Origin: a virus
Reading direction: 5' to 3' (one strand)
Length of the DNA: 64,000 bases
IMG/VR virus record: IMGVR_UViG_3300042387_001265
Span: 1-64,000 of that record
In this document: piece by piece, positions 1 to 64,000 of the stretch
Numbering within the stretch: the stretch's first letter is position 1
Layout of the letters: the number at the start of each line of letters is the position of its first letter
Translations under genes and position numbers: made by a program
The notes under the pieces: generated by a model
The model's database searches: none
Seen by the model: the letters and a program-made list of their open reading frames with translations, nothing else
Told to the model about the DNA's origin: nothing

Positions 1-2128
1 TTTTATCTCTTAGAAGTGCTTGAAGTTCAGTAGATGCTAACCCAAGTTTTCCTCCAGTAGCTTTATCTAAATCTGTTAATCCAGTTGATAAAGCACCTAC
101 CAATGTGCTTATCGCACTTCCTCCATCAGTTTTATTCTCTGTGTCCGATGAGGGTGACGATTTTGGCTCTTGAGGCTGCATTGAAGGCGAAGCCATATCA
201 GGAGCTGTTGCTGCTGCGGCTTGTGTTGGTATAGATTTGCTTGGTCTCTGTTCGTTTGGCGTGGAAGAAGCTACTGTTGTGGGTGAGCCACCAGTCAATA
301 GGGGATCATAACCCCTAAAAATATCTGCACGTAAATCTGCATGTTTAGCATGATGTTTACTTTCTACCATCACACCATTTTTTTGATATGTTCTTGCTTT
401 CTGCTGAATTATCTGTGCTGCTTTATTCATATCGCCCGATTTGATTGCATCAGCAAGGTCTTTTGTAATTAAGCCTGGACCCCCAGCAAAACTTAAATCC
501 ATTAATGCATATTGTTGCATAGGATTCAGACCACTCCAAACATCTTGACCAGCAAGTTTGTTTATCTGTCTTTTTGCTCCATTTGCGTGATTCATTACAT
601 CCTGAATGTACAAGTCTTTGACTTGTTGTTCAGTTAAAGGTGTGTTTCTGTCTGCTTTAACGAATCTACCACCAATAAACACACCACCTTTGTCTTGTTC
701 TTCTTTACTTAACTTGTGTCCTATGCCAATTGTATCTGTTCCACCTTCTGGACTAGCGTAAGCCAATGTTCTGAAACCTTCACGTTTCTTTTTACGCTCA
801 AATTCCATGCCAATATATTCTTCAAGTGATTTGGGCATACCCGCAGGATTTTGATTCACTGGTCGTGACGGTGTTGGTGATGGACTCGGTGATGGACTCG
901 GTGATGGTGCCGGTGAGGGCGATGGTCCGGGTGATGGACTTGGTGATGGACTTGGTGAAGGTCCTGGACCAGTTGGTCTGTCTGTTCTGTCTGGCGTCAT
1001 TGCGTCATATGCAGTATAAGCAACACCCGCAACTACGCCTAGACCCATAAGCTTATCTACTCTGGAGTATCCTGATTTTTTACCGGGTACATTACCACCT
1101 TTTCCGCCACCACCGCCACCGCCACCGCCACCTAAACCAGCGGCTTTCATGCCCGCTCCCTGCAATGAACCAATAAAAAATTGCATAGCACCTTGAAGCA
1201 CAGCAGTTGCTACTGCTAATCCAATGAGTGCTTGCTTTAGAGTGACTTTTCCACCTTCCCATTCAAATATGGGCATGTTCATCACTTCACCGATGAAATT
1301 CAGAATAGCGTTTACAATGTATTGGAACTGTTTTTTAACTTCTTCGTTGCTCACAATATTTTGACCAATTTTTAAAGCGCCAACGATTACGTCTTTAATG
1401 ACCAAGAATACGCTTATAGCACCTTCTTTTAGTGCATCGGAGTTTTCTGATAGAAGATTTTTGGTTACACTGTATGCAGCTTTAATAGCATTTGCAATTC
1501 CACTGATAATTGCTACAATAACACCACTAATTGTTTGTTGATTTTCAGGATCACTTACAAACTTACTGAAGAAGTTTGCGCCAGAAACAATAGCATCACC
1601 AATAAATTTAAAAACAGATTTTGCTACATTAAAAATTGAATTTATAACTTCTTGGTCATTTAATATATTTCGAATGAAAGACATCCCTTTTTGAAGAACA
1701 TCTGATATATTGATGATTAATTTTTTAGTCAAATCTGTTATGGTACCCATAACATCAGACATATTCAGAAGCTTTGAGATTCCTATTGATGCTAATCCAA
1801 CCAAAGCAAACTTGAAGATACCAGAAAGAACATCTTTTATCATTTCCAAAAAAGATTTTTTATCTTCTTTGACTATATTTTTTTCAACTTTTGTTGGACC
1901 CTTTTTATATTTTGCAGCATAATCATCGGCTCTCTGTCTTTGACGAGCGACCGCACTGGCTTTCTTCTCATCTTCAAAAAGTTTGGTAAGTTTTAAGACA
2001 CTTATTTTTAATAAAGAAACGTCTTTTGCAAGTGTCTCAAGTGTCTTTTCAGTTTTTACTTTAAAAGATGGATTATTGGGATCTGTAATAAATTTTCCGG
2101 TTTTTGGATCTCTTAATTGATTTGCCAT
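1..2128 (-). CDS. Probable tape-measure/baseplate-hub protein with internal lysozyme domain (partial, 3' end off window)
   Basis: An open frame starts at the ATG at 2128-2126 and continues without a stop to the left edge, so at least 709 residues are visible. Residues 1-100 are polar and lysine-rich. About 100-320 is a run of hydrophobic and amphipathic helices. A glycine run follows near 333-345, then a Pro-Ser-rich linker near 383-428. Residues about 433-590 form a phage-lysozyme-like domain with REGFRTLAY (Glu450 as likely catalytic acid) and DTIGIGHKL (Thr466, His471), as in T4 lysozyme. The usual second acid (Asp20 of T4) is not at its normal spacing; a Ser-Pro-Glu stretch lies there. 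It directly follows the gp26/extension pair, the place where tail phages keep the tape measure; this role is inference. The lysozyme could digest peptidoglycan during tail penetration. Confidence 0.7.
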   Translation of the reverse strand, partial: MANQLRDPKTGKFITDPNNPSFKVKTEKTLETLAKDVSLLKISVLKLTKLFEDEKKASAVARQRQRADDYAAKYKKGPTKVEKNIVKEDKKSFLEMIKDVLSGIFKFALVGLASIGISKLLNMSDVMGTITDLTKKLIINISDVLQKGMSFIRNILNDQEVINSIFNVAKSVFKFIGDAIVSGANFFSKFVSDPENQQTISGVIVAIISGIANAIKAAYSVTKNLLSENSDALKEGAISVFLVIKDVIVGALKIGQNIVSNEEVKKQFQYIVNAILNFIGEVMNMPIFEWEGGKVTLKQALIGLAVATAVLQGAMQFFIGSLQGAGMKAAGLGGGGGGGGGGKGGNVPGKKSGYSRVDKLMGLGVVAGVAYTAYDAMTPDRTDRPTGPGPSPSPSPSPSPGPSPSPAPSPSPSPSPSPTPSRPVNQNPAGMPKSLEEYIGMEFERKKKREGFRTLAYASPEGGTDTIGIGHKLSKEEQDKGGVFIGGRFVKADRNTPLTEQQVKDLYIQDVMNHANGAKRQINKLAGQDVWSGLNPMQQYALMDLSFAGGPGLITKDLADAIKSGDMNKAAQIIQQKARTYQKNGVMVESKHHAKHADLRADIFRGYDPLLTGGSPTTVASSTPNEQRPSKSIPTQAAAATAPDMASPSMQPQEPKSSPSSDTENKTDGGSAISTLVGALSTGLTDLDKATGGKLGLASTELQALLRDK

Positions 2129-2131
2129 TTT

Positions 2132-2329
2132 TTATTTACCAGATTGTCTTCTTTCTTCTTTTACTCTTTCTGCTTCTTCGTTCAAATGTTTGATTAACAA
2201 ATCTATGTAAACTTGTCTTTCCCAAGGTATCAAATTATCCAATTCAGTCAAACTATATTTGTGATGCTGCATCAAAGCAAAGTTAGTTTGAAAGTAATTA
2301 CCTAATGTCTCATGACTAAATGTTATACG
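2132..2329 (-). CDS. Probable -1 frameshift extension of gp26 (gp51-position tail chaperone domain)
   Basis: This is the -1 frame downstream of the slippery site at 2335-2329. Translation resumes at Arg (codon 2329-2327) and runs about 65 codons to a TAA at 2134-2132. The peptide has a hydrophobic/acidic core with LTELDNLIPWERQVYIDLL and a charged C-terminal helix. The frame also has an open start at 2377, but that start lacks a ribosome-binding site and would lie inside gp26. A short product made by frameshifting just before the tape-measure gene is the layout of lambda gpG-GT-type tail chaperones. T4 has gene 51 in this position. Independent initiation cannot be excluded. Confidence 0.6.
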   Translation of the reverse strand, partial: RITFSHETLGNYFQTNFALMQHHKYSLTELDNLIPWERQVYIDLLIKHLNEEAERVKEERRQSGK

Positions 2330-3054
2330 AAAAAACTTTGGACGCCTTCCAAAGTGATGTCTTCGTCGTAACCGCATTTATCGCAATGAAAGTGAACATC
2401 TTTTTTCAGTTTAGGCAATGATGTAAAAAATGCAGAGAGTTTTTCTAAATCACCCTGTTTCATATTTTCAACAAATTCAACAAGTTCTTCTTTTCGTGTA
2501 TCTTTAGCGTAGTAAACTTGTTCATCATCATAAATGTAATCAATACATGAAACAATTACGTTTAAAATCTGTTGCATATCTTGACCGTCTAAGTCATTAC
2601 TATCAATTGAGCCAAATGTAGGATACTTTAAAACAACACCAATTTTGTCTGTAATCTGTATCTTGTTAGAGTGATTTTCATTTCTTGTTGGAGTAATCTC
2701 TAAAACATTAACATCAATTTTTACCAAATTGCCACATTTCTTCTCTTCACCTTTTTCCATTACATCATTATTACAATTGAATCTTAGATTTACGACCTCT
2801 CCGATTGATCTTGCACGAAGTTGTAAAAACAAATATTCAATGTCAAAAGTGGCCATGTTATCAATATCGATATCGTCAAGCACACAGTTTCTTAAAACTT
2901 GTTTGATGGCATTGATCGTATCTTTAGGCTCACTTGTCTCTGCTGCCATCAAAAATATTTTCTGTTCTTTTACCAGAAAAGGTCTAAATCTAATTGTTTG
3001 TTTATTAGAAATTAGTGTTGTTTCGTAAATAGGTACGTCTAGTTTAGGTAACAT
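2323..3054 (-). CDS. 26: Baseplate hub/tail assembly protein, T4 gp26-like
   Basis: The 243-residue product resembles the T4 gp26 baseplate family. The N-terminus has LPKLDVPIYETTL and a segment (IRFRPFLVKEQKIFLMA) typical of this family in T4-like phages, and the length is close to T4 gp26 (208). The C-terminal part contains HCDKCGYD, with a CxxC pair, and an earlier segment has Cys residues (CNNDVMEKGEEKKC), so metal binding is possible. A good ribosome-binding site (GAGGA) precedes the ATG at 3054. The gene ends with a T TTT TTC heptamer directly before the stop, giving an alternative C-terminus by -1 frameshift. The family assignment is from sequence pattern; the chaperone role is inferred from context. 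Confidence 0.75.
   Translation of the reverse strand: MLPKLDVPIYETTLISNKQTIRFRPFLVKEQKIFLMAAETSEPKDTINAIKQVLRNCVLDDIDIDNMATFDIEYLFLQLRARSIGEVVNLRFNCNNDVMEKGEEKKCGNLVKIDVNVLEITPTRNENHSNKIQITDKIGVVLKYPTFGSIDSNDLDGQDMQQILNVIVSCIDYIYDDEQVYYAKDTRKEELVEFVENMKQGDLEKLSAFFTSLPKLKKDVHFHCDKCGYDEDITLEGVQSFFV
2329..2335 (-). promoter_or_regulatory. Candidate -1 programmed ribosomal frameshift site (T TTT TTC)
   Basis: On the minus strand the last gp26 codons read AGT TTT TTC GTA TAA. The heptamer T TTT TTC fits the X XXY YYZ rule exactly in the zero frame, two codons before the stop. Slipping back one base leads into a 65-codon open frame that looks like real protein. No clear downstream stem-loop or pseudoknot was found by eye, so efficiency is unknown. 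Confidence 0.6.
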
Positions 3055-3070
3055 AATATCCTCACTTTAA

Positions 3071-3802
3071 TTAAAAAATTGCTCTTGTAATAGCTCCAGC
3101 ACCGCCTTGAACCGCTGATGTAATAATATTTCCAATATCATATTTACTATCAAGAATTGGCTCATATCTACGATATGCAAACTGAACGCTTAAACGATGA
3201 AAGCCATCATCACCCCATGATAGTTGTTGTGCAGCAATGTTTATCGGAAAAGCATCTAAAAATTTTACAGCAAAAATCTGTTTGACATCATCGTTATATT
3301 GTTTGACTGTAATTTCAGTCATGTACTTTGTGTTTTGACCTTTAGGAAAACGCATGTTAAATGTATCTGTTGGCATAATAGCTTCTGTCCAACGCTCAAA
3401 TAGCTTTCTCTCATAGAAGTCGTTTGTGCAAACAAACGTTAAAGTTGTTTCACCATATTGAACTTGATATGGAATTTTGTAAGTTGGTCCATAAATTTTT
3501 ACATCTTCAGTTACAAAACTTTTGCCAGGCAATTCTGCTGACTCACACTGAAGAGCAAGATATCTTGTCATACCAGGATTAGCGCCAAAGTTTTCACCCT
3601 GTCTTCCTAGAGCAGAGTTGATGGCGCTGCTTACATCCGACATAATTGAATTAGGAAAATTCAGAATTCTTTCAATCAAAGAATTGCTAATGTATTCTCC
3701 GATATATGGAGGTATTGGTAAAATGACTTCAAATCTGTTTGTCCTTGCAAGACCTTCTTTTGCATTGACGTTAGATAAAAATGCGTTAGGTGAAAATGAC
3801 AT
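3071..3802 (-). CDS. Tail-tube-fold baseplate protein (gp54/gp48-type candidate)
   Basis: The 243-residue product begins with a region in which NRFEVILPIPP is followed by a helix. From about residue 80 it has the beta-sandwich pattern of T4 gp19-type tube proteins: CESAELPGKSF, then a YGPTYKIPYQVQYGETTLTF strand pair, FERWTEAIMP, and a closing strand set (WGDDGFHRLSVQFAYRRYEP). It resembles the gp19 protein at 53204 in order of motifs but is longer, as expected for a baseplate-tube initiator such as T4 gp54. The gene overlaps the preceding stop by one base (TAATG), indicating translational coupling. The exact T4 equivalent is inference. Confidence 0.6.
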   Translation of the reverse strand: MSFSPNAFLSNVNAKEGLARTNRFEVILPIPPYIGEYISNSLIERILNFPNSIMSDVSSAINSALGRQGENFGANPGMTRYLALQCESAELPGKSFVTEDVKIYGPTYKIPYQVQYGETTLTFVCTNDFYERKLFERWTEAIMPTDTFNMRFPKGQNTKYMTEITVKQYNDDVKQIFAVKFLDAFPINIAAQQLSWGDDGFHRLSVQFAYRRYEPILDSKYDIGNIITSAVQGGAGAITRAIF

Positions 3803-4383
3803 TAAAATTGTTCCTTTGATTCCATCCAGACTTTATTTTTTCGTTCTTTAGCAAACTGTTCGACTGGCAATAACGCTGCAATATCCCATTCATCTGCTGT
3901 AATTTCCAAAAACCTAGACTTCACATGCATAAACAAATATTTTTTCATACATGGCTTTGCTTCAAAAATTCTTGATGCAGCCCTTAGATATTCGTAGCTT
4001 ATCTTTAACTTAGTTGTCTCATCATACTCATGATTGTTCATAATTGTACTGAGTTTATCCAGCAAAGTTATTCTATATTTTGGACTAATGTAATGTAAGT
4101 TAATTCCAAGAAATCCGTCAGGATATCTTTTAATTGGTATGACAAGAGGAAATTTGTCATAATAGGGTAATTCGTCTTTTAGTTTAGGATCGTAGAAGTA
4201 GAAGTACATTCTTCCAATCAGAGACTTCTCACGAACTCTCATTCTATCCCGCATGAGGTCTTTACGAGAAACACGCAAATTTATCATCTTTGCCTTCAAC
4301 CATTGACGGGCAATTCTTGTGCGTGGTTCCAGACCCTCTTTTGCTAGAGATTCTTTAATTCTGTCTATTAGTCTTTTGGCCAT
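3802..4383 (-). CDS. Conserved phage protein of unknown function, next to gp4
   Basis: About 193 residues starting at the ATG at 4383; an upstream in-frame TTG at 4386 is less likely. The N-terminus is basic (MAKRLIDRIKES; several Arg/Lys clusters to residue 55). The central part carries GRMYFYFYDPK, LPYYDKFPLVIPI and GFLGINLHYISPKYR, which look conserved and structural. The C-terminus is mixed helical and charged. I do not recognise a catalytic motif. Its position directly after gp4 would suit a head- or DNA-end-related protein such as T4 gp2, but I cannot show that homology. A CTAAATA late-type motif lies 5 bases upstream of the ATG. Confidence 0.6.
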   Translation of the reverse strand: MAKRLIDRIKESLAKEGLEPRTRIARQWLKAKMINLRVSRKDLMRDRMRVREKSLIGRMYFYFYDPKLKDELPYYDKFPLVIPIKRYPDGFLGINLHYISPKYRITLLDKLSTIMNNHEYDETTKLKISYEYLRAASRIFEAKPCMKKYLFMHVKSRFLEITADEWDIAALLPVEQFAKERKNKVWMESKEQF

Positions 4384-4395
4384 CAACTATTTAGT

Positions 4396-4827
4396 CTAAA
4401 TTCCTAAGTCTTTTTCTGTGAGAATTTGGAATTTCCAACCACGTTCGTGACAAAATTCGTCGGCAGCTTTCCACTTTTGTTGATTAACAATGTAAGTGTA
4501 CGATTCTTGTATGTACCTTTTTGTTTTTCTTTGTTGCTTTGGCGGCTGTGTTTGGCACTCCGGCTTGACTTCAATGATATAAGTCATTACGGTATTGTCT
4601 TTTCTTTTGACTTTTGCTATGAAATCCGGAAAGTATCTATGCATTTTTTTGTCTACGGGATTATAATATGGTATGGGAAGTTCTTCTGAACCCCACCAAA
4701 TGACTGCCGGATTGTTGTCTAAATATTTCATAACACGCACCTCCCATGATGAACGATATATGATATTCGTTGCATCTCCCTTGTATTTTTCTGGATGTTT
4801 GGGTGTGAATTTACCTTTGTATGACAT
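4396..4827 (-). CDS. 4: Head completion protein gp4, TnsA-like nuclease fold
   Basis: The 143-residue product matches T4 gp4 (also called gp50) along its length. It begins MSYKGKFTPKHPEKYKGD and continues ITYRSSWE-type (here IIYRSSWEVRVMKY), NPAVIWWGSEE, RYFPDF and YIIEVKPE, ending in a W-containing helix and ILTEKDLGI. The PDF and EVK pair is the acid-acid-lysine pattern of TnsA/restriction-like nucleases. In T4 this protein is added to filled heads and is needed for head completion. It is the first gene of the leftward operon and starts 33 bp from the rightward gene at 4860. No strong ribosome-binding site is visible. Confidence 0.88.
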   Translation of the reverse strand: MSYKGKFTPKHPEKYKGDATNIIYRSSWEVRVMKYLDNNPAVIWWGSEELPIPYYNPVDKKMHRYFPDFIAKVKRKDNTVMTYIIEVKPECQTQPPKQQRKTKRYIQESYTYIVNQQKWKAADEFCHERGWKFQILTEKDLGI

Positions 4828-4832
4828 AAATA
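4826..4832 (+). promoter_or_regulatory. Late-promoter motif (ATAAATA) for the gp48-gp53-gp27 operon
   Basis: ATAAATA matches the T4 late -10 consensus TATAAATA at seven of eight positions. It overlaps the gp4 start on the other strand. A start of transcription about 6 bases downstream would leave a 20-25 base leader containing AGGAA before the ATG at 4860. A weak inverted repeat CTAGT/ACTAG (4836-4851) lies in that leader. Confidence 0.5.
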
Positions 4833-4859
4833 TATCTAGTCAACTTACTAGGAAACTCC

Positions 4860-6185
4860 ATGGCCTTTTTCGGTTTAACAGACATAAAATTTAATGATAT
4901 TGGAAGAAGAGGTCCACTCAATGCTTTAGAGAGCAGTGAGAAATTCACCAGTAGCATACTAAGATATCCTGAAGATGTCGCTTCAGCTCCAGACAGATAT
5001 CATTACATGATGTTTTTTGTTCGTGAACAAGTAAATACTAGATTTTCAGCAGAAGCTAGAGGCTTTGGACAATCGTTCTCAGCAACAGACGAAAAAGGTG
5101 TTTTTGATAGTTTCAATGCACAAGTAAAAGGAGATGGATTAGTTTCATCTTCTGCTGAATCGGGCTTATCTGGTTTACTCAACAATGCAATCGGCAGTGC
5201 GTTATCAAAAGGAGCCAATCTTCTTAGTGGAAAAGGTGGTGCAACTGGCAAAGTTGGCTCAGCTATCAGTAGTTTTGTGAGTGGTCCACCAAAAGCAACA
5301 CCCGAACCAAAAAATAATTCAGCGATTCAAGAATCAGTTAAAGAAATTACAGATAAAAGTGCATTTGGCTTTTTGAATAAAACACGATTGACAAAAGATG
5401 CAATCGCTTTGTATATGCCGGACACAATTAATTTTGATTCCACTGCAAGTTACTCTGATTTAAGACCGGGTGAAGAAAAACTCGGTCAGTTTTTAGCAGC
5501 GGCTCCTGAACTTATTGAAGCGTATAGAAAAGGTGGTGCAGTTGCTCTTGGAAAAACAGCTTTAAAATCTGGTGTCGCACAGTTGGCGGCACAAGAAATA
5601 GCAACAACTGCTGCTGGTCAAACTGGAAGATTAGGCGTTTACGCAACAACCGGCAAAGTTACAAATCCAATGATTGAGTTGATATACGGTTCTCCCGACT
5701 TGAGAACGTTTCAATTTGAATTTATGTTTTATCCTAGAAGTGAAAAAGAAGCTTATGAAGTTCAACGAATCATAGACCGCTTTAGATTTCATCAAGCACC
5801 CGAATTGGATAAATTTGAAAGTGGTAGACAAACTGGTATGTTAATACCACCGTCAGAATTTGATATTAAATTTTATTATGCGGGTAAACAAAATCCAAAC
5901 ATTCCTCCTATCTCTTCATGTGTATTGACAAGTGTTCAAGTCAACTTTGCACCAAGAGGATGGAGTGCATACGAATCTTTAGGAGAAAACACTCCTGCTT
6001 TAGGTAGAACTGGTATGCCAACAGCAATTCAAATGTCATTACAGTTTAGAGAAACAACATACATCACTAAAGAAGATTTTAGTGACCAAAGTGCAAGTAA
6101 AGTTACACAAAGTCAAGCAGCACAGTCTGGAGGACAATCAGGAACTTATCTGGGTCGTCAAGCTGCTTTTGGAAAAATAGCATAA
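4860..6185 (+). CDS. 48: Baseplate tail-tube cap, gp48-like
   Basis: The 441-residue product has an N-terminal strand region (FFGLTDIKFNDIG), a long Gly/Ser/Ala-rich low-complexity middle (about residues 90-160) and a C-terminal tube-fold region. The latter includes NPMIELIYGSPDLRTFQFEF, FYPRSEKEAYEVQRIIDRFR, IPPSEFDIKFYY, a proline-asparagine turn, and QMSLQFRETTYITKEDF. This C-terminal signature is typical of the tail-tube cap proteins of T4-like aquatic phages. It sits directly before gp53, in keeping with baseplate gene order. In T4, gp48 and gp54 form the platform on which the tail tube polymerises. Confidence 0.75.
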   Translation: MAFFGLTDIKFNDIGRRGPLNALESSEKFTSSILRYPEDVASAPDRYHYMMFFVREQVNTRFSAEARGFGQSFSATDEKGVFDSFNAQVKGDGLVSSSAESGLSGLLNNAIGSALSKGANLLSGKGGATGKVGSAISSFVSGPPKATPEPKNNSAIQESVKEITDKSAFGFLNKTRLTKDAIALYMPDTINFDSTASYSDLRPGEEKLGQFLAAAPELIEAYRKGGAVALGKTALKSGVAQLAAQEIATTAAGQTGRLGVYATTGKVTNPMIELIYGSPDLRTFQFEFMFYPRSEKEAYEVQRIIDRFRFHQAPELDKFESGRQTGMLIPPSEFDIKFYYAGKQNPNIPPISSCVLTSVQVNFAPRGWSAYESLGENTPALGRTGMPTAIQMSLQFRETTYITKEDFSDQSASKVTQSQAAQSGGQSGTYLGRQAAFGKIA

Positions 6186-6189
6186 AAAA

Positions 6190-6861
6190 ATGGCAGATTA
6201 TTTTAACAATTTTCCACTCACATTCTATTCGTCTGGTGCAAATAATGTTACGAGTGTTGATACTGTAACTAATATTATTGCACGTTTTGGATTTGAAGAA
6301 ACATTAAAAGAAAATTCTTCAGCATTTTATCCGTATACAATTAAAGACTCTGATACGCCGGAAATCATAGCTGCAAAAATATATAATAATCCGGAAAGAC
6401 ATTGGGTTGTTTTAATGTTTAATGATATTATGGATCCACAATATGACTGGCCTTTATCTTATGAAGCTTTCAATGATTTTGTAGACAAAAAATATTCTGG
6501 TCCATCATATGCAAACACTACCACTTCCGGTGCCGGACTTTCGTGGGCAAAAAATACAGCAAATGTTCAAGCTTACTATAAGATAGTAACAAGAACAGCA
6601 GTTAAAAAAACTCCAGAAAACAAATTAATTACAGAGAAAATTCAACTTGATGCAAATACTTACGCAAATGTAGTCGCTTCAACTGCAACGTACACTTTAT
6701 CTAATGGTGAGGCAATTACAGAAAGTATTACAAAAGAGACAAAAACATACTATCAATATGAGGATGAACTCAACGACAGTAAAAGAAAAATTAAAATATT
6801 AAAACCTGAATTTTTAACAACTGTAATGAGAGAATTTAAAGAAGTCATTAATCCATCATGA
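6190..6861 (+). CDS. 53: Baseplate wedge protein gp53
   Basis: The 223-residue product carries the gp53 family hallmark near residues 50-80: a YPYTIKDSDTPEIIAAKIYN segment followed by NPERHWVVLMFNDIMDP, equivalent to the T4 gp53 stretch ending in YWVLLMCN. The N-terminus (YFNNFPLTFY) is also typical. In T4 gp53 joins neighbouring wedges around the hub. It starts 4 bases after the preceding stop, and its end overlaps the gp27 start (ATGA). Confidence 0.88.
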   Translation: MADYFNNFPLTFYSSGANNVTSVDTVTNIIARFGFEETLKENSSAFYPYTIKDSDTPEIIAAKIYNNPERHWVVLMFNDIMDPQYDWPLSYEAFNDFVDKKYSGPSYANTTTSGAGLSWAKNTANVQAYYKIVTRTAVKKTPENKLITEKIQLDANTYANVVASTATYTLSNGEAITESITKETKTYYQYEDELNDSKRKIKILKPEFLTTVMREFKEVINPS

Positions 6862-8213
6862 ACTTAATTGAACCAACACAGTATCGAATTGAAGAGATGT
6901 TTATTATCACCAAAGGTGGACCAATAAGCATAGAAAATATGTTCGAGGAACTAAATCTTTTTGATTCTTTATTTCTTCCTGTAATTTCGGGAAATATTCT
7001 TATTGTTGATACCAAACAAATGATAAAGAAACTGGTTTTTGATGGAACTGAGGTAATTGGAATGACATTAACAAAAGGCATAGGTTCAAGTTTTGCGTCA
7101 TTCAAAAAGTCCTATAGAATTTATAATCTTTCAGACAGACGAAATAGAAATCAAACAACTGAAACGTATATTCTACATTTTGTTTCAGATGAATTTATTT
7201 TATCCGAACAGAAAAAAGTTGATAAAAGTTATCAAACCACTTATTCCGATGTGGTCGATAAAATTATGACACACTATTTAAAAGTGCCTAAAACCAGTAG
7301 AGGTGGATTTCAATCTTCTTATGGCATTAGAAAAATAGTTATACCCAATTTACCAGCTTTAGATGCTATTGAGTGGTGTACAAAAAGAGCTTTGAGTATA
7401 AACAACTCTCCAGAATATCTTTTTTTCTGTAATGCTGAAGGATTCAATTTTCTTCCGTTATCAACACTTTTAACCAAAAATTCAATTCTAAACATTAGCT
7501 TTACGCCAAAAAATCTCGGTGAAGGAGATGAGTTTTATGAGCTAAGTCGTGCTAGAAGTTTTGAAGTATTATCTCAATATGATTTGATAGATAAGATACA
7601 AAGCGGCGTAAATGCAAATAAATTATTGGCGTTTGACCCTATCACAAAATCATTTGGTACTCAAGAAATTTCTCTGGAAGAGATTTATAAGTTAGTTGAA
7701 CACGCAAATAAAAATGCAATCGATGCGGTAATACACAATCGAGATAACGAAACGACAACCCACAATTCTTATGATTCAAAACAAGCATTAAGTGTATACA
7801 ATCAAATTCGTGGTAAAAGTAGTTACGTAAAAGAGAATGACCCAACTTCGATTTCCAAGAATGAACCCTATGAGTTATTTGTAACTCAAAGAAAAGCTAT
7901 AATGAGTAACTTGATGACAAAAAGATTAAAAATTACCATGCCTGGAAATTTTCAATTAACATCAGGCAAAAATGTGAATTTTGATACTTCTGGATTTGGA
8001 ACACACTCAAAAGGAAAAGAGGGTGAGCAAGATGATTCGATTAGTGGTAAATATATTATAACGGGAACAAGACACATTATCAGTTCAACAAGACATATTA
8101 CAGTTATGGAAGTGGCAACAGATTCTACGAATCAAAAACCTCAAGTTAATACTCCAGAACAAACTAAAGTTGCAACAGATTATTCAAAAATTTTTGCGAC
8201 ATATACTGGATAA
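6858..8213 (+). CDS. 27: Baseplate hub protein, gp27-like
   Basis: The 451-residue product has the features of gp27/gp44-type hub rings: an N-terminal beta domain (YRIEEMFIITKGGPISIENMF, then EELNLFDSLFLPVISGNI), a helical middle with EWCTKRAL, and a C-terminal beta domain ending in GKYIITGTRHIISSTRH and ITVMEVATDS. The last segment is the usual hub-protein closing pattern. T4 gp27 forms the trimeric ring that turns six-fold sheath symmetry into the three-fold spike of gp5. The next gene downstream is the gp5-type spike, which supports the call. Confidence 0.8.
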   Translation: MNLIEPTQYRIEEMFIITKGGPISIENMFEELNLFDSLFLPVISGNILIVDTKQMIKKLVFDGTEVIGMTLTKGIGSSFASFKKSYRIYNLSDRRNRNQTTETYILHFVSDEFILSEQKKVDKSYQTTYSDVVDKIMTHYLKVPKTSRGGFQSSYGIRKIVIPNLPALDAIEWCTKRALSINNSPEYLFFCNAEGFNFLPLSTLLTKNSILNISFTPKNLGEGDEFYELSRARSFEVLSQYDLIDKIQSGVNANKLLAFDPITKSFGTQEISLEEIYKLVEHANKNAIDAVIHNRDNETTTHNSYDSKQALSVYNQIRGKSSYVKENDPTSISKNEPYELFVTQRKAIMSNLMTKRLKITMPGNFQLTSGKNVNFDTSGFGTHSKGKEGEQDDSISGKYIITGTRHIISSTRHITVMEVATDSTNQKPQVNTPEQTKVATDYSKIFATYTG

Positions 8214-8216
8214 AAA

Positions 8217-9077
8217 ATGAATTCGCCACAAAAAGATTTTGCTGGAAAAAATGGTTTTATTTGGTGGGTAGGTTATGTTGAAGACCGAAAAGATCCTTTA
8301 AAATTGGGGCGATGTCGTGTTCGTTGCATAGGTTGGCATAGCACAAACAAACTTCAGTTACCAACAAACTCTTTGCCATGGGCTGTTCCAAATATACCAG
8401 TAAATACTCCAATTGTTTATACACCACGTGAAGGTGATATGGTATTTGGTTTTTTTCTTGACGGGGAAAATGCACAAGAGCCTGTGATGTTAGGAAGTTT
8501 TCCTGGTATACCTTTAAACGCAGCTAAACCCCAAGAAGCATTTAATGATGCAAGAACGCCTGCTGAGTTGGCATCTGCACCAGTTAAGCCAACGGAAAAT
8601 GCAATCAATTATCCAAGAAAACTGGATGAACCATCAACATCAAGGCTTGCCAGAAACGATGCTAAGTATCCTTCAGAAATTGTAACCGCAAAGAAAAATA
8701 AAAGAGCAAATAAAGTTGAACCAGCTTCTTACTATAAAGCACAGTATCCATATAATAATGTATATGAATCAGAATCTGGTCATGCATTAGAGTTTGATGA
8801 TACAAAAGATGCTGAACGTGTACACATCTATCATCGTTCTGGTTCATACACAGAATGGGGTCCTGATGGCTCACGTTCAGAAAGAATACAGAAAGATAAA
8901 TTTGAAGTTGTAGTTGGCAACGAACAAGTCTATGTAAAAGGTAACGTTACTGTGTATGTTGATGGTAATGTAAATTTACAAATTGGCGGTAATTTTCAAG
9001 CAGATGTTGACGGCACTTGTAAAATTACATCAGGAGGTAACATGACATTGAAAGCACCACGTATTGATTTGAACTAA
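8217..9077 (+). CDS. 5: Baseplate spike protein gp5-like, without lysozyme domain
   Basis: The 286-residue product has an N-terminal gp5-type OB fold (residues about 12-105: WWVGYVEDRKDPLKLGRCRV, LPWAVPNIP, PREGDMVFGFFLDG, PVMLGSFPG). A linker follows, then a C-terminal beta-helix of short repeats (VYVKGNVTVYVDGNVNLQI and on), ending in TLKAPRIDLN, as in gp5 and VgrG spikes. T4 gp5 has a lysozyme between these parts (575 residues total); here it is absent. A lysozyme domain is instead in the leftward gene at 1-2128. Confidence 0.85.
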   Translation: MNSPQKDFAGKNGFIWWVGYVEDRKDPLKLGRCRVRCIGWHSTNKLQLPTNSLPWAVPNIPVNTPIVYTPREGDMVFGFFLDGENAQEPVMLGSFPGIPLNAAKPQEAFNDARTPAELASAPVKPTENAINYPRKLDEPSTSRLARNDAKYPSEIVTAKKNKRANKVEPASYYKAQYPYNNVYESESGHALEFDDTKDAERVHIYHRSGSYTEWGPDGSRSERIQKDKFEVVVGNEQVYVKGNVTVYVDGNVNLQIGGNFQADVDGTCKITSGGNMTLKAPRIDLN

Positions 9078-9078
9078 C

Positions 9079-9285
9079 ATGGCACACGAATTTATTATAC
9101 TTGTAAATGGTAAGTTAAAAACTTATAGAAAGTATGAAGACATACCAAAAAAATTGGACAATGTTATTAAGTTTAATCCACATATACCTAAGCCGCCTCA
9201 CACACAGAGTCAGCATGAAGAAATTGAACAGTGGAATGATAAATTAAAAGAACTATTGACAAGAGAAACAAATGGCAAGCATTAG
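9079..9285 (+). CDS. Small protein of unknown function
   Basis: A 68-residue product starting at the ATG two bases after gp5. It begins MAHEFIILVNGKLKTYRKYE and ends with a charged helix (EEIEQWNDKLKELL). No domain is recognised. It overlaps the next gene by 14 bases, so it is part of the same translationally coupled baseplate operon. It may be a small baseplate or chaperone-type protein, but nothing in the sequence shows which. Confidence 0.6.
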   Translation: MAHEFIILVNGKLKTYRKYEDIPKKLDNVIKFNPHIPKPPHTQSQHEEIEQWNDKLKELLTRETNGKH

Positions 9286-9832
9286 CCCTAGTTCCGAAAT
9301 TTCTTCGGTTGTCAGAGGAAAACAGTTTACGAGAACAATATCTGCAACGCCATCTGTTGGAGAAACAATTGTTTCCGTTACAGCTACTTTAAATGATGAA
9401 GAAGAAACAGGAATTTCTATAACTCCGGGAACTTCTCAAGTTACAATATCAGGAAAATATTTAACAGGATTTATAGATTCTGCTTCATACGTTTCAAAAG
9501 GAAGTAGTGACCAATTAGAAACACCGACAGTGGTTTCTAATTTATCAGATATACCCGAAGGAAAAGAGTTATTTAAGTACGAACAAGACCCAATTAGTAG
9601 TATTACAAAAGATTACACTGTAATTGTTTTTCTGCAAGGAGGAAGCTCTTCAGAGTATTCTTTAACACATGAAGTAAAAAATGATATTTCAACAGGAACA
9701 AATTTTGTGTATACTTATTTTGATGCAACAAGAAGTCCATTAGAATTTCCAATTGTTTGGAATAACAATCTTGGAAACAATTTGGACTGGTTGAATTCTG
9801 CTGGCGCTAGTGTAGAATGGAGTGGTGAATGA
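9272..9832 (+). CDS. Beta-rich structural protein, unknown
   Basis: The 186-residue product is rich in Ser, Thr and Val, with alternating strands (TRTISATPSVGETIVSVTAT; SQVTISGKYLTGFI; DYTVIVFLQGG) that look like immunoglobulin-like or similar beta domains. It ends VEWSGE. There is no signal peptide or catalytic motif. Its stop overlaps the next start (ATGA), and it lies between the spike and the PAAR tip, so a tail or baseplate surface part is likely. Function is inferred only from position and composition. Confidence 0.6.
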   Translation: MASISPSSEISSVVRGKQFTRTISATPSVGETIVSVTATLNDEEETGISITPGTSQVTISGKYLTGFIDSASYVSKGSSDQLETPTVVSNLSDIPEGKELFKYEQDPISSITKDYTVIVFLQGGSSSEYSLTHEVKNDISTGTNFVYTYFDATRSPLEFPIVWNNNLGNNLDWLNSAGASVEWSGE

Positions 9833-10797
9833 CAATACCAAATACATTTGCTGATAGAAGTCAAGCTATACCTCTGGAAGACTTGGATGAAAATTTTAGT
9901 TATTTTGAAATAAGAGAAAATGGTATCGCAATTGCCGCTAACACACCGACATATGTTGCAAACTCCGGATTTATTCAAGCAAATTCTTCTTATGACCACG
10001 CAAATGCAGCGTTCGATCATGCAAACTCTGGATTTATTCAAGCCAATGCTGCATTTATTCGTGCGAATAATTCATTAAACGCCAATAGTGGTGGTAGAGT
10101 TACGGCAAATGTTGTTGTCAATGCAAATTTACAAGTAGCAAACGTACATACTAATACATACATTAGTTTTTCAAATACATCGTTAGTGTCTTATAACAAT
10201 TCGGGCATTGCAAATGGAGAGATAGAATTTTTTAATAACAGTTTATTTGGAACAGTGGACACAACCCAAGGAAGAGGTTTTATTCCTGTTGTACAATATA
10301 GATATCTAAGTTCAAATTCTGCTTATAACATTAGCACAGCACAGTTGCCATTTATGGGCAACGCAAACGGTGCGATATTGACTACGGACAGTGCATATGA
10401 AGTTGAATGGAATTTATATTTTTTAAAGTCTACTGCCGGAACAGTTACATTTAGCATTCGAACAAGAGACCCAGTTGGTGGTGGCGCAGTTAATCCTCAA
10501 TTAATTAACGCAAATTATCAGGGTAATAGAATTGATGTTACTTCAACTTCACTGTTTATGAACGCCGCCGGACGTATAGTTAGTACAGCAGATCCTACTG
10601 CATTACCAGCAACTGTATCTTTAACTGGTGGAGCACAATATTATTTTACGGTGAAGGCTTTTATAATTACAAATGCTGCTACTGTTGGAAACTGTTATTT
10701 GGGAATCGCTACAAGTGCTGGACTTGTAACGCCTAACGTTGGAAGTTACATGAAAGTCACAAAACTGCCGTCACCAAACACAGGCTTATGGTCTTAA
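9829..10797 (+). CDS. Short fibre-like protein with heptad shaft repeats
   Basis: The 322-residue product begins with a short attachment segment (FADRSQAIPLEDLDENFSYF). At residues about 40-85 come roughly six seven-residue repeats of the form [GA][FY]xxANx, ending in the motif AFIRANNSLNANSGG. A C-terminal beta domain with VQYRYLSSNSAY and YYFTVKAFI follows, with the look of a C1q- or lectin-like head. The same repeat and end motif recur in the fibre proteins at 27304, 30518 and 40451. It is probably a trimeric short fibre or spike in the baseplate. Confidence 0.65.
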   Translation: MTIPNTFADRSQAIPLEDLDENFSYFEIRENGIAIAANTPTYVANSGFIQANSSYDHANAAFDHANSGFIQANAAFIRANNSLNANSGGRVTANVVVNANLQVANVHTNTYISFSNTSLVSYNNSGIANGEIEFFNNSLFGTVDTTQGRGFIPVVQYRYLSSNSAYNISTAQLPFMGNANGAILTTDSAYEVEWNLYFLKSTAGTVTFSIRTRDPVGGGAVNPQLINANYQGNRIDVTSTSLFMNAAGRIVSTADPTALPATVSLTGGAQYYFTVKAFIITNAATVGNCYLGIATSAGLVTPNVGSYMKVTKLPSPNTGLWS

Positions 10798-10813
10798 TTT
10801 TATAGGAAATAAT

Positions 10814-11104
10814 ATGCCAGCAGCTACAAGAGTAGGAGATTTAGATGTTACCCATTGCTCACCGTCAGTAAGGGCAGTCGGCTCAGGTAATGTATTCGTT
10901 AATGGCATTCCATGGAGTTGTCAATCACATGTAAATACTGTTCATCTTTTGCCTGGGTCTCCATGTCCAGCACATTCTGCACCAATATCATCTGGTTCGT
11001 CAACAGTAAAAATAAATGGATTAGGAGCGGGTCGTGTTGGTGATGCTATTTCTGGATGTACTTCAGTAGCACAAGGTTCTTTTAATGTATTTGCTGGAGG
11101 TTGA
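10814..11104 (+). CDS. PAAR-domain spike tip protein
   Basis: The 96-residue product is a complete PAAR protein. It starts PAATRVGDLDVTHCS and has VFVNGIPWSCQSHVNTVH, CPAHSAPISSGSSTVKING and AGRVGDAISGC. The spaced His and Cys residues (His14, Cys15, Cys35, His38, Cys51, His54) are those expected to bind a metal at the tip. PAAR proteins sharpen the gp5/VgrG spike (T4 gp5.4). It lies between the spike gene and gp25, which fits. A 16-base gap with AGGAAA precedes it. Confidence 0.85.
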   Translation: MPAATRVGDLDVTHCSPSVRAVGSGNVFVNGIPWSCQSHVNTVHLLPGSPCPAHSAPISSGSSTVKINGLGAGRVGDAISGCTSVAQGSFNVFAGG

Positions 11105-11111
11105 ATAAATA
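11104..11111 (+). promoter_or_regulatory. Late-type motif (AATAAATA) abutting the gp25 start
   Basis: AATAAATA lies only 4 bases before the gp25 ATG at 11116. If it acts as a T4-type late promoter, transcription would start at about 11117, giving a leaderless or nearly leaderless message. It may be a chance AT-rich stretch after the TGA stop. Confidence 0.3.
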
Positions 11112-11115
11112 AGCA

Positions 11116-11538
11116 ATGGCAACGACAATAACATCAAATAATCCAAGAATATCATCAGAAAGAGGATATAAAGACTTGGATTTAAACTTTAATATACATC
11201 CTGTCAAAAAAGATATTACTAAGCATGTTAATGAATATGCAGTTATAAATTCAGTCAAAAACTTAGTTTCTTTGAATTTTTTTGAGAAACCATTTAGACC
11301 AGAAATAGGAAGTGGTTTACGTTCGTTGTTATTTGAAAATATTGATACGATTTTATCATCCAGAATTGAGAGAGCAATAGAAGAAGTTATATTGAATTAT
11401 GAACCCAGAGTGAGCGTTTCTAGTGTAAATGCAACAGCGTATCCAGACGAAAATCGATATAATGTAACGATGACTTTTTTCATAATCAATAATCCAAATC
11501 CAATTACAATTGATTTCTTCTTAGAGAGAATTAGATAA
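11116..11538 (+). CDS. 25: Baseplate wedge protein gp25 (GPW/gp25 family)
   Basis: The 140-residue product is a typical gp25/GpW-family wedge protein. It has DLNFNIHPVKKDITKHVNEYAV, SLNFFEKPFRPEIGSGLRSLLF and a helix ending in the family motif YEPRV (the EPR core), followed by two closing strands. Gp25 starts sheath assembly and lies at the centre of the wedge core bundle. It is followed 2 bases later by gp6, the order common to contractile injection systems. Confidence 0.92.
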   Translation: MATTITSNNPRISSERGYKDLDLNFNIHPVKKDITKHVNEYAVINSVKNLVSLNFFEKPFRPEIGSGLRSLLFENIDTILSSRIERAIEEVILNYEPRVSVSSVNATAYPDENRYNVTMTFFIINNPNPITIDFFLERIR

Positions 11539-11540
11539 AA

Positions 11541-13598
11541 ATGGCAGACCGTCTAAGAGTAACAGAGCTTGATTTTGATACAATCAAGCAAAATTTAAAA
11601 ACATTTTTAAATCAGCAGTCTGAGTTTACTGACTATGATTTTGAGGGTTCTGGCTTGAACATTCTATTAGATGTTCTTGCGTATAATACACACTATCAAG
11701 CTTACTATCTAAACATGGTAGCAAATGAATCATTTTTAGATACAGCACTTCTTCGTGATTCTGTTATTTCACAAGCAAAAGTTTTAGGATATGTTCCATA
11801 TTCACGTAAAGCACCAAGGGCGATAATAAATTTCACAGCAAACACCAGTTCAAATGCAGTAGCTACTTTAACTATTCCTAAAGGTTATAGATTTTTATCG
11901 GAGCAGGTAGATGGCGTAAGCTATGGTTTTGTCACACTTACAGAAACAAAAGTCACTAAAGCAAATAATGACTTTACTTTCCTCAATTTACCTATTTACG
12001 AAGGCCAGTTGGTAACATATAGTTATACGCATAATGAATCAACAAATCCTAAACAAGTGTACACACTTCCTGATACTGAAATCGACACGACAACAATTTC
12101 AGTAACAGTTCAACCATCTCCTTCAAATACTGATATAACAGTTTATAGCTTGGCAACAGATTCGAGTAATACAACAACTAAATCCGAAGTTTTTTATTTA
12201 CAAGAAGGAAAATCTCAGCAATATGACATTTATTTTGGAAATAATGTTATAGGTAAAAAATTACCAGATGGTGCTATTGTCACTGTACAATATGTTGTAA
12301 CAAATGGAGAAGCTGCAAATAAAGCCAATAATTTTGTTGCGACTGAAACTTTAGTAGATTCTTTAGGTAATACACAAACGGATTTTATTATTAATCCTAT
12401 TAATTCTGCATCCGGTGGAGCTGAAAGAGAATCGGTTGATAATATTAAATTTGCTGCTCCTCTTTTGTATACTACACAAAATCGCTTAATAACTTTTTCT
12501 GATTATGAAGCTTATATTTCTAAAAATTATCCTGCCGTGGATTCTGTTTCTGTGTGGGGTGGGGAAGATGAAAGTCCACCAAAATTTGGAGTTGTCTATA
12601 TTGCGTTAAAACCAAAAGATGGATATTTCTTATCAGATAACGAAAAACAAAGAATAATTGATGAGATTATTAAACCAAAAGCAATCGTGGCAATACAAAC
12701 AGTTATTCGTGAGCCTGAATATTTGTATTTAAAAGTTTTATCAAATGTTAGATATTCGGCTAAAAAAACGACCTTAACTGAAGACCAATTAAAAACTTTA
12801 ATTAGAAATTCTATTTTAACTTATAAAACCACAAACTTGGATAAGTTTGGAGCGCAGTTTATTTTATCAAGGGTACAAGATACTATAGATAAAGTTGATA
12901 CGAATTCAATTATTGGTTCTAGCGTTTCTGTACTTTTACAGAAAAGATTTACACCTTCATTAAATAAATCAACTCCATATGTAATTGATTTTAGTGTTCC
13001 CCTACGCAGAGGAACTATTGGCAATAAATTAACCTCAACGTATTTTACTGTTGTTGATTCTCAAGGTATAGATAGATCGGTTCAGTTTGATGAAATACCA
13101 CAATCATTTTCAGGCGTTTCAACTATACAAGTAACAAATCCTGGCTCAGGATTTACTTCATCTCCAACCATTACTATCGTTGGAGATGGAGCTGGAGCAA
13201 CTGCTGCCGCTACCATAGTTAATGGTCAAATTCAAAACATTGAAGTTATAAATCGTGGTATCGATTACACTCGTGCTACAGTTTCTATTTCTGGCGGTGG
13301 TGGTTATGGGGCCGCAGCCGTTGCATCAGTCGATGGTAGAGTAGGAACTATTAGAACAGTTTACTATGATAATTTTGCACAGAGACAAATAGTGGATGAA
13401 AATGCTGGTGAAATTGACTATAATTCTGGAAAAATTACCATATCAAATATTTTAATTAAAGATGTCGAATCGGCAGATAATGAAATTCGTGTTACAATTG
13501 AGTCAGAAAAAGACATTATAAATTCTGTTAAAAATACAATTATTTCAATAGATGAAAACGATCCATCATCAATTAGTACAACACTAGAGACTGTATAA
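11541..13598 (+). CDS. 6: Baseplate wedge protein gp6 (J-like)
   Basis: The 685-residue product has the gp6/J-like start (DFDTIKQNLKTFLNQQSEFTDYDF, then GSGLNILLDVLAYNTHYQAYYLNM). It goes on to ESFLDTALLRDSVISQAKVLGY and the ITFSDYEAYISKNYPAVDSV-type segment (here TFSDYEAYISKNYPAVDSVS). These are strong family signatures. Residues about 525-600 contain a Gly-rich beta module (GSGFTSSPTITIVGDGAGAT, GGGGYGAAA) that also appears in three other wedge proteins here and is absent from T4 gp6. Gp6 forms the dimeric ring that ties the wedges together. The stop overlaps the next start. Confidence 0.9.
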   Translation: MADRLRVTELDFDTIKQNLKTFLNQQSEFTDYDFEGSGLNILLDVLAYNTHYQAYYLNMVANESFLDTALLRDSVISQAKVLGYVPYSRKAPRAIINFTANTSSNAVATLTIPKGYRFLSEQVDGVSYGFVTLTETKVTKANNDFTFLNLPIYEGQLVTYSYTHNESTNPKQVYTLPDTEIDTTTISVTVQPSPSNTDITVYSLATDSSNTTTKSEVFYLQEGKSQQYDIYFGNNVIGKKLPDGAIVTVQYVVTNGEAANKANNFVATETLVDSLGNTQTDFIINPINSASGGAERESVDNIKFAAPLLYTTQNRLITFSDYEAYISKNYPAVDSVSVWGGEDESPPKFGVVYIALKPKDGYFLSDNEKQRIIDEIIKPKAIVAIQTVIREPEYLYLKVLSNVRYSAKKTTLTEDQLKTLIRNSILTYKTTNLDKFGAQFILSRVQDTIDKVDTNSIIGSSVSVLLQKRFTPSLNKSTPYVIDFSVPLRRGTIGNKLTSTYFTVVDSQGIDRSVQFDEIPQSFSGVSTIQVTNPGSGFTSSPTITIVGDGAGATAAATIVNGQIQNIEVINRGIDYTRATVSISGGGGYGAAAVASVDGRVGTIRTVYYDNFAQRQIVDENAGEIDYNSGKITISNILIKDVESADNEIRVTIESEKDIINSVKNTIISIDENDPSSISTTLETV

Positions 13599-16500
13599 TG
13601 TCAGTAACAGATTTAAAAACTTCAATATTTGTTCAAAAACAAATTCCAGAATTTGTAAAGGATGAATATCCTAAATTTGTTTCGTTTCTCGAAGCTTACT
13701 ATGATTTTTTAGAAGCTCGGGCAAACACAACAACTACATCAAATAATCTAGTTACTTCAGCAAAAACGCTCAGAAACATAAAAGATGTTGATGACTCAAT
13801 TGAACAATTTGAAAAAAACTTTTATAATACATATGCTTCATTGATACCATTAGAGGTGCAATCGAATAAAGCACTTCTCTTTAAACACCTTGCAAATCTA
13901 TATCGTTCAAAGGGTAACGAAAACTCGTTTAAACTGTTATTTCAATTAATCTTTGGTCAAGATATTGATATTATCTATCCTAAAAATAACGTTCTTCGTG
14001 CATCGGCAAGCAAATGGAAAACTGACACAACATTAAGAATTAATCCTGATGTATACAGTCGTTATGTTGGTGATGGAACTAATACAATTTTTTATCTTGC
14101 TCAAAAAGTAGAATTAGATGAAGTAAATATTTTTGTTGATGATGTTTTAAAAACAGCAGAAGTAGATTATTACATTAACATAGAATATAGAAGATTAGTT
14201 TTTATCAATCCACCAGCAAATGGTGCGATTATCACTGCAAAATACATTGATTTTAATGTATCCCTTTTTGAGAACCGTAAGGTTACAGGCATTACTACTG
14301 GGTCAACTGCCATAGTAGAATCTGCAAACAAAAGAATCGTTGCAGATATTTTTATTCTCGGTTTACCAATCGAACTAATAGTCAATAATAATTCACTAAA
14401 AGGTTCTTTCCTAACTGGTGAGACAGTATCAATACCAATTATAGATGATATTAATAATGTTACAATCGACCTCCGTGCAACATCTTTCTCTGTAATTAAA
14501 AAATTCAATATTATAAATTCTGGAAATAATTATAGTGTTGGTGATATTATATCGGTTTCTGGTGGTAATGCCACATCGAATGCTTTGGGTGTTGTTGCAA
14601 GTATTTCCTCTGGTACAATTGATAGTGGATTGATTCATCATGGTGGGGCAGCATTTTCAATATCATCTCCAATATCAATTTCGGGTAATGATGCTTTTAG
14701 TACAATGTTGGTCGTTGTTGATGGTATCGACACTTCTGGTACAAATGCTGCAAATACTTTAATTATTTCTCCTGACGTAATTTCAAATTTAAATTTTAAT
14801 GTTGGTGAAGTTTATGTCAACACATCTAATTTTGGTGCTGTATTTTCTAAATCCAATGTAAGTGCAGCTAATACTATTGGTGAAGCTTTAAATTTTATAT
14901 CATTTCAAGTTGGTCCAATAACAAACGTTTCAGTTCTTTCATCGACAGTTCCACTTAATCAAAAAGATTTTATTGTTTTTGATGCAGCTGGCGCAGATTT
15001 TGGTGCCAATACTCCAAAAAGATATTCAAAGAGTTTGAGGTCAATTGGTCGATATAAAATTATAGATGGTGGTTCAAATTATAAAATTGGCGATGAAATT
15101 GTATTTGGCACAAATCCTTTAGGAACTTATGGACAACATGCGGCAGCAACCGTTGGAAAAATTGCGGCTAATGGATATATCGAAAGAATTGATGCTGCAA
15201 ATAGTAGAATTTCCGGTGTCGGTACAGTATCAGCCGCATGTAATGAAATCGTTGGAACTGGTACAGCGTTTGATTTAGAATTGGTTGTTGGAGATAGAAT
15301 TGATATCAATAACGAATCAAAAGTTGTAGCATCAATTACTAATAACACAATTCTCGTTGTTGATTCTGTTTACACATATTCAGCAACAGATAAACCGATT
15401 GGTGTTTATGGTCGTTGGCCATTAGGTGGTTATGGATATACACAAAATAATTTTCCATCAATAACCGTAAGCTCCACGACAGGTTCAAATGCGATTGTTC
15501 AAATCGACTCTTTAACTGGTGATAATGAACAAATATCCGCACAAGGTTTTGGTGCTAATGGACAAATTACTTCGGTTAATGTTATTGACCCTGGTTCAGG
15601 ATATGAATACATTCCATCAGTATCTGTTTTGGGTGGTGATGGAACAGCAGTAATTCGAGCCGAAATTGAACAATCTCTAATATCAACTTCTGGTCGTTGG
15701 ACAACCAGCGATTCTATTCTTTCTTCTTTTGAAAGAAAAATACAAGGCGAAGATTATTACGTAGACTATTCTTATGTTCTTTCTTCACAGATAGAATTTA
15801 GTAAATATAAAGCAATACTAAAGCAACTTTTACACCCAGTCGGATTGGTTAATTATGCCTTCTATAATAAACAAAACGTTATTGAACTGACTGATGTTCT
15901 GGTTCAGGATGTAAAAGAAACAACTATTTCTGGTAGAGCTAATGTTGGTAACGGAGGCGCAGTTGTTGTAGGAGACAATACTAAATTTAATATTGCTAAT
16001 ACGTTAGGAATAATAACACTAAATTCATTAATTGCTGTAAATGGTGAAGTTAGAAAGATAAACACAATTGTTAGCAATACGAAAATCATTACAACTTCAA
16101 ATATTTCAAATCTAACGATTGCTAATTCTGGTTCGGGTTACTCAAATGGATACTTAGTATTCGCAAACGGCGGTGGTCAAGTAACAAGTTTGACGATAAC
16201 CAATTCGGGTTCTGGATATGAAAATGGCACAGTAAAATTCTCTGGCACAGATGAAGCCATAGCTGCTGTTGCGAACGTAGAAGTATATGCATCAAATGGC
16301 TCTATTAGAACACTAACATTAATTTCCGGTGGTTTGTACGCAAACAAACCTATAGCATTACCTGATACGAATCCACATCGTGTATTATATGCAAACGGTA
16401 TAACAATTACAAATCGTGGTCAAGGTTATTCAAATGGTTGGTTGTCATTTGCCGGTGGTAGCCCACTAAGAGATGCTAATGTTCAATTGATAGTTCATCC

Positions 16501-17983
16501 AAATACAGTCATCAACACAGTCATTGTTCATGATTCTGGATTATATCAAATTGAACCAACTTCAGTAACACCAAATACGAATCCAAATGTTGTTATCTCA
16601 GAAATTACAGTAACAAGCAAAGGTAATGGACATTCAAATGGTGTTCTTACATTCTCTGGTGGAAATCCAACACGTGCGGCAACAGTTTCCGTTGAAACTT
16701 TCCCACCACAATCTGCACAAGTTGTTTCGATTGTTGCAAATACGAATGCACATTCAGTTAATGGTTATATTCTTTTTACTGGAACGGGAAAAGACAATAT
16801 AAGTGCAAACGCAAGAATTTATGTTAATACAACTGGAGCAATTGAAAATGTAACCGTTTTGAATAGAGGTTTATATGTTGGAACGCCAACAGCAACAGCA
16901 AATGTTGGTAATGCAATTTTCACATTAACAATGTTGCCATTAGATGGTCAAATTCGTAAAATTGTTATTGTTGACCCGGGTTTATATACGTCCACACCAT
17001 CTGCAACTCTAAACACTTCACCAAATTCTGTTATTGATATTAGTTCAAACACAGCAACCAATGTTTATGTTGGTCGTAGTTTGGCTAATGGTTATTTAAT
17101 ATTTACTGGTGGTGACCCAGTTAGAGATGCGAATGCAACATATGAAGTGTATCCATCAAATGGCGTAATCAACATGCAATCGATTGTGATTACTGATGTT
17201 GGATTATATCGTCGTCCACCAACGTTTGTTAGACCAAATATAACTCCGGTTTCTATTACACAAGTATTGCCATTGATTGGTGGTTCTGGATACGTAAACG
17301 GTAATGTAGTGTTTTCAACAACCCAAGCGACCGCAAATATTGTTGCTAATTGCGTTGTAACAGTAAATTCAACCGGTGCAATTGTTCGCACACGTATGAA
17401 TGATGTTGGATTGTATGCAAATGGCGCTGATGTTATTGTAGTTGGTATTTTAGACCCTGCTACTGCAACACTGCAAACACCAACCACGGCAGCAAGTTTT
17501 TCAATAGGTTTTAATGCAAATACAACAAACGTAGCCAATCTTGTTGTCACAACATCCGTAAATGTTGGACAAACAGCGGTTGTTGGTGTAATTGCTAATA
17601 GCAACACTTATACGAACGCAACATTCTCATTAGTCGCTGTCGCAAATGCACAAACCAATGCAGTAATATCTGTTGGATTTGTTGAACAAAACACCGCAGC
17701 AAATGTTCTTGTTGAAGTATATTCTGGAAATGGTGCAATAAGAAAATTAACTACAAATAGCAGCAGTGTGATTAAAGGTGTTGGTGAATATTATTATACT
17801 CCAGATTCTACGCCAAATAGTGCAGGAAGTGGAGCGGTAATTAAATTTAATCCCGTTTCGTGGTATCAAACTGCAAATTTAGAAACCGCTGTCGTAATTT
17901 CCACAATTTCTACAATTCTAGTAACTACCGAATCTGAAGCTATTATTCAAACAGAATTCGAAAAAGAATTAATAATAGAATAA
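13598..17983 (+). CDS. Large baseplate wedge protein at gp7 position, with Gly-rich beta repeats
   Basis: The 1461-residue product begins with a helical domain (IPEFVKDEYPKFVSFLEAYY; LLFKHLANLYRSKGNENSFK; IFGQDIDIIYP), characteristic of wedge proteins in the gp7/gpI place of T4-like aquatic phages. From about residue 300 it is almost all beta, with many copies of a module containing NSGSGYSNG, FSGG and GLY turns spaced about 40-60 residues apart (for example 16118-16440). A non-repeat segment near 15700-15930 resembles a continuation of the N-terminal core. T4 gp7 has 1032 residues. Position between gp6 and gp8 supports the role, but direct homology to T4 gp7 is not shown. Confidence 0.65.
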   Translation: MSVTDLKTSIFVQKQIPEFVKDEYPKFVSFLEAYYDFLEARANTTTTSNNLVTSAKTLRNIKDVDDSIEQFEKNFYNTYASLIPLEVQSNKALLFKHLANLYRSKGNENSFKLLFQLIFGQDIDIIYPKNNVLRASASKWKTDTTLRINPDVYSRYVGDGTNTIFYLAQKVELDEVNIFVDDVLKTAEVDYYINIEYRRLVFINPPANGAIITAKYIDFNVSLFENRKVTGITTGSTAIVESANKRIVADIFILGLPIELIVNNNSLKGSFLTGETVSIPIIDDINNVTIDLRATSFSVIKKFNIINSGNNYSVGDIISVSGGNATSNALGVVASISSGTIDSGLIHHGGAAFSISSPISISGNDAFSTMLVVVDGIDTSGTNAANTLIISPDVISNLNFNVGEVYVNTSNFGAVFSKSNVSAANTIGEALNFISFQVGPITNVSVLSSTVPLNQKDFIVFDAAGADFGANTPKRYSKSLRSIGRYKIIDGGSNYKIGDEIVFGTNPLGTYGQHAAATVGKIAANGYIERIDAANSRISGVGTVSAACNEIVGTGTAFDLELVVGDRIDINNESKVVASITNNTILVVDSVYTYSATDKPIGVYGRWPLGGYGYTQNNFPSITVSSTTGSNAIVQIDSLTGDNEQISAQGFGANGQITSVNVIDPGSGYEYIPSVSVLGGDGTAVIRAEIEQSLISTSGRWTTSDSILSSFERKIQGEDYYVDYSYVLSSQIEFSKYKAILKQLLHPVGLVNYAFYNKQNVIELTDVLVQDVKETTISGRANVGNGGAVVVGDNTKFNIANTLGIITLNSLIAVNGEVRKINTIVSNTKIITTSNISNLTIANSGSGYSNGYLVFANGGGQVTSLTITNSGSGYENGTVKFSGTDEAIAAVANVEVYASNGSIRTLTLISGGLYANKPIALPDTNPHRVLYANGITITNRGQGYSNGWLSFAGGSPLRDANVQLIVHPNTVINTVIVHDSGLYQIEPTSVTPNTNPNVVISEITVTSKGNGHSNGVLTFSGGNPTRAATVSVETFPPQSAQVVSIVANTNAHSVNGYILFTGTGKDNISANARIYVNTTGAIENVTVLNRGLYVGTPTATANVGNAIFTLTMLPLDGQIRKIVIVDPGLYTSTPSATLNTSPNSVIDISSNTATNVYVGRSLANGYLIFTGGDPVRDANATYEVYPSNGVINMQSIVITDVGLYRRPPTFVRPNITPVSITQVLPLIGGSGYVNGNVVFSTTQATANIVANCVVTVNSTGAIVRTRMNDVGLYANGADVIVVGILDPATATLQTPTTAASFSIGFNANTTNVANLVVTTSVNVGQTAVVGVIANSNTYTNATFSLVAVANAQTNAVISVGFVEQNTAANVLVEVYSGNGAIRKLTTNSSSVIKGVGEYYYTPDSTPNSAGSGAVIKFNPVSWYQTANLETAVVISTISTILVTTESEAIIQTEFEKELIIE

Positions 17984-17986
17984 ATA
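17979..17986 (+). promoter_or_regulatory. Late-promoter motif (AATAAATA)
   Basis: This motif spans the stop codon of the preceding gene and lies 23 bases before the ATG at 18010. Transcription from about 17992 would give a short leader containing TTAGGA. Confidence 0.4.
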
Positions 17987-18009
17987 CAAAGTAAATTTAG
18001 GAATTAAAA

Positions 18010-19185
18010 ATGTCAAAAATTAAGTTATCAGAATTAACTGAATTAACATCACCATCGTCTAATACGAAAAATACATTTTTTCTAGTGACGGATACCGAAT
18101 CTGGTATTCCTGTTTCTAAAAAGATGTCCGCTTTTACATTAGATACTTTGTTAGACACAACACAAGGTCAAGCAAACTTGGCGTTCAATCATGCAAATTC
18201 TGGTTTCATTCAAGCCAATTCTGCATACAGGCACGTAAATTCTGCTTTTAATCACGCAAATTCTGGTTTCATTCAAGCCAATTCGGCATTTAATTTTGCC
18301 AATGGTGCTGCAATTGCAGCCAACACACCATCACATGTAGCAAACTCTGCTGCCATATATGCTAATGGAGCATTCGCTGCTGCTAACGCAGCGTCTGCAA
18401 CTGATGCAACACAAAACAATAATATTGTTGCAGCATTTGCACACGCTAATTCAGCATTTCTTGCTGCAAATACTCCATCACATGTGGCAAATTCTGCTGC
18501 AATCTACGCCAATGGTGCTTTCATTGCTGCAAATACTCCATCACATGTGGCAAATTCTGCTGCAATCTATGCTAACGGAGCATTCAATGCAGCAAACGTA
18601 GAAAGTGGAATTAATTTAACACAAAATAACAGTATAAGTGCGGTTTTCATACATGCCAATTCATCTTTTGATTTTGCAAATGGTGTTTCGATTGCTGCAA
18701 ACACACCATCATATACAGCAAACTCTTCGGGTTCTTATGCAAACTCAGCATTTATACATGCAAATTCTGCTTTTGATGTTGCGAATGCTGCAAGCACAAC
18801 CAACATAACACAAAATAATAATATTTCAGCAGCATTCGCACACGCAAACGCAGCTTTTGACGTAGCCAATACAAACACAAACGTTGTCGCTGTGTATGAA
18901 CAAGCAAATGCCGCTTTTATTACAGCAAACAGTGGATTTATACAAGCCAATGCATCATTCGACCATGCCAATTCTGGATTTATACAAGCCAATGCATCAT
19001 TTGACCATGCCAATTCTGGATTTATTCATGCCAATTCTGCGTTTGATGCTGCAAATACGGCGGATGATTATAGCGCAGCAAATACTCAACTATGGGCAAA
19101 TCCCGCACCCGTAACTGTTCAGACAGCAATTGACCGTCTTGTAGCTGTTGTCTTTGCGTTAAATAGTAACACTCCAATACCATAA
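18010..19185 (+). CDS. Fibre-shaft protein built of seven-residue repeats
   Basis: The 391-residue product has a short N-terminal segment (KIKLSELTELTSPSSNTKNT, then FFLVTDTESGIPVSKKM). Residues about 55-350 are then an almost unbroken series of heptads [GAS][FY]xxANx, with variants such as TPSHVANSAAIYANGAF. A short C-terminal piece (QLWANPAPVTVQTAIDRLVA) lacks the shaft end motif of its relatives. Aromatic-x-x-Ala spacing of 3 and 4 suggests a trimeric coiled coil. It lies between the gp7-position protein and gp8, so it may be a wedge-bound fibre. DNA repeats within and between genes are marked (see findings). Confidence 0.65.
   Translation: MSKIKLSELTELTSPSSNTKNTFFLVTDTESGIPVSKKMSAFTLDTLLDTTQGQANLAFNHANSGFIQANSAYRHVNSAFNHANSGFIQANSAFNFANGAAIAANTPSHVANSAAIYANGAFAAANAASATDATQNNNIVAAFAHANSAFLAANTPSHVANSAAIYANGAFIAANTPSHVANSAAIYANGAFNAANVESGINLTQNNSISAVFIHANSSFDFANGVSIAANTPSYTANSSGSYANSAFIHANSAFDVANAASTTNITQNNNISAAFAHANAAFDVANTNTNVVAVYEQANAAFITANSGFIQANASFDHANSGFIQANASFDHANSGFIHANSAFDAANTADDYSAANTQLWANPAPVTVQTAIDRLVAVVFALNSNTPIP
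18172..19065 (+). repeat. 21-bp-period coding repeat array (fibre heptads)
   Basis: Codon-level repeats with a 21 bp period encode the heptads of the fibre protein. A 63 bp unit is repeated in tandem at 18463 and 18526. The stretch 18286-18374 is identical to 41906-41994 in a different fibre gene. Confidence 0.8.
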
Positions 19186-19197
19186 TAGATAATAATC

Positions 19198-20769
19198 ATG
19201 TCATCAGTAACATCTAAAAAACTACCTTACATAGCATCGATTCAATTTAGAGAGTCGTTTTATGAACCATCTCCTGAAGTTGGTTATGTTTACATTGGAA
19301 GACCTCTTGCATACACAGATGAAAATTTTCCCTCACCAGCTATTGATAGTATCGAAGAAGAGAAGTTGGTTTGGGAGAATATGATTGGGGCTAAAAAAAT
19401 CACAGGAAATGACGTAGAACTTGTCATACCTTTGGTCAGTTGGACAGCTAACACAAAATATAAACAATATGATGATTTGATTGATTTGGAAGATTTGATA
19501 ACTGGTGACATTTCTTTAAATGTAAAACCAATGTATGTTTACACTTCTGAACGTAATGTTTATAAGTGTTTATCAAATAATGCATCGGCAAATTCTGTTG
19601 TGGAACCAACGGGTGACTATATTTCATCAAACGGCAACATATCAACATCCGATGGTTTCATTTGGAAATATATGTTCAATGTCAGACCATCCAATAAATT
19701 CTTGACGAATGAGTGGATTCCAGTGCCAATCGGCACAAATCAATTAGATTATGGTGTTAGTAGTACAGGTGTTATCGATGGAGAACTTACAACAATAGTT
19801 GTTACAAGTAGTGGATTAGGTTTTTATGAAAATAATGTTTCAGTTATTCCTACTTTCTCTTCCGGTTGTACAGTATTAACACTAGCAAACACTACAAATG
19901 TTGCAGCTAATATGTCAGTTTCTGGTGTTGGTATAGTTCCAGGAACATATATCAGAAATATTGACGTACCAAATAACAATATAGCTTTATCATTCGCAAC
20001 CAGTGGTTCGGGTGGTGGTAACACAACAGCAAATCAAATTGCACTAACCACAAGAATTTATATTGATGGTGATGGTATTGGTGCGGTTGCTAGGTCAACA
20101 ATCAATTCGGCTGGATATTTGACAAAGGTTACAGTTACTACTATTGGAACTGGATATTCGAGAGCTAATGCATTTGTATATGGAACAGGTTCAGGAGCAA
20201 CGTTACGTGTTATTCGTGATATGAAGTATGGTCATGCAAGAAATCCAGCAAAAGAATTGGGTGCAAATAGTGTGATGATTGTTTCCAGAATGGGTGAAAT
20301 TGATTCAACTGAAAATGGAAAAATTCCAGCAAATACATCATTTAGGCAGTATGGTGTTCTAGTTAATCCACATAAATATGGAAATTCTCAAGCAGTTTCA
20401 GCAACATCGGCTAATGCTGTAATATCACAAGCAACATCTTTGATTATGACAACGGGTTCAAATTATACTATTGGTGAATTTGTTTATCAAGGTTTTGCTA
20501 ATGACACATCAGCATCTTCAACCACTGCATATGGGTTTGTTTTGGATCAAACCGCAACACAAGTAAGACTGACTAATGTAAGAGGAATTTTTAAAACTGG
20601 TTTTCCTTTGCGTGGAACGAGTTCTGGTATAGCAGATCGTTTGGTTATTTCAGTACAAAATCCAGAATTTCAACCATATTCTGGTGATGTTATATACACT
20701 GAGAATGCATTCAAAACGCAAAGATCAGAAGGTCAAGCGGAAAATATAAAACTTATTGTAAGATTTTAA
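19198..20769 (+). CDS. 8: Baseplate wedge protein gp8
   Basis: The 523-residue product follows the T4 gp8 plan. An N-terminal segment has YVYIGRPLAYTDENFPSP and WENMIGAKKITGNDVELVIP, the counterpart of the T4 MMGTVKVLPSMLDAVIP region. Then come KYKQYDD, YVYTSERNVYKCLSNN, PTGDYI, DGFIWKYMFNV and NEWIPVPIG. Residues 195-340 hold an inserted Gly-rich beta module (SGLGFYENN; GTGYSRANAF; GTGSGATLRV), and the C-terminus returns to the family (FKTQRSEGQAENIKLIVRF). T4 gp8 has 334 residues; the added module accounts for much of the extra length. Gp8 dimers sit at the wedge periphery with gp7 and gp10. Confidence 0.8.
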   Translation: MSSVTSKKLPYIASIQFRESFYEPSPEVGYVYIGRPLAYTDENFPSPAIDSIEEEKLVWENMIGAKKITGNDVELVIPLVSWTANTKYKQYDDLIDLEDLITGDISLNVKPMYVYTSERNVYKCLSNNASANSVVEPTGDYISSNGNISTSDGFIWKYMFNVRPSNKFLTNEWIPVPIGTNQLDYGVSSTGVIDGELTTIVVTSSGLGFYENNVSVIPTFSSGCTVLTLANTTNVAANMSVSGVGIVPGTYIRNIDVPNNNIALSFATSGSGGGNTTANQIALTTRIYIDGDGIGAVARSTINSAGYLTKVTVTTIGTGYSRANAFVYGTGSGATLRVIRDMKYGHARNPAKELGANSVMIVSRMGEIDSTENGKIPANTSFRQYGVLVNPHKYGNSQAVSATSANAVISQATSLIMTTGSNYTIGEFVYQGFANDTSASSTTAYGFVLDQTATQVRLTNVRGIFKTGFPLRGTSSGIADRLVISVQNPEFQPYSGDVIYTENAFKTQRSEGQAENIKLIVRF

Positions 20770-20779
20770 AGGTTAATAA

Positions 20780-23700
20780 ATGGCACTAATTACTAATTTC
20801 AATCAAGACCCGTACTACGACGATTTTGACGACGACAAAAATTATTATAGGGTTTTGTTTAAACCAGGAAATGCTGTACAGGCACGTGAATTAACGCAGT
20901 TACAGACTAACCTACAAGATCAAATTAAAAAATTTGGTGACCATATTTTCAAAACCGGTTCTATTGTTACTGGTGGTCAGATTACTATTCAGAATACAAC
21001 TTATTTGAATATATCTTCAACATATTCTGGTCAAGATATTTCTTATCTGAATTTTGATAAACAAATAATTATTAACACCGCAAACACAAAACGTGCATAC
21101 GTTTTAAAGTCGTATCCTGCGTCTGTTTCAGACAATCAGCCAATAACATTTATTATTAATCAAATGTATGGTGACCCATTTACTTCAGACGAATCATTCT
21201 ATACTTCAAACAATGATGTATCATCAATAGTCTATTATGCAAATACAGCTTCTTCAAATGTAACTGGCAACTGCCAATCATTTTCTGTCAACGAAGGTGT
21301 CTTCTATTATGATGGCTTTTTTGTTAAGACTCAACCACAAACTGTAGCCATAAACAAATATAGTCTACAAGGAAGTGCTATTGTTGGTTTTAACGTAAAT
21401 GAGGATTTAATTGATTACTCTGAAGATACAACACTTTTAGACCCAGCACAGGGCTCTTCAAATTTTCAAGCTCCGGGTGCAGACCGTTACAAAATTGAAA
21501 TGGTTTTGGATACAAGAAGCGTTGATAGCACAGATTTAAAACAGTTTATTGAATTAGGAACTGTTCAAGATGGTGTTCCTTTAAAAGTTGCTCAAACTCC
21601 AATTTATGCGGCAATTGGTGATGAACTTGCCCGTAGAACAGAAGATGAGTCTGGTGATTACGTTATTAAAAATTTTGCAATAGAACTAAATGACAGCGCC
21701 GCAAATTCAGCCTATTCCAATATTTCTTTGGGTTCTGGTAAAGCCTACATTAAAGGTTATGAATTTAGAAGAGATGCGCCGACAATTATAACGGTTCCAA
21801 AACCAAGAACAACAGAATCTGTTTCGAATCGTAGAATTGAAGTTGATTATGGCTATTATATTTTTGCGAATAGTTTGTTTGGTAATTTTGCAACAAATCA
21901 ATATAGTAATGTTGAACTATCTCTATTGAATACTGGACAAGCCAATGCTTATTTGAACGCAGGAAATACTGCAATATATTCCAATACCGTAATTGGAAAT
22001 ACAAAAGTCAAACTAGTTTCTTTCTATTCGGTTTCAGCTAATACTTTAGAGAGTAATAACTACATTTATAAAGTGTTCTTAACTGATATCAACACACGTT
22101 CGATTGGTGCAAATGGTGGATATGGTGTAAATGCTACTAGTGGTTCTGCTACTACAATTGTATTACCGAGTGGATATGCAGCTAATAATGATGTTTATAA
22201 GGGACTATCAATTAGAATAGTTGGTGGTGCACCATTCAATACGCCTAGTGATAATACTGCAAGAATTATTACAGATTATGTTGGTTCAACTTTAACTGCT
22301 ACAGTTTCTCCACCATTTAGTAGTGATGCTGCTACCGCTGCGGCAGCAGGTAATTTTAGATTTGTTATTGACCCAAAATTTGTTGATGTTGAATCTTTGG
22401 TTACTCGTAGTGCCTCTGGTTTAAGAATCGCATCTGCAAACGTTTCTCCACTCTCAAAAGATAGAAGCTATGGTTCTAGTGCAACTTCAATTACACAATC
22501 GAAATTATTTCAACCTACTATAATTAATGAATCTAAACGTGAACCATTACTAATTAAGATTGGTGAAAATAATATTGCCGATAATACGATTCGTGATTTT
22601 TCATATTCTTATAGAAGACTTTATCAAACTGTAACATTTACATCTGGCGTGTCTCAGTCTCTATCTTTAGGAACAGGAGAAACTTTACAGAGTGCTGCCA
22701 CATCTTCATCCAAACAAGAATATTATCAAATCGTTGTAACAAATCAGGGAACTGGTATTCATGTTAAAGGAAAAACTGTTCCGGCGCAACAATTTAGCGT
22801 TGATACAGCATCACGTACTATTAGTGTTGATGGTGGAGAAAATATGACGGCAAACATTTATGCTGTTGTAAATGCATCAAATCCAACATCAAAAACAAAA
22901 ACATTTATTCCTGCAAACACAAAACTTGTCGACCCTTCTTGGGGTCTTGGTTTAGGAACTTATATTAGCGTTTTTGGTACTAATGCTTCAGGTAATACCA
23001 ATGCAAATATTGCACCATATGATGGACAAACAATCATTAATCAAAATATTGTTGAAAGAAAACCTGGTGCACCACAATATTTGTATGTAACAGATGTTCA
23101 TTCTATTAATGCTATTTTTGATTTAAATGGCTCAAACGTTTCAACATCCGTTTACAATTCTCTGACAGAGGCATCTAATGTAACAAGCCGTTATGTATTG
23201 AATACTGGCCAAAAAGATTCTTATTATGAATGGGCATCAATTACTTTAAAACCTGGTCAAAATGCTCCAATTGGACCTCTTGTTGTTCGTTATAACAGAT
23301 TCACATCAAACGGCTCAGGATATTTTGATATTGATTCATACACAAGATTGGGATCACAAGAGAAGGGTGGACAAGGTCTTGATTATGGATTGGTTCCTAT
23401 TTTCACTACACAAGATGGAGCGAAAATACCTTTAAAAGATTATCTAGATTTTAGACCAGTTCGTGCTGATGCTACTTCAACATATAGAGCAAATAACTTT
23501 GTATTGAATGTTGATGAAGCCGTTCTTGGTCCACAGATTGCCGAGCCAGGATTAGATATTATTACTGATTATGAATATTACTTACCAAGAATTGATAGGG
23601 TTGTCTTAAATAAGAGCAGAGAGTTTCAGGTATTACAGGGTATACCTGCGATTAATCCTGTGGTTCCTATAGAACCAACCGATTCTATGACATTGTATGT

Positions 23701-26700
23701 TTTGTCATATCCACCATACACAACATTTACAAATTCGGCTACAATTCAGACATTCAATCATAGACGCTATACAATGAGAGATATTGCGAGATTGGACAAA
23801 AGAATTTCGAATCTTGAATTGTATACATCACTATCAATTGCCGAATTAGCCACAATTAATAAGAATGATAGAACGGTTCGTGATTCTGTTGGTTTATCAA
23901 GACCAAAAAATGGAGTATTTGTTGATTCATTTGTTGACAAAGCTGCCGCTGCAATCACACAGCCAGATTTTGATGCTGCAATCGATATTGTATCTCGTTT
24001 GTGTAGAGGTTCATTCAATTTAAATTCTACAACAATATTCTCAAACAATTCTATTTCAAATCAAAATATTGAAATTAATGGTCCATTGTTGCTGTTGTCT
24101 TCTTCAAACACTACGTTTGTTTCGCAAAATAGAGCATCGAAGACGATGAACATTAATCCGTTCAACATTGTTAATTATATTGGAACAGTTAAGCTTGATC
24201 CACCATCTGATGTTTGGCGCTCAGAAACTCGTTTAGAATCTCAAAACATTGATCTTTCTGGTGGCCAAGAAGCAGCAGATGCATGGTCAGCAATGGAGTT
24301 TAAATCGTATGGTTATTGGAATACAGAGGTTATTGGTGTTTCAAAACAAGTATTAGATAAATCAACTAAAATTGATGTTACAAGCGCATCTGGTAAATAT
24401 GCAGCAGAGGCTAGTGCCCAGTTTGAAAAAACGGGAAAAGCGTCATCTGTTGCGGGTGGAACAGGAGCTGCGATTAAAGGTGATGTTGATTATATCACAA
24501 CTACAAACTATCTAGAAACACAAACTTTAGAAAAAACTCGTACCAATCTAGTTACAACAATTACACCAAAACAATTAACAGAATCTTTTGGAGACCGTTT
24601 AGTTGATGTTAGTGTTGTACAATACATGAGAGAAAAGAATATTTTAATTCTTGGTACAAAGTTTAAACCATTTACAACACTAAATGCATTCTTTGATAAC
24701 GTAAACGTAAACGATAATATTGCAAAAATAAATCGTTTTGAAATGACTCAAAATAAATTAAAATATAAAACAACAATTGCTGATGCTGAAACTGTAACTT
24801 TTTATAAAGTATCCGATACAAGTGGTTTAAAAGATACTGATATACAGATTGGTACTGGTAAAGTTGTTTTAACTTCTAGCAAAAATGCATTTATTGTGAG
24901 CATCACTCCAGAACCAACATTCGGTTCATGGATACAGTGTACACCAGATGGCATTTGGATTAAAGGTGATGTTACTGGTCAAGTTTATAGAACCACAAAT
25001 TGGATTCATCAATCAGGTATCGCACGTGCTGGTGGCGCAACAACAATTTCACTTGCACACAGTGTGGGTGGTGCATCAAATGCAACAGATTATGTCGGCA
25101 AGACAATTCGTATTATTGCTGGAAAAGGTAAAGGACAATCTGCAACAATTAGCAATTATACCTTTGGCACTGGTGTTGCAGATATTGATGGAACTTGGAA
25201 AACAAATCCAGATTCAACTTCTGTTTATACTATTGGAACACTAGAAACAACTAAAGAAGGTGCATGTGCGGCAGTGTTCTTTATGCCTGCTGATGTTTAC
25301 AGAACAGGTGAAAAAGTTCTTCGTTTGATTGATGACGAGTTTAACAATATCGAAAATTCAAGAACCAACGGCAATGCTAAGTTCTATTCACAGGGTCAAG
25401 TTGATACTAAACAAGAACAAATTGTTACAGTTTTTGTACCAACATCAACACAAACTTCTGTTACGGAACAAACTACAGATACGGTAACTTCGGTAAAATC
25501 AGTAACTAATACAACAACAAAAAATAACGTTGTCATTGGTTATTATGACCCACTTGCACAGACATTTTTAATTAATCCAAATCAATATCCACAAGGTATT
25601 GTGATTGATTCTGTGCGTGTTTGTTTCAAAACAAAAGATGTGAGTGAACCTGTTACATGTCAGATTCGACCAGTTAATAATGGTTACCCATCATCTGCTG
25701 TGATTTACCCATATGCTGAAAAAACATTAACTCCAGACGAAGTTAATATAACAGATATTCCAGATTTGGGTGATGCAAACAAATATACAGAATTTAAATT
25801 TGATGTACCCGTTCTCTTGTTACCTGGAGAGCATTCGTTTGTTCTGGTTTCAAATAGTAATGGTTATGAATGTTATGTTGCACAGATTGGTGGTACAGAC
25901 ATCCGTACCAGCGTAAAAATCTCTGAACAACCATATACGGGTTCACTATTCTTATCTCAAAATGGTTCTACATGGACCGCAGACCAAGAATTGGATATCA
26001 TGTTCAGTATTCAAAAAAGAGTATTCTCACAAAATTCTGGACAAGCATTCTTTGAAGCTGACCTTTCTGGATATTCTTCTAATACAGTATTCGATACATT
26101 GAATTTTATGTCTACTGATGCAACTGTATTGAATACAAATATTTCTTATGACTTTATTGCTCAACCAGAGTCTGGAGATTCTCAACCATTTTTACCAATT
26201 ATTCCTAATTTGGATTATGATTGTGTTGATGGATATGGCAGAAGAATTCTGAGTAAAACTATTGGAAACACATCATTCCAATTAAGAGCAACACTTTCAA
26301 CAACAAATTCAGATATTTCTCCTATGATTGATATCTCTCGTTTGAATTTGTTGACTATTGAAAATAAGATTAACAATATGGAATTGCAAAACACAGGATT
26401 CATTATTGTAAATCAAGGCTCTGGATACACAACGAATGGCAGTGTTATCTTTAGTTATCCAGATGGTGCCGTTGGTCAAGGTGCGGGTGGTGCTGCAAGA
26501 GCAGTAACTGATGGAGATAAAATTACTCGAATTGAATTAACAAATGCTGGAACTGGATATTTGACTTCTCCTATATTACAAATTACTGGTGGAGGTGGTT
26601 CTGGTGCAACGGCTGTTTATAATGGTGAAGATAAATCTTCTGGTGGTAATTCAAACATTCGTTATATTACCAAGCGTGTGAAACTTGCTTCTGGTTTTGA

Positions 26701-27079
26701 AGCGGGTGATTTGCGTGTTTACATGGATGTCTATCGTCCACCAGGTTCTGGAATTTTAGTGTATTACAAACTACTATCAGATTCAGATAGTGCAAGCTTT
26801 GATGACAATAACTATCAATTGATGACTGAATTTTCAGACACTTTAAACGTGACTTCTACGGCTAAAAACGATTTCTTTGAAGCTATCTACGCTCCAGGTA
26901 CCTATGGTACAGGCGAATTTGATAATAAGGTTTCGTATTTGTCTGCTAACGGAAGCATTGATCCATACACAGATTTCTCATTATTTGCAATCAAAGTGGT
27001 TATGTATGGAACAAGCACTGTTAATGTTCCTAAAATTTCACAGTTGCGTGTTGTTGCTTTACCTGCATCTACTACATAA
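20780..27079 (+). CDS. Giant baseplate/virion protein with DUF4815-like N-terminus
   Basis: The 2099-residue product begins with the conserved pattern FNQDPYYDDFDDDKNYYRVL, then FKPGNAVQARELTQLQTNLQ and FGDHIFKTGSIVTGG, typical of the DUF4815 family. This is a very large structural protein found in many T4-like aquatic phages, usually in the baseplate peripheral place taken by gp10 in T4. The remainder is beta-rich, with scattered helices near residues 1000-1100. A Gly-rich module sits near 1875-1955 (NQGSGYTTNG; TGYLTSPILQITGGGG), and the C-terminal domain (VYRPPGSGILVYYKLLSDSD) resembles a jelly-roll. Its role in wedge or fibre attachment is inference from position. Confidence 0.75.
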   Translation: MALITNFNQDPYYDDFDDDKNYYRVLFKPGNAVQARELTQLQTNLQDQIKKFGDHIFKTGSIVTGGQITIQNTTYLNISSTYSGQDISYLNFDKQIIINTANTKRAYVLKSYPASVSDNQPITFIINQMYGDPFTSDESFYTSNNDVSSIVYYANTASSNVTGNCQSFSVNEGVFYYDGFFVKTQPQTVAINKYSLQGSAIVGFNVNEDLIDYSEDTTLLDPAQGSSNFQAPGADRYKIEMVLDTRSVDSTDLKQFIELGTVQDGVPLKVAQTPIYAAIGDELARRTEDESGDYVIKNFAIELNDSAANSAYSNISLGSGKAYIKGYEFRRDAPTIITVPKPRTTESVSNRRIEVDYGYYIFANSLFGNFATNQYSNVELSLLNTGQANAYLNAGNTAIYSNTVIGNTKVKLVSFYSVSANTLESNNYIYKVFLTDINTRSIGANGGYGVNATSGSATTIVLPSGYAANNDVYKGLSIRIVGGAPFNTPSDNTARIITDYVGSTLTATVSPPFSSDAATAAAAGNFRFVIDPKFVDVESLVTRSASGLRIASANVSPLSKDRSYGSSATSITQSKLFQPTIINESKREPLLIKIGENNIADNTIRDFSYSYRRLYQTVTFTSGVSQSLSLGTGETLQSAATSSSKQEYYQIVVTNQGTGIHVKGKTVPAQQFSVDTASRTISVDGGENMTANIYAVVNASNPTSKTKTFIPANTKLVDPSWGLGLGTYISVFGTNASGNTNANIAPYDGQTIINQNIVERKPGAPQYLYVTDVHSINAIFDLNGSNVSTSVYNSLTEASNVTSRYVLNTGQKDSYYEWASITLKPGQNAPIGPLVVRYNRFTSNGSGYFDIDSYTRLGSQEKGGQGLDYGLVPIFTTQDGAKIPLKDYLDFRPVRADATSTYRANNFVLNVDEAVLGPQIAEPGLDIITDYEYYLPRIDRVVLNKSREFQVLQGIPAINPVVPIEPTDSMTLYVLSYPPYTTFTNSATIQTFNHRRYTMRDIARLDKRISNLELYTSLSIAELATINKNDRTVRDSVGLSRPKNGVFVDSFVDKAAAAITQPDFDAAIDIVSRLCRGSFNLNSTTIFSNNSISNQNIEINGPLLLLSSSNTTFVSQNRASKTMNINPFNIVNYIGTVKLDPPSDVWRSETRLESQNIDLSGGQEAADAWSAMEFKSYGYWNTEVIGVSKQVLDKSTKIDVTSASGKYAAEASAQFEKTGKASSVAGGTGAAIKGDVDYITTTNYLETQTLEKTRTNLVTTITPKQLTESFGDRLVDVSVVQYMREKNILILGTKFKPFTTLNAFFDNVNVNDNIAKINRFEMTQNKLKYKTTIADAETVTFYKVSDTSGLKDTDIQIGTGKVVLTSSKNAFIVSITPEPTFGSWIQCTPDGIWIKGDVTGQVYRTTNWIHQSGIARAGGATTISLAHSVGGASNATDYVGKTIRIIAGKGKGQSATISNYTFGTGVADIDGTWKTNPDSTSVYTIGTLETTKEGACAAVFFMPADVYRTGEKVLRLIDDEFNNIENSRTNGNAKFYSQGQVDTKQEQIVTVFVPTSTQTSVTEQTTDTVTSVKSVTNTTTKNNVVIGYYDPLAQTFLINPNQYPQGIVIDSVRVCFKTKDVSEPVTCQIRPVNNGYPSSAVIYPYAEKTLTPDEVNITDIPDLGDANKYTEFKFDVPVLLLPGEHSFVLVSNSNGYECYVAQIGGTDIRTSVKISEQPYTGSLFLSQNGSTWTADQELDIMFSIQKRVFSQNSGQAFFEADLSGYSSNTVFDTLNFMSTDATVLNTNISYDFIAQPESGDSQPFLPIIPNLDYDCVDGYGRRILSKTIGNTSFQLRATLSTTNSDISPMIDISRLNLLTIENKINNMELQNTGFIIVNQGSGYTTNGSVIFSYPDGAVGQGAGGAARAVTDGDKITRIELTNAGTGYLTSPILQITGGGGSGATAVYNGEDKSSGGNSNIRYITKRVKLASGFEAGDLRVYMDVYRPPGSGILVYYKLLSDSDSASFDDNNYQLMTEFSDTLNVTSTAKNDFFEAIYAPGTYGTGEFDNKVSYLSANGSIDPYTDFSLFAIKVVMYGTSTVNVPKISQLRVVALPASTT

Positions 27080-27080
27080 T

Positions 27081-27302
27081 ATGTACGTTCAAATTAAAGA
27101 TAATAAAAACTTTTATCGTGATACGGAAAGTAATGCGCTCCTCAACGTTAACGTTGAGGAGCTTAAAACTTATTACGCCGAACGAGAATTGCGTTTAAAA
27201 GAGATGCGAAAAAAAGAAGAAATGGAAAATAAAGTAAATAAATTAGAAGAGGATGTATCTGAAATAAAAAATCTTCTGCGTCAACTTGTAGCAAAGTCAT
27301 AA
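27081..27302 (+). CDS. Small coiled-coil structural protein
   Basis: A 73-residue product starting at the ATG one base after the stop of the giant protein. The N-terminus (MYVQIKDNKNFYRDTESNAL) is a short beta segment. From residue 28 it is a charged helix (LKTYYAERELRLKEMRKKEE then ENKVNKLEEDVSEIKNLLRQL) with coiled-coil heptads. Similar small proteins with a non-repeated N-terminus followed by a coiled coil are common in phage structural operons. A 26 bp perfect palindrome lies within codons 19-27. A longer reading from an upstream start in the same frame would overlap the giant gene and is unlikely. Confidence 0.65.
   Translation: MYVQIKDNKNFYRDTESNALLNVNVEELKTYYAERELRLKEMRKKEEMENKVNKLEEDVSEIKNLLRQLVAKS
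27137..27162. repeat. 26-bp perfect palindrome inside a coding region
   Basis: The 26 bases centred on GTTAAC read the same on both strands (arms begin GCTCCTCAACG). The RNA could form a very stable 11-12 bp hairpin. No U-run follows on either side, so it does not look like an intrinsic terminator. It encodes the ALLNVNVEEL segment of the small coiled-coil protein. Confidence 0.9.
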
Positions 27303-27303
27303 A

Positions 27304-30300
27304 GTGAAAATAGACCAACTTACATCCGCAAACACTTTTGAAGAGTGGTTGTCAACAACTTCCGGATTAATTGCTGTTGCTAATAATCTTACCAACAATA
27401 CTTACGGTGGATTTTTAGCAAACTCTTCAATCTCAATTGAAGGTAATCAATCTTCAATTAATGTTCGAACACATGCGAACATTAATACACTGAGGGCAAA
27501 CACGGGCAATATTGCTAATTCTTATTTTGGAAAAAGCAATGCATCGGTTGAATTAGATTTAACCGTTGGAAGAAAACTAACAGCCAATACTCTTTACGCT
27601 GATACGATTTTTGTTTTTAACAATTTAGATGAAGCAATAAGTGTATATGATCAGGCAAATGCACAATTTATACATGCAAACTCTACTTTCGTTCAATCAA
27701 ATTCTGCATATAATCATACAAATTCATCCTTTAATCATGCAAACGCAGAATTTGTAAAATCTAACTCCGCATTTGTTCGTTCCAATTCTGCATTCATACA
27801 ATCTAATGCAGTTTATAATCACGCAAATAGCCAATTTATACAATCCAATGCTGCATATAATCATGTAAATTCTTCATTTAATCATGCCAATTCTAGTTTT
27901 ATTAAAGTTAATACGGCATTTGATTATACAAATTCACAGTTTATACAATCGAATGCTGCATTTGCTTTGAGTAATGCTGCATTTGTTCAAGCAAATGTAA
28001 CGTTTCCTCAAGCCAATTTATCATTTGCTGCTGCCAATTCTCAATTTGCATACGCAAATGTTGTATTAACACAATCGAATTCAGCATTCATTCGTGCTAA
28101 TAATTCATTAGATGCAAACAATGGCGGATTGGTAACTGCTACACCTGCATTTTCAACTTATTCATTGGTCTATACTCGATTTTTTGGCCAGTCTTATGGC
28201 GGTGGTGTTCTTGCACCTAATGGTGATGTGCATTTTGTACCTCTTCAAGCTGATATAGGACAAAAGATATCTGCTGCTGGTGTAGTATCAACATATTCGT
28301 TAGCTTATACAACATCTGCGGCTTCTGGTATTCATAATGGTGGTGTTCTAGCAACTAATGGAGACATTCACTTTGTTCCCAATAGTTCAAGAGTTGGACA
28401 AAAAATATCTTCTGCTGGTGTTGTATCGACTTACTCATTAGCATATACTACCACAAGTGCTTATGCAGGTGGTGTTCTAGCAACTAATGAAGAAATTTAC
28501 TTTGTTCCTAATTTTGCAAGAGTTGGACAAAAAATCTCTTCCGCTGGTGTAGTTTCAACTTATTCATTAGTATATACAACTTCTTCCGCTTATCAAGGTG
28601 GTGTTCTTGCACAAAATGGTGACATTCACTTTGTTCCTAATAGAGCAATAGTAGGACAAAAAATATCATCTAGCGGCGTTGTCACAACTTATTCTTTGGT
28701 ATATACCACTGTTTTAGGCGCTTATGCAGGTGGTGTTCTTGCACCCAATGGTGATATTCATTTTATTCCTCTTAGTGCTAGAGTAGGACAAAAAGTATCA
28801 TCTGCTGGTGTGGTATCTACTTATTCATTGCTGTATACGGTAACTAATGCTTATGTTGATGGTGTTCTTGCACCAAATGGAGATATACATTTTGTGCCTT
28901 TTAATGCTAACAGAGGACAAAAAATAACATCTGACGGTATTGTTTTAACGTATGCATTACCATCTATCGCTGCCAGTGGATTTTTTGGCGGAGTTTTAAA
29001 TACAAATAAAGAACTAATTCCAGTTCCATATTCCAGTAGTTTTGGATTAAAATTAGACTTATCAAAGACATATTCATATGATTTCGCTAATCTTACAATA
29101 AGATCGACTGAAGGTATAAAAACTGAAGTTGCTGCTGGACAAGATTCTATCATAATCAAAAATCCTATTGGTGGAACAGGAGCAAATACCGCAAATCTAA
29201 CACCAAACACATTGACTGCAAATGTGACTGTAACTATTCCAAATGAATCCTTTACAGTAGGTTTCAGAAATATACCAAAAGCAAATGCATTCGTTTACTC
29301 TGATATAGTTTCAACATATGCACTAGTATACACTAGTACAACTCCAGCAGTTTATTCTGGTGGTGTTCTTGATCCAAATGGTGATGTTCATTTTGTTGCG
29401 TTTAATGCGCCAGTTGGACAAAAAGTATCTACAGCCGGTGTGGTATCAACATATTCGTTAGTATATACAACTGGTGGGTCATATTCTGGTGGTGTTCTTG
29501 CACAGAATGGTGATATACATTTTGTTCCTTTTCTTGCCAATAGAGGACAAAAAGTATCATCGGCTGGTGTAGTATCCACTTATTCGTTGGTATACACAAC
29601 GAGTCGTGCATATGCTGGTGGCGTTCTTGCACCTAATGGTGATATTCATTTTGTTCCCCGTAGCGCAAACAGAGGACAAAAAATATCATCGGCTGGTGTA
29701 GTATCCACTTATTCGTTGGTATACACAACGAGTTTTGCATACTGGGGTGGTGTTCTTGCACCAAATGGCGACATCCATTTTATTCCTCAAGATGCAAATA
29801 GAGGGCAAAAAATATCCGCATCGGGTGTTGTGTCAACATATTCACTAGCATATACTACTTCGAGCGCATATTATGGTGGTGTTCTTGATTCAAATGGTGA
29901 CATACATTTTGCTCCATATAACGCAAATAGAGGACAAAAAGTTTCTGCTTCTGGTGTAGTATCCACTTATTCAATTTTATTTAACGTGCTGGAACAAAGT
30001 GCTTATAATGGTGGTGTTCTTGCACCGAATGGTGACATTCATTTTCTTCCTGGTGATGCTAATAGAATATTAAAAATATCATCTTCTGGAATAATATCCA
30101 CTTATGCAGTTGCCACACCTCTTGATTATAGTGGTGGTGTTCTTGCACCAAATGGTGAAGTTCATCTTGCTCCAGACGATGGTTTTCGTGGTCAAAAAAT
30201 AACATTATCAACCGAACACACGCTTGGTAGAGATGATTTAGGTAAACAAGTTAAATCTTCAACATTTGCAACAATAAACATTCCAGCAGCAACATTTACT

Positions 30301-30498
30301 GATGGTGATGTGATCACGATTGTAAATAACGGTAGAGGAAACGTTAATATTAATTGTGGAGCTATAACAACGTCATATATTGCGGGAATAAATACAGATG
30401 TATCTCGTGTTAAAATTGGTCCAAGAGGTATCGTAACAATCATGTTTACAGACATTGACAGTTGTGTTTTATCTGGAACAATAATAGAATTAGAGTAA
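27304..30498 (+). CDS. Tail fibre with heptad shaft and two predicted 7-bladed beta-propellers
   Basis: The 1064-residue product starts at a GTG two bases after the previous stop. The N-terminus (QLTSANTFEEWLSTTSGLIA, VELDLTVGRKL) is shared with the next gene. Residues about 115-275 are heptads ending in AFIRANNSLDANNGG. Residues 284-587 contain seven repeats of about 43 residues (GGVLAPNGDIHFVP ... GQKISSAGVVSTYSL). Next comes a linker module (EGIKTE, NVTVTIP, VGFRNIP) also found in the next gene, then seven more repeats (668-969), and a C-terminal beta domain (GRDDLGKQ ... VKIGPRGIVTIMF). A host-recognition fibre is likely; ligand unknown. The neighbouring gene has the same scaffold without the propellers. 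Confidence 0.75.
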   Translation: MKIDQLTSANTFEEWLSTTSGLIAVANNLTNNTYGGFLANSSISIEGNQSSINVRTHANINTLRANTGNIANSYFGKSNASVELDLTVGRKLTANTLYADTIFVFNNLDEAISVYDQANAQFIHANSTFVQSNSAYNHTNSSFNHANAEFVKSNSAFVRSNSAFIQSNAVYNHANSQFIQSNAAYNHVNSSFNHANSSFIKVNTAFDYTNSQFIQSNAAFALSNAAFVQANVTFPQANLSFAAANSQFAYANVVLTQSNSAFIRANNSLDANNGGLVTATPAFSTYSLVYTRFFGQSYGGGVLAPNGDVHFVPLQADIGQKISAAGVVSTYSLAYTTSAASGIHNGGVLATNGDIHFVPNSSRVGQKISSAGVVSTYSLAYTTTSAYAGGVLATNEEIYFVPNFARVGQKISSAGVVSTYSLVYTTSSAYQGGVLAQNGDIHFVPNRAIVGQKISSSGVVTTYSLVYTTVLGAYAGGVLAPNGDIHFIPLSARVGQKVSSAGVVSTYSLLYTVTNAYVDGVLAPNGDIHFVPFNANRGQKITSDGIVLTYALPSIAASGFFGGVLNTNKELIPVPYSSSFGLKLDLSKTYSYDFANLTIRSTEGIKTEVAAGQDSIIIKNPIGGTGANTANLTPNTLTANVTVTIPNESFTVGFRNIPKANAFVYSDIVSTYALVYTSTTPAVYSGGVLDPNGDVHFVAFNAPVGQKVSTAGVVSTYSLVYTTGGSYSGGVLAQNGDIHFVPFLANRGQKVSSAGVVSTYSLVYTTSRAYAGGVLAPNGDIHFVPRSANRGQKISSAGVVSTYSLVYTTSFAYWGGVLAPNGDIHFIPQDANRGQKISASGVVSTYSLAYTTSSAYYGGVLDSNGDIHFAPYNANRGQKVSASGVVSTYSILFNVLEQSAYNGGVLAPNGDIHFLPGDANRILKISSSGIISTYAVATPLDYSGGVLAPNGEVHLAPDDGFRGQKITLSTEHTLGRDDLGKQVKSSTFATINIPAATFTDGDVITIVNNGRGNVNINCGAITTSYIAGINTDVSRVKIGPRGIVTIMFTDIDSCVLSGTIIELE
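28153..29064 (+). repeat. Propeller block P1: seven ~43-residue repeats
   Basis: Seven copies of GGVL-x-NG-[DE]-[IV]-HF-[VI]-P ... GQK-[IV]-S ... STYSL. The block opens with a STYSLVY strand, and the seventh copy lacks one, the circular closure expected of a beta-propeller. It lies between the shaft end motif and the linker module. Confidence 0.75.
29305..30210 (+). repeat. Propeller block P2: seven ~43-residue repeats
   Basis: A second set of exactly seven repeats after the VGFRNIP module, again opening with STYALVY and lacking the final STYSL strand. One blade (around 29737-29843) is nearly identical in DNA to a blade of block P7. Confidence 0.75.
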
Positions 30499-30517
30499 TT
30501 ATTTTTAGAAAACAAAA

Positions 30518-31843
30518 ATGGCAATAAATCAACTATCAACTTCGAATACATTTACAGACTGGTTGCAAGCAACTTCTTCATTAATTGAAGTTGCCAACAG
30601 TCTTACAAGTAATGCTAGTGGCGGTCTTATTGCCAACTCTTCAATCTTCATTCAAGGTGAAGGTGCATCATTAAACGTTCGTACACTTGCGAATATTAAT
30701 ACTCTGCAAGCAAATACTGCAAACATTGGTAATACCAGATTTAGTGAGAGTAATGTAAATATTCAACTAGATTTAACTGTTGGAAGAAATTTATCGACAG
30801 TTAGTATTTACGCAAACGAGATTTATCAGAAGGGTGCAAATCTTCTACCGCTAATACAAAAGGTGCAACCCGCATATGATCACGCAAATGCTGGATTTAT
30901 TCATGCAAACTCTGGTTTTATAAAAACCAATTCTGCATATGATTCTGTAAATGCAGCATTTATACATGCCAATTCTGGTTTTATTCAAACTAATGCTGCG
31001 TTTGACCATGCTAATTCTGGTTTCATTCAAGCCAACTCAGCGTTTGTACATGCTAATTTTGGATTCACGCAAACCAACACAGCTTACACTCAAACAAATG
31101 CTGCTTTTATTACAGCAAACAGTGGATTTATTCAAACCAATGCAGCATTTGACCACGCTAATTCAGGATTTATTCAAGCTAACACTTCTTTTGCACGTAC
31201 TAATGCTGCATTCAATCATGCGAATTCAGGATTCATACAAGCAAACGCTGCATTTGATCATGCTAATTCTGGATTCATTCAAGCCAATGCAGCATTCAAT
31301 AGTGCAAATGCTGCATTTATTCGTGCCAATAACTCCTTAGATGCAAACAATGGTGGTATTGTTACTGGTAATGTTATCGTTAGATCATCTGTCGGTATAA
31401 AAGTAGAAAATGATATTTTACAAGATGCTATTATTCTAAAAGGCAGAAATGGTGGAACTAGTTCATATTCTGCAACACTTGTACCAGACACACTTACAAG
31501 TAACGTTACTGTTACGATTCCGGGTGAAAATTTCACTGTTGGTTTTAGAAACATACCATCGGCTGGAGATAAAACATTTTATACTTTACAAGTTTCTGAT
31601 GTTGGAAAATATATTAAAGTTGCTGGTACAATCACGATACCAAACAACACATTTTCAGAAAATGATGTTGTAACACTTTATAATAATACAAGCACTAGCA
31701 AAACAATAACATGTGATATAGCTGTAGCTTACATTGCAGCATTTGATACTGATGTTTCTAGTGTATCTCTTTCACCAAGAGGCATTGCAACAATTTTGTT
31801 TACAACTTCTAATAGTTGTGTGATTATGGGGAATGCTATATAA
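30518..31843 (+). CDS. Tail fibre paralogue with heptad shaft, no propeller
   Basis: The 441-residue product has the same N-terminal region as the previous gene (QLSTSNTFTDWLQATSSLIE; NIQLDLTVGRNL). It then has 22 uninterrupted heptads from AYDHANA to AFIRANN (30865-31345), the end motif SLDANNGG, the linker module (SSVGIKVE; LTSNVTVTIP; FTVGFRNIP), and a C-terminal domain (VGKYIKVAGTITIPNNTF ... LSPRGIATILF). The domains that flank the propellers in the 27304 protein are contiguous here, so it shows the scaffold without insertion. His recurs about every 14 residues in the shaft. It is probably a trimeric fibre. Its stop overlaps the next ATG (TAATG). Confidence 0.7.
   Translation: MAINQLSTSNTFTDWLQATSSLIEVANSLTSNASGGLIANSSIFIQGEGASLNVRTLANINTLQANTANIGNTRFSESNVNIQLDLTVGRNLSTVSIYANEIYQKGANLLPLIQKVQPAYDHANAGFIHANSGFIKTNSAYDSVNAAFIHANSGFIQTNAAFDHANSGFIQANSAFVHANFGFTQTNTAYTQTNAAFITANSGFIQTNAAFDHANSGFIQANTSFARTNAAFNHANSGFIQANAAFDHANSGFIQANAAFNSANAAFIRANNSLDANNGGIVTGNVIVRSSVGIKVENDILQDAIILKGRNGGTSSYSATLVPDTLTSNVTVTIPGENFTVGFRNIPSAGDKTFYTLQVSDVGKYIKVAGTITIPNNTFSENDVVTLYNNTSTSKTITCDIAVAYIAAFDTDVSSVSLSPRGIATILFTTSNSCVIMGNAI
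30865..31345 (+). repeat. 22-heptad fibre shaft array
   Basis: Twenty-two consecutive seven-residue units, mainly AFDHANS alternating with GFIQANA, run without a skip and finish with AFIRANN. At the DNA level the period is 21 bp. Confidence 0.85.
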
Positions 31844-34314
31844 TGGCAGTTATTTTTAGAAATAGAGTTTATGGTATTACTGACCAATACGCCACTCAAA
31901 ATACTTATTTTCAATTAACAGGTCCTGTTGGTCTTCCAACAGGACTAAGCTCTGGTCAAGCGTACTGGAGAATTGATGGTGCAGGAACAGGCTTTGGTCT
32001 TAGCAATGTTGCATCCGGAAATAGTATATATTATTCTATGAGTACGGGAACTGATTGGGAAGTTGGAAAAGGTAGACTGTATATTTCTGATTTTAGAGTT
32101 TACACTCAAAGGGCTTCATATACAATCAGTGATGCGTATTCGGATGGTGTTCTTGGAAATGATGGTTACATTCATTTTGTTCCATACAATGCGACTGTTG
32201 GACAAAAGATATCCGACGCTGGTGTAGTGTCAACCTATTCATTAATTTACACCACTGCTGGTGCTTATGTTGGTGGTGTTCTTGGTGATGATGGTCATGT
32301 TTATTTTGTTCCCCACAATGCAAGAGTTGGACAAAAAGTAGATTTCAATGGTACTGTATCAACCTATTCATTAGTATATACAACGGCTGGAGCGTATGCC
32401 GGCGGCGTTCTGGATCCATTTCAACAAGATCATATTCATTTTGTTCCACACAATGCTAATAGGGGACAACGAGTTGGCCAAGGAACAGATTATGGTTTAG
32501 TTTCAACTTATTCATTACCCTATACAACAGCTGGTGCATATTGGGGTGGATTTCAAGGTCCATTTGCTGCAAACTTTGTTAATTATAATGCAAACCGAGG
32601 AATGAAAGTAGAGGCTAATACTGATCCCGAAACAACAACATCAGCGCCTCCAGTAATTACAACATATACATTACCCTATACCGCTGCTGGTGCTTATCGA
32701 GGCGCTGTTTTAGATTATTTAGGTAATGCTCATTATGTTCCATACAATGCGAATAGGGGTACTTATAATCAAGACGGAGTAGTTGAAAATATTGTAACGA
32801 CATATTCACTTGCATATACAACAACGGGTGCATATTCTGGTGGTGTTTTAGACGACCTAGGTCGTCCACAAATTTTGCCTGATGGTTCTGAAGACAGTGG
32901 TCCCAGTATTCATTTTGTTCCACATAATGCAAGAGTCGGTCAGAAAATATTTCAACAATCAACTTTTGATTCAACCTTCAGTGGCATGGTAACAACATAT
33001 GCTTTACCTTACACAACTACCGGAGCATATGAGGGTGGTGTAATTGAGGTGTTTTCAAAAAATATTTACTTTGTTCCACGTAATGCCAATCAAATACAAA
33101 AATTATCTTACAATACAATAACTAGAGACACAGTATATTCTTCATCAAATAATAATAATCCCGTTGATTTTGATTTTACTCCGAGCATATACGAAGGTCC
33201 TTACGTTGTTTATCCAAATGCTGTTGCCGTTGGTGGTGTTCCATCGGGGGATAACAATGAAATTGGACCGGATTTATCTGGTTGGAGAGCATTTCGTGGT
33301 TTGTTAGAACAAGGCGTTCTGGGCGGTAATGTATTTAATAATCGTGGAGTTGGTGGAATTGTATCGACATATTCTTTGGGTTATACGCTTACTAATTCTT
33401 ATCGTGGTGGTGTTCTTGCACCAAACGGAGACATTCACTTTGTTCCTTATCTGGCTAATAGAGGACAAAAAATCTCTTCATCTGGTGTCGTATCAACATA
33501 TTCATTAGTTTATACTTCCGACGCTTATCTGGGTGGTGTTCTTGCACCAAATGGTGATATACATTTTATTCCTCATAGTGCTAGAGTAGGACAAAAAATT
33601 AATATAAACGGTGTTGTATCCACATATTCATTACTATATACAACGCTCACTTCTTATGGTGGTGGTGTTCTTGCACCAAATGGAGACGTACACTTTATTC
33701 CTTATAGTGCCGAAAGAGGACAAAAAGTCTCTGCTGCTGGCGTTGTGTCAACATATTCATTAGTTTATACCGGTCCTGCCGTTTATGGTGGTGGTGTTCT
33801 TGCGCCTAATGGCGATATACATTTTGTACCGTTACAGGGTAACAGAGGACAAAAAATATCTGCTGCTGGCGTAGTGTCAACATATTCATTGATATATACG
33901 AATTCCGGTGGTTCTTATTGGAGTGGTGTTGTTGCACCAAATGGTGATATACATTTTATTCCTGCCAATGCTGTTGTAGGACAAAAAATATCTATTAATG
34001 GTACCGTTTCAACATATTCGTTAGTGTATACTGCAACTCTTGCTCATGCTGGTGGTGTTCTTGCGCCAAATGGTGATATTCATTTTGTTCCTTGGTGGGG
34101 AAATCGAGGACAAAAAATATCTGCTGCTGGTGTAGTGTCAACATATCCATTGATACATACAAATGCCACTGGTTCTCATTTTGGTGGTATTCTCAGACCT
34201 AATGGTGACATACATTTTGTACCTACAAATGCTGTTGGTCAAATGATTTCAACACTTCCTAGTACACCATTACCTATGAATGCATGTCTCAGTCCATTTT
34301 TAAACAAACTTTAA
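31843..34314 (+). CDS. Tail fibre/receptor protein with two predicted 7-bladed beta-propellers (P3, P4)
   Basis: About 823 residues from the ATG that overlaps the preceding stop; an in-frame start at 31816 lies inside the previous gene and is less likely. The N-terminal 85 residues form a module ending in SIYYSMSTGTDWEVGKGRL, a common phage fibre motif. Seven repeats follow (90-422). These are the most diverged of the set, some with loop insertions of up to 20 residues. A linker has TRDTVYSSSNNNN and SGWRAFRGLLEQGV. Seven regular repeats (506-803) follow, then the tail ACLSPFLNKL. The first propeller interrupts the usual WEVG/SSNN fibre module. A receptor-binding role is inferred. Confidence 0.7.
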   Translation: MAVIFRNRVYGITDQYATQNTYFQLTGPVGLPTGLSSGQAYWRIDGAGTGFGLSNVASGNSIYYSMSTGTDWEVGKGRLYISDFRVYTQRASYTISDAYSDGVLGNDGYIHFVPYNATVGQKISDAGVVSTYSLIYTTAGAYVGGVLGDDGHVYFVPHNARVGQKVDFNGTVSTYSLVYTTAGAYAGGVLDPFQQDHIHFVPHNANRGQRVGQGTDYGLVSTYSLPYTTAGAYWGGFQGPFAANFVNYNANRGMKVEANTDPETTTSAPPVITTYTLPYTAAGAYRGAVLDYLGNAHYVPYNANRGTYNQDGVVENIVTTYSLAYTTTGAYSGGVLDDLGRPQILPDGSEDSGPSIHFVPHNARVGQKIFQQSTFDSTFSGMVTTYALPYTTTGAYEGGVIEVFSKNIYFVPRNANQIQKLSYNTITRDTVYSSSNNNNPVDFDFTPSIYEGPYVVYPNAVAVGGVPSGDNNEIGPDLSGWRAFRGLLEQGVLGGNVFNNRGVGGIVSTYSLGYTLTNSYRGGVLAPNGDIHFVPYLANRGQKISSSGVVSTYSLVYTSDAYLGGVLAPNGDIHFIPHSARVGQKININGVVSTYSLLYTTLTSYGGGVLAPNGDVHFIPYSAERGQKVSAAGVVSTYSLVYTGPAVYGGGVLAPNGDIHFVPLQGNRGQKISAAGVVSTYSLIYTNSGGSYWSGVVAPNGDIHFIPANAVVGQKISINGTVSTYSLVYTATLAHAGGVLAPNGDIHFVPWWGNRGQKISAAGVVSTYPLIHTNATGSHFGGILRPNGDIHFVPTNAVGQMISTLPSTPLPMNACLSPFLNKL
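32110..33108 (+). repeat. Propeller block P3: seven diverged repeats
   Basis: Seven GGVL-type units with a conserved YTTAGAY turn. Blades 4-6 have unusual loops (for example TDPETTTSAPP and GSEDSGPS). It is inserted between WEVGKGR and TRDTVYSSSNN. Confidence 0.7.
33358..34251 (+). repeat. Propeller block P4: seven repeats, C-terminal
   Basis: Seven GGVLAPNGDIHFVP-type units beginning with IVSTYSLGY. It ends without a STYSL strand and is followed by the short tail SPFLNKL shared with P6 and P7 proteins. Confidence 0.75.
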
Positions 34315-34323
34315 AGAAAAAAT

Positions 34324-36636
34324 ATGGCTTTTGTTGCTTTAGATAGAGCGAACGTAACATCGAATACGACTGGAACTGGTACCATATTATTTGGACCTAC
34401 TGTTTCGGGATATACTGATTTTTCAGATGTTGGAAATAATAATCAAACTTATTATGCAATTACTGATGCATCAAATTTTGAGATAGGTGTTGGTACAGTA
34501 AAAACGCAGATTCCGTCAACATATTCTCTATTATATACAAGTAATAATGCATATTACGGTGGTGTACTCGCACAAAATGGTGACATACATTTTGTTCCTT
34601 CATTTGCCGAAGTTGGACAAAAGATATCTGCTTCTGGTGTAGTTTCAACATACTCATTGATATACACACAAAATACTGATAATGGAGCACATATTGGTGG
34701 TGTTCTTGCAACAAATGGAGATATTCACTTTGTTCCTAGCGGCAGTCCGGTTGGACAAAAAGTGTCTTCGTTAGGCGTAGTATCAACATATTCGTTGATA
34801 TACACTACAGCATTTGCTTATCATGGTGGTGTTTTAGATTTAAATGGAGATATTCATTTTATACCAAGAGATGCACCCGTTGGACAAAAAATATCCTCGG
34901 CTGGTGTCGTGTCAACATATTCATTGGTATATACCAGATCGGATGCATACGCCGGTGGTGTTTTAGATTTAAATGGAGATATACATTTTGTTCCCAATGA
35001 ATCTGAAATTGGTCAAAAAATTTCAACAACTTCGGGTGTCGTATCAACATATTCATTAGTATATACTACTTCTGATGCATATCAAAGTGGTGTTCTTGCA
35101 TCCAATGGCGATGTTTATTTCATTCCGGAAAATGCTTCGGTTGGACAGAAAATATCTAAAACTGGTGTTGTGTCAACTTATTCGTTAATATACACCAACA
35201 CTTTGGCATATCACGCTGGCGGAGTTCTTGCTCCCAATGGAGATATACATTTTGTTCCATATCGTTCACCCGTTGGACAAAAAATTTCAACGACCACTGG
35301 CATTGTTTCAACATATTCACTAGCTTACACCACATCGACTTCTTATTTTGGTGGTGTTTTGGATGCAAATAATAACATACAATTCGTTCCATTTGATGCA
35401 ACAGTTGGACAAAAAATAACAACACCTCGAATGGAAAGAGACTTTGTACTTGCATCAAGTAACAATGATAATAAAGTAAATTTCTCTGCTGGCACGAAAA
35501 GTGTTTATATTCCACAGCCATCAACACTAGTGCAAGGTTCCGCTGCTACGGCAGATGATTCTTCAATTGATTCGAGTTTAAATGCGTGGAAAGGACTTCA
35601 AAGAAGTTTGATGAAAAGCATTACAGCTGGAACGACATTCAAGAATCCTATTCCATCAACATATTCATTGACATATACTTTTGAAAACGCATACAGTGGC
35701 GGTGTTCTTGCAGTTAATGGTGACATCCACTTTGTACCATATAATGTAAATATTGGACAAAAATTATCTCCAACTGGTATTAGTTCTACTTATTCTGTTA
35801 TAGCTTATGGAGGTTATTGGGGCGGTGTTCTTGCGCCTAATGGCGATATACATTTCGTACCTAACGATGCAACTGTTGGACAAAAGATATCTGCTTCTGG
35901 TGTTGTGTCAACATATTCATTAGTGTATCAAAGAGGTGAGGCGTTTGTTGGTGGTGTTGTTGCACCAAATGGAGATATACATTTCGTGCCTTGGGCTTCA
36001 AGAATAGGCCAAAAAGTATCTACCACTGGTGTAGTTTCGACATACTCATTGGTAAATACTGGAACCCTTGCTTATTATGAAGGTGGTGTTCTTGCACCAA
36101 ATGGTGAAGTACACTTTGTTCCTTTTCTTACTCCTGTTGGACAAAAAATATCAGCATCAGGTGTTGTGTCTACATATTCATTAGCATATACTACTACTGA
36201 AGCCTACGCTGGTGGAGTCATTGCACCCAATGGAGACATACATTTTGTTCCTTATGATGCAAGAGTTGGACAAAAAGTCTCTATTGATGGTGTGGTTTCG
36301 ACATATTCATTAGCATACACTCGTAACAATGCATACGCTGGAGGTGTTCTTGCACCAAATGGTGAAATTCATTTTGTTCCATTTTGGGCAGCTCGTGATG
36401 ATTTGGGTGTGGGAATTGGTCAAAAAATATCTTTAAATGGCGTTGCATCTACATATCCAGTTACACCAATTTCTATGGGCGCAAATCAAGGACCATATTC
36501 TTTTGGTGTTTTAGATTTTGATGGTAATATTCATTTTATTCCAGTAGGACAAAACGGCGTATCACAAAAAATATACACATTATCTAAACCCCTAGATAGT
36601 GAAATAGCACTCGGTTCATTCTTAAATAAGTTATAA
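34324..36636 (+). CDS. Tail fibre/receptor protein with two predicted 7-bladed beta-propellers (P5, P6)
   Basis: The 770-residue product begins with the same N-terminal module as its neighbours (ALDRANVTSNTTGTGTILFG ... YYAITDASNFEIGVGT). Residues 65-367 hold seven repeats. Residues 368-443 are the second half of the fibre module (ERDFVLASSNNDNKVNFSAG; AWKGLQRSLMK). Residues 445-754 hold seven more repeats, and the tail is LGSFLNKL. The sentence of the common fibre module (xEVGxGT ... SSNxxxxVNFSAGTK) is thus split by a whole propeller. The second set includes one blade with a seven-residue loop insertion. It is tightly packed with its neighbours (9 and 3 bases). Confidence 0.72.
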   Translation: MAFVALDRANVTSNTTGTGTILFGPTVSGYTDFSDVGNNNQTYYAITDASNFEIGVGTVKTQIPSTYSLLYTSNNAYYGGVLAQNGDIHFVPSFAEVGQKISASGVVSTYSLIYTQNTDNGAHIGGVLATNGDIHFVPSGSPVGQKVSSLGVVSTYSLIYTTAFAYHGGVLDLNGDIHFIPRDAPVGQKISSAGVVSTYSLVYTRSDAYAGGVLDLNGDIHFVPNESEIGQKISTTSGVVSTYSLVYTTSDAYQSGVLASNGDVYFIPENASVGQKISKTGVVSTYSLIYTNTLAYHAGGVLAPNGDIHFVPYRSPVGQKISTTTGIVSTYSLAYTTSTSYFGGVLDANNNIQFVPFDATVGQKITTPRMERDFVLASSNNDNKVNFSAGTKSVYIPQPSTLVQGSAATADDSSIDSSLNAWKGLQRSLMKSITAGTTFKNPIPSTYSLTYTFENAYSGGVLAVNGDIHFVPYNVNIGQKLSPTGISSTYSVIAYGGYWGGVLAPNGDIHFVPNDATVGQKISASGVVSTYSLVYQRGEAFVGGVVAPNGDIHFVPWASRIGQKVSTTGVVSTYSLVNTGTLAYYEGGVLAPNGEVHFVPFLTPVGQKISASGVVSTYSLAYTTTEAYAGGVIAPNGDIHFVPYDARVGQKVSIDGVVSTYSLAYTRNNAYAGGVLAPNGEIHFVPFWAARDDLGVGIGQKISLNGVASTYPVTPISMGANQGPYSFGVLDFDGNIHFIPVGQNGVSQKIYTLSKPLDSEIALGSFLNKL
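34516..35424 (+). repeat. Propeller block P5: seven repeats
   Basis: Seven units from STYSLLYT to GQKITT, inserted in the middle of the N-terminal fibre module. Confidence 0.75.
35656..36585 (+). repeat. Propeller block P6: seven repeats
   Basis: Seven units from STYSLTYT to SQKIYTLS. The sixth has a loop insertion (ARDDLGVGIG) and the seventh is degenerate (SFGVLDFDGNIHFIP). Confidence 0.75.
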
Positions 36637-36639
36637 CAT

Positions 36640-38061
36640 ATGTCATTTATTGTCAGAGATTTGGTTCAAATGGGAACCGCTACAACAGGTAACAATGATT
36701 TATTATTGTTTCCTACCTCTACATCCAAGTATAGAACTTTAAATGCTTCTGATGCTAATAACAAAGTTCATTATTTCGTTACTAGTGGATCGCGTTGGGA
36801 AGTTGGAATAGGTACCATTCAAGTAAGTTCACCAGACATTTATTCAAACGTGCAGTTTACCATAACCAGAGATGAAATTTCGGATTCTCAAGATAATGGT
36901 AGAAAAATTAATTTTCCAGCTGGCGTTAAAAATGTTACAATAACTTTTCCTGCAGAACTTGTTCCGGGAACCATACCTACTTCAGATGATGCATCAACCA
37001 CGAATAATTTAATTTCATGGCGTGGTCTAGAGAGGGAATTGAGACAGGGTGTTATAAGAGGTACGCCATTTGATAATGGTGGCGTTGGCGGTATAGTATC
37101 AACTTATTCGTTAATTTATACAACTTCTCAAGCTTATCGTGGTGGTGTTCTTGCACCTAATGGTGATATTCACTTTGTTCCAGGTTTCGCAAATAGGGGT
37201 CAAAAAGTATCTGCATCTGGTGTTGTATCGACTTATTCGTTAGTTTATACTACTGCTGGTGTTGATGGTCAAGGTGCATACTGGGGTGGTGTTCTTGCAC
37301 CAAATGGCGACATCCATTTTATTCCTCATGATGCAAATAGAGGGCAAAAAATATCCGCATCGGGTGTTGTATCAACGTATTCTTTAGTTTATTCACTCAC
37401 ATCTGGTTATCTGGGTGGTGTTCTTGCACCAAATGGTGATGTTCATTTTGTGCCTTTTAATGCTGAGAGAGGTCAAAAAATATCTGCTGCTGGCGTTGTA
37501 TCAACATATTCATTAGTATACACTAGAACCGTTGCTTATGCAGGTGGCGTTCTTGCACCCAATGGTGACATACATTTTGTTCCTTCATTTGCTGAGAGAG
37601 GTCAAAAAATATCCTCTGCTGGTGTTGTTTCAACTTATTCATTAGTTTATACAACGGCAAATGCTGCATTTTTTGGAGGCGTTCTTGCACAGAATGGTGA
37701 TATTCATTTTGTTCCTTATCGTGCCAACAGAGGGCAAAAAATATCCTCTGCTGGTGTCGTATCAACATATTCTTTAGTTTATACTACTGGTGCGGCTTAT
37801 TCTGGCGGTGTTCTTGCACCTAATGGTGATATTCATTTTATTCGTTTTAGTGCAATCGTAGGACAAAAAGTGTCTGCTGATGGCGTTGTAACAACTTATT
37901 CTCTAATTACTACTGGAACTCAGCTACATTATGGAGGCGTTCTTGCACAGAATGGTGATATTCATTTTGCTCCTTTTTCTGGAAACATAGGACAGAAGAT
38001 TTCAACGGGCATAAATATATCGCCAGGTCGAGTTTTATCGCCATTTTTTAACAAATATTAA
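36640..38061 (+). CDS. Tail fibre/receptor protein with one predicted 7-bladed beta-propeller (P7)
   Basis: The 473-residue product has the fibre module intact: RWEVGIGTIQV leads directly to ITRDEISDSQDNGRKINFPA, then SWRGLERELRQGV. Only the C-terminal propeller is present (residues 152-455, seven repeats), followed by LSPFFNKY. Compared with the two preceding genes, it lacks the first, inserted propeller. One blade (37276-37382) is almost identical in DNA to a blade of the 27304 gene. It is the last of four propeller genes and is followed by the glycosyltransferase fusion. Confidence 0.72.
   Translation: MSFIVRDLVQMGTATTGNNDLLLFPTSTSKYRTLNASDANNKVHYFVTSGSRWEVGIGTIQVSSPDIYSNVQFTITRDEISDSQDNGRKINFPAGVKNVTITFPAELVPGTIPTSDDASTTNNLISWRGLERELRQGVIRGTPFDNGGVGGIVSTYSLIYTTSQAYRGGVLAPNGDIHFVPGFANRGQKVSASGVVSTYSLVYTTAGVDGQGAYWGGVLAPNGDIHFIPHDANRGQKISASGVVSTYSLVYSLTSGYLGGVLAPNGDVHFVPFNAERGQKISAAGVVSTYSLVYTRTVAYAGGVLAPNGDIHFVPSFAERGQKISSAGVVSTYSLVYTTANAAFFGGVLAQNGDIHFVPYRANRGQKISSAGVVSTYSLVYTTGAAYSGGVLAPNGDIHFIRFSAIVGQKVSADGVVTTYSLITTGTQLHYGGVLAQNGDIHFAPFSGNIGQKISTGINISPGRVLSPFFNKY
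37093..38004 (+). repeat. Propeller block P7: seven repeats
   Basis: Seven highly regular units from IVSTYSLIY to GQKIST, without a closing STYSL strand. Confidence 0.75.
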
Positions 38062-38081
38062 TTTTTTAACGTGAGGAAATT

Positions 38082-39428
38082 ATGTATAATCGAGACAAAA
38101 TCATTAACACAATGAAAGAGATTTATAGTGAATCTAAAACAATCAAACCGTATGTTGTAATTGCACAGCCGCGAAGAGACTTAAAAGAAACACCTGCACA
38201 AAATTTTGACGGTTATGAGGGTCTTCATATTGATTTGATGGGATTCTCTCACGGTTTCTGCAACATTGGCGGTGAAAAAGTTGACGTTGCACGAAACTAT
38301 CTTATTGAACAAGCATTAGAGAGCGGTGCTAAGTATCTTTTGTTTGTTGGCGAAGATACTGTACTTCCTTATGATGGCTTTAAAAAGCTTATGAAAACTG
38401 CTGAAGAGAATCCTGGAGCAGTTGTTACAGGAGTTTATTATATTAAATGCTCCGATGCTATGATTATGGTTCGTGAAGAAGATTGGATTACTATTCCTAA
38501 TGTTGATCCCGGTCAAGTCATTGAAGCGTGGCAAACTGGTATGGATGTTATGTTAGTTCCGATTGATTTGCTCAAGCAAATGAAAGAAGAAGAACCAGAA
38601 CTTCCTTTCTGTTGTATTGGTAATAACATCAACGACGAAATTCCATTTATCGGTGAAGATAACTTCTTTGTGCATCGTCTACACAAGAGAGGAACAAAGC
38701 TTCTTGTAAATACAGATGTTCAATGTCTACATATGGACTTAGCAACAGGCATGTATACAGCACATCCTTCCGTTGATTTAACAAAATATTATACAAATAT
38801 TAAACCAACTCGTCCACTAACATTGGATGATAAAGAGTTTATTGACCGTCGTTGGATTGATAGATTGCCGGATGGCACAAGTTACAAATCTTTCATTCAA
38901 AGTAAATTGGATAAAAAAGAACCAATCCGTTTCAATATGGGTTCTGGCGGTGACAAGATTCCAGGATATCTGAGTGTTGATAAAAACAATAAAGATGCCG
39001 ACATTAAAGTAGATGTTTTAAAAATGGATTTACCAGAAAATGTTACAGACGAAATTCTTGCAAGTCATTTAATTGAACATTTGCCACAACATCGTGCGCC
39101 AGAGATTCTGCAAAAATGGCACAAAACATTAAAACCTTCCGGTAAACTTGTTTTAGAAACTCCGAATTTTGATGAAATGTGTAGAGATTATATTCAATCA
39201 AAAGATGAGGTTGAAAAAAGAACTTTGATGACATGTATTTTTGGTGCTGCGGCAGAAGAAGAATCTGCTGAGACACGGGAAAAAGGTGCGTTATATCCAC
39301 ATCTTTGGGGTTACACACCACAATCACTTACTGATTTGTGTAAAGTAATTGGATTTAAAGACATTAAAATATTGCAACCAATAGGAAAGCATCCAGGTAA
39401 AAATTTCAGATTGGAAGCTGTTAAATAA
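38082..39428 (+). CDS. Fused glycosyltransferase-methyltransferase
   Basis: The 448-residue product has two parts. Residues about 20-270 look like a GT-A-type glycosyltransferase: YVVIAQPRRDL, VDVARNYLIEQALESGAKYL, LFVGEDTVLPYDGFKKLM (acidic metal-site candidate) and VVTGVYYIK. Residues about 285-448 look like a class I SAM-dependent methyltransferase: FNMGSGGDKIPGYLSVDKN (motif I), IKVDVLKMDLPENV, ILASHLIEHLPQ, WHKTLKPSGKLVLETPN. It has a good ribosome-binding site (GAGGAA). Such enzymes could add and methylate a sugar on fibres, capsid or host envelope; the substrate is unknown. Its place directly after the fibre genes suggests a virion or receptor glycan target, as inference. Confidence 0.7.
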   Translation: MYNRDKIINTMKEIYSESKTIKPYVVIAQPRRDLKETPAQNFDGYEGLHIDLMGFSHGFCNIGGEKVDVARNYLIEQALESGAKYLLFVGEDTVLPYDGFKKLMKTAEENPGAVVTGVYYIKCSDAMIMVREEDWITIPNVDPGQVIEAWQTGMDVMLVPIDLLKQMKEEEPELPFCCIGNNINDEIPFIGEDNFFVHRLHKRGTKLLVNTDVQCLHMDLATGMYTAHPSVDLTKYYTNIKPTRPLTLDDKEFIDRRWIDRLPDGTSYKSFIQSKLDKKEPIRFNMGSGGDKIPGYLSVDKNNKDADIKVDVLKMDLPENVTDEILASHLIEHLPQHRAPEILQKWHKTLKPSGKLVLETPNFDEMCRDYIQSKDEVEKRTLMTCIFGAAAEEESAETREKGALYPHLWGYTPQSLTDLCKVIGFKDIKILQPIGKHPGKNFRLEAVK

Positions 39429-39694
39429 TGATTCTAAAGAAAGAACATGCCAACAAACTAGTTAATGTTGTGAATTGTGTTCACATAATCATAGAACATG
39501 GGGAATTCTCTGAAGGTGATGCCCTAATACTGTTTAACAATAGTGAAGAGTTTCTAACAATACATAGTAACATTTTCAATACATATCGTTCTGGTGTTGC
39601 AAAGAAATGTACCCTGATTGAATTCCCCCCAAGATGTCTAATGAATGCTGTTTTTGTAGATGACGAAACCGTAGTTTTTGCTAAAGGAATATAA
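39428..39694 (+). CDS. Small protein of unknown function
   Basis: An 88-residue product starting at the ATG that overlaps the previous stop by one base. It contains VVNCVHIIIEHGEFSEGDAL and two Cys-containing segments (KKCTLIEFPPRCLMN). No domain is recognised. Short strand-helix alternation and translational coupling suggest a real gene. Confidence 0.5.
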   Translation: MILKKEHANKLVNVVNCVHIIIEHGEFSEGDALILFNNSEEFLTIHSNIFNTYRSGVAKKCTLIEFPPRCLMNAVFVDDETVVFAKGI

Positions 39695-39802
39695 ATGAGT
39701 GGAATACTAATGACGCTTTTTACACGAACAGTAGTCACTGTTAATCCAATTTTAGCGTCTATATCAGCCGCGCCTTCTGGACAATTACCTTTAGGAAGTT
39801 AA
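39695..39802 (+). CDS. Very small hydrophobic ORF
   Basis: A 35-codon ORF begins directly after the previous stop (TAAATG). The product begins MSGILMTLFTRTVVTVNP and ends SGQLPLGS, with one hydrophobic stretch. It fills an otherwise empty gap, and its reading frame is uninterrupted up to the hairpin at 39808. There is no clear ribosome-binding site, so it may depend on coupling. It may not be a real gene. Confidence 0.35.
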   Translation: MSGILMTLFTRTVVTVNPILASISAAPSGQLPLGS

Positions 39803-39807
39803 CCAGT

Positions 39808-39852
39808 TTAATTCCCCTTTTGACTAAATAGTACATTAAAAAGGGGAATTAA
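39808..39852 (+). promoter_or_regulatory. Hairpin covering a ribosome-binding site, with a late promoter in its loop
   Basis: Perfect 14-base inverted arms (39808-39821 and 39839-39852) enclose a 17-base loop. The right arm holds AAGGGGA, the ribosome-binding site of the TTG-start gene at 39854. The loop holds CTAAATA (39824-39830), a late-promoter motif that would start RNA near 39836, after the left arm. T4 genes e and soc use this arrangement: read-through RNA is folded and silent, while late RNA is open. The right arm is not followed by a U-run, which argues against a simple terminator. Confidence 0.6.
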
Positions 39853-39853
39853 C

Positions 39854-40189
39854 TTGGCTGCTTATCTAGAACTAACGATTGAACAGGGTGCAAATCTAAC
39901 ATCCATAGTCACAGTCAATGACGCACAAGGAGATGCGGTTAATCTTTCAACTTATACCGCATCATCCCAATTACGCAAATCTTATTATTCTTCATCCGCT
40001 AATACTCTTAGTGCGATTGTTACGGGCAATTCCAATGGACAAATAACATTGTCAATGACTGCCGCAAACACTGCTGTATTGACACCAGGAAGATATGTAT
40101 ATGACTTGGTAATCACAAATTCAGTAGATAATTCTAAGACTAGAGTGATTGAGGGAATTGCGATTGTATTGCCTTCGGTAACGAGGTAA
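39854..40189 (+). CDS. Small beta-rich structural protein (Ig-like), TTG start
   Basis: The 111-residue product starts at TTG (no ATG is available) just after the hairpin. The sequence LELTIEQGANLTSIVTVNDA, ASSQLRKSYYSS, GQITLSMTAANTAVLTPGRY and VYDLVITNS matches a widespread small phage beta-sandwich protein found in tail operons, resembling baseplate upper-protein (BppU-type) N-domains. It may bridge fibres and baseplate. It is the first of three genes that end with the large composite fibre; its ribosome-binding site is inside a strong hairpin. Confidence 0.65.
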   Translation: MAAYLELTIEQGANLTSIVTVNDAQGDAVNLSTYTASSQLRKSYYSSSANTLSAIVTGNSNGQITLSMTAANTAVLTPGRYVYDLVITNSVDNSKTRVIEGIAIVLPSVTR

Positions 40190-40192
40190 ATT

Positions 40193-40447
40193 ATGTCATT
40201 AGATTTAGGTTCGGTTTCTCTTAGAAATAATACTCTCGGTACGATTACGGTTCAACAACCAAATCGTACTACGCTCACTTCTCCAGACTTTAAACCAAAA
40301 CCGAATATCTCATTATCAGAAATAAATGATGTGTCAACCGTTGGCGTTGAAGATGGAAGATTCTTAGCTTTCAACTCAGCAAATAATCGTTACGAATTTG
40401 AAATTCCTATTGCTGTTATTGAGAAGGTTGACGGAGGCCAATTCTAA
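40193..40447 (+). CDS. Small structural-type protein preceding the large fibre
   Basis: An 84-residue product starting 3 bases after the previous stop. It contains LGSVSLRNNTLGTITVQQPN, LSEINDVSTVGVEDGRFLAF and a closing FEIPIAVIEKVDGGQF. The segment INDV ... DGRFLAFNSANNRYEF resembles fibre segments where a value is displayed on a beta turn, common in phage fibre accessory proteins. Function unknown; likely a fibre or adaptor component given its position. Confidence 0.55.
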   Translation: MSLDLGSVSLRNNTLGTITVQQPNRTTLTSPDFKPKPNISLSEINDVSTVGVEDGRFLAFNSANNRYEFEIPIAVIEKVDGGQF

Positions 40448-40450
40448 AAT

Positions 40451-43400
40451 ATGGCAAATACACCCATTCAAATAAAAAGATCATTAGTAACAAATACACC
40501 AGCATCTTTAAATGTTGGTGAACCCGCATATTCTTATTCAAGTAACACCCTATTCATAGGAAGCCCAAACGGAACAGGAACGATTCCAATTGGTGGATAT
40601 GATACATATCTTCGTTCAATTAATTCATTAGACCGTGCTAACTCCGCATTCGAGGCTGCAAACAGCACACTCACTGGGATTACTGCATCATTTATAAAAG
40701 CCAATGCTGCATACGATCATGCCAATGCATCTTATCAATCACAAAATGCAACTGGTCAATATGCAAATTCTGCATTTACAGTGGCAAACGGTGCATTCAT
40801 ACATGCCAATTCAAGTTTTATAAAAACCAATGCATCATTTAATCATGCGAACTCTTCATATGAGTCTCAAAATGCCACAGGACAATATGCCAATGCTGCG
40901 TTAATTCATGCGAATTCTTCATTTAATTTTGCAAACACCGTAAATGTATTTTCGTATTCAGCATATCATCATGCTAATTCTGGATTTATTCAAGCAAATT
41001 CAGCATTTATTCATGTAAACTCTTCGTTTAATTTTGCAAATGGTGTTTCAATTGCAGCTAATACGCCATCGAACGTGGCAAACTCTGCTGCAATTTATGC
41101 TAACGGTGCATTTGTTGCTGCAAATATTGCCGATAGTAAGGCAATTAGTGCAGGTGCATATGCAAACTCTGCTTTTGCACAATCAAATGTAGCACTAATA
41201 CAAGCAAACTCTGCATTTGTCCATGCGAACTCTTCATATGAGTCTCAAAATGCCACAGGAGAATATGCTAATGCTGCATTTACAGTAGCAAACGGTGCAT
41301 TCATTCACGCAAATTCTGGTTTTATTCATGCGAATGCAGCATATCAATCTCAGAATGCGACGGGTCAATATTCTAATGCTGCATTTGTTCATGCAAATAG
41401 TGCATATCAATCTCAGAATGCAACAGGTCAATATGCCAACAGTGCATTTATACATGCAAATTCTGCATTTATAAAAACAAATTCTGCTTTTGACCATGCT
41501 AATTCAGCTTTTGCACAATCCAATGTTGCATTAACACAAGCCAATGCATCATTTGATTATGCGAACTCAACATTTATTTTTGCAAATGGTGTTTCAATTG
41601 CAGCAAACACACCATCACATGTAGCCAATTCTGCTAGTGTATATGCCAACTCTGCATTCAATTCTGCAAACATATCAGATAGTAAAGCAGTATCAGCCGG
41701 TTCTTATGCGAATTCTGCATTCATACATGCTAATTCTGCATTTATTTTTGCAAATGGTGTTTCAATTGCAGCCAACACACCATCACATGTAGCGAACTCT
41801 GCTAGTGTATATGCCAATAGTGCTTTTGTTGCTGCTAATATTGCCAAACAAGATTCACTGTCTGCTGGTTCATATGCAAACTCAGCATTTATACGTGCTA
41901 ATTCTGCATTTAATTTTGCCAATGGTGCTGCAATTGCAGCCAACACACCATCACATGTAGCAAACTCTGCTGCCATATATGCTAATGGAGCATTTGTAAG
42001 AGCAAATACACCCTCGCATGTAGCAAACTCTGCTGCCATATATGCTAATGGAGCATTTATTGCAGCAAACATATCAAATAGTAAAGCAGTATCAGCCGGT
42101 TCTTATGCAAATTCTGCATTCATACATGCTAATTCTGCATTTGAGCATTCCAATTCTGGATTTATTCAAGCGAACTCTGCATTCATACATGCCAATTCTG
42201 CTTATCAATCACAGAATGCAACTGGTCAATATGCTAATGCTGCATTTGTAAGAGCAAACAATTCACTGAATGCGAATCTTGGTGGTATAATTACAGCTAA
42301 TGTTACAATCAATGCTAATCTAACAACGCAAAATGTTTTTGTTGGTTCTTACATTGACCTAAACACAGCACCAAGTATTCCTGCAATAAATGAAGGTCGT
42401 TTATTTTATGATAATTATGAAAAATCGGTTGCGTTCTATGGTGATTCTGGTGAAACGATTCAAATAGGACAAAGTTTTATTCGTGTTTGGAACAATACAG
42501 GTTCTACAGTCAACAAAGGTAAAGTTGTAAGAATTGGTAACGATGTATCAACAAATGGTTTTCCTTCCATTATACTTTCATCTGCTGATACAGCACAAAA
42601 TGCAGAAGCAATTGGCTTCACAATCGCACCAATTGCAAACAATTCATATGGATATGTTTTAGCCACTGGTGAAATTCATGACATTAACACTTCGTTGTTT
42701 AATTCTGGTCAAGAATTATTTCTATCAACAACTCCTGGGGATTATCAAACTACACCACCTGCACCACCAAATGTTCCTATTGCTGTAGGTTATATTCTAA
42801 CTTCTGATGTATCTAGTGGTTCTATTCTTGTCAATATTCATTTGATGGAAGGCAAGAACAAATCAAATGGCGCTATTCTGTTTGGTCGAAATGGTGCAAT
42901 TGATCAGGACCCAACTAAACTATATTGGGATTATGTTAATGATCGTTTAGGTATTGATACAGACAGCCCACAAGCAAATCTACATGTTGCTGGTGATGGT
43001 TTGTTTACAGGTAATCTTACTATTACAGGAAATCTTGTAATTAGCAATGCTCAAACAATTACTACAGACCAACTATTTGTTGGTGGTAACAATGTAATTT
43101 TGAGTGCAAATGTTACTGGTGAACCTTCACTCAATGCTGCAATCATTGTCAATCGTGGCACATCACCTAATGCATATATTCTTTGGGATGAAACTGTTAA
43201 TGAATGGTTAGCATACGAAGGCACTGGTGCAGCTGGCCATATTCTTCTTGCAAATAAAACTGCCAACTCATGGGCAGTATATAACACTTTCGAAGCATAT
43301 GAAAAAGAGTTTTATCCTATTGGTGCAAATCTTGCCAACAGTACAAACGAACAAGCTAAAGCAGGATTTGCAACTGCCAATATTGCAGAAAATTTAGCAA

Positions 43401-45313
43401 TCGCAAGTTTCAAACACGCAAACTCTGGATTCATTCAGTCTAACTCTGCGTTTATTCACGCAAATTCTGCTTATCAATCTCAGAATGCAACAGGTGAATA
43501 TGCCAACAGTGCATTTACAGTAGCCAATGGTGCATTCATACATGCAAATGCTGCGTTCACATTAGCTAATGGCGCATTCATACATGCAAATTCCGCATTT
43601 AATAAAGCAAACGGTGTAGTACAAACAGGGTTTACAACAATATCCGCAAATAGTGTCAGTATAACACCAGCAAGTAATACAGACACATTAACTATTACTG
43701 CTGGTAATAATATTATCATCAATACAAACTCTGGCACAAAAACAATCACAATTGCATCTGTAACATATAGTAATACTGACGTAAAAATTTATTTGGAATC
43801 ATTATCTAATATTGCTATTGGTTCCACAGCCAATAACCAAGGACAATACGCTACAGCAGTTGGCGCTGGCGCAGGTAGTGACAATCAAGGTACTTATGCC
43901 ATTGCTATTGGCCAAGAAGCAGGGTTCAGTAACCAGGGAGCTTATGGTACTGCGTTAGGAGTCGGCGCAGCATATCAAGACCAAGGTAGCCAGGCAATTG
44001 CAGTTGGTTATAATGCAGGTCAACTTCTCCAAGGACAGTTTGCTACCGCAATTGGTTATAATGCGGGTCAACAAGTTCAAGGTGTAGGCACGGTGGCGAT
44101 TGGATCCAGTGCGGGATCTGTAGGTCAAAGAGAGAGTGCCATTGCTATTGGATCCGCAGCCGGTGAAACCACTCAAGGTAATACCGCAGTATCCATTGGC
44201 TACTATGCAGGCGCAGGTACACAGGGTGAAAACTCAGTAGCAATTGGTGGATTTGCAGGCGAAATGAATCAAGGTTACCAGGCAATTGCTATTGGCGCAG
44301 TGGCAGGCCAAACAAATCAAGGTAATAGTGCTATTGCTATCGGCGTGGGTGCCGGATATCTAAATCAAAATGATAACAGTATTATTATTTCCGCTAATGG
44401 ACAATTAGATTCTACTACAACTGGGTTCTTTGTTGATCCATTGAGAAACGTGAGTTCTGATGATGTATTATACTACAACTCAACAACTAAAGAAATAACA
44501 TTTGGTGTAGATTTATCTGGAATACATGCTAATGCAGCATTTGATTATGCGAACTCAACATTTATTTTTGCAAATGCAGGGTTTATTGTAGCAAACTCTG
44601 GTTTCATTCAAGCCAATGCTGCATTTGATCACGCTAATTCAGGATTCATTCAAGCCAATGCTGCATTTGATCACGCTAATTCAGGATTCATTCAAGCCAA
44701 TACTTCTTTTGCACTTACTAATGCTGCATTCAATCATGCAAACTCAGGATTTACTCAAGCCAATGCTGCATTCGTTCATGCTAATTCAGGATTCATTCAA
44801 GCAAATGCAGCTTTTTCTGTGGCAAATAGTGCTGTTGTTTTTCCTAGTGGAACTGCTATGTTATTTGTTCAAACGACAGCACCAACTGGTTGGACAAAAT
44901 CAACAACACATGATAATAAAGCATTACGAGTAGTTACTGGAACTGCTAGTAGTGGAGGTACAACAAACTTTACTTCAGTGTTTACAAGTAGAACACCGGC
45001 TGGTACTGTTTCTGGTACTAACTCGGGTGGTGCTGTTTCCGATTCGGGTCTAACAGAAGCACAATTAGCATCTCACGCACACACCGAACAATTAATGTCA
45101 TCCGTTGCAACGATGACTACAACCGGTACACGTATTGGTGGTTCCGCTACTGGTACTACAAACAGAACTGCGACATCACCCACACTTGGAACAGGTTCGG
45201 GTTCGGTACACGGTCACGGTTTTACAAATCCATCATGGTCAGGTTCATTTACTGGAACAGCAATGGATTTTGCTGTTCAGTATGTTGATGTAATTATAGC
45301 AACGAAGGATTAA
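40451..45313 (+). CDS. Composite long tail fibre: heptad shafts, beta-roll and collar-like tip
   Basis: The 1620-residue product begins with a fibre start (IQIKRSLVTNTPASLNVGEP). Residues about 60-610 are heptads closed by AFVRANNSLNANLGG. Residues 630-980 are a beta region (NNTGSTVNKGKVVRIGN; LGIDTDSPQANLHVAGDGLF). More heptads follow (about 975-1055). Residues 1115-1310 are about a dozen AIGxxAGxxxQG repeats like the head of trimeric autotransporters (YadA). Heptads recur (1357-1460), then a collar-like tip with GTAMLFVQTTAPTGWTKS, SHAHTEQ and VHGHGF. His-rich tips bind metal in T4 gp37. It is followed by a likely fibre-assembly gene. Confidence 0.78.
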   Translation: MANTPIQIKRSLVTNTPASLNVGEPAYSYSSNTLFIGSPNGTGTIPIGGYDTYLRSINSLDRANSAFEAANSTLTGITASFIKANAAYDHANASYQSQNATGQYANSAFTVANGAFIHANSSFIKTNASFNHANSSYESQNATGQYANAALIHANSSFNFANTVNVFSYSAYHHANSGFIQANSAFIHVNSSFNFANGVSIAANTPSNVANSAAIYANGAFVAANIADSKAISAGAYANSAFAQSNVALIQANSAFVHANSSYESQNATGEYANAAFTVANGAFIHANSGFIHANAAYQSQNATGQYSNAAFVHANSAYQSQNATGQYANSAFIHANSAFIKTNSAFDHANSAFAQSNVALTQANASFDYANSTFIFANGVSIAANTPSHVANSASVYANSAFNSANISDSKAVSAGSYANSAFIHANSAFIFANGVSIAANTPSHVANSASVYANSAFVAANIAKQDSLSAGSYANSAFIRANSAFNFANGAAIAANTPSHVANSAAIYANGAFVRANTPSHVANSAAIYANGAFIAANISNSKAVSAGSYANSAFIHANSAFEHSNSGFIQANSAFIHANSAYQSQNATGQYANAAFVRANNSLNANLGGIITANVTINANLTTQNVFVGSYIDLNTAPSIPAINEGRLFYDNYEKSVAFYGDSGETIQIGQSFIRVWNNTGSTVNKGKVVRIGNDVSTNGFPSIILSSADTAQNAEAIGFTIAPIANNSYGYVLATGEIHDINTSLFNSGQELFLSTTPGDYQTTPPAPPNVPIAVGYILTSDVSSGSILVNIHLMEGKNKSNGAILFGRNGAIDQDPTKLYWDYVNDRLGIDTDSPQANLHVAGDGLFTGNLTITGNLVISNAQTITTDQLFVGGNNVILSANVTGEPSLNAAIIVNRGTSPNAYILWDETVNEWLAYEGTGAAGHILLANKTANSWAVYNTFEAYEKEFYPIGANLANSTNEQAKAGFATANIAENLAIASFKHANSGFIQSNSAFIHANSAYQSQNATGEYANSAFTVANGAFIHANAAFTLANGAFIHANSAFNKANGVVQTGFTTISANSVSITPASNTDTLTITAGNNIIINTNSGTKTITIASVTYSNTDVKIYLESLSNIAIGSTANNQGQYATAVGAGAGSDNQGTYAIAIGQEAGFSNQGAYGTALGVGAAYQDQGSQAIAVGYNAGQLLQGQFATAIGYNAGQQVQGVGTVAIGSSAGSVGQRESAIAIGSAAGETTQGNTAVSIGYYAGAGTQGENSVAIGGFAGEMNQGYQAIAIGAVAGQTNQGNSAIAIGVGAGYLNQNDNSIIISANGQLDSTTTGFFVDPLRNVSSDDVLYYNSTTKEITFGVDLSGIHANAAFDYANSTFIFANAGFIVANSGFIQANAAFDHANSGFIQANAAFDHANSGFIQANTSFALTNAAFNHANSGFTQANAAFVHANSGFIQANAAFSVANSAVVFPSGTAMLFVQTTAPTGWTKSTTHDNKALRVVTGTASSGGTTNFTSVFTSRTPAGTVSGTNSGGAVSDSGLTEAQLASHAHTEQLMSSVATMTTTGTRIGGSATGTTNRTATSPTLGTGSGSVHGHGFTNPSWSGSFTGTAMDFAVQYVDVIIATKD
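40627..42290 (+). repeat. Heptad-repeat shaft (part 1 of the long fibre)
   Basis: An extended 21 bp-period array coding for [AGS][FY]xxANx heptads and variants (YQSQNATGQYANS; TPSHVANSASVYANSAF). It ends with VRANNSLNANLGG. Contains an 89 bp copy of 18286-18374. Confidence 0.85.
43795..44385 (+). repeat. YadA-like beta-roll repeats
   Basis: About a dozen units of roughly 16-17 residues with AIGxxAG and QG (for example YAIAIGQEAGFSNQGAYGTA). This is the left-handed beta-roll pattern of trimeric adhesin heads. Confidence 0.8.
44603..44701 (+). repeat. Exact 42-bp tandem repeat in fibre gene
   Basis: Two identical 42 bp units (44603-44644 and 44645-44686) and 15 bases of a third, encoding two heptads each. 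This is recent or recombination-maintained duplication. Confidence 0.9.
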
Positions 45314-45314
45314 C

Positions 45315-45785
45315 ATGATTAACATAAACGATTATAATTTAACTCTTGTAAAAGAAGATGGCGTGGTTTGTTTAAATGGTGACTGCATTGACGGATTCGA
45401 TTTAAGTAATACAATGCCTTCTGATATTACTTTCGTTCACTGGTATGGCCCAAGAGGCTACGGTGAATTACAGCATTCAAAAGACGAAAATGAAGTTACT
45501 CCTCCAAATACCAGAATAACATCTGTTGATGAATATTTACCTCTGGTTGAAGAGTGGTTAGAAAAAGACGAAATACGTAAACAACCATATGTAAATACCG
45601 CTGAAGACAATAAAGAAATAGCTAGAGTAAAATTGTTCATGACAGACTATGTTTATCTTCCTGATGTCAACATACTAAATAAATCAGATTTTGACGCTTA
45701 TAGAACATTGATTCGTCAGATATTTTTTAATCCTGTTGGTGGTGAAATAGATTGGCCAGTGGTACCAGATCCACAGTGGGCTTGA
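45315..45785 (+). CDS. Probable tail-fibre assembly protein
   Basis: The 156-residue product is acidic and begins ININDYNLTLVKEDGVVCLN, with DITFVHWYGPRGYGELQ in the middle and a long helical C-terminus (FMTDYVYLPDVNILNKSDFD) ending FNPVGGEIDWPVVPDPQWA. Short proteins of this type, ending with a helical domain, follow fibre genes as assembly chaperones (DUF4376-like/gp38-like). It starts 2 bases after the fibre stop. A chaperone role is inferred from position and general pattern. Confidence 0.55.
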   Translation: MININDYNLTLVKEDGVVCLNGDCIDGFDLSNTMPSDITFVHWYGPRGYGELQHSKDENEVTPPNTRITSVDEYLPLVEEWLEKDEIRKQPYVNTAEDNKEIARVKLFMTDYVYLPDVNILNKSDFDAYRTLIRQIFFNPVGGEIDWPVVPDPQWA

Positions 45786-45798
45786 TAATGGAGATACT

Positions 45799-46104
45799 AT
45801 GCAAATTAAACCTGGTAATTTTTGTCCGTTAATTAAAAAAGACTGTATTGGTATTCAGTGCAGTTGGTTCACTCAGATTAGAGGTACTAATCCAAATACT
45901 GGAGCTGAAATTGACGAATGGAATTGTGCAATAACTTGGTTTCCTGTTTTACTAGTAGAAAATAGTCAACAACAAAGACAAACAGGTGCTGCGATTGAGA
46001 GCTTTAGAAATGAGATGGTAAAGGCAAATGAAAATAGTCAACAAGTTTTATTAGAAACAATAAATCAAACATCAAAGATAACTAACGAAAAATGGCAAAA
46101 ATAA
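45799..46104 (+). CDS. Small Cys-containing conserved phage protein
   Basis: A 101-residue product with FCPLIKKDCIGIQCSWF and WNCAI, giving four Cys residues that may bind metal. The middle has IRGTNPNTGAEIDEW, and the C-terminus is a polar helix (RQTGAAIESFRNEMVKANEN). This pattern looks widely conserved among tailed aquatic phages, next to fibre or neck genes, with no known role. It overlaps gp13 by 13 bases. Confidence 0.6.
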   Translation: MQIKPGNFCPLIKKDCIGIQCSWFTQIRGTNPNTGAEIDEWNCAITWFPVLLVENSQQQRQTGAAIESFRNEMVKANENSQQVLLETINQTSKITNEKWQK

Positions 46105-47045
46105 GTACAAGACAACAATTTAAAGAATATTGCCTACGCAAGCTAGGTTTTCCGGTTATCGAAATTAATGTTGATGATGACCAAGTGGAAGACCGTATTG
46201 ATGATGCAATATCTTTTTGGCGTGATTACCATTATGATGGAACAGAAAAACTGTTCATGAAACATCAAATCACACAAGCAGACATTGAACGTCAATGGAT
46301 TTATTGTCCTGATGCCGTTCAGTTTGTTATTGGAATATTTCCATTTGACCAATCAAATGCGTCAATCAATATGTTTGATTTGCGTTATCAGTTACGTTTA
46401 CATGACTTATATGACTTTACATCAGTATCATATGTGTCATATGAAATTACAATGCAACATTTACGTACATTAAATCTTTTATTCTCAGGAACTCCACAGT
46501 TTCGTTTCAATCGTCATCAAAACAAAGTATTCTTAGACATTGACTGGACACGTGACGTTGAGCCTGGAGATTATGTTATTGTGGAATGTTATCGTGTTTT
46601 AAGTCCAGATACTGTAACTCTAACTGGTACAGTTGCAGGTAGTCCATCATCAAATACAATCGTAGGAACAGGAACAAAATTTGACCAAGAAATTGTTCCA
46701 TTTGATTTTATCAATATTGGGGGAGAATCTGTTCAAGTAAAGAACATCGCTTCACCAACAAGTTTAACTTTAGCTTCACCACCAACACAAACGCATACAG
46801 CTTCGACTGTGACAATTGATGGTTTAACAGATATTTACAATGACCGTTTTCTAAAAAAATATGCTACTGCAAAAATCAAACAACAGTGGGGTAATAATTT
46901 GAAAAAGTTTGAAGGTATTCAAATGCCGGGTGGTGTGACATTGAATGGTCAAAAAATATATGAAGAAGCTGAAGAAGAGCTTAAAACTATGGAAGAAGAA
47001 ATGTACCAAATGGGTTCATTACCTTCTGAAATATTTATAGGATAA
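46092..47045 (+). CDS. 13: Neck protein gp13
   Basis: The 317-residue product has the gp13 family plan: STRQQFKEYCLRKLGFPVIE, DDQVEDRIDDAISFWRDYHY, a segment ending FVIGIFPFDQ, then RTLNLLFSGTPQFRFNRHQN and VFLDIDWTRDVEPGDYVIVE. The C-terminal helix (KKYATAKIKQQWGNNLKKFE then GVTLNGQKIYEEAEEEL) is also typical. A beta insert (TLTGTVAGSPSSNTIVGTGT) lies near 190-250. In T4 gp13 and gp14 form the neck between portal and tail. It starts inside the end of the preceding gene. Confidence 0.88.
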   Translation: MAKISTRQQFKEYCLRKLGFPVIEINVDDDQVEDRIDDAISFWRDYHYDGTEKLFMKHQITQADIERQWIYCPDAVQFVIGIFPFDQSNASINMFDLRYQLRLHDLYDFTSVSYVSYEITMQHLRTLNLLFSGTPQFRFNRHQNKVFLDIDWTRDVEPGDYVIVECYRVLSPDTVTLTGTVAGSPSSNTIVGTGTKFDQEIVPFDFINIGGESVQVKNIASPTSLTLASPPTQTHTASTVTIDGLTDIYNDRFLKKYATAKIKQQWGNNLKKFEGIQMPGGVTLNGQKIYEEAEEELKTMEEEMYQMGSLPSEIFIG

Positions 47046-47047
47046 TT

Positions 47048-47956
47048 GTGGCTACTAATTTTTATTTTAATCCTTTTCCATCTCGTTTAGGTAATGGTAA
47101 TTCCGTTACTCCAGAACAGTTATTGGTGGAAGATTTGGTTATTGAAGCACTTAAAATATACGGATTGGATGTATATTATTTACCAAGAACTACAAGAGAT
47201 GAAGTAGATTACTTATTTGGCGAAGACGTTCTCAAAGAATATCGTACAGCTTGCCCTATTGAAATGTATCTTGAAAATGTTACTGGAATGGAAGGTGAAG
47301 GTGATTTTATTTCCAAATTTGGTTTAGAGATTCGTGATGAGATTACTTTTCTAGTTTCAAGATTGCGTTTCCGTTATGCTGTGAATGGATTGACTCGTCC
47401 ACGTGAAGGTGATTTAATTTATATTCCAATGATGACTGGACTGTATGAGATTACTTATGTTGAACATGAAAGTAATCAAGCAATGTATTATACTTTAGGT
47501 CGTGGTCGTGGCGGCAACGTATACGTATATGCATTAAAAATGAAACAATATGTGTTTTCTTCGGAAATTATTGAAACTGGAGTTGCTGAGATTGATAACA
47601 ATATAAGAGCATATTATCCAAGAACTCGTATATCTCTTGCTGCTGGCGGTACAGGTAAGTTTGTTAATGATGAAATAGTTTATCAGGGTTCCACTCTTGC
47701 TACATCAACAGCACAAGCACTTGTTCTTGATTTTGTTCCAAATACACATATTGACATTTACAGAACACAAGGTAGTTTTGTGGACACTTCGGCTGTAAAA
47801 GGAAATACATCAGGAGCAAATTGGAGTATCACATTAGTTTCTGATACGGAAACACAAAATAATGCATTTGAAGATATCATTGATAATGCTCGTATTGAGG
47901 CAGCATCAGATGGTATTATTGATTTTTCAGAAACAAATCCTTTTGGTGAGCCATAA
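47048..47956 (+). CDS. 14: Neck protein gp14
   Basis: The 302-residue product starts at GTG, 2 bases after gp13. It contains TPEQLLVEDLVIEALKIYGL, DVYYLPRTTRDEVDYLFGED, CPIEMYLENVTGMEGEGDFI and GLEIRDEITFLVSRLRF, all standard gp14 features. The C-terminal part is beta-rich with an extension (INTYRTQGSFVD-like region here as IDIYRTQGSFVDTSA). Gp14 with gp13 joins head and tail. The stop overlaps the gp15 start. Confidence 0.88.
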   Translation: MATNFYFNPFPSRLGNGNSVTPEQLLVEDLVIEALKIYGLDVYYLPRTTRDEVDYLFGEDVLKEYRTACPIEMYLENVTGMEGEGDFISKFGLEIRDEITFLVSRLRFRYAVNGLTRPREGDLIYIPMMTGLYEITYVEHESNQAMYYTLGRGRGGNVYVYALKMKQYVFSSEIIETGVAEIDNNIRAYYPRTRISLAAGGTGKFVNDEIVYQGSTLATSTAQALVLDFVPNTHIDIYRTQGSFVDTSAVKGNTSGANWSITLVSDTETQNNAFEDIIDNARIEAASDGIIDFSETNPFGEP

Positions 47957-48957
47957 TGTTAGGTAACGCACAGTTTTATCATCGCACCATTCGAAAGATG
48001 GTCGTAACTTTTGGTACACTTTTTAACGACCTTGAAATTGTTCGTTATACTCAAGCAGGTACACCAAAAGAAAAACTAAAAGTACCACTTTCTTATGGTT
48101 CAAAAGAAAGATATCTAACACGAATAACATCTGACCCAAATTTAATTAAGACAATCAACACTCTTGTTCCTCGAATGTCTTTTAATTTGGAAAATTTGGA
48201 ATACGATACAAGTCGTAAACAAGTTTCAACATTACGTAACTTTGCAGGTGAAACAGACTCGACTGTAAAAACACAATTTGTTCCTGTTCCATATAATTAT
48301 GAATTTTCTTTATCTGTGTATGTTCGTAATACTGAAGATGGTACTCAAATATTAGAACAGATATTACCATTCTTTACACCAGATTTTAGTGTTGTTGTGG
48401 ATTTTATTCCATCGATGAATCAAAAATATACCGTTCCAATTATATTAAATTCCGTATCATCTACAGTTGATTATGAGGGAGTTGATGCTGATGGAACAAC
48501 TCGTTTAATTATTTGGGATTTAAACTTTACAGCAAAAGGCTTTATTTGGCCACCAGTCAAATCTGGCAATCTTATTACACGAGCTAATACTCAATTGTTT
48601 ATTGATTTATCAAATACATCACAACAAAAAGCATATGTTGATTTTGCAAATGGTTATGGAGTATTGACTCAAGGTGAAACTGTTCGAGATATTGCAAATA
48701 ATTTTGTTGCTACGGTAGATTATTTTTCTAATACAACTACAGGTGAAATTATACTTACTGGTGCAAATAAAACTCTTCAGCCAAATTATGTGTTGACTGG
48801 AGATTATTCAAATTCCAGATATGCTGTTCAATCTCTTGACCAAAATGCTGTAAAAGCAGTTAAAGTTATTACCGAACCTGACCCATTAAATGCAGGACCA
48901 GAAGAAGATTTTGGTTTTACTGAAACTATTATAACATATCCGGATACATTATCATGA
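47956..48957 (+). CDS. 15: Tail terminator/sheath stabiliser gp15
   Basis: The 333-residue product matches gp15: AQFYHRTIRKMVVTFGTLFN, KVPLSYGSKERYLTRI, LVPRMSFNLENLEYDTSRK, YEFSLSVYVRNTEDGTQI and LEQILPFFTPDFSVVVDF. A final GFIWPPV closes the family core. T4 gp15 has about 272 residues; the extra C-terminal stretch (about 225-333) is not seen in T4. Gp15 caps the tail and joins the neck. The stop overlaps the gp16 start by four bases. Confidence 0.9.
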   Translation: MLGNAQFYHRTIRKMVVTFGTLFNDLEIVRYTQAGTPKEKLKVPLSYGSKERYLTRITSDPNLIKTINTLVPRMSFNLENLEYDTSRKQVSTLRNFAGETDSTVKTQFVPVPYNYEFSLSVYVRNTEDGTQILEQILPFFTPDFSVVVDFIPSMNQKYTVPIILNSVSSTVDYEGVDADGTTRLIIWDLNFTAKGFIWPPVKSGNLITRANTQLFIDLSNTSQQKAYVDFANGYGVLTQGETVRDIANNFVATVDYFSNTTTGEIILTGANKTLQPNYVLTGDYSNSRYAVQSLDQNAVKAVKVITEPDPLNAGPEEDFGFTETIITYPDTLS

Positions 48958-49352
48958 AAAAATTAAATCAAAATTTATCCGAAATTTTTGATATAGAACC
49001 AATTGAAATAAAAGAACAACCAAAAAAAGAATTGACAACAGTGGATTTTGGTACAGATATCGATACTGACACCAACTTTGCTAGAGAAAATATTAAACAA
49101 CTCATTGAAAAAGGTAGTAAATCTTTTGAAGAATTAACTACTGTAGCAAATCAGTCTGAATCTCCAAGAGCTTATGAAGTTCTTGCTACTATGATGAAGA
49201 GTTTAGCAGACATGAATAAAGATTTATTAGAACTTCAAAAACGTAAAAAAGAATTACAGCCAAAAGAATCAACACAAAATCTGAACATAGATAAAGCTGT
49301 GTTTGTTGGTTCAACAGCGGAACTTGTAAAAATGATTAAATCCAACAAATAA
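48954..49352 (+). CDS. 16: Small terminase subunit gp16
   Basis: The 132-residue product begins with a linear acidic segment (LSEIFDIEP), then helical core REN-IKQLIEKGSKSFEELTT, ESPRAYEVLATMMKSLADMN and KDLLELQKRKKELQ, and ends in FVGSTAELVKMIKSNK. This is the T4 gp16 pattern, including the conserved VFVGST-like end. Gp16 regulates the packaging motor gp17. Normally gp17 follows directly; here a Dps-like gene lies between. Confidence 0.85.
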   Translation: MKKLNQNLSEIFDIEPIEIKEQPKKELTTVDFGTDIDTDTNFARENIKQLIEKGSKSFEELTTVANQSESPRAYEVLATMMKSLADMNKDLLELQKRKKELQPKESTQNLNIDKAVFVGSTAELVKMIKSNK

Positions 49353-49363
49353 TTGAGGAAACA

Positions 49364-49798
49364 ATGGAACAATTAATAGAACAGATGAAAGTTATTCTTG
49401 GTACAAATTTTGGTTTGTACTTCAAAGCACACACATTCCATTGGAATGTAGAAGGTCCTAATTTTGCAGAGTATCATGGATTTTTAGGAACATTCTATGA
49501 TGCTGTATTTGACCAAACAGATTCAATTGCAGAACATATTCGTGCATTAGGTTCATACACTCCAACATCATTGGCAAGAATGATTGAGCTTTCCAAAGTC
49601 AACGACTTGGTGGCTATTCCATCACCACTTATTATGATGAGTGAACTTGCAAACGATAATGATAAATTTATTATGGAACTCCGTTCAGGAATTGCTCTTG
49701 CTGATGCTGCTGATGAGCCAGCAGTAGGAAACTTTTTACAAGATATTTTAGATGCTCATCAAAAACACGGATGGATGTTGAGAAGTTTTACACGATAA
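49364..49798 (+). CDS. dps: Dps-like miniferritin, between terminase genes
   Basis: The 144-residue product is a Dps/ferritin-like protein. It has KAHTFHWNVEGPNFAEYHGF, then AVFDQTDSIAEHIRALGSYT, the Dps ferroxidase region. By alignment with E. coli Dps, His26, His38, Asp53 and Glu57 fit the known ligands (His51, His63, Asp78, Glu82), while Asp67 is replaced by Gly42. Length is slightly below usual (about 155-170), mainly a shorter N-terminus. Dps oxidises iron and protects DNA. It has its own ribosome-binding site (TTGAGGAAA) and lies between gp16 and gp17, an uncommon place. Iron oxidation or head-DNA protection is inference. Confidence 0.85.
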   Translation: MEQLIEQMKVILGTNFGLYFKAHTFHWNVEGPNFAEYHGFLGTFYDAVFDQTDSIAEHIRALGSYTPTSLARMIELSKVNDLVAIPSPLIMMSELANDNDKFIMELRSGIALADAADEPAVGNFLQDILDAHQKHGWMLRSFTR

Positions 49799-49801
49799 AA
49801 A

Positions 49802-51433
49802 ATGGAAGACGGATACCTTGGTAATGCCCGGTTAAAAAAAGCCGGTGTTGAAATATCCTATACTGAAGAACAAGTTTTAGAAATAGCAAAATGTGCTGAA
49901 GACCCAGTATATTTTATTCGAAACTATGTAAAGATTGTCAACGTTGACCGTGGTCTTGTGCCATTTGAAATGTGGGACTTTCAAGAAAACATGGTTCGCA
50001 CATTTCATGACAATCGTTTCTGTATTGCAAAGATGCCACGCCAAGTTGGTAAAACAACTACGACTGTTGGTTACATGTTATGGTCGGCTTTGTTCAATGA
50101 AGAATATGTTATTGGTATTCTTGCAAACAAACTCCAACTTGCACAAGACATCCTAGGCAAAATTCAGAAAGCTTTTGAATATCTTCCATCATGGCTTCAA
50201 CAAGGCATCATAAACTGGAATAAACGTTCAATTGAATTAGAAAACGGTTCTAAGATTTATGCATATGCTACATCTTCTGCGGGTGTTCGTGGCGGTACAT
50301 ATAATTTAATTTTTCTTGATGAGTTTGCGTTCGTTCCACATAACATGGCAGTGGACTTTTTCACTTCTACTTATCCTGTTATTTCATCTGGTAAATCCTC
50401 AAAAGTAATTATTGTTTCTACGCCTAATGGCTTAAATCTGTTTTATAAAATGTGGACAGATGCGATTGAAAATCGGTCAACATATAAAACACTTGAAGTT
50501 CACTGGTCAATGGTACCAGGCCGAGATGAAAAGTGGAAAGAAGAAACGATAAGAAACACTTCGGAAGAACAGTTCCGACAAGAGTTTGAGACTGAGTTTA
50601 TTGGTTCGGCTGCTACCCTAATATCTGGTGCCAAACTACGCTCAATGGCGTTCCATGACCCAATGCGTATTGAAGATGATGGTCATTTAGCCATATATGA
50701 AAATCCTAAACCAGGAAGAATCTACATTGCTACTGTAGACTGCTCGGAAGGTGTTAACCTAGACTATCACACAATCAATATTATTGATGCAACTGAAGCT
50801 CCCTACAAACAAGTTGCACTGTATCGTAATAATAAATTACCGTTAATGTTTTTACCTACGGTAATTTATGCATTGGCAAATCGGTATAATGAAGCTTATG
50901 TTTTGATTGAAACCAATAATGTCGGTCAGCAGGTGGTGGACATACTACATTATGATTTGGAGTACGGAAACATTTATAGACTTGAGCATCATCATATCAA
51001 AGGTCAAAGTATCTCATCTGGATTCAAACGTTCAGTGGCTTTTGGTATTAAAACCACCAAATCAGTCAAGAAAATTGGTTGTGCGAACTTAAAAACATTG
51101 ATAGAAAATGACAAACTAATTATCAATGATTTTAACACCATAGCTGAACTGAACACATTTGTTCGCACCAAAGATACTTATGCTGCCGAAGAGGGCAATA
51201 ATGATGATATCGTTATGGGTTTGGTGGTATATTCTTGGTTGACAGCGCAAGCGTTTTTCAAAGATGAGACACGAATTGACATTCGTAAAATTATGCTGGA
51301 AGAGCAAAACATGCTTGGAGAAGAAAACATGCTTCCATTTGGTTTTATTGAAGATGGATTGTCTAGAGAAGCTGAGATTGCTGATGGAGATTTATGGGAG
51401 CCTCCAGCTGGCTATTTATCATCAAATTTATAA
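49802..51433 (+). CDS. 17: Large terminase subunit gp17
   Basis: The 543-residue product has the ATPase domain with Walker A MPRQVGKTTT (Lys84), Walker B LIFLDEFAF (Asp173, Glu174), a coupling motif VSTPNG near 205-210, and a nuclease domain beginning IYIATVDCSEGVNLDYHTI (Asp313 as metal ligand). The C-terminal part has DDIVMGLVVYSW. These are the hallmarks of the T4 gp17 packaging motor, which pumps and cuts DNA. It starts 3 bases after the Dps gene. Confidence 0.95.
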   Translation: MEDGYLGNARLKKAGVEISYTEEQVLEIAKCAEDPVYFIRNYVKIVNVDRGLVPFEMWDFQENMVRTFHDNRFCIAKMPRQVGKTTTTVGYMLWSALFNEEYVIGILANKLQLAQDILGKIQKAFEYLPSWLQQGIINWNKRSIELENGSKIYAYATSSAGVRGGTYNLIFLDEFAFVPHNMAVDFFTSTYPVISSGKSSKVIIVSTPNGLNLFYKMWTDAIENRSTYKTLEVHWSMVPGRDEKWKEETIRNTSEEQFRQEFETEFIGSAATLISGAKLRSMAFHDPMRIEDDGHLAIYENPKPGRIYIATVDCSEGVNLDYHTINIIDATEAPYKQVALYRNNKLPLMFLPTVIYALANRYNEAYVLIETNNVGQQVVDILHYDLEYGNIYRLEHHHIKGQSISSGFKRSVAFGIKTTKSVKKIGCANLKTLIENDKLIINDFNTIAELNTFVRTKDTYAAEEGNNDDIVMGLVVYSWLTAQAFFKDETRIDIRKIMLEEQNMLGEENMLPFGFIEDGLSREAEIADGDLWEPPAGYLSSNL

Positions 51434-51437
51434 AAAA

Positions 51438-51444
51438 CTAAATA
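51438..51444 (+). promoter_or_regulatory. Late-promoter motif (CTAAATA) before tail sheath
   Basis: The motif lies in the 56-base gap after gp17. A start near 51450 gives a leader of about 40 bases ending with AAAGGAG, 6 bases before the sheath ATG. This fits high late expression of the sheath. Confidence 0.5.
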
Positions 51445-51489
51445 CAATAACAAAAAGAAAATTGACCCAAACAATAAAGGAGAAATCCA

Positions 51490-53178
51490 ATGGCATTTCA
51501 ATTATCACCTGGAGTAAATGTATCAGAGATTGACCTGACTACAGTTATTCCTTCAGTGGGCACTTCTACAGGTGCTTTTGTAGGACCTTTTGCTTGGGGA
51601 CCATGTGGTGAAGTTACAACTGTTTCCGATGAAGTTCGTTTAGTCGATTCATTTGGTAAACCAGATAGCACAAATTATGAATACTGGTTCTCTGCTGCAA
51701 ACTTTCTTGCATACGGAAATAATCTAAAAGTCGTTCGTGCATTCAATTCATCATCTACTTTGAATGCTACAGCAAACGGTACTGGTTTGTTGATTAAAAA
51801 TCAAAGCGATTATGAAGAAAATCATACAGGATATGCTGCAAATTCTTATAACGGTTTCGGCGCACGTTGGGCTGGTGCTTTAGGTAACTCATTAAGCGTT
51901 TCTATGGCTGATGCTGCATCATATTCAACTTGGGCATATAAAACTCAATTTACATCTGCACCAAGTAATTCAAGTTATGTAGCAGCAAGAAATGGTTCGT
52001 TTGACGAACTTCATGTTGTTGTTGTAGACCAAGATGGATTGTTTAGTGGTACAGAAGGCACAGTTCTTGAAAAATATTCATTTGTTTCGAAAGCATCTGA
52101 CGCTAAAGATGACTCTGGAAATTCAAATTACTACAAGAATGTAATTCAATCTAAGTCAAAATATATTTGGTGGTTGTCACATCCAACACAAAATACTGGT
52201 GTAGGAACAGCATGGGGTTCATCAGCGAATGCATCTAGTTTTGCAAACACAACTGGTAATGTAACGTTCTCGTTGTCTGGTGGAGCAGATGGTACAGTTG
52301 ATACTTCACAAATTACTACAAGCTGGGACCAATTCAAGAATGCAGAATCAGTAGACATTTCACTCTGTGTAACTGGCACAGGTAATTCTACAATTTCAAG
52401 TTATGTTATTGACAATATTGTAGGAACACGTAAAGATTGCGTTGCATTTGTTTCACCAACCAAAGCAAGTGTTGTGGACAATTCTGGTAATGAAGTTAGT
52501 GACATTACTACATTCCGTAATTCACTTACATCATCTTCATATGCAGTTCTAGATTCTGGTTACAAATATCAATACGACAAATACAGTGATGTTTATCGTT
52601 GGGTACCATTAAACGGTGACATTGCTGGTCTGTGTGTAAGAACAGACCAAGAACGTGACCCATGGTTTTCACCTGGTGGTTTAAATCGTGGCGTTATCAA
52701 GAACGTTGTAAAACTTGCTTGGAATCCACTAAAATCAGAACGTGATTCATTGTATTCTGTTGGCGTAAATCCTGTTGTTTCTTTCCCAGGAGAAGGTACA
52801 GTTCTGTTCGGTGACAAAACATTACTGAGCAAGCCAAGTGCATTTGATCGTATCAATGTTCGTCGTTTATTCATCACTCTTGAAAAAGCAATTTCACGTG
52901 CAGCACGTTTCTCGTTGTTTGAATTTAATGATCAATTCACACGCGCACAGTTTGTTGCTCTAGTTGAGCCATTCTTACGTGACGTTCAAGGTCGTCGTGG
53001 TATCACAGACTATCGAGTTGTGTGTGACGATACAAACAACACTGGAGAAGTTATTGATCGTAATGAATTCGTTGGTGACATCTATATTAAACCAGCACGT
53101 TCTATCAACTTCATTCAATTGAACTTCGTAGCAGTTCGTACGGGAGTATCTTTCAATGAAGTCGTAGGTGCGGCATAA
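51490..53178 (+). CDS. 18: Tail sheath protein gp18
   Basis: The 562-residue product has sheath signatures: it starts FQLSPGVNVSEIDLTTVIPS, then TSTGAFVGPFAWGPCGEV, ANFLAYGNNLKVVRAF, and the C-terminal core VNPVVSFPGEGTVLFGDKTL, RINVRRLFITLEKAISRAAR and IYIKPARSINFIQLNFVAVR. T4 gp18 has 659 residues, and the difference lies in the variable outer domains. It forms the contractile sheath around the gp19 tube. Strong ribosome-binding site (AAAGGAGAAA). Confidence 0.95.
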   Translation: MAFQLSPGVNVSEIDLTTVIPSVGTSTGAFVGPFAWGPCGEVTTVSDEVRLVDSFGKPDSTNYEYWFSAANFLAYGNNLKVVRAFNSSSTLNATANGTGLLIKNQSDYEENHTGYAANSYNGFGARWAGALGNSLSVSMADAASYSTWAYKTQFTSAPSNSSYVAARNGSFDELHVVVVDQDGLFSGTEGTVLEKYSFVSKASDAKDDSGNSNYYKNVIQSKSKYIWWLSHPTQNTGVGTAWGSSANASSFANTTGNVTFSLSGGADGTVDTSQITTSWDQFKNAESVDISLCVTGTGNSTISSYVIDNIVGTRKDCVAFVSPTKASVVDNSGNEVSDITTFRNSLTSSSYAVLDSGYKYQYDKYSDVYRWVPLNGDIAGLCVRTDQERDPWFSPGGLNRGVIKNVVKLAWNPLKSERDSLYSVGVNPVVSFPGEGTVLFGDKTLLSKPSAFDRINVRRLFITLEKAISRAARFSLFEFNDQFTRAQFVALVEPFLRDVQGRRGITDYRVVCDDTNNTGEVIDRNEFVGDIYIKPARSINFIQLNFVAVRTGVSFNEVVGAA

Positions 53179-53181
53179 ATA
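53174..53181 (+). promoter_or_regulatory. Late-promoter motif (CATAAATA) before tail tube
   Basis: The motif overlaps the sheath stop. A start near 53187 gives a short leader with CAGGAG before the ATG at 53204. Confidence 0.5.
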
Positions 53182-53203
53182 AGAGAGAAACAGGAGAAAA
53201 TAA

Positions 53204-53749
53204 ATGGCATTTAACGTAAATCAATTCCGCTCTCAACTTCAAAGTGACGGCGCACGTCCTAATCTGTTTGAAGTGAGTATGCCGTTTCCTGCATTCTCAT
53301 TACCAGGAAACGCACAAACAAAAATGACGTTCATGTGTAAAACAGCACAACTTCCAGGTTCAACTCTGGGCGTTGTGCCTGTTCAATACTTCGGTCGTGA
53401 ATTAAAGTTCGTAGGTAATCGTACTTTTGCAGATTGGACAGTTACAATTATCAACGATGAAGACTTTGCAGTTCGTAATGCATTTGAACGTTGGATGAAT
53501 GGCATTAATAGCCATAATCTTAATGTTCGTAATCCAATTGCTGGAACACCACTAGGATATACTGTTGATGGTGAAGTTACTCAGTTTGGAAAAGCAGGTA
53601 ACTCAATTAAAAAATATAAATTTGTAGGTTTATTTCCAACAGATATCACTCCAATCGATGTTGATTGGGGCTCAAATGATACTATTGAAGAATTTTCTGT
53701 AACGCTTACCTATCAGTGGTGGGAAGCAGTAGCAGACGGTGTGGTCTAA
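53204..53749 (+). CDS. 19: Tail tube protein gp19
   Basis: The 181-residue product has the gp19 family order: FNVNQFRSQLQSDGARPNLF, then CKTAQLPGSTLGVVPVQYFG, FADWTVTIINDEDFAVRNAF, ERWMNGINSHN and a closing beta set ending FSVTLTYQWWE. Length is close to T4 gp19 (163). It polymerises into the inner tube on the gp48/gp54 platform. It ends in a strong hairpin terminator whose stem includes its stop codon. Confidence 0.95.
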   Translation: MAFNVNQFRSQLQSDGARPNLFEVSMPFPAFSLPGNAQTKMTFMCKTAQLPGSTLGVVPVQYFGRELKFVGNRTFADWTVTIINDEDFAVRNAFERWMNGINSHNLNVRNPIAGTPLGYTVDGEVTQFGKAGNSIKKYKFVGLFPTDITPIDVDWGSNDTIEEFSVTLTYQWWEAVADGVV

Positions 53750-53774
53750 AAGTAGGGGGGACACCCCTACTTTT
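53748..53774 (+). terminator. Intrinsic terminator after gp19
   Basis: Perfect 11 bp stem (arms 53748-53758 and 53764-53774) with a GC core AGTAGGGG/CCCCTACT, 5-base loop and a U-rich run. The arms carry A and T runs, so it may work in both directions. It lies before the portal gene. Confidence 0.9.
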
Positions 53775-53800
53775 TATTATAAAATGAAAGGAAAATTCTA

Positions 53801-55480
53801 GTGGCGATTAAGCTGTTTGGCTTTACTTTAGGTTCGAAAGATGTTGTTCAGAAAGAAAAACCTGAACAATCATCTTTCGTTCTTCCTTCCGCTGCACAAC
53901 TAGATGACGGTGCTGTTACTATTACGCAAAATGCGTATTATGGCACATACGTAGATTTAGAAGGTTCAGTTCGTAATGAGATAGAACTTATCACTCGTTA
54001 CCGTGAAATGTCCAATCATCCAGAGTGTCAAATGGCAATTGATGAAATCGTCAATGAAGCCATAACACACGATGATAGAGGCAAAGTTGTTGATATTGTT
54101 TTAGATAATCTGAAACAACCAGAATCAATTAAGAAAAAAATTATTGAAGAGTTTGATAATGTCCAAAAGATGTTAAACTTTTCAAACTTAGCCGACGACT
54201 TATTTAAACGTTGGTACATTGACGGTCGCATGTTCTACCATGTGGTAGTTAATGATAAGAATCCAAAAGAAGGTATTCAAGAACTCCGTTATATTGACCC
54301 ACGTAAAATTCGTAAAGTGCGTGAAGTCAAAAAAGAAAGAGATCCCAAAACCGGTGCTTTAATTGTCGAATCTGTTGCTGAATATTATGTGTACAATGAC
54401 CGAGGTACAACAACTCAAACGTTTACTGCAAACGTAACTCAAGGTCTTCGTATTGCACCAGAATCCATTATTAATGTTAATTCAGGTTTGATGGATGCAA
54501 AGAATACTTTTGTTATTTCATATCTACACAAAGCAATCAAGCCACTCAATCAGTTACGTATGATTGAAGATGCGATTGTTATCTATCGTATTTCACGTGC
54601 GCCAGAACGCCGTATTTTCTACATTGACGTTGGTAATTTACCAAAAGGTAAAGCCGAACAATATCTCCGTGATATCATGATCAAGTATCGTAACAAAATG
54701 GTTTACGATGCCAATACTGGTGAACTGCGTGATGAACGTAAACATTTATCGATGTTGGAAGATTTCTGGTTGCCACGTAGAGAAGGTGGTAAAGGAACAG
54801 AAATTACTACTTTACCCGCTGGTCAAAATCTTGGTGAATTAGAAGATGTAAAATATTTCCAAAAGAAACTATTACAATCACTGAACGTTCCATACTCACG
54901 CTTAGAATCGCAAGAAGGTGGAATGGCTGGTCTAGGTCGTTCACAAGAAGTTACACGTGACGAACTAAAATTTGCAAAATTTGTTATTCGTTTACGTAAT
55001 AAATTTTCACAACTATTTGATGAGGCTTTAAAAATTCAATTAGTTTTAAAAGGTATTTGTACTCGTGAAGAATGGGAACAATTCAAAGAAGATATCTATT
55101 ATGATTTCCGTAAAGATAATAACTTCACTGAACTTCGTGAAGCAGAGTTATTGCAGAATAGATTGCAAATGGTAGGTTTAGTTGACCCATATATCGGTCG
55201 ATATTTTTCTCAACAGTATGTTATGAACAAAGTTTTAATGATGACTGATGAGGAAATTGAAGCTATGCGAGAGAAAATACAAGAAGAAAAAGAAACGCTA
55301 CCAGATGATATGCAAGGACCTATAATGCAGCAGGGCGGAGCTGAAGAACAGCAACCGCAATCTGACCAACCTCCAGTTGACAATACCGTTGAAAATGCCA
55401 ATGAAACGGAATCATTAACGCCTCAGCTTGATGATGAGGTAAACAAGTCAGTAATTAGTATAAATAATAGACGCAAATAA
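53801..55480 (+). CDS. 20: Portal protein gp20
   Basis: The 559-residue product starts at GTG after AAAGGAAA. It has the gp20 family pattern: RNEIELITRYREMSNHPECQ, DEIVNEAI, FKRWYIDGRMFYHVVVND, LRYIDPRKIRKVREV, YRISRAPERRIFYIDVGNLP, DGTGE-like segment (here DANTGELRDERKHLSMLEDF), FWLPRREGGKGTEITTLPAG and QSLNVPYSRL. The C-terminus is Gln/Asn-rich. The dodecameric portal begins head assembly and is the channel for DNA packaging. Confidence 0.95.
   Translation: MAIKLFGFTLGSKDVVQKEKPEQSSFVLPSAAQLDDGAVTITQNAYYGTYVDLEGSVRNEIELITRYREMSNHPECQMAIDEIVNEAITHDDRGKVVDIVLDNLKQPESIKKKIIEEFDNVQKMLNFSNLADDLFKRWYIDGRMFYHVVVNDKNPKEGIQELRYIDPRKIRKVREVKKERDPKTGALIVESVAEYYVYNDRGTTTQTFTANVTQGLRIAPESIINVNSGLMDAKNTFVISYLHKAIKPLNQLRMIEDAIVIYRISRAPERRIFYIDVGNLPKGKAEQYLRDIMIKYRNKMVYDANTGELRDERKHLSMLEDFWLPRREGGKGTEITTLPAGQNLGELEDVKYFQKKLLQSLNVPYSRLESQEGGMAGLGRSQEVTRDELKFAKFVIRLRNKFSQLFDEALKIQLVLKGICTREEWEQFKEDIYYDFRKDNNFTELREAELLQNRLQMVGLVDPYIGRYFSQQYVMNKVLMMTDEEIEAMREKIQEEKETLPDDMQGPIMQQGGAEEQQPQSDQPPVDNTVENANETESLTPQLDDEVNKSVISINNRRK
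55459..55466 (+). promoter_or_regulatory. Late-promoter motif (exact TATAAATA)
   Basis: An exact match to the T4 late -10 consensus, inside the last codons of the portal gene. A start near 55472 gives a leader with TAGGGAG before the ATG at 55493, serving the core-protein genes. Confidence 0.55.
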
Positions 55481-55492
55481 TAGGGAGTTACC

Positions 55493-55843
55493 ATGCAAAT
55501 CCAAGAAGTTATTAATCACATTGCTGCTGGCGATAGCGTGGCAGCAAAAGAAAGCATAGAAAATATTCTATCAGCAAAAGCGTTTGATGCGCTTCAAACT
55601 CGTAAACAAGAAATTGCTTCAACTCTTTTTGGTGGTCAAGAGCAAGAGCAAGAGTATGAAGAGGCGATGGAAGAAGGTATAAAGGGTGCTGCTATCGGTG
55701 GCGCATTAGGTTCAGTTGGTGGTCCAGTTGGTGCTGCTGTTGGTGGTGCATTGGGTCATGTTGCTGGCGAAGGTCTTGCTAGTTTAAGAAAAAGAACAGT
55801 TGCAGCAGGAAAAGCTTTTGCTACAAAACCATCACGTGATTAA
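55493..55843 (+). CDS. 67: Prohead core protein gp67-like, with glycine-zipper segment
   Basis: The 116-residue product starts with VINHIAAGDSVAAKESIENI and QTRKQEIASTLFGGQ, which resembles the N-terminus of T4-type gp67 and other core proteins (one helix then a short acidic stretch). Residues about 62-92 are a glycine-zipper-like run (GAAIGGALGSVGGPVGAAVGG), unlike T4 gp67, which is highly acidic. The position after gp20 fits gene 67. Core proteins are internal scaffold and are cleaved by gp21. The glycine-rich part could be membrane-active after cleavage; this is only inference. Confidence 0.6.
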   Translation: MQIQEVINHIAAGDSVAAKESIENILSAKAFDALQTRKQEIASTLFGGQEQEQEYEEAMEEGIKGAAIGGALGSVGGPVGAAVGGALGHVAGEGLASLRKRTVAAGKAFATKPSRD

Positions 55844-55846
55844 TTA

Positions 55847-56518
55847 ATGAAATCATTATTACAATTTAAATGTATTGTTGAAGAAGAAAAGTCCGACTAC
55901 TCAAAGTTGGACATTCTTGTTCGTGCAGGTTTAGCAAACAAAGCACAGCTCCAACGTATTCACAAAATAGTGGATAAGATGGGCGAAGAACGTCCAGTGT
56001 TCAATAATGCTGATCGTGAAATCATGCGTAATCTTTTCAATCGTATGGCTGATTTGATTACAAGCAATAAACAAATTTTTACACGTGCAAGACAAGCAGT
56101 TAGAGAAGATTTGAACGAAGCACGAAGCGACAGTGTTGGTAGTGCTTTTCCATTAGTACCGGACCCACCGGTTGTTTTGGTAATCAAACGCAAAGCAGTA
56201 AGATTGTATCCAGATGGCACTAGAGTTGCGCTTTATTGGAGCGACAAACTAAAGAAATATTTTAGCGTTCCATATGGACCAGCCTTAGATTCGACAATTC
56301 AAGCTGAGGAATATGTCAGAGAATTTTTAGAGTCCGATGAAATCGCTTTAAATGATGGTAATAATGTTTCTCTAAACGAACAAACAAAAGAAATGTTTAT
56401 AGATGTTTATGGGCGTTTAGATGAGCAAAACAAAGAATATTTTTGGAATCAATTAACAGAATCAGCATCAACATTTGGAAAACTCTATGAATTTTGTAGA
56501 ACTAATTCTTCAGAATAA
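55847..56518 (+). CDS. Prohead-cluster protein of unknown function
   Basis: The 223-residue product starts 3 bases after gp67. The N-terminal half is helical (SKLDILVRAGLANKAQLQRI; NNADREIMRNLFNRMADLIT), with a Pro-rich turn (FPLVPDPPVVLVIKRK). The second half is beta (VRLYPDGTRVALYWSDKLKK) and acidic. I do not recognise the family. It lies among core genes (67, 68, 21, 22), so a head role is likely. Its end overlaps the next gene by about 32 bases. Confidence 0.55.
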   Translation: MKSLLQFKCIVEEEKSDYSKLDILVRAGLANKAQLQRIHKIVDKMGEERPVFNNADREIMRNLFNRMADLITSNKQIFTRARQAVREDLNEARSDSVGSAFPLVPDPPVVLVIKRKAVRLYPDGTRVALYWSDKLKKYFSVPYGPALDSTIQAEEYVREFLESDEIALNDGNNVSLNEQTKEMFIDVYGRLDEQNKEYFWNQLTESASTFGKLYEFCRTNSSE

Positions 56519-56948
56519 ATTAGACGAAGCCAAAGAACTCATCTATGAAAAATTGGATGAGATAGCTTCTATTAAATTAGAAGAGATAAAGCCATTCGTT
56601 GTTGATGAGATGTTTGAAGAGATTGAAGTTGACGAAGAAGTATTAGAAGAGGCTGCAAAGAAACGAAATCCAAATGTTGTTAAAATGGGTAGAGTTCAAA
56701 AGATTCGTCGCCGTATTCGTCGCAATAAAAAAGGTAAGATTATCGTACAGAAAAATGTACGCAAATCAGCACTAAAAGGATATCGTTTGTCTGGCAATAC
56801 AGTAAAGCGTATACCAGCAACAGTAAGATTACGTAAAGCACGTTTATTGAAACGTGCATGGAAAACAACAAGAAGAGCAAAACTTAGACGCACATTGTTA
56901 AAGAGAAAGATGTCAATGCGCCGTCGTAAATCTATGGGACTAAGATAA
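56487..56948 (+). CDS. 68: Prohead core protein, gp68-like, with strongly basic C-terminus
   Basis: From the ATG at 56487 the product has about 153 residues; an in-frame TTG at 56475 is less likely. The N-terminus is acidic and helical (NFVELILQNKLDEAKELIYE; FEEIEVDEEVLEEAAKK). From about residue 60 it is extremely basic (RVQKIRRRIRRNKKGKIIVQ; ending RKMSMRRRKSMGLR), which suggests DNA or RNA binding. T4 gp68 also lies between gp67 and gp21. The acidic start may guide assembly and the basic part may bind DNA after gp21 cleavage. Family match is tentative. Confidence 0.5.
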   Translation: MNFVELILQNKLDEAKELIYEKLDEIASIKLEEIKPFVVDEMFEEIEVDEEVLEEAAKKRNPNVVKMGRVQKIRRRIRRNKKGKIIVQKNVRKSALKGYRLSGNTVKRIPATVRLRKARLLKRAWKTTRRAKLRRTLLKRKMSMRRRKSMGLR

Positions 56949-56949
56949 A

Positions 56950-57312
56950 ATGCCATTTGAAATAACTAACAGTTTAAGAGGAACATCAGTCATTCGTGGT
57001 GTCGATGCGGGTACTTACACAATCACACTGAATGATTTAAGAGCCAATACCACAATCGAAAGTGTGTCGGCCGCAGATATTAAACGAATCATGTGGTCAA
57101 CAAACGGTAGCATTACAGTTGTTAGAAACGGTGTTCCACAACTTGCTTTGCATACAGGTGGTGTTATGGATTTTGCAGACTTTGCACACTCACTTGCAAA
57201 TAATAATACTCAAAGCATTGTTGTAACAATTAATACAGGCGGTTCTTTTATTATGGAAGTTTCTAAAGTTGCGACATACAATGTTGACCCATATACAGGA
57301 GCATCCATCTAA
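56950..57312 (+). CDS. Small beta-rich head-cluster protein
   Basis: The 120-residue product begins FEITNSLRGTSVIRGVDAGT, then NDLRANTTIESVSAADIKRI, MWSTNGSITVVRNGV, HTGGVMDFADFAHSLANNNT and ends SKVATYNVDPYTGASI. It is a beta-type fold with no catalytic motif, and looks like a protein conserved in T4-like aquatic phages next to head genes. A capsid decoration or core role is possible but not shown. It is one base from gp21. Confidence 0.55.
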   Translation: MPFEITNSLRGTSVIRGVDAGTYTITLNDLRANTTIESVSAADIKRIMWSTNGSITVVRNGVPQLALHTGGVMDFADFAHSLANNNTQSIVVTINTGGSFIMEVSKVATYNVDPYTGASI

Positions 57313-57962
57313 TGAAACTAATTAAAGAACATATTGAAGATGTAAGATATCTTACCGAAAAAACAGAAGACGGTAAAAAACAAATGTACATTGAAGGTAT
57401 TTTTCTTGTCGGTGACACAGTTAACCGAAACAATCGCATGTACGAAATGAAAACATTACGTAATGAAGTCGCACGATACACAAAAGAACTTATTGAATCT
57501 AATCGTGCGCTTGGCGAACTAGGACATCCTGATACACCATCACTCAATCTTGAACGTGTATCTCATAAGATTGTTAGCCTTAAAGAAGACGGAAATACTT
57601 TTGTAGGTAAAGCACTTATTATGGAAACACCTTATGGACAAATAGCCAAGAATTTAATAGATTCTGGTGTAAATCTGGGTGTTTCTTCACGTGCCCTAGG
57701 CTCAGTTGTAATGACTAAAGAGGGTTACAATTTAGTCCAAGATGATTTGCGTCTTGCAACAGCAGCAGACATCGTTGCTGACCCTTCAGCACCAGGAGCT
57801 TTTGTTCAAGGTATTATGGAGAACAAAGAGTGGATGTATGTTGAAGGTCGTTTTGTTGAGTCACATATTGACTACGCTAAAAAACAGATTCGTCAAGCAT
57901 CACGCAAAGAAATTGAGACTGTTGGATTACAACTTTTCGAAAATTTTCTACGAAAACTTTAA
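57312..57962 (+). CDS. 21: Prohead protease gp21
   Basis: The 216-residue product is the S78-type prohead protease. It has EGIFLVGDTVNRNNRMYEMK, ALGELGHPDTPSLNLERVSH (His72) and GVNLGVSSRALGSVV (Ser125/126 region), with a late Asp (ATAADIVADPSAPGAFVQ). These are the expected catalytic-site neighbours. Gp21 cleaves scaffold and capsid proteins during maturation. Starts on the last base of the previous stop. Confidence 0.93.
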   Translation: MKLIKEHIEDVRYLTEKTEDGKKQMYIEGIFLVGDTVNRNNRMYEMKTLRNEVARYTKELIESNRALGELGHPDTPSLNLERVSHKIVSLKEDGNTFVGKALIMETPYGQIAKNLIDSGVNLGVSSRALGSVVMTKEGYNLVQDDLRLATAADIVADPSAPGAFVQGIMENKEWMYVEGRFVESHIDYAKKQIRQASRKEIETVGLQLFENFLRKL

Positions 57963-57966
57963 AATT

Positions 57967-57974
57967 TATAAATA
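57967..57974 (+). promoter_or_regulatory. Late-promoter motif (exact TATAAATA) before gp22
   Basis: An exact T4 late consensus just after the gp21 stop. A start near 57980 gives a 17-base leader with AAGGAGA before the ATG at 57997. Confidence 0.65.
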
Positions 57975-57996
57975 AGAAATCATAAGGAGATATTCA

Positions 57997-59100
57997 ATGG
58001 CAACAAACAAACTAATGGAAGCAGCGGCAGAAATTCTTGCAGCAAGCAAGTCTTCGGCTCCTGGTATGCCAATGCCTAAGTTACAGCACGACACTCCAGG
58101 CAATTCTGGAACACCTGAAGACTTGGGCGGTCCTACACCACAAAACAACAAACCAAATGATGATTCTAACAAGCTTTCAAACAAAGCTAAAGACTCAGCT
58201 GGTTCAAATAAATCTTCATTGAACATGAAGCCTTCACACGCTTCTGCCGATACACAACTTGGTGACAAGAACATGCGTCCGGGTTCAGGTACCAACATGA
58301 TGCCAGAAGATGTTGAAGAAGATGTAGAAATTTTTGATGATAATTCAGCAGTTGAAGAAATGAAAGCTCAGATGAAAGAAGATATTGATTCTCTTTTTGC
58401 TGATGACAAAAACATTTCTGAAGACTTTAAAGCTAAAGCTGTTACTATTTTTGAAGCACGTGTATTTGACCGTGTTGCTCAAATTCAAGAGCAATTGGAA
58501 TCAGAATATGCTGGTCAATTGGTAGAAGCTGTTGAAACAATCAAAGCAGAACTAACAGAAAAAGTCGATGACTATCTCAACTACGTAGTTGAGCAGTGGA
58601 TGGAAGAAAATCAAATTGCTGTTGAAAGCGGTTTACGTTCCGAAATTACAGAAGACTTTATTGCCGGTCTACGCAATCTGTTTGCTGAAAACTATATCAA
58701 TGTTCCAGAAGACAAAGTTGACCTTGTAGAAGAACTTGCTTCTAAGGTTGAAGAACTGGAAGAAAAATTGAACGAAGAAATTGAAACTAATATTCAGTAT
58801 AAAAAACAACTTACTGAAGCAGTCAAAGTACAACTAGTAAATGAAGTGTGTGAAGGTCTCACAGCAACTCAAGTTGAAAAGATTAAAGCACTCGCAGAGA
58901 GTGTAGAATTTTCCACAGAGGAAGAATTCGTAGAAAAACTTGAAACAATTCGTGAGAACTATTTCCCATCAGGCATGAAAAAAGCCGATGCAGCACAGCT
59001 TCACGAAACAGTTGATGACACTGATGGTAACGAAAAGAAGATGTCTTCTGATCCTTACGTTGCATCAGTCATGCAAGCAATTTCTAAAACAAAAATTTAA
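57997..59100 (+). CDS. 22: Prohead scaffolding protein gp22
   Basis: The 367-residue product is acidic and helical, as in scaffold proteins. It has a low-complexity N-terminal part (residues 30-100, Pro/Ser/Asn), then a coiled-coil region (DKNISEDFKAKAVTIFEARV; VDDYLNYVVEQWMEENQIAV; ELASKVEELEEKLNEEIETN). The end (SSDPYVASVMQAISKTKI) is the conserved gp22 C-terminus, thought to contact gp23. It is removed by gp21 in maturation. Confidence 0.9.
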   Translation: MATNKLMEAAAEILAASKSSAPGMPMPKLQHDTPGNSGTPEDLGGPTPQNNKPNDDSNKLSNKAKDSAGSNKSSLNMKPSHASADTQLGDKNMRPGSGTNMMPEDVEEDVEIFDDNSAVEEMKAQMKEDIDSLFADDKNISEDFKAKAVTIFEARVFDRVAQIQEQLESEYAGQLVEAVETIKAELTEKVDDYLNYVVEQWMEENQIAVESGLRSEITEDFIAGLRNLFAENYINVPEDKVDLVEELASKVEELEEKLNEEIETNIQYKKQLTEAVKVQLVNEVCEGLTATQVEKIKALAESVEFSTEEEFVEKLETIRENYFPSGMKKADAAQLHETVDDTDGNEKKMSSDPYVASVMQAISKTKI

Positions 59101-59123
59101 TAATAATCAAAGGAGATACAAAG

Positions 59124-60467
59124 ATGTATTTGTCTGAAAATTTACAAAACAAATGGGATGGTGTTCTAAATCATCCAGACTTGCCAGCGATTGCTGACCC
59201 ATATCGTAAGGCAGTTACAGCAGTTATCCTGGAAAATCAGGCTACTGAAATGATCAAAGAATCTGGTATGCTGCAAGAGACCGGTTCACCAACTAACTTT
59301 GCTGGTACAGGCGGTTTTGGTGGCGGTGCTGCTGCTGCAGGTCCAGTTGCTGGTTTCGATCCAATTCTTATCAGCTTAGTTCGTCGTTCATTACCTAATC
59401 TGATTGCGTATGACGTTTGCGGCGTTCAGCCAATGACAGGTCCTACAGGTCTGATTTTTGCAATGCGTACTAAGTATGCATCACAAGGTGGTGGAGAAGC
59501 ATTCTACAACGAAGCTAACACAGCATTCTCTGGTGCTAACGGCGCTATCGTTGCTTCTTCAATGACAATTGCTGGTAACACAACAGATTATCTGTTTACT
59601 GGTAACGCTGCTCCTACAGGCGCAATGACTACTGGTTCTGCTGAAGCATTAGGCGACGGTGCAGCTGGTAACACATTCCAAGAAATGGCATTCTCAATTG
59701 AGAAAGTTACTGTTACAGCACGTACACGTGCATTGAAAGCAGAATACTCAATGGAACTTGCACAAGACTTGAAAGCAGTTCATGGTCTAGACGCAGAAAC
59801 AGAATTGGCTAATATCCTTTCTGCTGAAATTCTTGCTGAAATCAACCGTGAAGTTATCCGTACAATCTACAAAGTTGCTAAACCAGGCTGTCAAGCTGGT
59901 ACAACAACTCGTGGTGCATTCAACCTTGACACAGATTCAAACGGTCGTTGGATGGTTGAAAAGATTAAAGGTCTTGCATTCCAGATTGAACGTGAAGCAA
60001 ACCAAATTGCTAAGACAACTCGTCGTGGTAAAGGTAACATCGTTATCTGTTCTTCAGACGTAGCTTCTGCTCTAGCGATGTCAGGTATTCTTGATTACAA
60101 CTCAGCACTTGCTGGTCAAGTTAATCTAACAGTTGATGATACTGGTAATACTTTTGCTGGTACAATCTTCGGTCGTATCAAAGTTTACATTGACCCATAC
60201 TTCCCAACAGGCTCAACATCTGAGTTTGCGGTTGTAGGTTACAAGGGTACTAACGCATACGATGCTGGTATGTTCTACTGCCCATACGTTCCTCTACAAA
60301 TGGTTCGTGCAGTTGATACAGGTACATTCCAGCCAAAGATTGGCTTCAAGACTCGTTACGGTCTAGTTGCTAACCCATTTGCTGAAGGTACTGACCAGGG
60401 TCTAGGTCGTTTGGATTCACAGTCAAACAACTACTACCGTGGTTTCCGTATTGCAAACTTGATGTAA
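59124..60467 (+). CDS. 23: Major capsid protein gp23
   Basis: The 447-residue product matches gp23: DPYRKAVTAVILENQATEMI, FDPILISLVRRSLPNLIAYD, VCGVQPMTGPTGLIFAMRTK, ALKAEYSMELAQDLKAVHGL and DAETELANILSAEILAEINR, then GNIVICSSDVASAL and FKTRYGLVANPFAEG. A possible gp21 cleavage site is after Glu52 in GMLQETGSP; T4 gp23 is cut after Glu65. The Gly-rich stretch after it (AGTGGFGGGAAAAGP) supports a flexible junction. It is the hexamer protein of the shell, and ends in a strong terminator. Confidence 0.95.
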   Translation: MYLSENLQNKWDGVLNHPDLPAIADPYRKAVTAVILENQATEMIKESGMLQETGSPTNFAGTGGFGGGAAAAGPVAGFDPILISLVRRSLPNLIAYDVCGVQPMTGPTGLIFAMRTKYASQGGGEAFYNEANTAFSGANGAIVASSMTIAGNTTDYLFTGNAAPTGAMTTGSAEALGDGAAGNTFQEMAFSIEKVTVTARTRALKAEYSMELAQDLKAVHGLDAETELANILSAEILAEINREVIRTIYKVAKPGCQAGTTTRGAFNLDTDSNGRWMVEKIKGLAFQIEREANQIAKTTRRGKGNIVICSSDVASALAMSGILDYNSALAGQVNLTVDDTGNTFAGTIFGRIKVYIDPYFPTGSTSEFAVVGYKGTNAYDAGMFYCPYVPLQMVRAVDTGTFQPKIGFKTRYGLVANPFAEGTDQGLGRLDSQSNNYYRGFRIANLM

Positions 60468-60494
60468 TTAAATAACCACCGTAGAGTGGGATTT

Positions 60495-60525
60495 AAAGAG
60501 GCTTCTTCGGGAGCCTCTTTTTTTT
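60495..60525 (+). terminator. Intrinsic terminator with UUCG tetraloop after gp23
   Basis: Stem arms at 60495-60505 and 60510-60520 (AAAGAGGCT pairs with AGCCTCTTT, plus a wobble and C-G) close a UUCG loop, the very stable C(UUCG)G form. A run of about eight Ts follows. Confidence 0.95.
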
Positions 60526-60528
60526 GTT

Positions 60529-60536
60529 TATAAATA
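60529..60536 (+). promoter_or_regulatory. Late-promoter motif (exact TATAAATA) abutting a start codon
   Basis: Exact T4 late consensus directly after the gp23 terminator. Transcription would begin at about 60542, the A of the next ATG, so the message would be leaderless. Confidence 0.55.
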
Positions 60537-60541
60537 AGCAT

Positions 60542-61081
60542 ATGACAGCACTTAATAGAACCCCAACAAATCCAAATTCAATTCAACCTAACAAGTTTAC
60601 GTTGAACTTTAGTCGTGCGCCAAATTTACAATATTTTTGTCAGACTATTTCTTTACCAGGTGTTTCAACATCAGAAATACCTATTAACAATCCATTCGTT
60701 GAATTATATGCACCAGGTGAAAAGACAATATATGATGTATTAAATATTACTTTTATTGTTGATGCAGAAATGTTAAGTTGGTTAGAGATTCATGACTGGC
60801 TTCGTGCAATGACTTTCCCAACCGAATTTGAAGAGTATCAGTCTTTAGGTAAACTTTCTCAATTCACTAGCGCACAAGCATCAGCTACACCACAATATGC
60901 AGATGGTTCTGTAACAATTCTCTCAGCATCAAATAAACCGTACTACCGTTTTAACTTCAAAGATTTATTTCCAATCTCACTTTCTGGTTTTATTTTATCT
61001 TCAACTGACTCTCCAGAATCAATTGTCACAGCAGACGCAACTTTCAGATTTACCTATTATAACGTAGAAAAATTATTTTAA
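60542..61081 (+). CDS. Tail-tube-fold protein after gp23
   Basis: About 180 residues from the ATG at 60542; a TTG at 60524 is in frame but lies in the terminator T-run. The sequence TALNRTPTNPNSIQPNKFTL, CQTISLPGVSTSEIPINNPF, VELYAPGEKTIYDVLNITFI, LEIHDWLRAMTFPTEFEEYQ and FRFNFKD-like (here YYRFNFKDLFPISL) then TFRFTYYNVEKLF follows the gp19 motif order. It may be a third tube-type protein, such as a tail or neck connector. No T4 equivalent is certain. It has no ribosome-binding site. Confidence 0.6.
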   Translation: MTALNRTPTNPNSIQPNKFTLNFSRAPNLQYFCQTISLPGVSTSEIPINNPFVELYAPGEKTIYDVLNITFIVDAEMLSWLEIHDWLRAMTFPTEFEEYQSLGKLSQFTSAQASATPQYADGSVTILSASNKPYYRFNFKDLFPISLSGFILSSTDSPESIVTADATFRFTYYNVEKLF

Positions 61082-61093
61082 ATGTGATATACT
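61065..61093 (+). promoter_or_regulatory. Host sigma-70-like extended -10 promoter for uvsY
   Basis: TGA directly before TATACT (61088-61093) forms an extended -10 element, with TAGAAA (61065-61070) as a 4/6 match to the -35 box 17 bases upstream. It lies between a late structural gene and the replication genes uvsY-uvsW, which are not expected to depend on late transcription. Confidence 0.45.
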
Positions 61094-61112
61094 CCTAATA
61101 CGGAGGTAAACT

Positions 61113-61547
61113 ATGAGCAAACTTGATGATGTATTACAGATGTGGGCAACTGATTCTATCATTGATAGAACTGAACCTGGTAAAGCACTGATTGACATTC
61201 CAAAACTTCATTCGAAGTATTTAAACATTCTTTCTTCACATAGATTGTTAGTCAAAGAAGCCGAATTTCAATATAACAAATGGCGTAAATTAAAGTGGGA
61301 ATACTACACTGGCAAACTTGACGAAGAATTGTTGCATCATTATGGATGGCAACCATTTCCTTTTACACTCAAATCTGAAATCAATACATACTTAGAAGCA
61401 GACGAAGATATCAATAAGTATCTTGCTAGAAAACTATTACATGAAGAAATTGTGGAAGTATGCCAAGCAATCATAAAAGAACTAAACAACCGAACATGGG
61501 AGCTTCGGTCATTCATTGACTGGGAAAAGTTTATTCAAGGTGTTTGA
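61113..61547 (+). CDS. uvsY: Recombination mediator UvsY
   Basis: The 144-residue product matches UvsY: DDVLQMWATDSIIDRTEPGK, IPKLHSKYLNILSSHRLLVK, EAEFQYNKWRKLKWEYYTGK, INTYLEADEDINKYLAR and an end (KELNNRTWELRSFIDWEKFI) as in other family members. T4 UvsY is 137 residues. It loads UvsX recombinase on gp32-coated single strands. A strong ribosome-binding site (CGGAGG) precedes it and it overlaps UvsW. Confidence 0.92.
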   Translation: MSKLDDVLQMWATDSIIDRTEPGKALIDIPKLHSKYLNILSSHRLLVKEAEFQYNKWRKLKWEYYTGKLDEELLHHYGWQPFPFTLKSEINTYLEADEDINKYLARKLLHEEIVEVCQAIIKELNNRTWELRSFIDWEKFIQGV

Positions 61548-63021
61548 TTTAATTTTACGAAAACAGAACGAAGCGTTCATAAGAATTGATTGTGAGAAGA
61601 GTGTCGCTTACGAACTCTCTTCTTATTTTGAATTTTTTGTTCCTGGTTATCAGTTCATGCCAACATACAAGAATAAATTGTGGGATGGAAAAGTTCGTCT
61701 TTTCGATTTGCGTTCACATACAATTTATTCTGGTCTGTTGCCGTACATTGAAAAGTTTTGCGCTGAAAGAGAATATAAGTATGAGATTGACTCAGCAATC
61801 ACTGCAACTGAGAATTTCTCAGCATTAGAAGCTAAAGAGTTTATAGACAGTCTTGAACTGCACAAAACCATTATACAAGAAGGTGCAAGAGAATATCAAG
61901 TAAAAGCATTCATTTCTGCCGTTAGAAATAGAAGAATGTTGTTATTATCACCGACTGGTTCAGGTAAGTCCTTCATTTTGTATCTCATTCTGAGATATGT
62001 TCAGCATAAAAAACACAAAAAAGGTTTGTTGATTGTTCCGACAACATCACTTGTTGAACAGATGTACTCCGATTTTGCATCTTACGGATACGATTCAGAG
62101 AAATATTGTCATCGTCAATATTCTGGTAAAGACAAGAACACAGACAAGTTTCTTACAATCACCACATGGCAATCAATCTATAAAAATCCACCAGAATACT
62201 TTGAGCAGTTTGATTTTGTTTTTGGTGATGAAGCACACCAGTTCAAAGCAAAGTCTCTGACTACCATTATGTCTGGATTAAAGAATGCATCTTACAGAAT
62301 TGGATGTACAGGAACAATTGATGGTACACAAACACACAAACTTGTTCTTGAGGGATTGTTTGGACCAGTTTATCAATCAACGACAACAGCTAAACTTATT
62401 GAAGATAAGATGTTAGCAGAATTTAAAATAAAATGTTTGATATTAAAATATTCTGAAGAAGTTTGTAAACAGTCCAGAGCATGGGACTATCAGAGTGAAA
62501 TAAACTACATAGTTAGTAACAAAGCACGAAATGAATTTATTCGTAATCTTACACTATCACTAGAGGGCAATTCTCTTGTGCTATTTAATTTGGTTGAAAA
62601 ACATGGCAAACAACTTCACAAACTCATTGAAGAGAAAGCTAGTAATAGGCATGTTTTTTTTGTGTATGGTGGAACAGATGTTCAAGTCCGTGAACAAGTT
62701 CGTGCCATTACCGAAAAAGAAAATAACGCCATCATCGTGGCTTCTTACGGCACTTTTTCTACCGGTATTAATATACGTAATCTTCATAACGTTATTTTTG
62801 CCTCACCGTCTAAGTCGAGAGTTAGAAATTTACAATCAATTGGAAGAGGCTTGCGAATTGGAGACAACAAAAAAGAAGCGGTACTATTTGATATAGCAGA
62901 TGATTTTCGCATAGGTAAACATGTTAATTTCACATTGAAACATTTTGCCGACCGTGTTAAAATATATGATGGAGAAAAGTTCAAATACAAATTCTACAAC
63001 ATAGAGGTCAAAAATGCATAA
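61540..63021 (+). CDS. uvsW: RNA-DNA/recombination helicase UvsW
   Basis: About 493 residues from a GTG at 61540; an in-frame TTG at 61516 would also be possible. The N-terminal domain (IRIDCEKSVAYELSSYFEFF; YKNKLWDGKVRLFDLRSH) is that of T4 UvsW. The helicase core has Walker A SPTGSGKSF, motif II FGDEAHQF, motif III GCTGT, SYGTFSTGINIRNLHNVIFA and motif VI QSIGRGLRIG. UvsW unwinds R-loops and branched DNA in the switch from origin- to recombination-dependent replication. Overlaps UvsY by 8 bases. Confidence 0.93.
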   Translation: MFDLILRKQNEAFIRIDCEKSVAYELSSYFEFFVPGYQFMPTYKNKLWDGKVRLFDLRSHTIYSGLLPYIEKFCAEREYKYEIDSAITATENFSALEAKEFIDSLELHKTIIQEGAREYQVKAFISAVRNRRMLLLSPTGSGKSFILYLILRYVQHKKHKKGLLIVPTTSLVEQMYSDFASYGYDSEKYCHRQYSGKDKNTDKFLTITTWQSIYKNPPEYFEQFDFVFGDEAHQFKAKSLTTIMSGLKNASYRIGCTGTIDGTQTHKLVLEGLFGPVYQSTTTAKLIEDKMLAEFKIKCLILKYSEEVCKQSRAWDYQSEINYIVSNKARNEFIRNLTLSLEGNSLVLFNLVEKHGKQLHKLIEEKASNRHVFFVYGGTDVQVREQVRAITEKENNAIIVASYGTFSTGINIRNLHNVIFASPSKSRVRNLQSIGRGLRIGDNKKEAVLFDIADDFRIGKHVNFTLKHFADRVKIYDGEKFKYKFYNIEVKNA

Positions 63022-63430
63022 CGTAAAACTAATAAGAATGCAATCTGGTGAAGATATATTAGCTTCTATGTGTGAAGAAGAAAATTCCGATATGATTCAG
63101 TTGAATGAGCCCATGCGTTTAGTATTTCGAAGAATGCCAACTGGACAAACTGTAATGATGATGATGCCCTGGTTACCGGTTGAACTTATCAAAGTTAATA
63201 GTGCAAATATATATTATACAGACATTGTTACGATTGTTGAACCTAGAGAAGAAATGATTAGGTATTATGATAAAGTGATTGAGAAATTATCAAAAGATAT
63301 GGAAGAATCTGATAAGAAAATAAATGAATTATTAGAAGACCATGACGATAGTGATGAAGAAAATGAAGAAGAAGTATACCAAGAAATTCTACAACACATA
63401 AATGAAATAAAAAATAAAAAGTTACATTAA
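63014..63430 (+). CDS. Sm-like fold protein
   Basis: The 138-residue product starts VKLIRMQSGEDILASMCEEE and has DMIQLNEPMRLVFRRMPTGQ, MMMPWLPVELIKVNSANIYY and TDIVTIVEPREEMIRYYDKV, then a very acidic tail (DHDDSDEENEEEVYQEIL). This is the pattern of an Sm/LSm-like family known from aquatic T4-like phages. Sm-like proteins bind RNA, so a role in RNA metabolism is possible. It overlaps the UvsW end, so it is probably co-expressed with the replication genes. Confidence 0.7.
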   Translation: MHNVKLIRMQSGEDILASMCEEENSDMIQLNEPMRLVFRRMPTGQTVMMMMPWLPVELIKVNSANIYYTDIVTIVEPREEMIRYYDKVIEKLSKDMEESDKKINELLEDHDDSDEENEEEVYQEILQHINEIKNKKLH

Positions 63431-63444
63431 AGGATTAGTTTATT

Positions 63445-64000
63445 ATGTCAAAAGTGGTGACATTTGTTATACCAAGCAGTGCTGCACAAGCATATCAGGA
63501 ACTCTCTAATAAGTATTCTGCTATTGAACCGCCAACATGGGCATTGTTACTTGCTAACGCTGTTCGTGTTGATGGATATAATCCTTGTATTTTAGATTTT
63601 GATGCTGAACCTACAAGTGTTGAACAAGCAGCAGAGAAAATTGCGGATACAAAAACTGATATAGCAGTCTTTGTTCTTTATGGACAAAATCCAAACTCAG
63701 GCACCACGATGATGATTGGTGCATCAAAACTAGCAAAGCAACTTAAAGCATCACATCCATCAATCAAAACAGTATTCATCGGCTCACATGCTTCTGCATT
63801 GCCATATGATGTTATTGGTTTACCTTATGTTGATTTCGTATTCATCAATGAGGGTGTTTATGGTCTGCTAGATTTGCTGCAAACAAACTATGTTGATGAA
63901 CTAGACAAAGTTCGTGGTCTGGTATATAAGAAACATGGCTTTGCTGCGACGGGTGCTCCTGGTGAGATTGTTCAAACGAAAGATATGGACAGAGTTATGC
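63445..64000 (+). CDS. B12-binding-domain radical-SAM-type protein (partial, off right edge)
   Basis: An ATG at 63445 opens a frame that continues to the right edge (185 codons visible). The N-terminus VVTFVIPSSAAQAYQELSNK, then EPPTWALLLANAVRVDGYNP, CILDFDAEPTSVEQAAEKI and FIGSHASALPYDVI match the Rossmann-like cobalamin-binding domain that precedes radical-SAM cores. The CxxxCxxC cluster motif would be beyond the window, so the radical-SAM part is inferred. Such enzymes methylate or rearrange difficult substrates. A ribosome-binding site AAAGGA precedes it. Confidence 0.65.
   Translation, partial: MSKVVTFVIPSSAAQAYQELSNKYSAIEPPTWALLLANAVRVDGYNPCILDFDAEPTSVEQAAEKIADTKTDIAVFVLYGQNPNSGTTMMIGASKLAKQLKASHPSIKTVFIGSHASALPYDVIGLPYVDFVFINEGVYGLLDLLQTNYVDELDKVRGLVYKKHGFAATGAPGEIVQTKDMDRVM

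Follow-up and report, generated by a model that had tools for sequence, protein, structure and literature searches.

The gp26 gene of an aquatic T4-like virus very probably gives rise to two tail-assembly chaperones, TAC-N and TAC-NC, through a -1 programmed ribosomal frameshift of the lambda gpG/gpGT type. We analyzed a 64,000-nucleotide stretch of DNA (the window), which belongs to an 80,233-base metagenomic virus record (IMGVR_UViG_3300042387_001265). Our reading draws on comparative sequence evidence: the slippery heptamer at the end of gp26 is conserved, the gp51 domain that follows lies in the -1 frame, often without a start of its own, and the gp51 protein of T-even phages is a colinear fusion of the two parts. 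The slippage itself and its efficiency are what we infer; the anatomy of the locus, its conservation, the homology of the two domains, and, for most relatives, the lack of any start codon that could serve the C domain are established directly.

RESULTS

A slippery heptamer at the 3' end of gp26 is followed by a gp51 domain in the -1 frame

The locus lies on the minus strand of the window. The gp26 gene (the short form TAC-N, 243 aa; 3054-2323), identified by PF12322, phrog_150, and its predicted fold, ends in GAA GGC GTC CAA AGT TTT TTC GTA TAA. The initial annotation had pointed to a T TTT TTC in frame at this end, and direct reading bore this out, with the heptamer in phase (X XXY YYZ) at 2335-2329 and conserved in relatives. 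It had also put the heptamer two codons ahead of the stop; however, we found only one codon (GTA) in between. The zero-frame stop TAA that closes the short form, again read directly (2325-2323), has a counterpart at this position in most relatives. The -1 extension (2335-2132), which holds the gp51 domain (TAC-C), runs for 65 codons past the heptamer to a TAA stop at 2134-2132, and its assignment is supported by phrog_634, by alignment, and by conservation of the frame. The 65 codons and the fusion of about 307 residues that had been proposed were both confirmed (242 + 65 = 307 residues), and the predicted junction peptide of the gp26-gp51-domain fusion contains VQSFFRITFSHETLG. A Shine-Dalgarno (SD)-like GGAAGG, a candidate stimulator, is found 9 nt 5' of the heptamer (2350-2345).

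We counted 28 in-phase T6/A6 heptamers in the window's open reading frames (ORFs) of at least 100 aa. Among them, the gp26 site alone combined a position one codon from a gene stop with an extended -1 frame (67 codons). Two other heptamers, at 62656 and 62869, had -1 extensions of more than 24 codons; they were rejected as further frameshift genes, being located within ORFs 61516-63021 and 62576-62896, which overlap each other and cannot both be real genes. Judged by eye, ORF 61516-63021 resembles a uvsW-type helicase.

On the 3' side of the chaperone, a long tape-measure-like ORF (2128-2, minus strand) begins 3 nt past the stop of the gp51 domain and is incomplete at the window edge. The initial annotation had described the next gene as resembling a tape measure. 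A long ORF does follow directly, but its profile match to the phrog_58 tape measure family was weak (E 0.01). We also detected an internal phage lysozyme domain in this ORF (PF00959, E 5.9e-7). The ORF, in the position of a tape measure gene, holds a Pro-Ser-rich repeat stretch as well.

The two parts match the gp26 and gp51 families and are joined in T-even gp51

In profile searches, gp26 matched PF12322 (T4_baseplate) with an E value of 4.6e-61 and phrog_150 with an E value of 2.5e-68, and the phrog_150 profile reached into the C domain. The extension was assigned to the gp51 family (phrog_634, E 1.2e-27), and 495 phage records matched it. AlphaFold2 predicted a confident model for gp26 (pLDDT 90.5), and this model resembled gp26-type proteins among viral predicted structures. 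No solved structure matched the gp26 model significantly; the HK97 tail assembly chaperone (PDB 2ob9) had the top probability among the PDB hits listed (0.63), at a non-significant E value of 1.4 over 62 columns. Solved structures searched by sequence with the gp26 profile gave no match either.

T4 gp26 and gp51 have homologous domains, gp26 corresponding to TAC-N and gp51 to TAC-N and TAC-C in one chain, as tested on RB18 and its relatives. Unlike in the window, genes 26 and 51 of the T-even phage RB18 are separate, on opposite strands, and without a frameshift; with both domains held by RB18 gp51, the earlier remark that T4 is not described as using frameshifting for these genes holds. A profile search placed PF12322 over residues 1-201 of RB18 gp51 and phrog_634 over residues 147-246. 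Residue 200 of T-even gp51 was where the alignment of the gp26 profile from the window's family ended (E 8e-12) and where that of the extension profile began (E 1e-7). Since the two alignments meet at residue 200, we reasoned that T-even gp51 is the same fusion in a single gene, with its junction at the slip site.

The heptamer and the frame relation are conserved across relatives

We retrieved a first sample of 80 virus contigs by means of the extension. This query included the slip-site residues; therefore, to reduce the bias, further samples were picked by gp26 alone, minus its last 12-13 residues, using the proteins of the window, S-PM2, Mendera, and AS-zj. Annotated loci from several families were also included in the total. 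Our totals thus pool the 80 extension-selected loci with the rest and contain many near-duplicates, and for the folding and SD tests the set was thinned to 116 nonredundant loci.

T TTT TT(C/T/A) was present at the slip site in 79 of the 80 extension-selected contigs and, over all samples, in phase at the gp26 3' end in 210/216 readable loci. The gp51 domain was in the -1 frame in 214/215 loci. These counts, from sequence comparison, support the proposal that a -1 frameshift joins gp26 to a short downstream domain; the heptamer is conserved in related phages, and no -1-frame stop separates the joined domains. Among the first 80 relatives, six carried T TTT TTT, a run of seven Ts (L031, L077, L078, L019, L021, and L024), and five carried T TTT TTA (L012, L029, L032, L059, and L066). 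The slip site of contig L043 reads T GTT TTC.

In the Ackermannviridae and Vibrio phage D504 (L086, L215, L216, and L210), N NTT TTC replaces T TTT TTC. By eye, a gp51-like domain was recognizable in the -1 frame of all four loci; by profile, the Ackermannviridae domain was weak in two of three and clear in the third, in the -1 frame. In public records, including those of S-PM2, S-WAM2, AS-zj, and S-SM2, the extension appears as a short separate gene or as hypothetical, or it is left unannotated.

An independent gene, transcriptional slippage, and sequencing error are improbable

The gp51 domain might instead be an independent small gene, translated from an internal start of its own or by ribosomes that reinitiate once past the gp26 stop, as its annotation as a short separate gene in the S-PM2, Mosig, Melnitz, DLP_6, S-SM2, and MED4-213 records would have it. 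S-PM2 has an ATG right after the gp26 stop, and the window has a -1-frame ATG at 2377, upstream of the extension. However, the ATG at 2377, the only upstream start in the window, arises from AAA TGC, codons belonging to the conserved Cys motif of gp26, and initiation there would yield an unconserved N-terminus. Across relatives, 116 of 210 loci lack an ATG, GTG, or TTG upstream or in the first eight extension codons, and upstream the -1 frame often stays open for only 0-4 codons, whereas in the alignment the protein is conserved starting at the heptamer. The internal Met used in some annotations is not conserved (Ile in L018, a near relative, and in L157 and L181; Val in L165). Together with the fusion of both domains in T-even gp51, these observations make a separate gene very unlikely.

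The frames could also be joined if RNA polymerase slipped on the T6 stretch, since what is conserved is a homopolymer that reaches seven Ts in a few relatives. We regard this as very improbable: the run keeps to six or seven bases in the loci that we read, runs of six bases are short for RNA polymerase slippage, and the N NTT TTC of the Ackermannviridae, distant relatives whose variant is weaker at the P site, keeps the -1 relation with just four Ts. Moreover, an SD-like element precedes the site in the family, and hairpins follow it at a spacing suited to ribosomes. Homopolymer runs are error-prone in sequencing, and a true gene with one continuous frame could have been split by a sequencing or assembly error. 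One such case may be Stenotrophomonas phage L205 (2248-2300), in which TTTTTC stands against TTTTTTC in two near-identical records and the arrangement is broken; the missing T is probably a sequencing error. For the family, this explanation has practically no probability and is refuted by the same frame relation in 214/215 loci, from many independent assemblies as well as isolate genomes. A -1 ribosomal frameshift at the heptamer is the reading that we adopt.

Candidate stimulatory signals vary among lineages

The candidate SD-like element has a spacing from the heptamer close to that known for dnaX. A GG at -11/-10 was present in 116/116 nonredundant relatives, in which it encodes the invariant Gly of gp26. 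Over the 116 loci, anti-SD pairing was stronger than expected, at -6.4 kcal/mol versus -5.0 kcal/mol in synonymous shuffles, a difference whose p-value is inflated by relatedness. The window's own element was no stronger than its Glu-Gly codons demand, as judged by synonymous shuffles.

Downstream of the heptamer, folding exceeded that of synonymous shuffles family-wide (mean z -1.65 for an 80-nt window starting 5 nt past the heptamer; control window z ~0). The excess stemmed from distant relatives, with a mean z of -1.97 in the 36 most distant sequences. Hairpins of -8 kcal/mol or lower starting at +9 to +16 were found in 28% of sequences versus 6% of shuffles. In the distant groups, the hairpins start ~5-7 nt past the heptamer, and their sequences differ from group to group. 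A single hairpin common to all relatives was considered and rejected: pair counts at fixed columns were near independence, and strong hairpins were lineage-specific.

The window's clade, taken as the ten sequences closest to the window and counting the window itself, showed no hairpin in this region relative to synonymous shuffles (mean z +0.56). We likewise rejected a conserved hairpin 3' of the window's own slip site, near which folding energies equaled those of synonymous shuffles. We also discarded a window stem at ~+45 to +88, which lies far from the slip site and gave a z of -3.1 against synonymous shuffles in one sub-window and of -1.0 against dinucleotide shuffles. Because the window's clade is without a downstream hairpin, the efficiency of frameshifting there may be low or may depend on the SD-like element alone.

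DISCUSSION

We propose that the majority of ribosomes would halt at the TAA at 2325-2323 to give TAC-N, the 243-aa gp26. In a minority, the Phe-tRNAs on TTT in the P site and on TTC in the A site would slip back by one base on T TTT TTC, possibly with help from the SD-like element 9 nt 5' of the heptamer. The slipped ribosomes would then read the -1 frame to produce TAC-NC, a 307-aa protein bearing the gp51 domain. The chaperone role is suggested by homology and position: TAC-NC would presumably recruit the tape measure protein encoded directly downstream, and TAC-N would coat that protein until the tail tube polymerises.

This proposed arrangement is akin to lambda gpG/gpGT, as the initial annotation had said, in that a short and a long chaperone would be made from one gene by -1 frameshifting, beside the tape measure gene in lambda and a tape-measure-like ORF in the window. 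The tail chaperone frameshift of this type was reportedly described by Xu, Hendrix and Duda in 2004. The lambda slippery heptamer is G GGA AAG, unlike the T TTT TTC of the window, and our profile searches of gp26 and the extension found no lambda-type chaperone family. T7 gene 10, whose frameshift site is G GUU UUC, offers a likeness in decoding: there too, slippage takes place with a Phe-tRNA on UUC in the A site, and the site resembles the N NTT TTC of the Ackermannviridae. T7 gene 10, however, is a capsid gene and not a chaperone gene, and the window has T TTT TTC instead.

The nearest precedent lies within the T4-like phages. PolyT -1 frameshift signals in their TAC-N genes are attributed to Vladimirov, Gautam and Davidson (2022) in the Pakpunavirus paper (PMC12846349), and the PRFect paper (PMC10885494) cites the same work for a two-gene arrangement in some T4-like phages. 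As far as that system is described in these citing papers, it agrees with ours in the gp26/gp51 domains as TAC-N/TAC-C, the polyT slippery site near the TAC-N 3' end, the -1 frame, and a place upstream of the tape measure gene, a position held by the tape-measure-like ORF in the window; we see no difference in kind from it, the window being another virus. Because the mechanism has, on this account, already been published for T4-like phages, our finding is not new in kind: a mechanism already known has been correctly recognized in another virus.

What may be new, in a minor way, is the SD-like element 9 nt upstream together with the lineage-specific hairpins of distant relatives, which are absent from the window's clade. 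We tentatively suggest, with confidence falling somewhat short of even, that the heptamer is fixed across the family while its stimulators turn over: many cyanophage relatives would carry mutually unrelated, lineage-specific hairpins 5-7 nt past the site, and the window's clade the SD-like element alone. If true, the family would be a natural series in which to measure the gain and loss of stimulators around a fixed slip site.

Conservation at this scale also indicates that what many records from cyanophages and their relatives list as "gp51, baseplate hub assembly catalyst" is the end of a frameshifted chaperone, not a separate gene. The corresponding annotation error is recurrent: the extension is cut short, labeled hypothetical, or left out. 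What is known of tail assembly is unchanged, and our results support the view that T4 encodes the same pair of chaperones in two genes, as gp26 and gp51.
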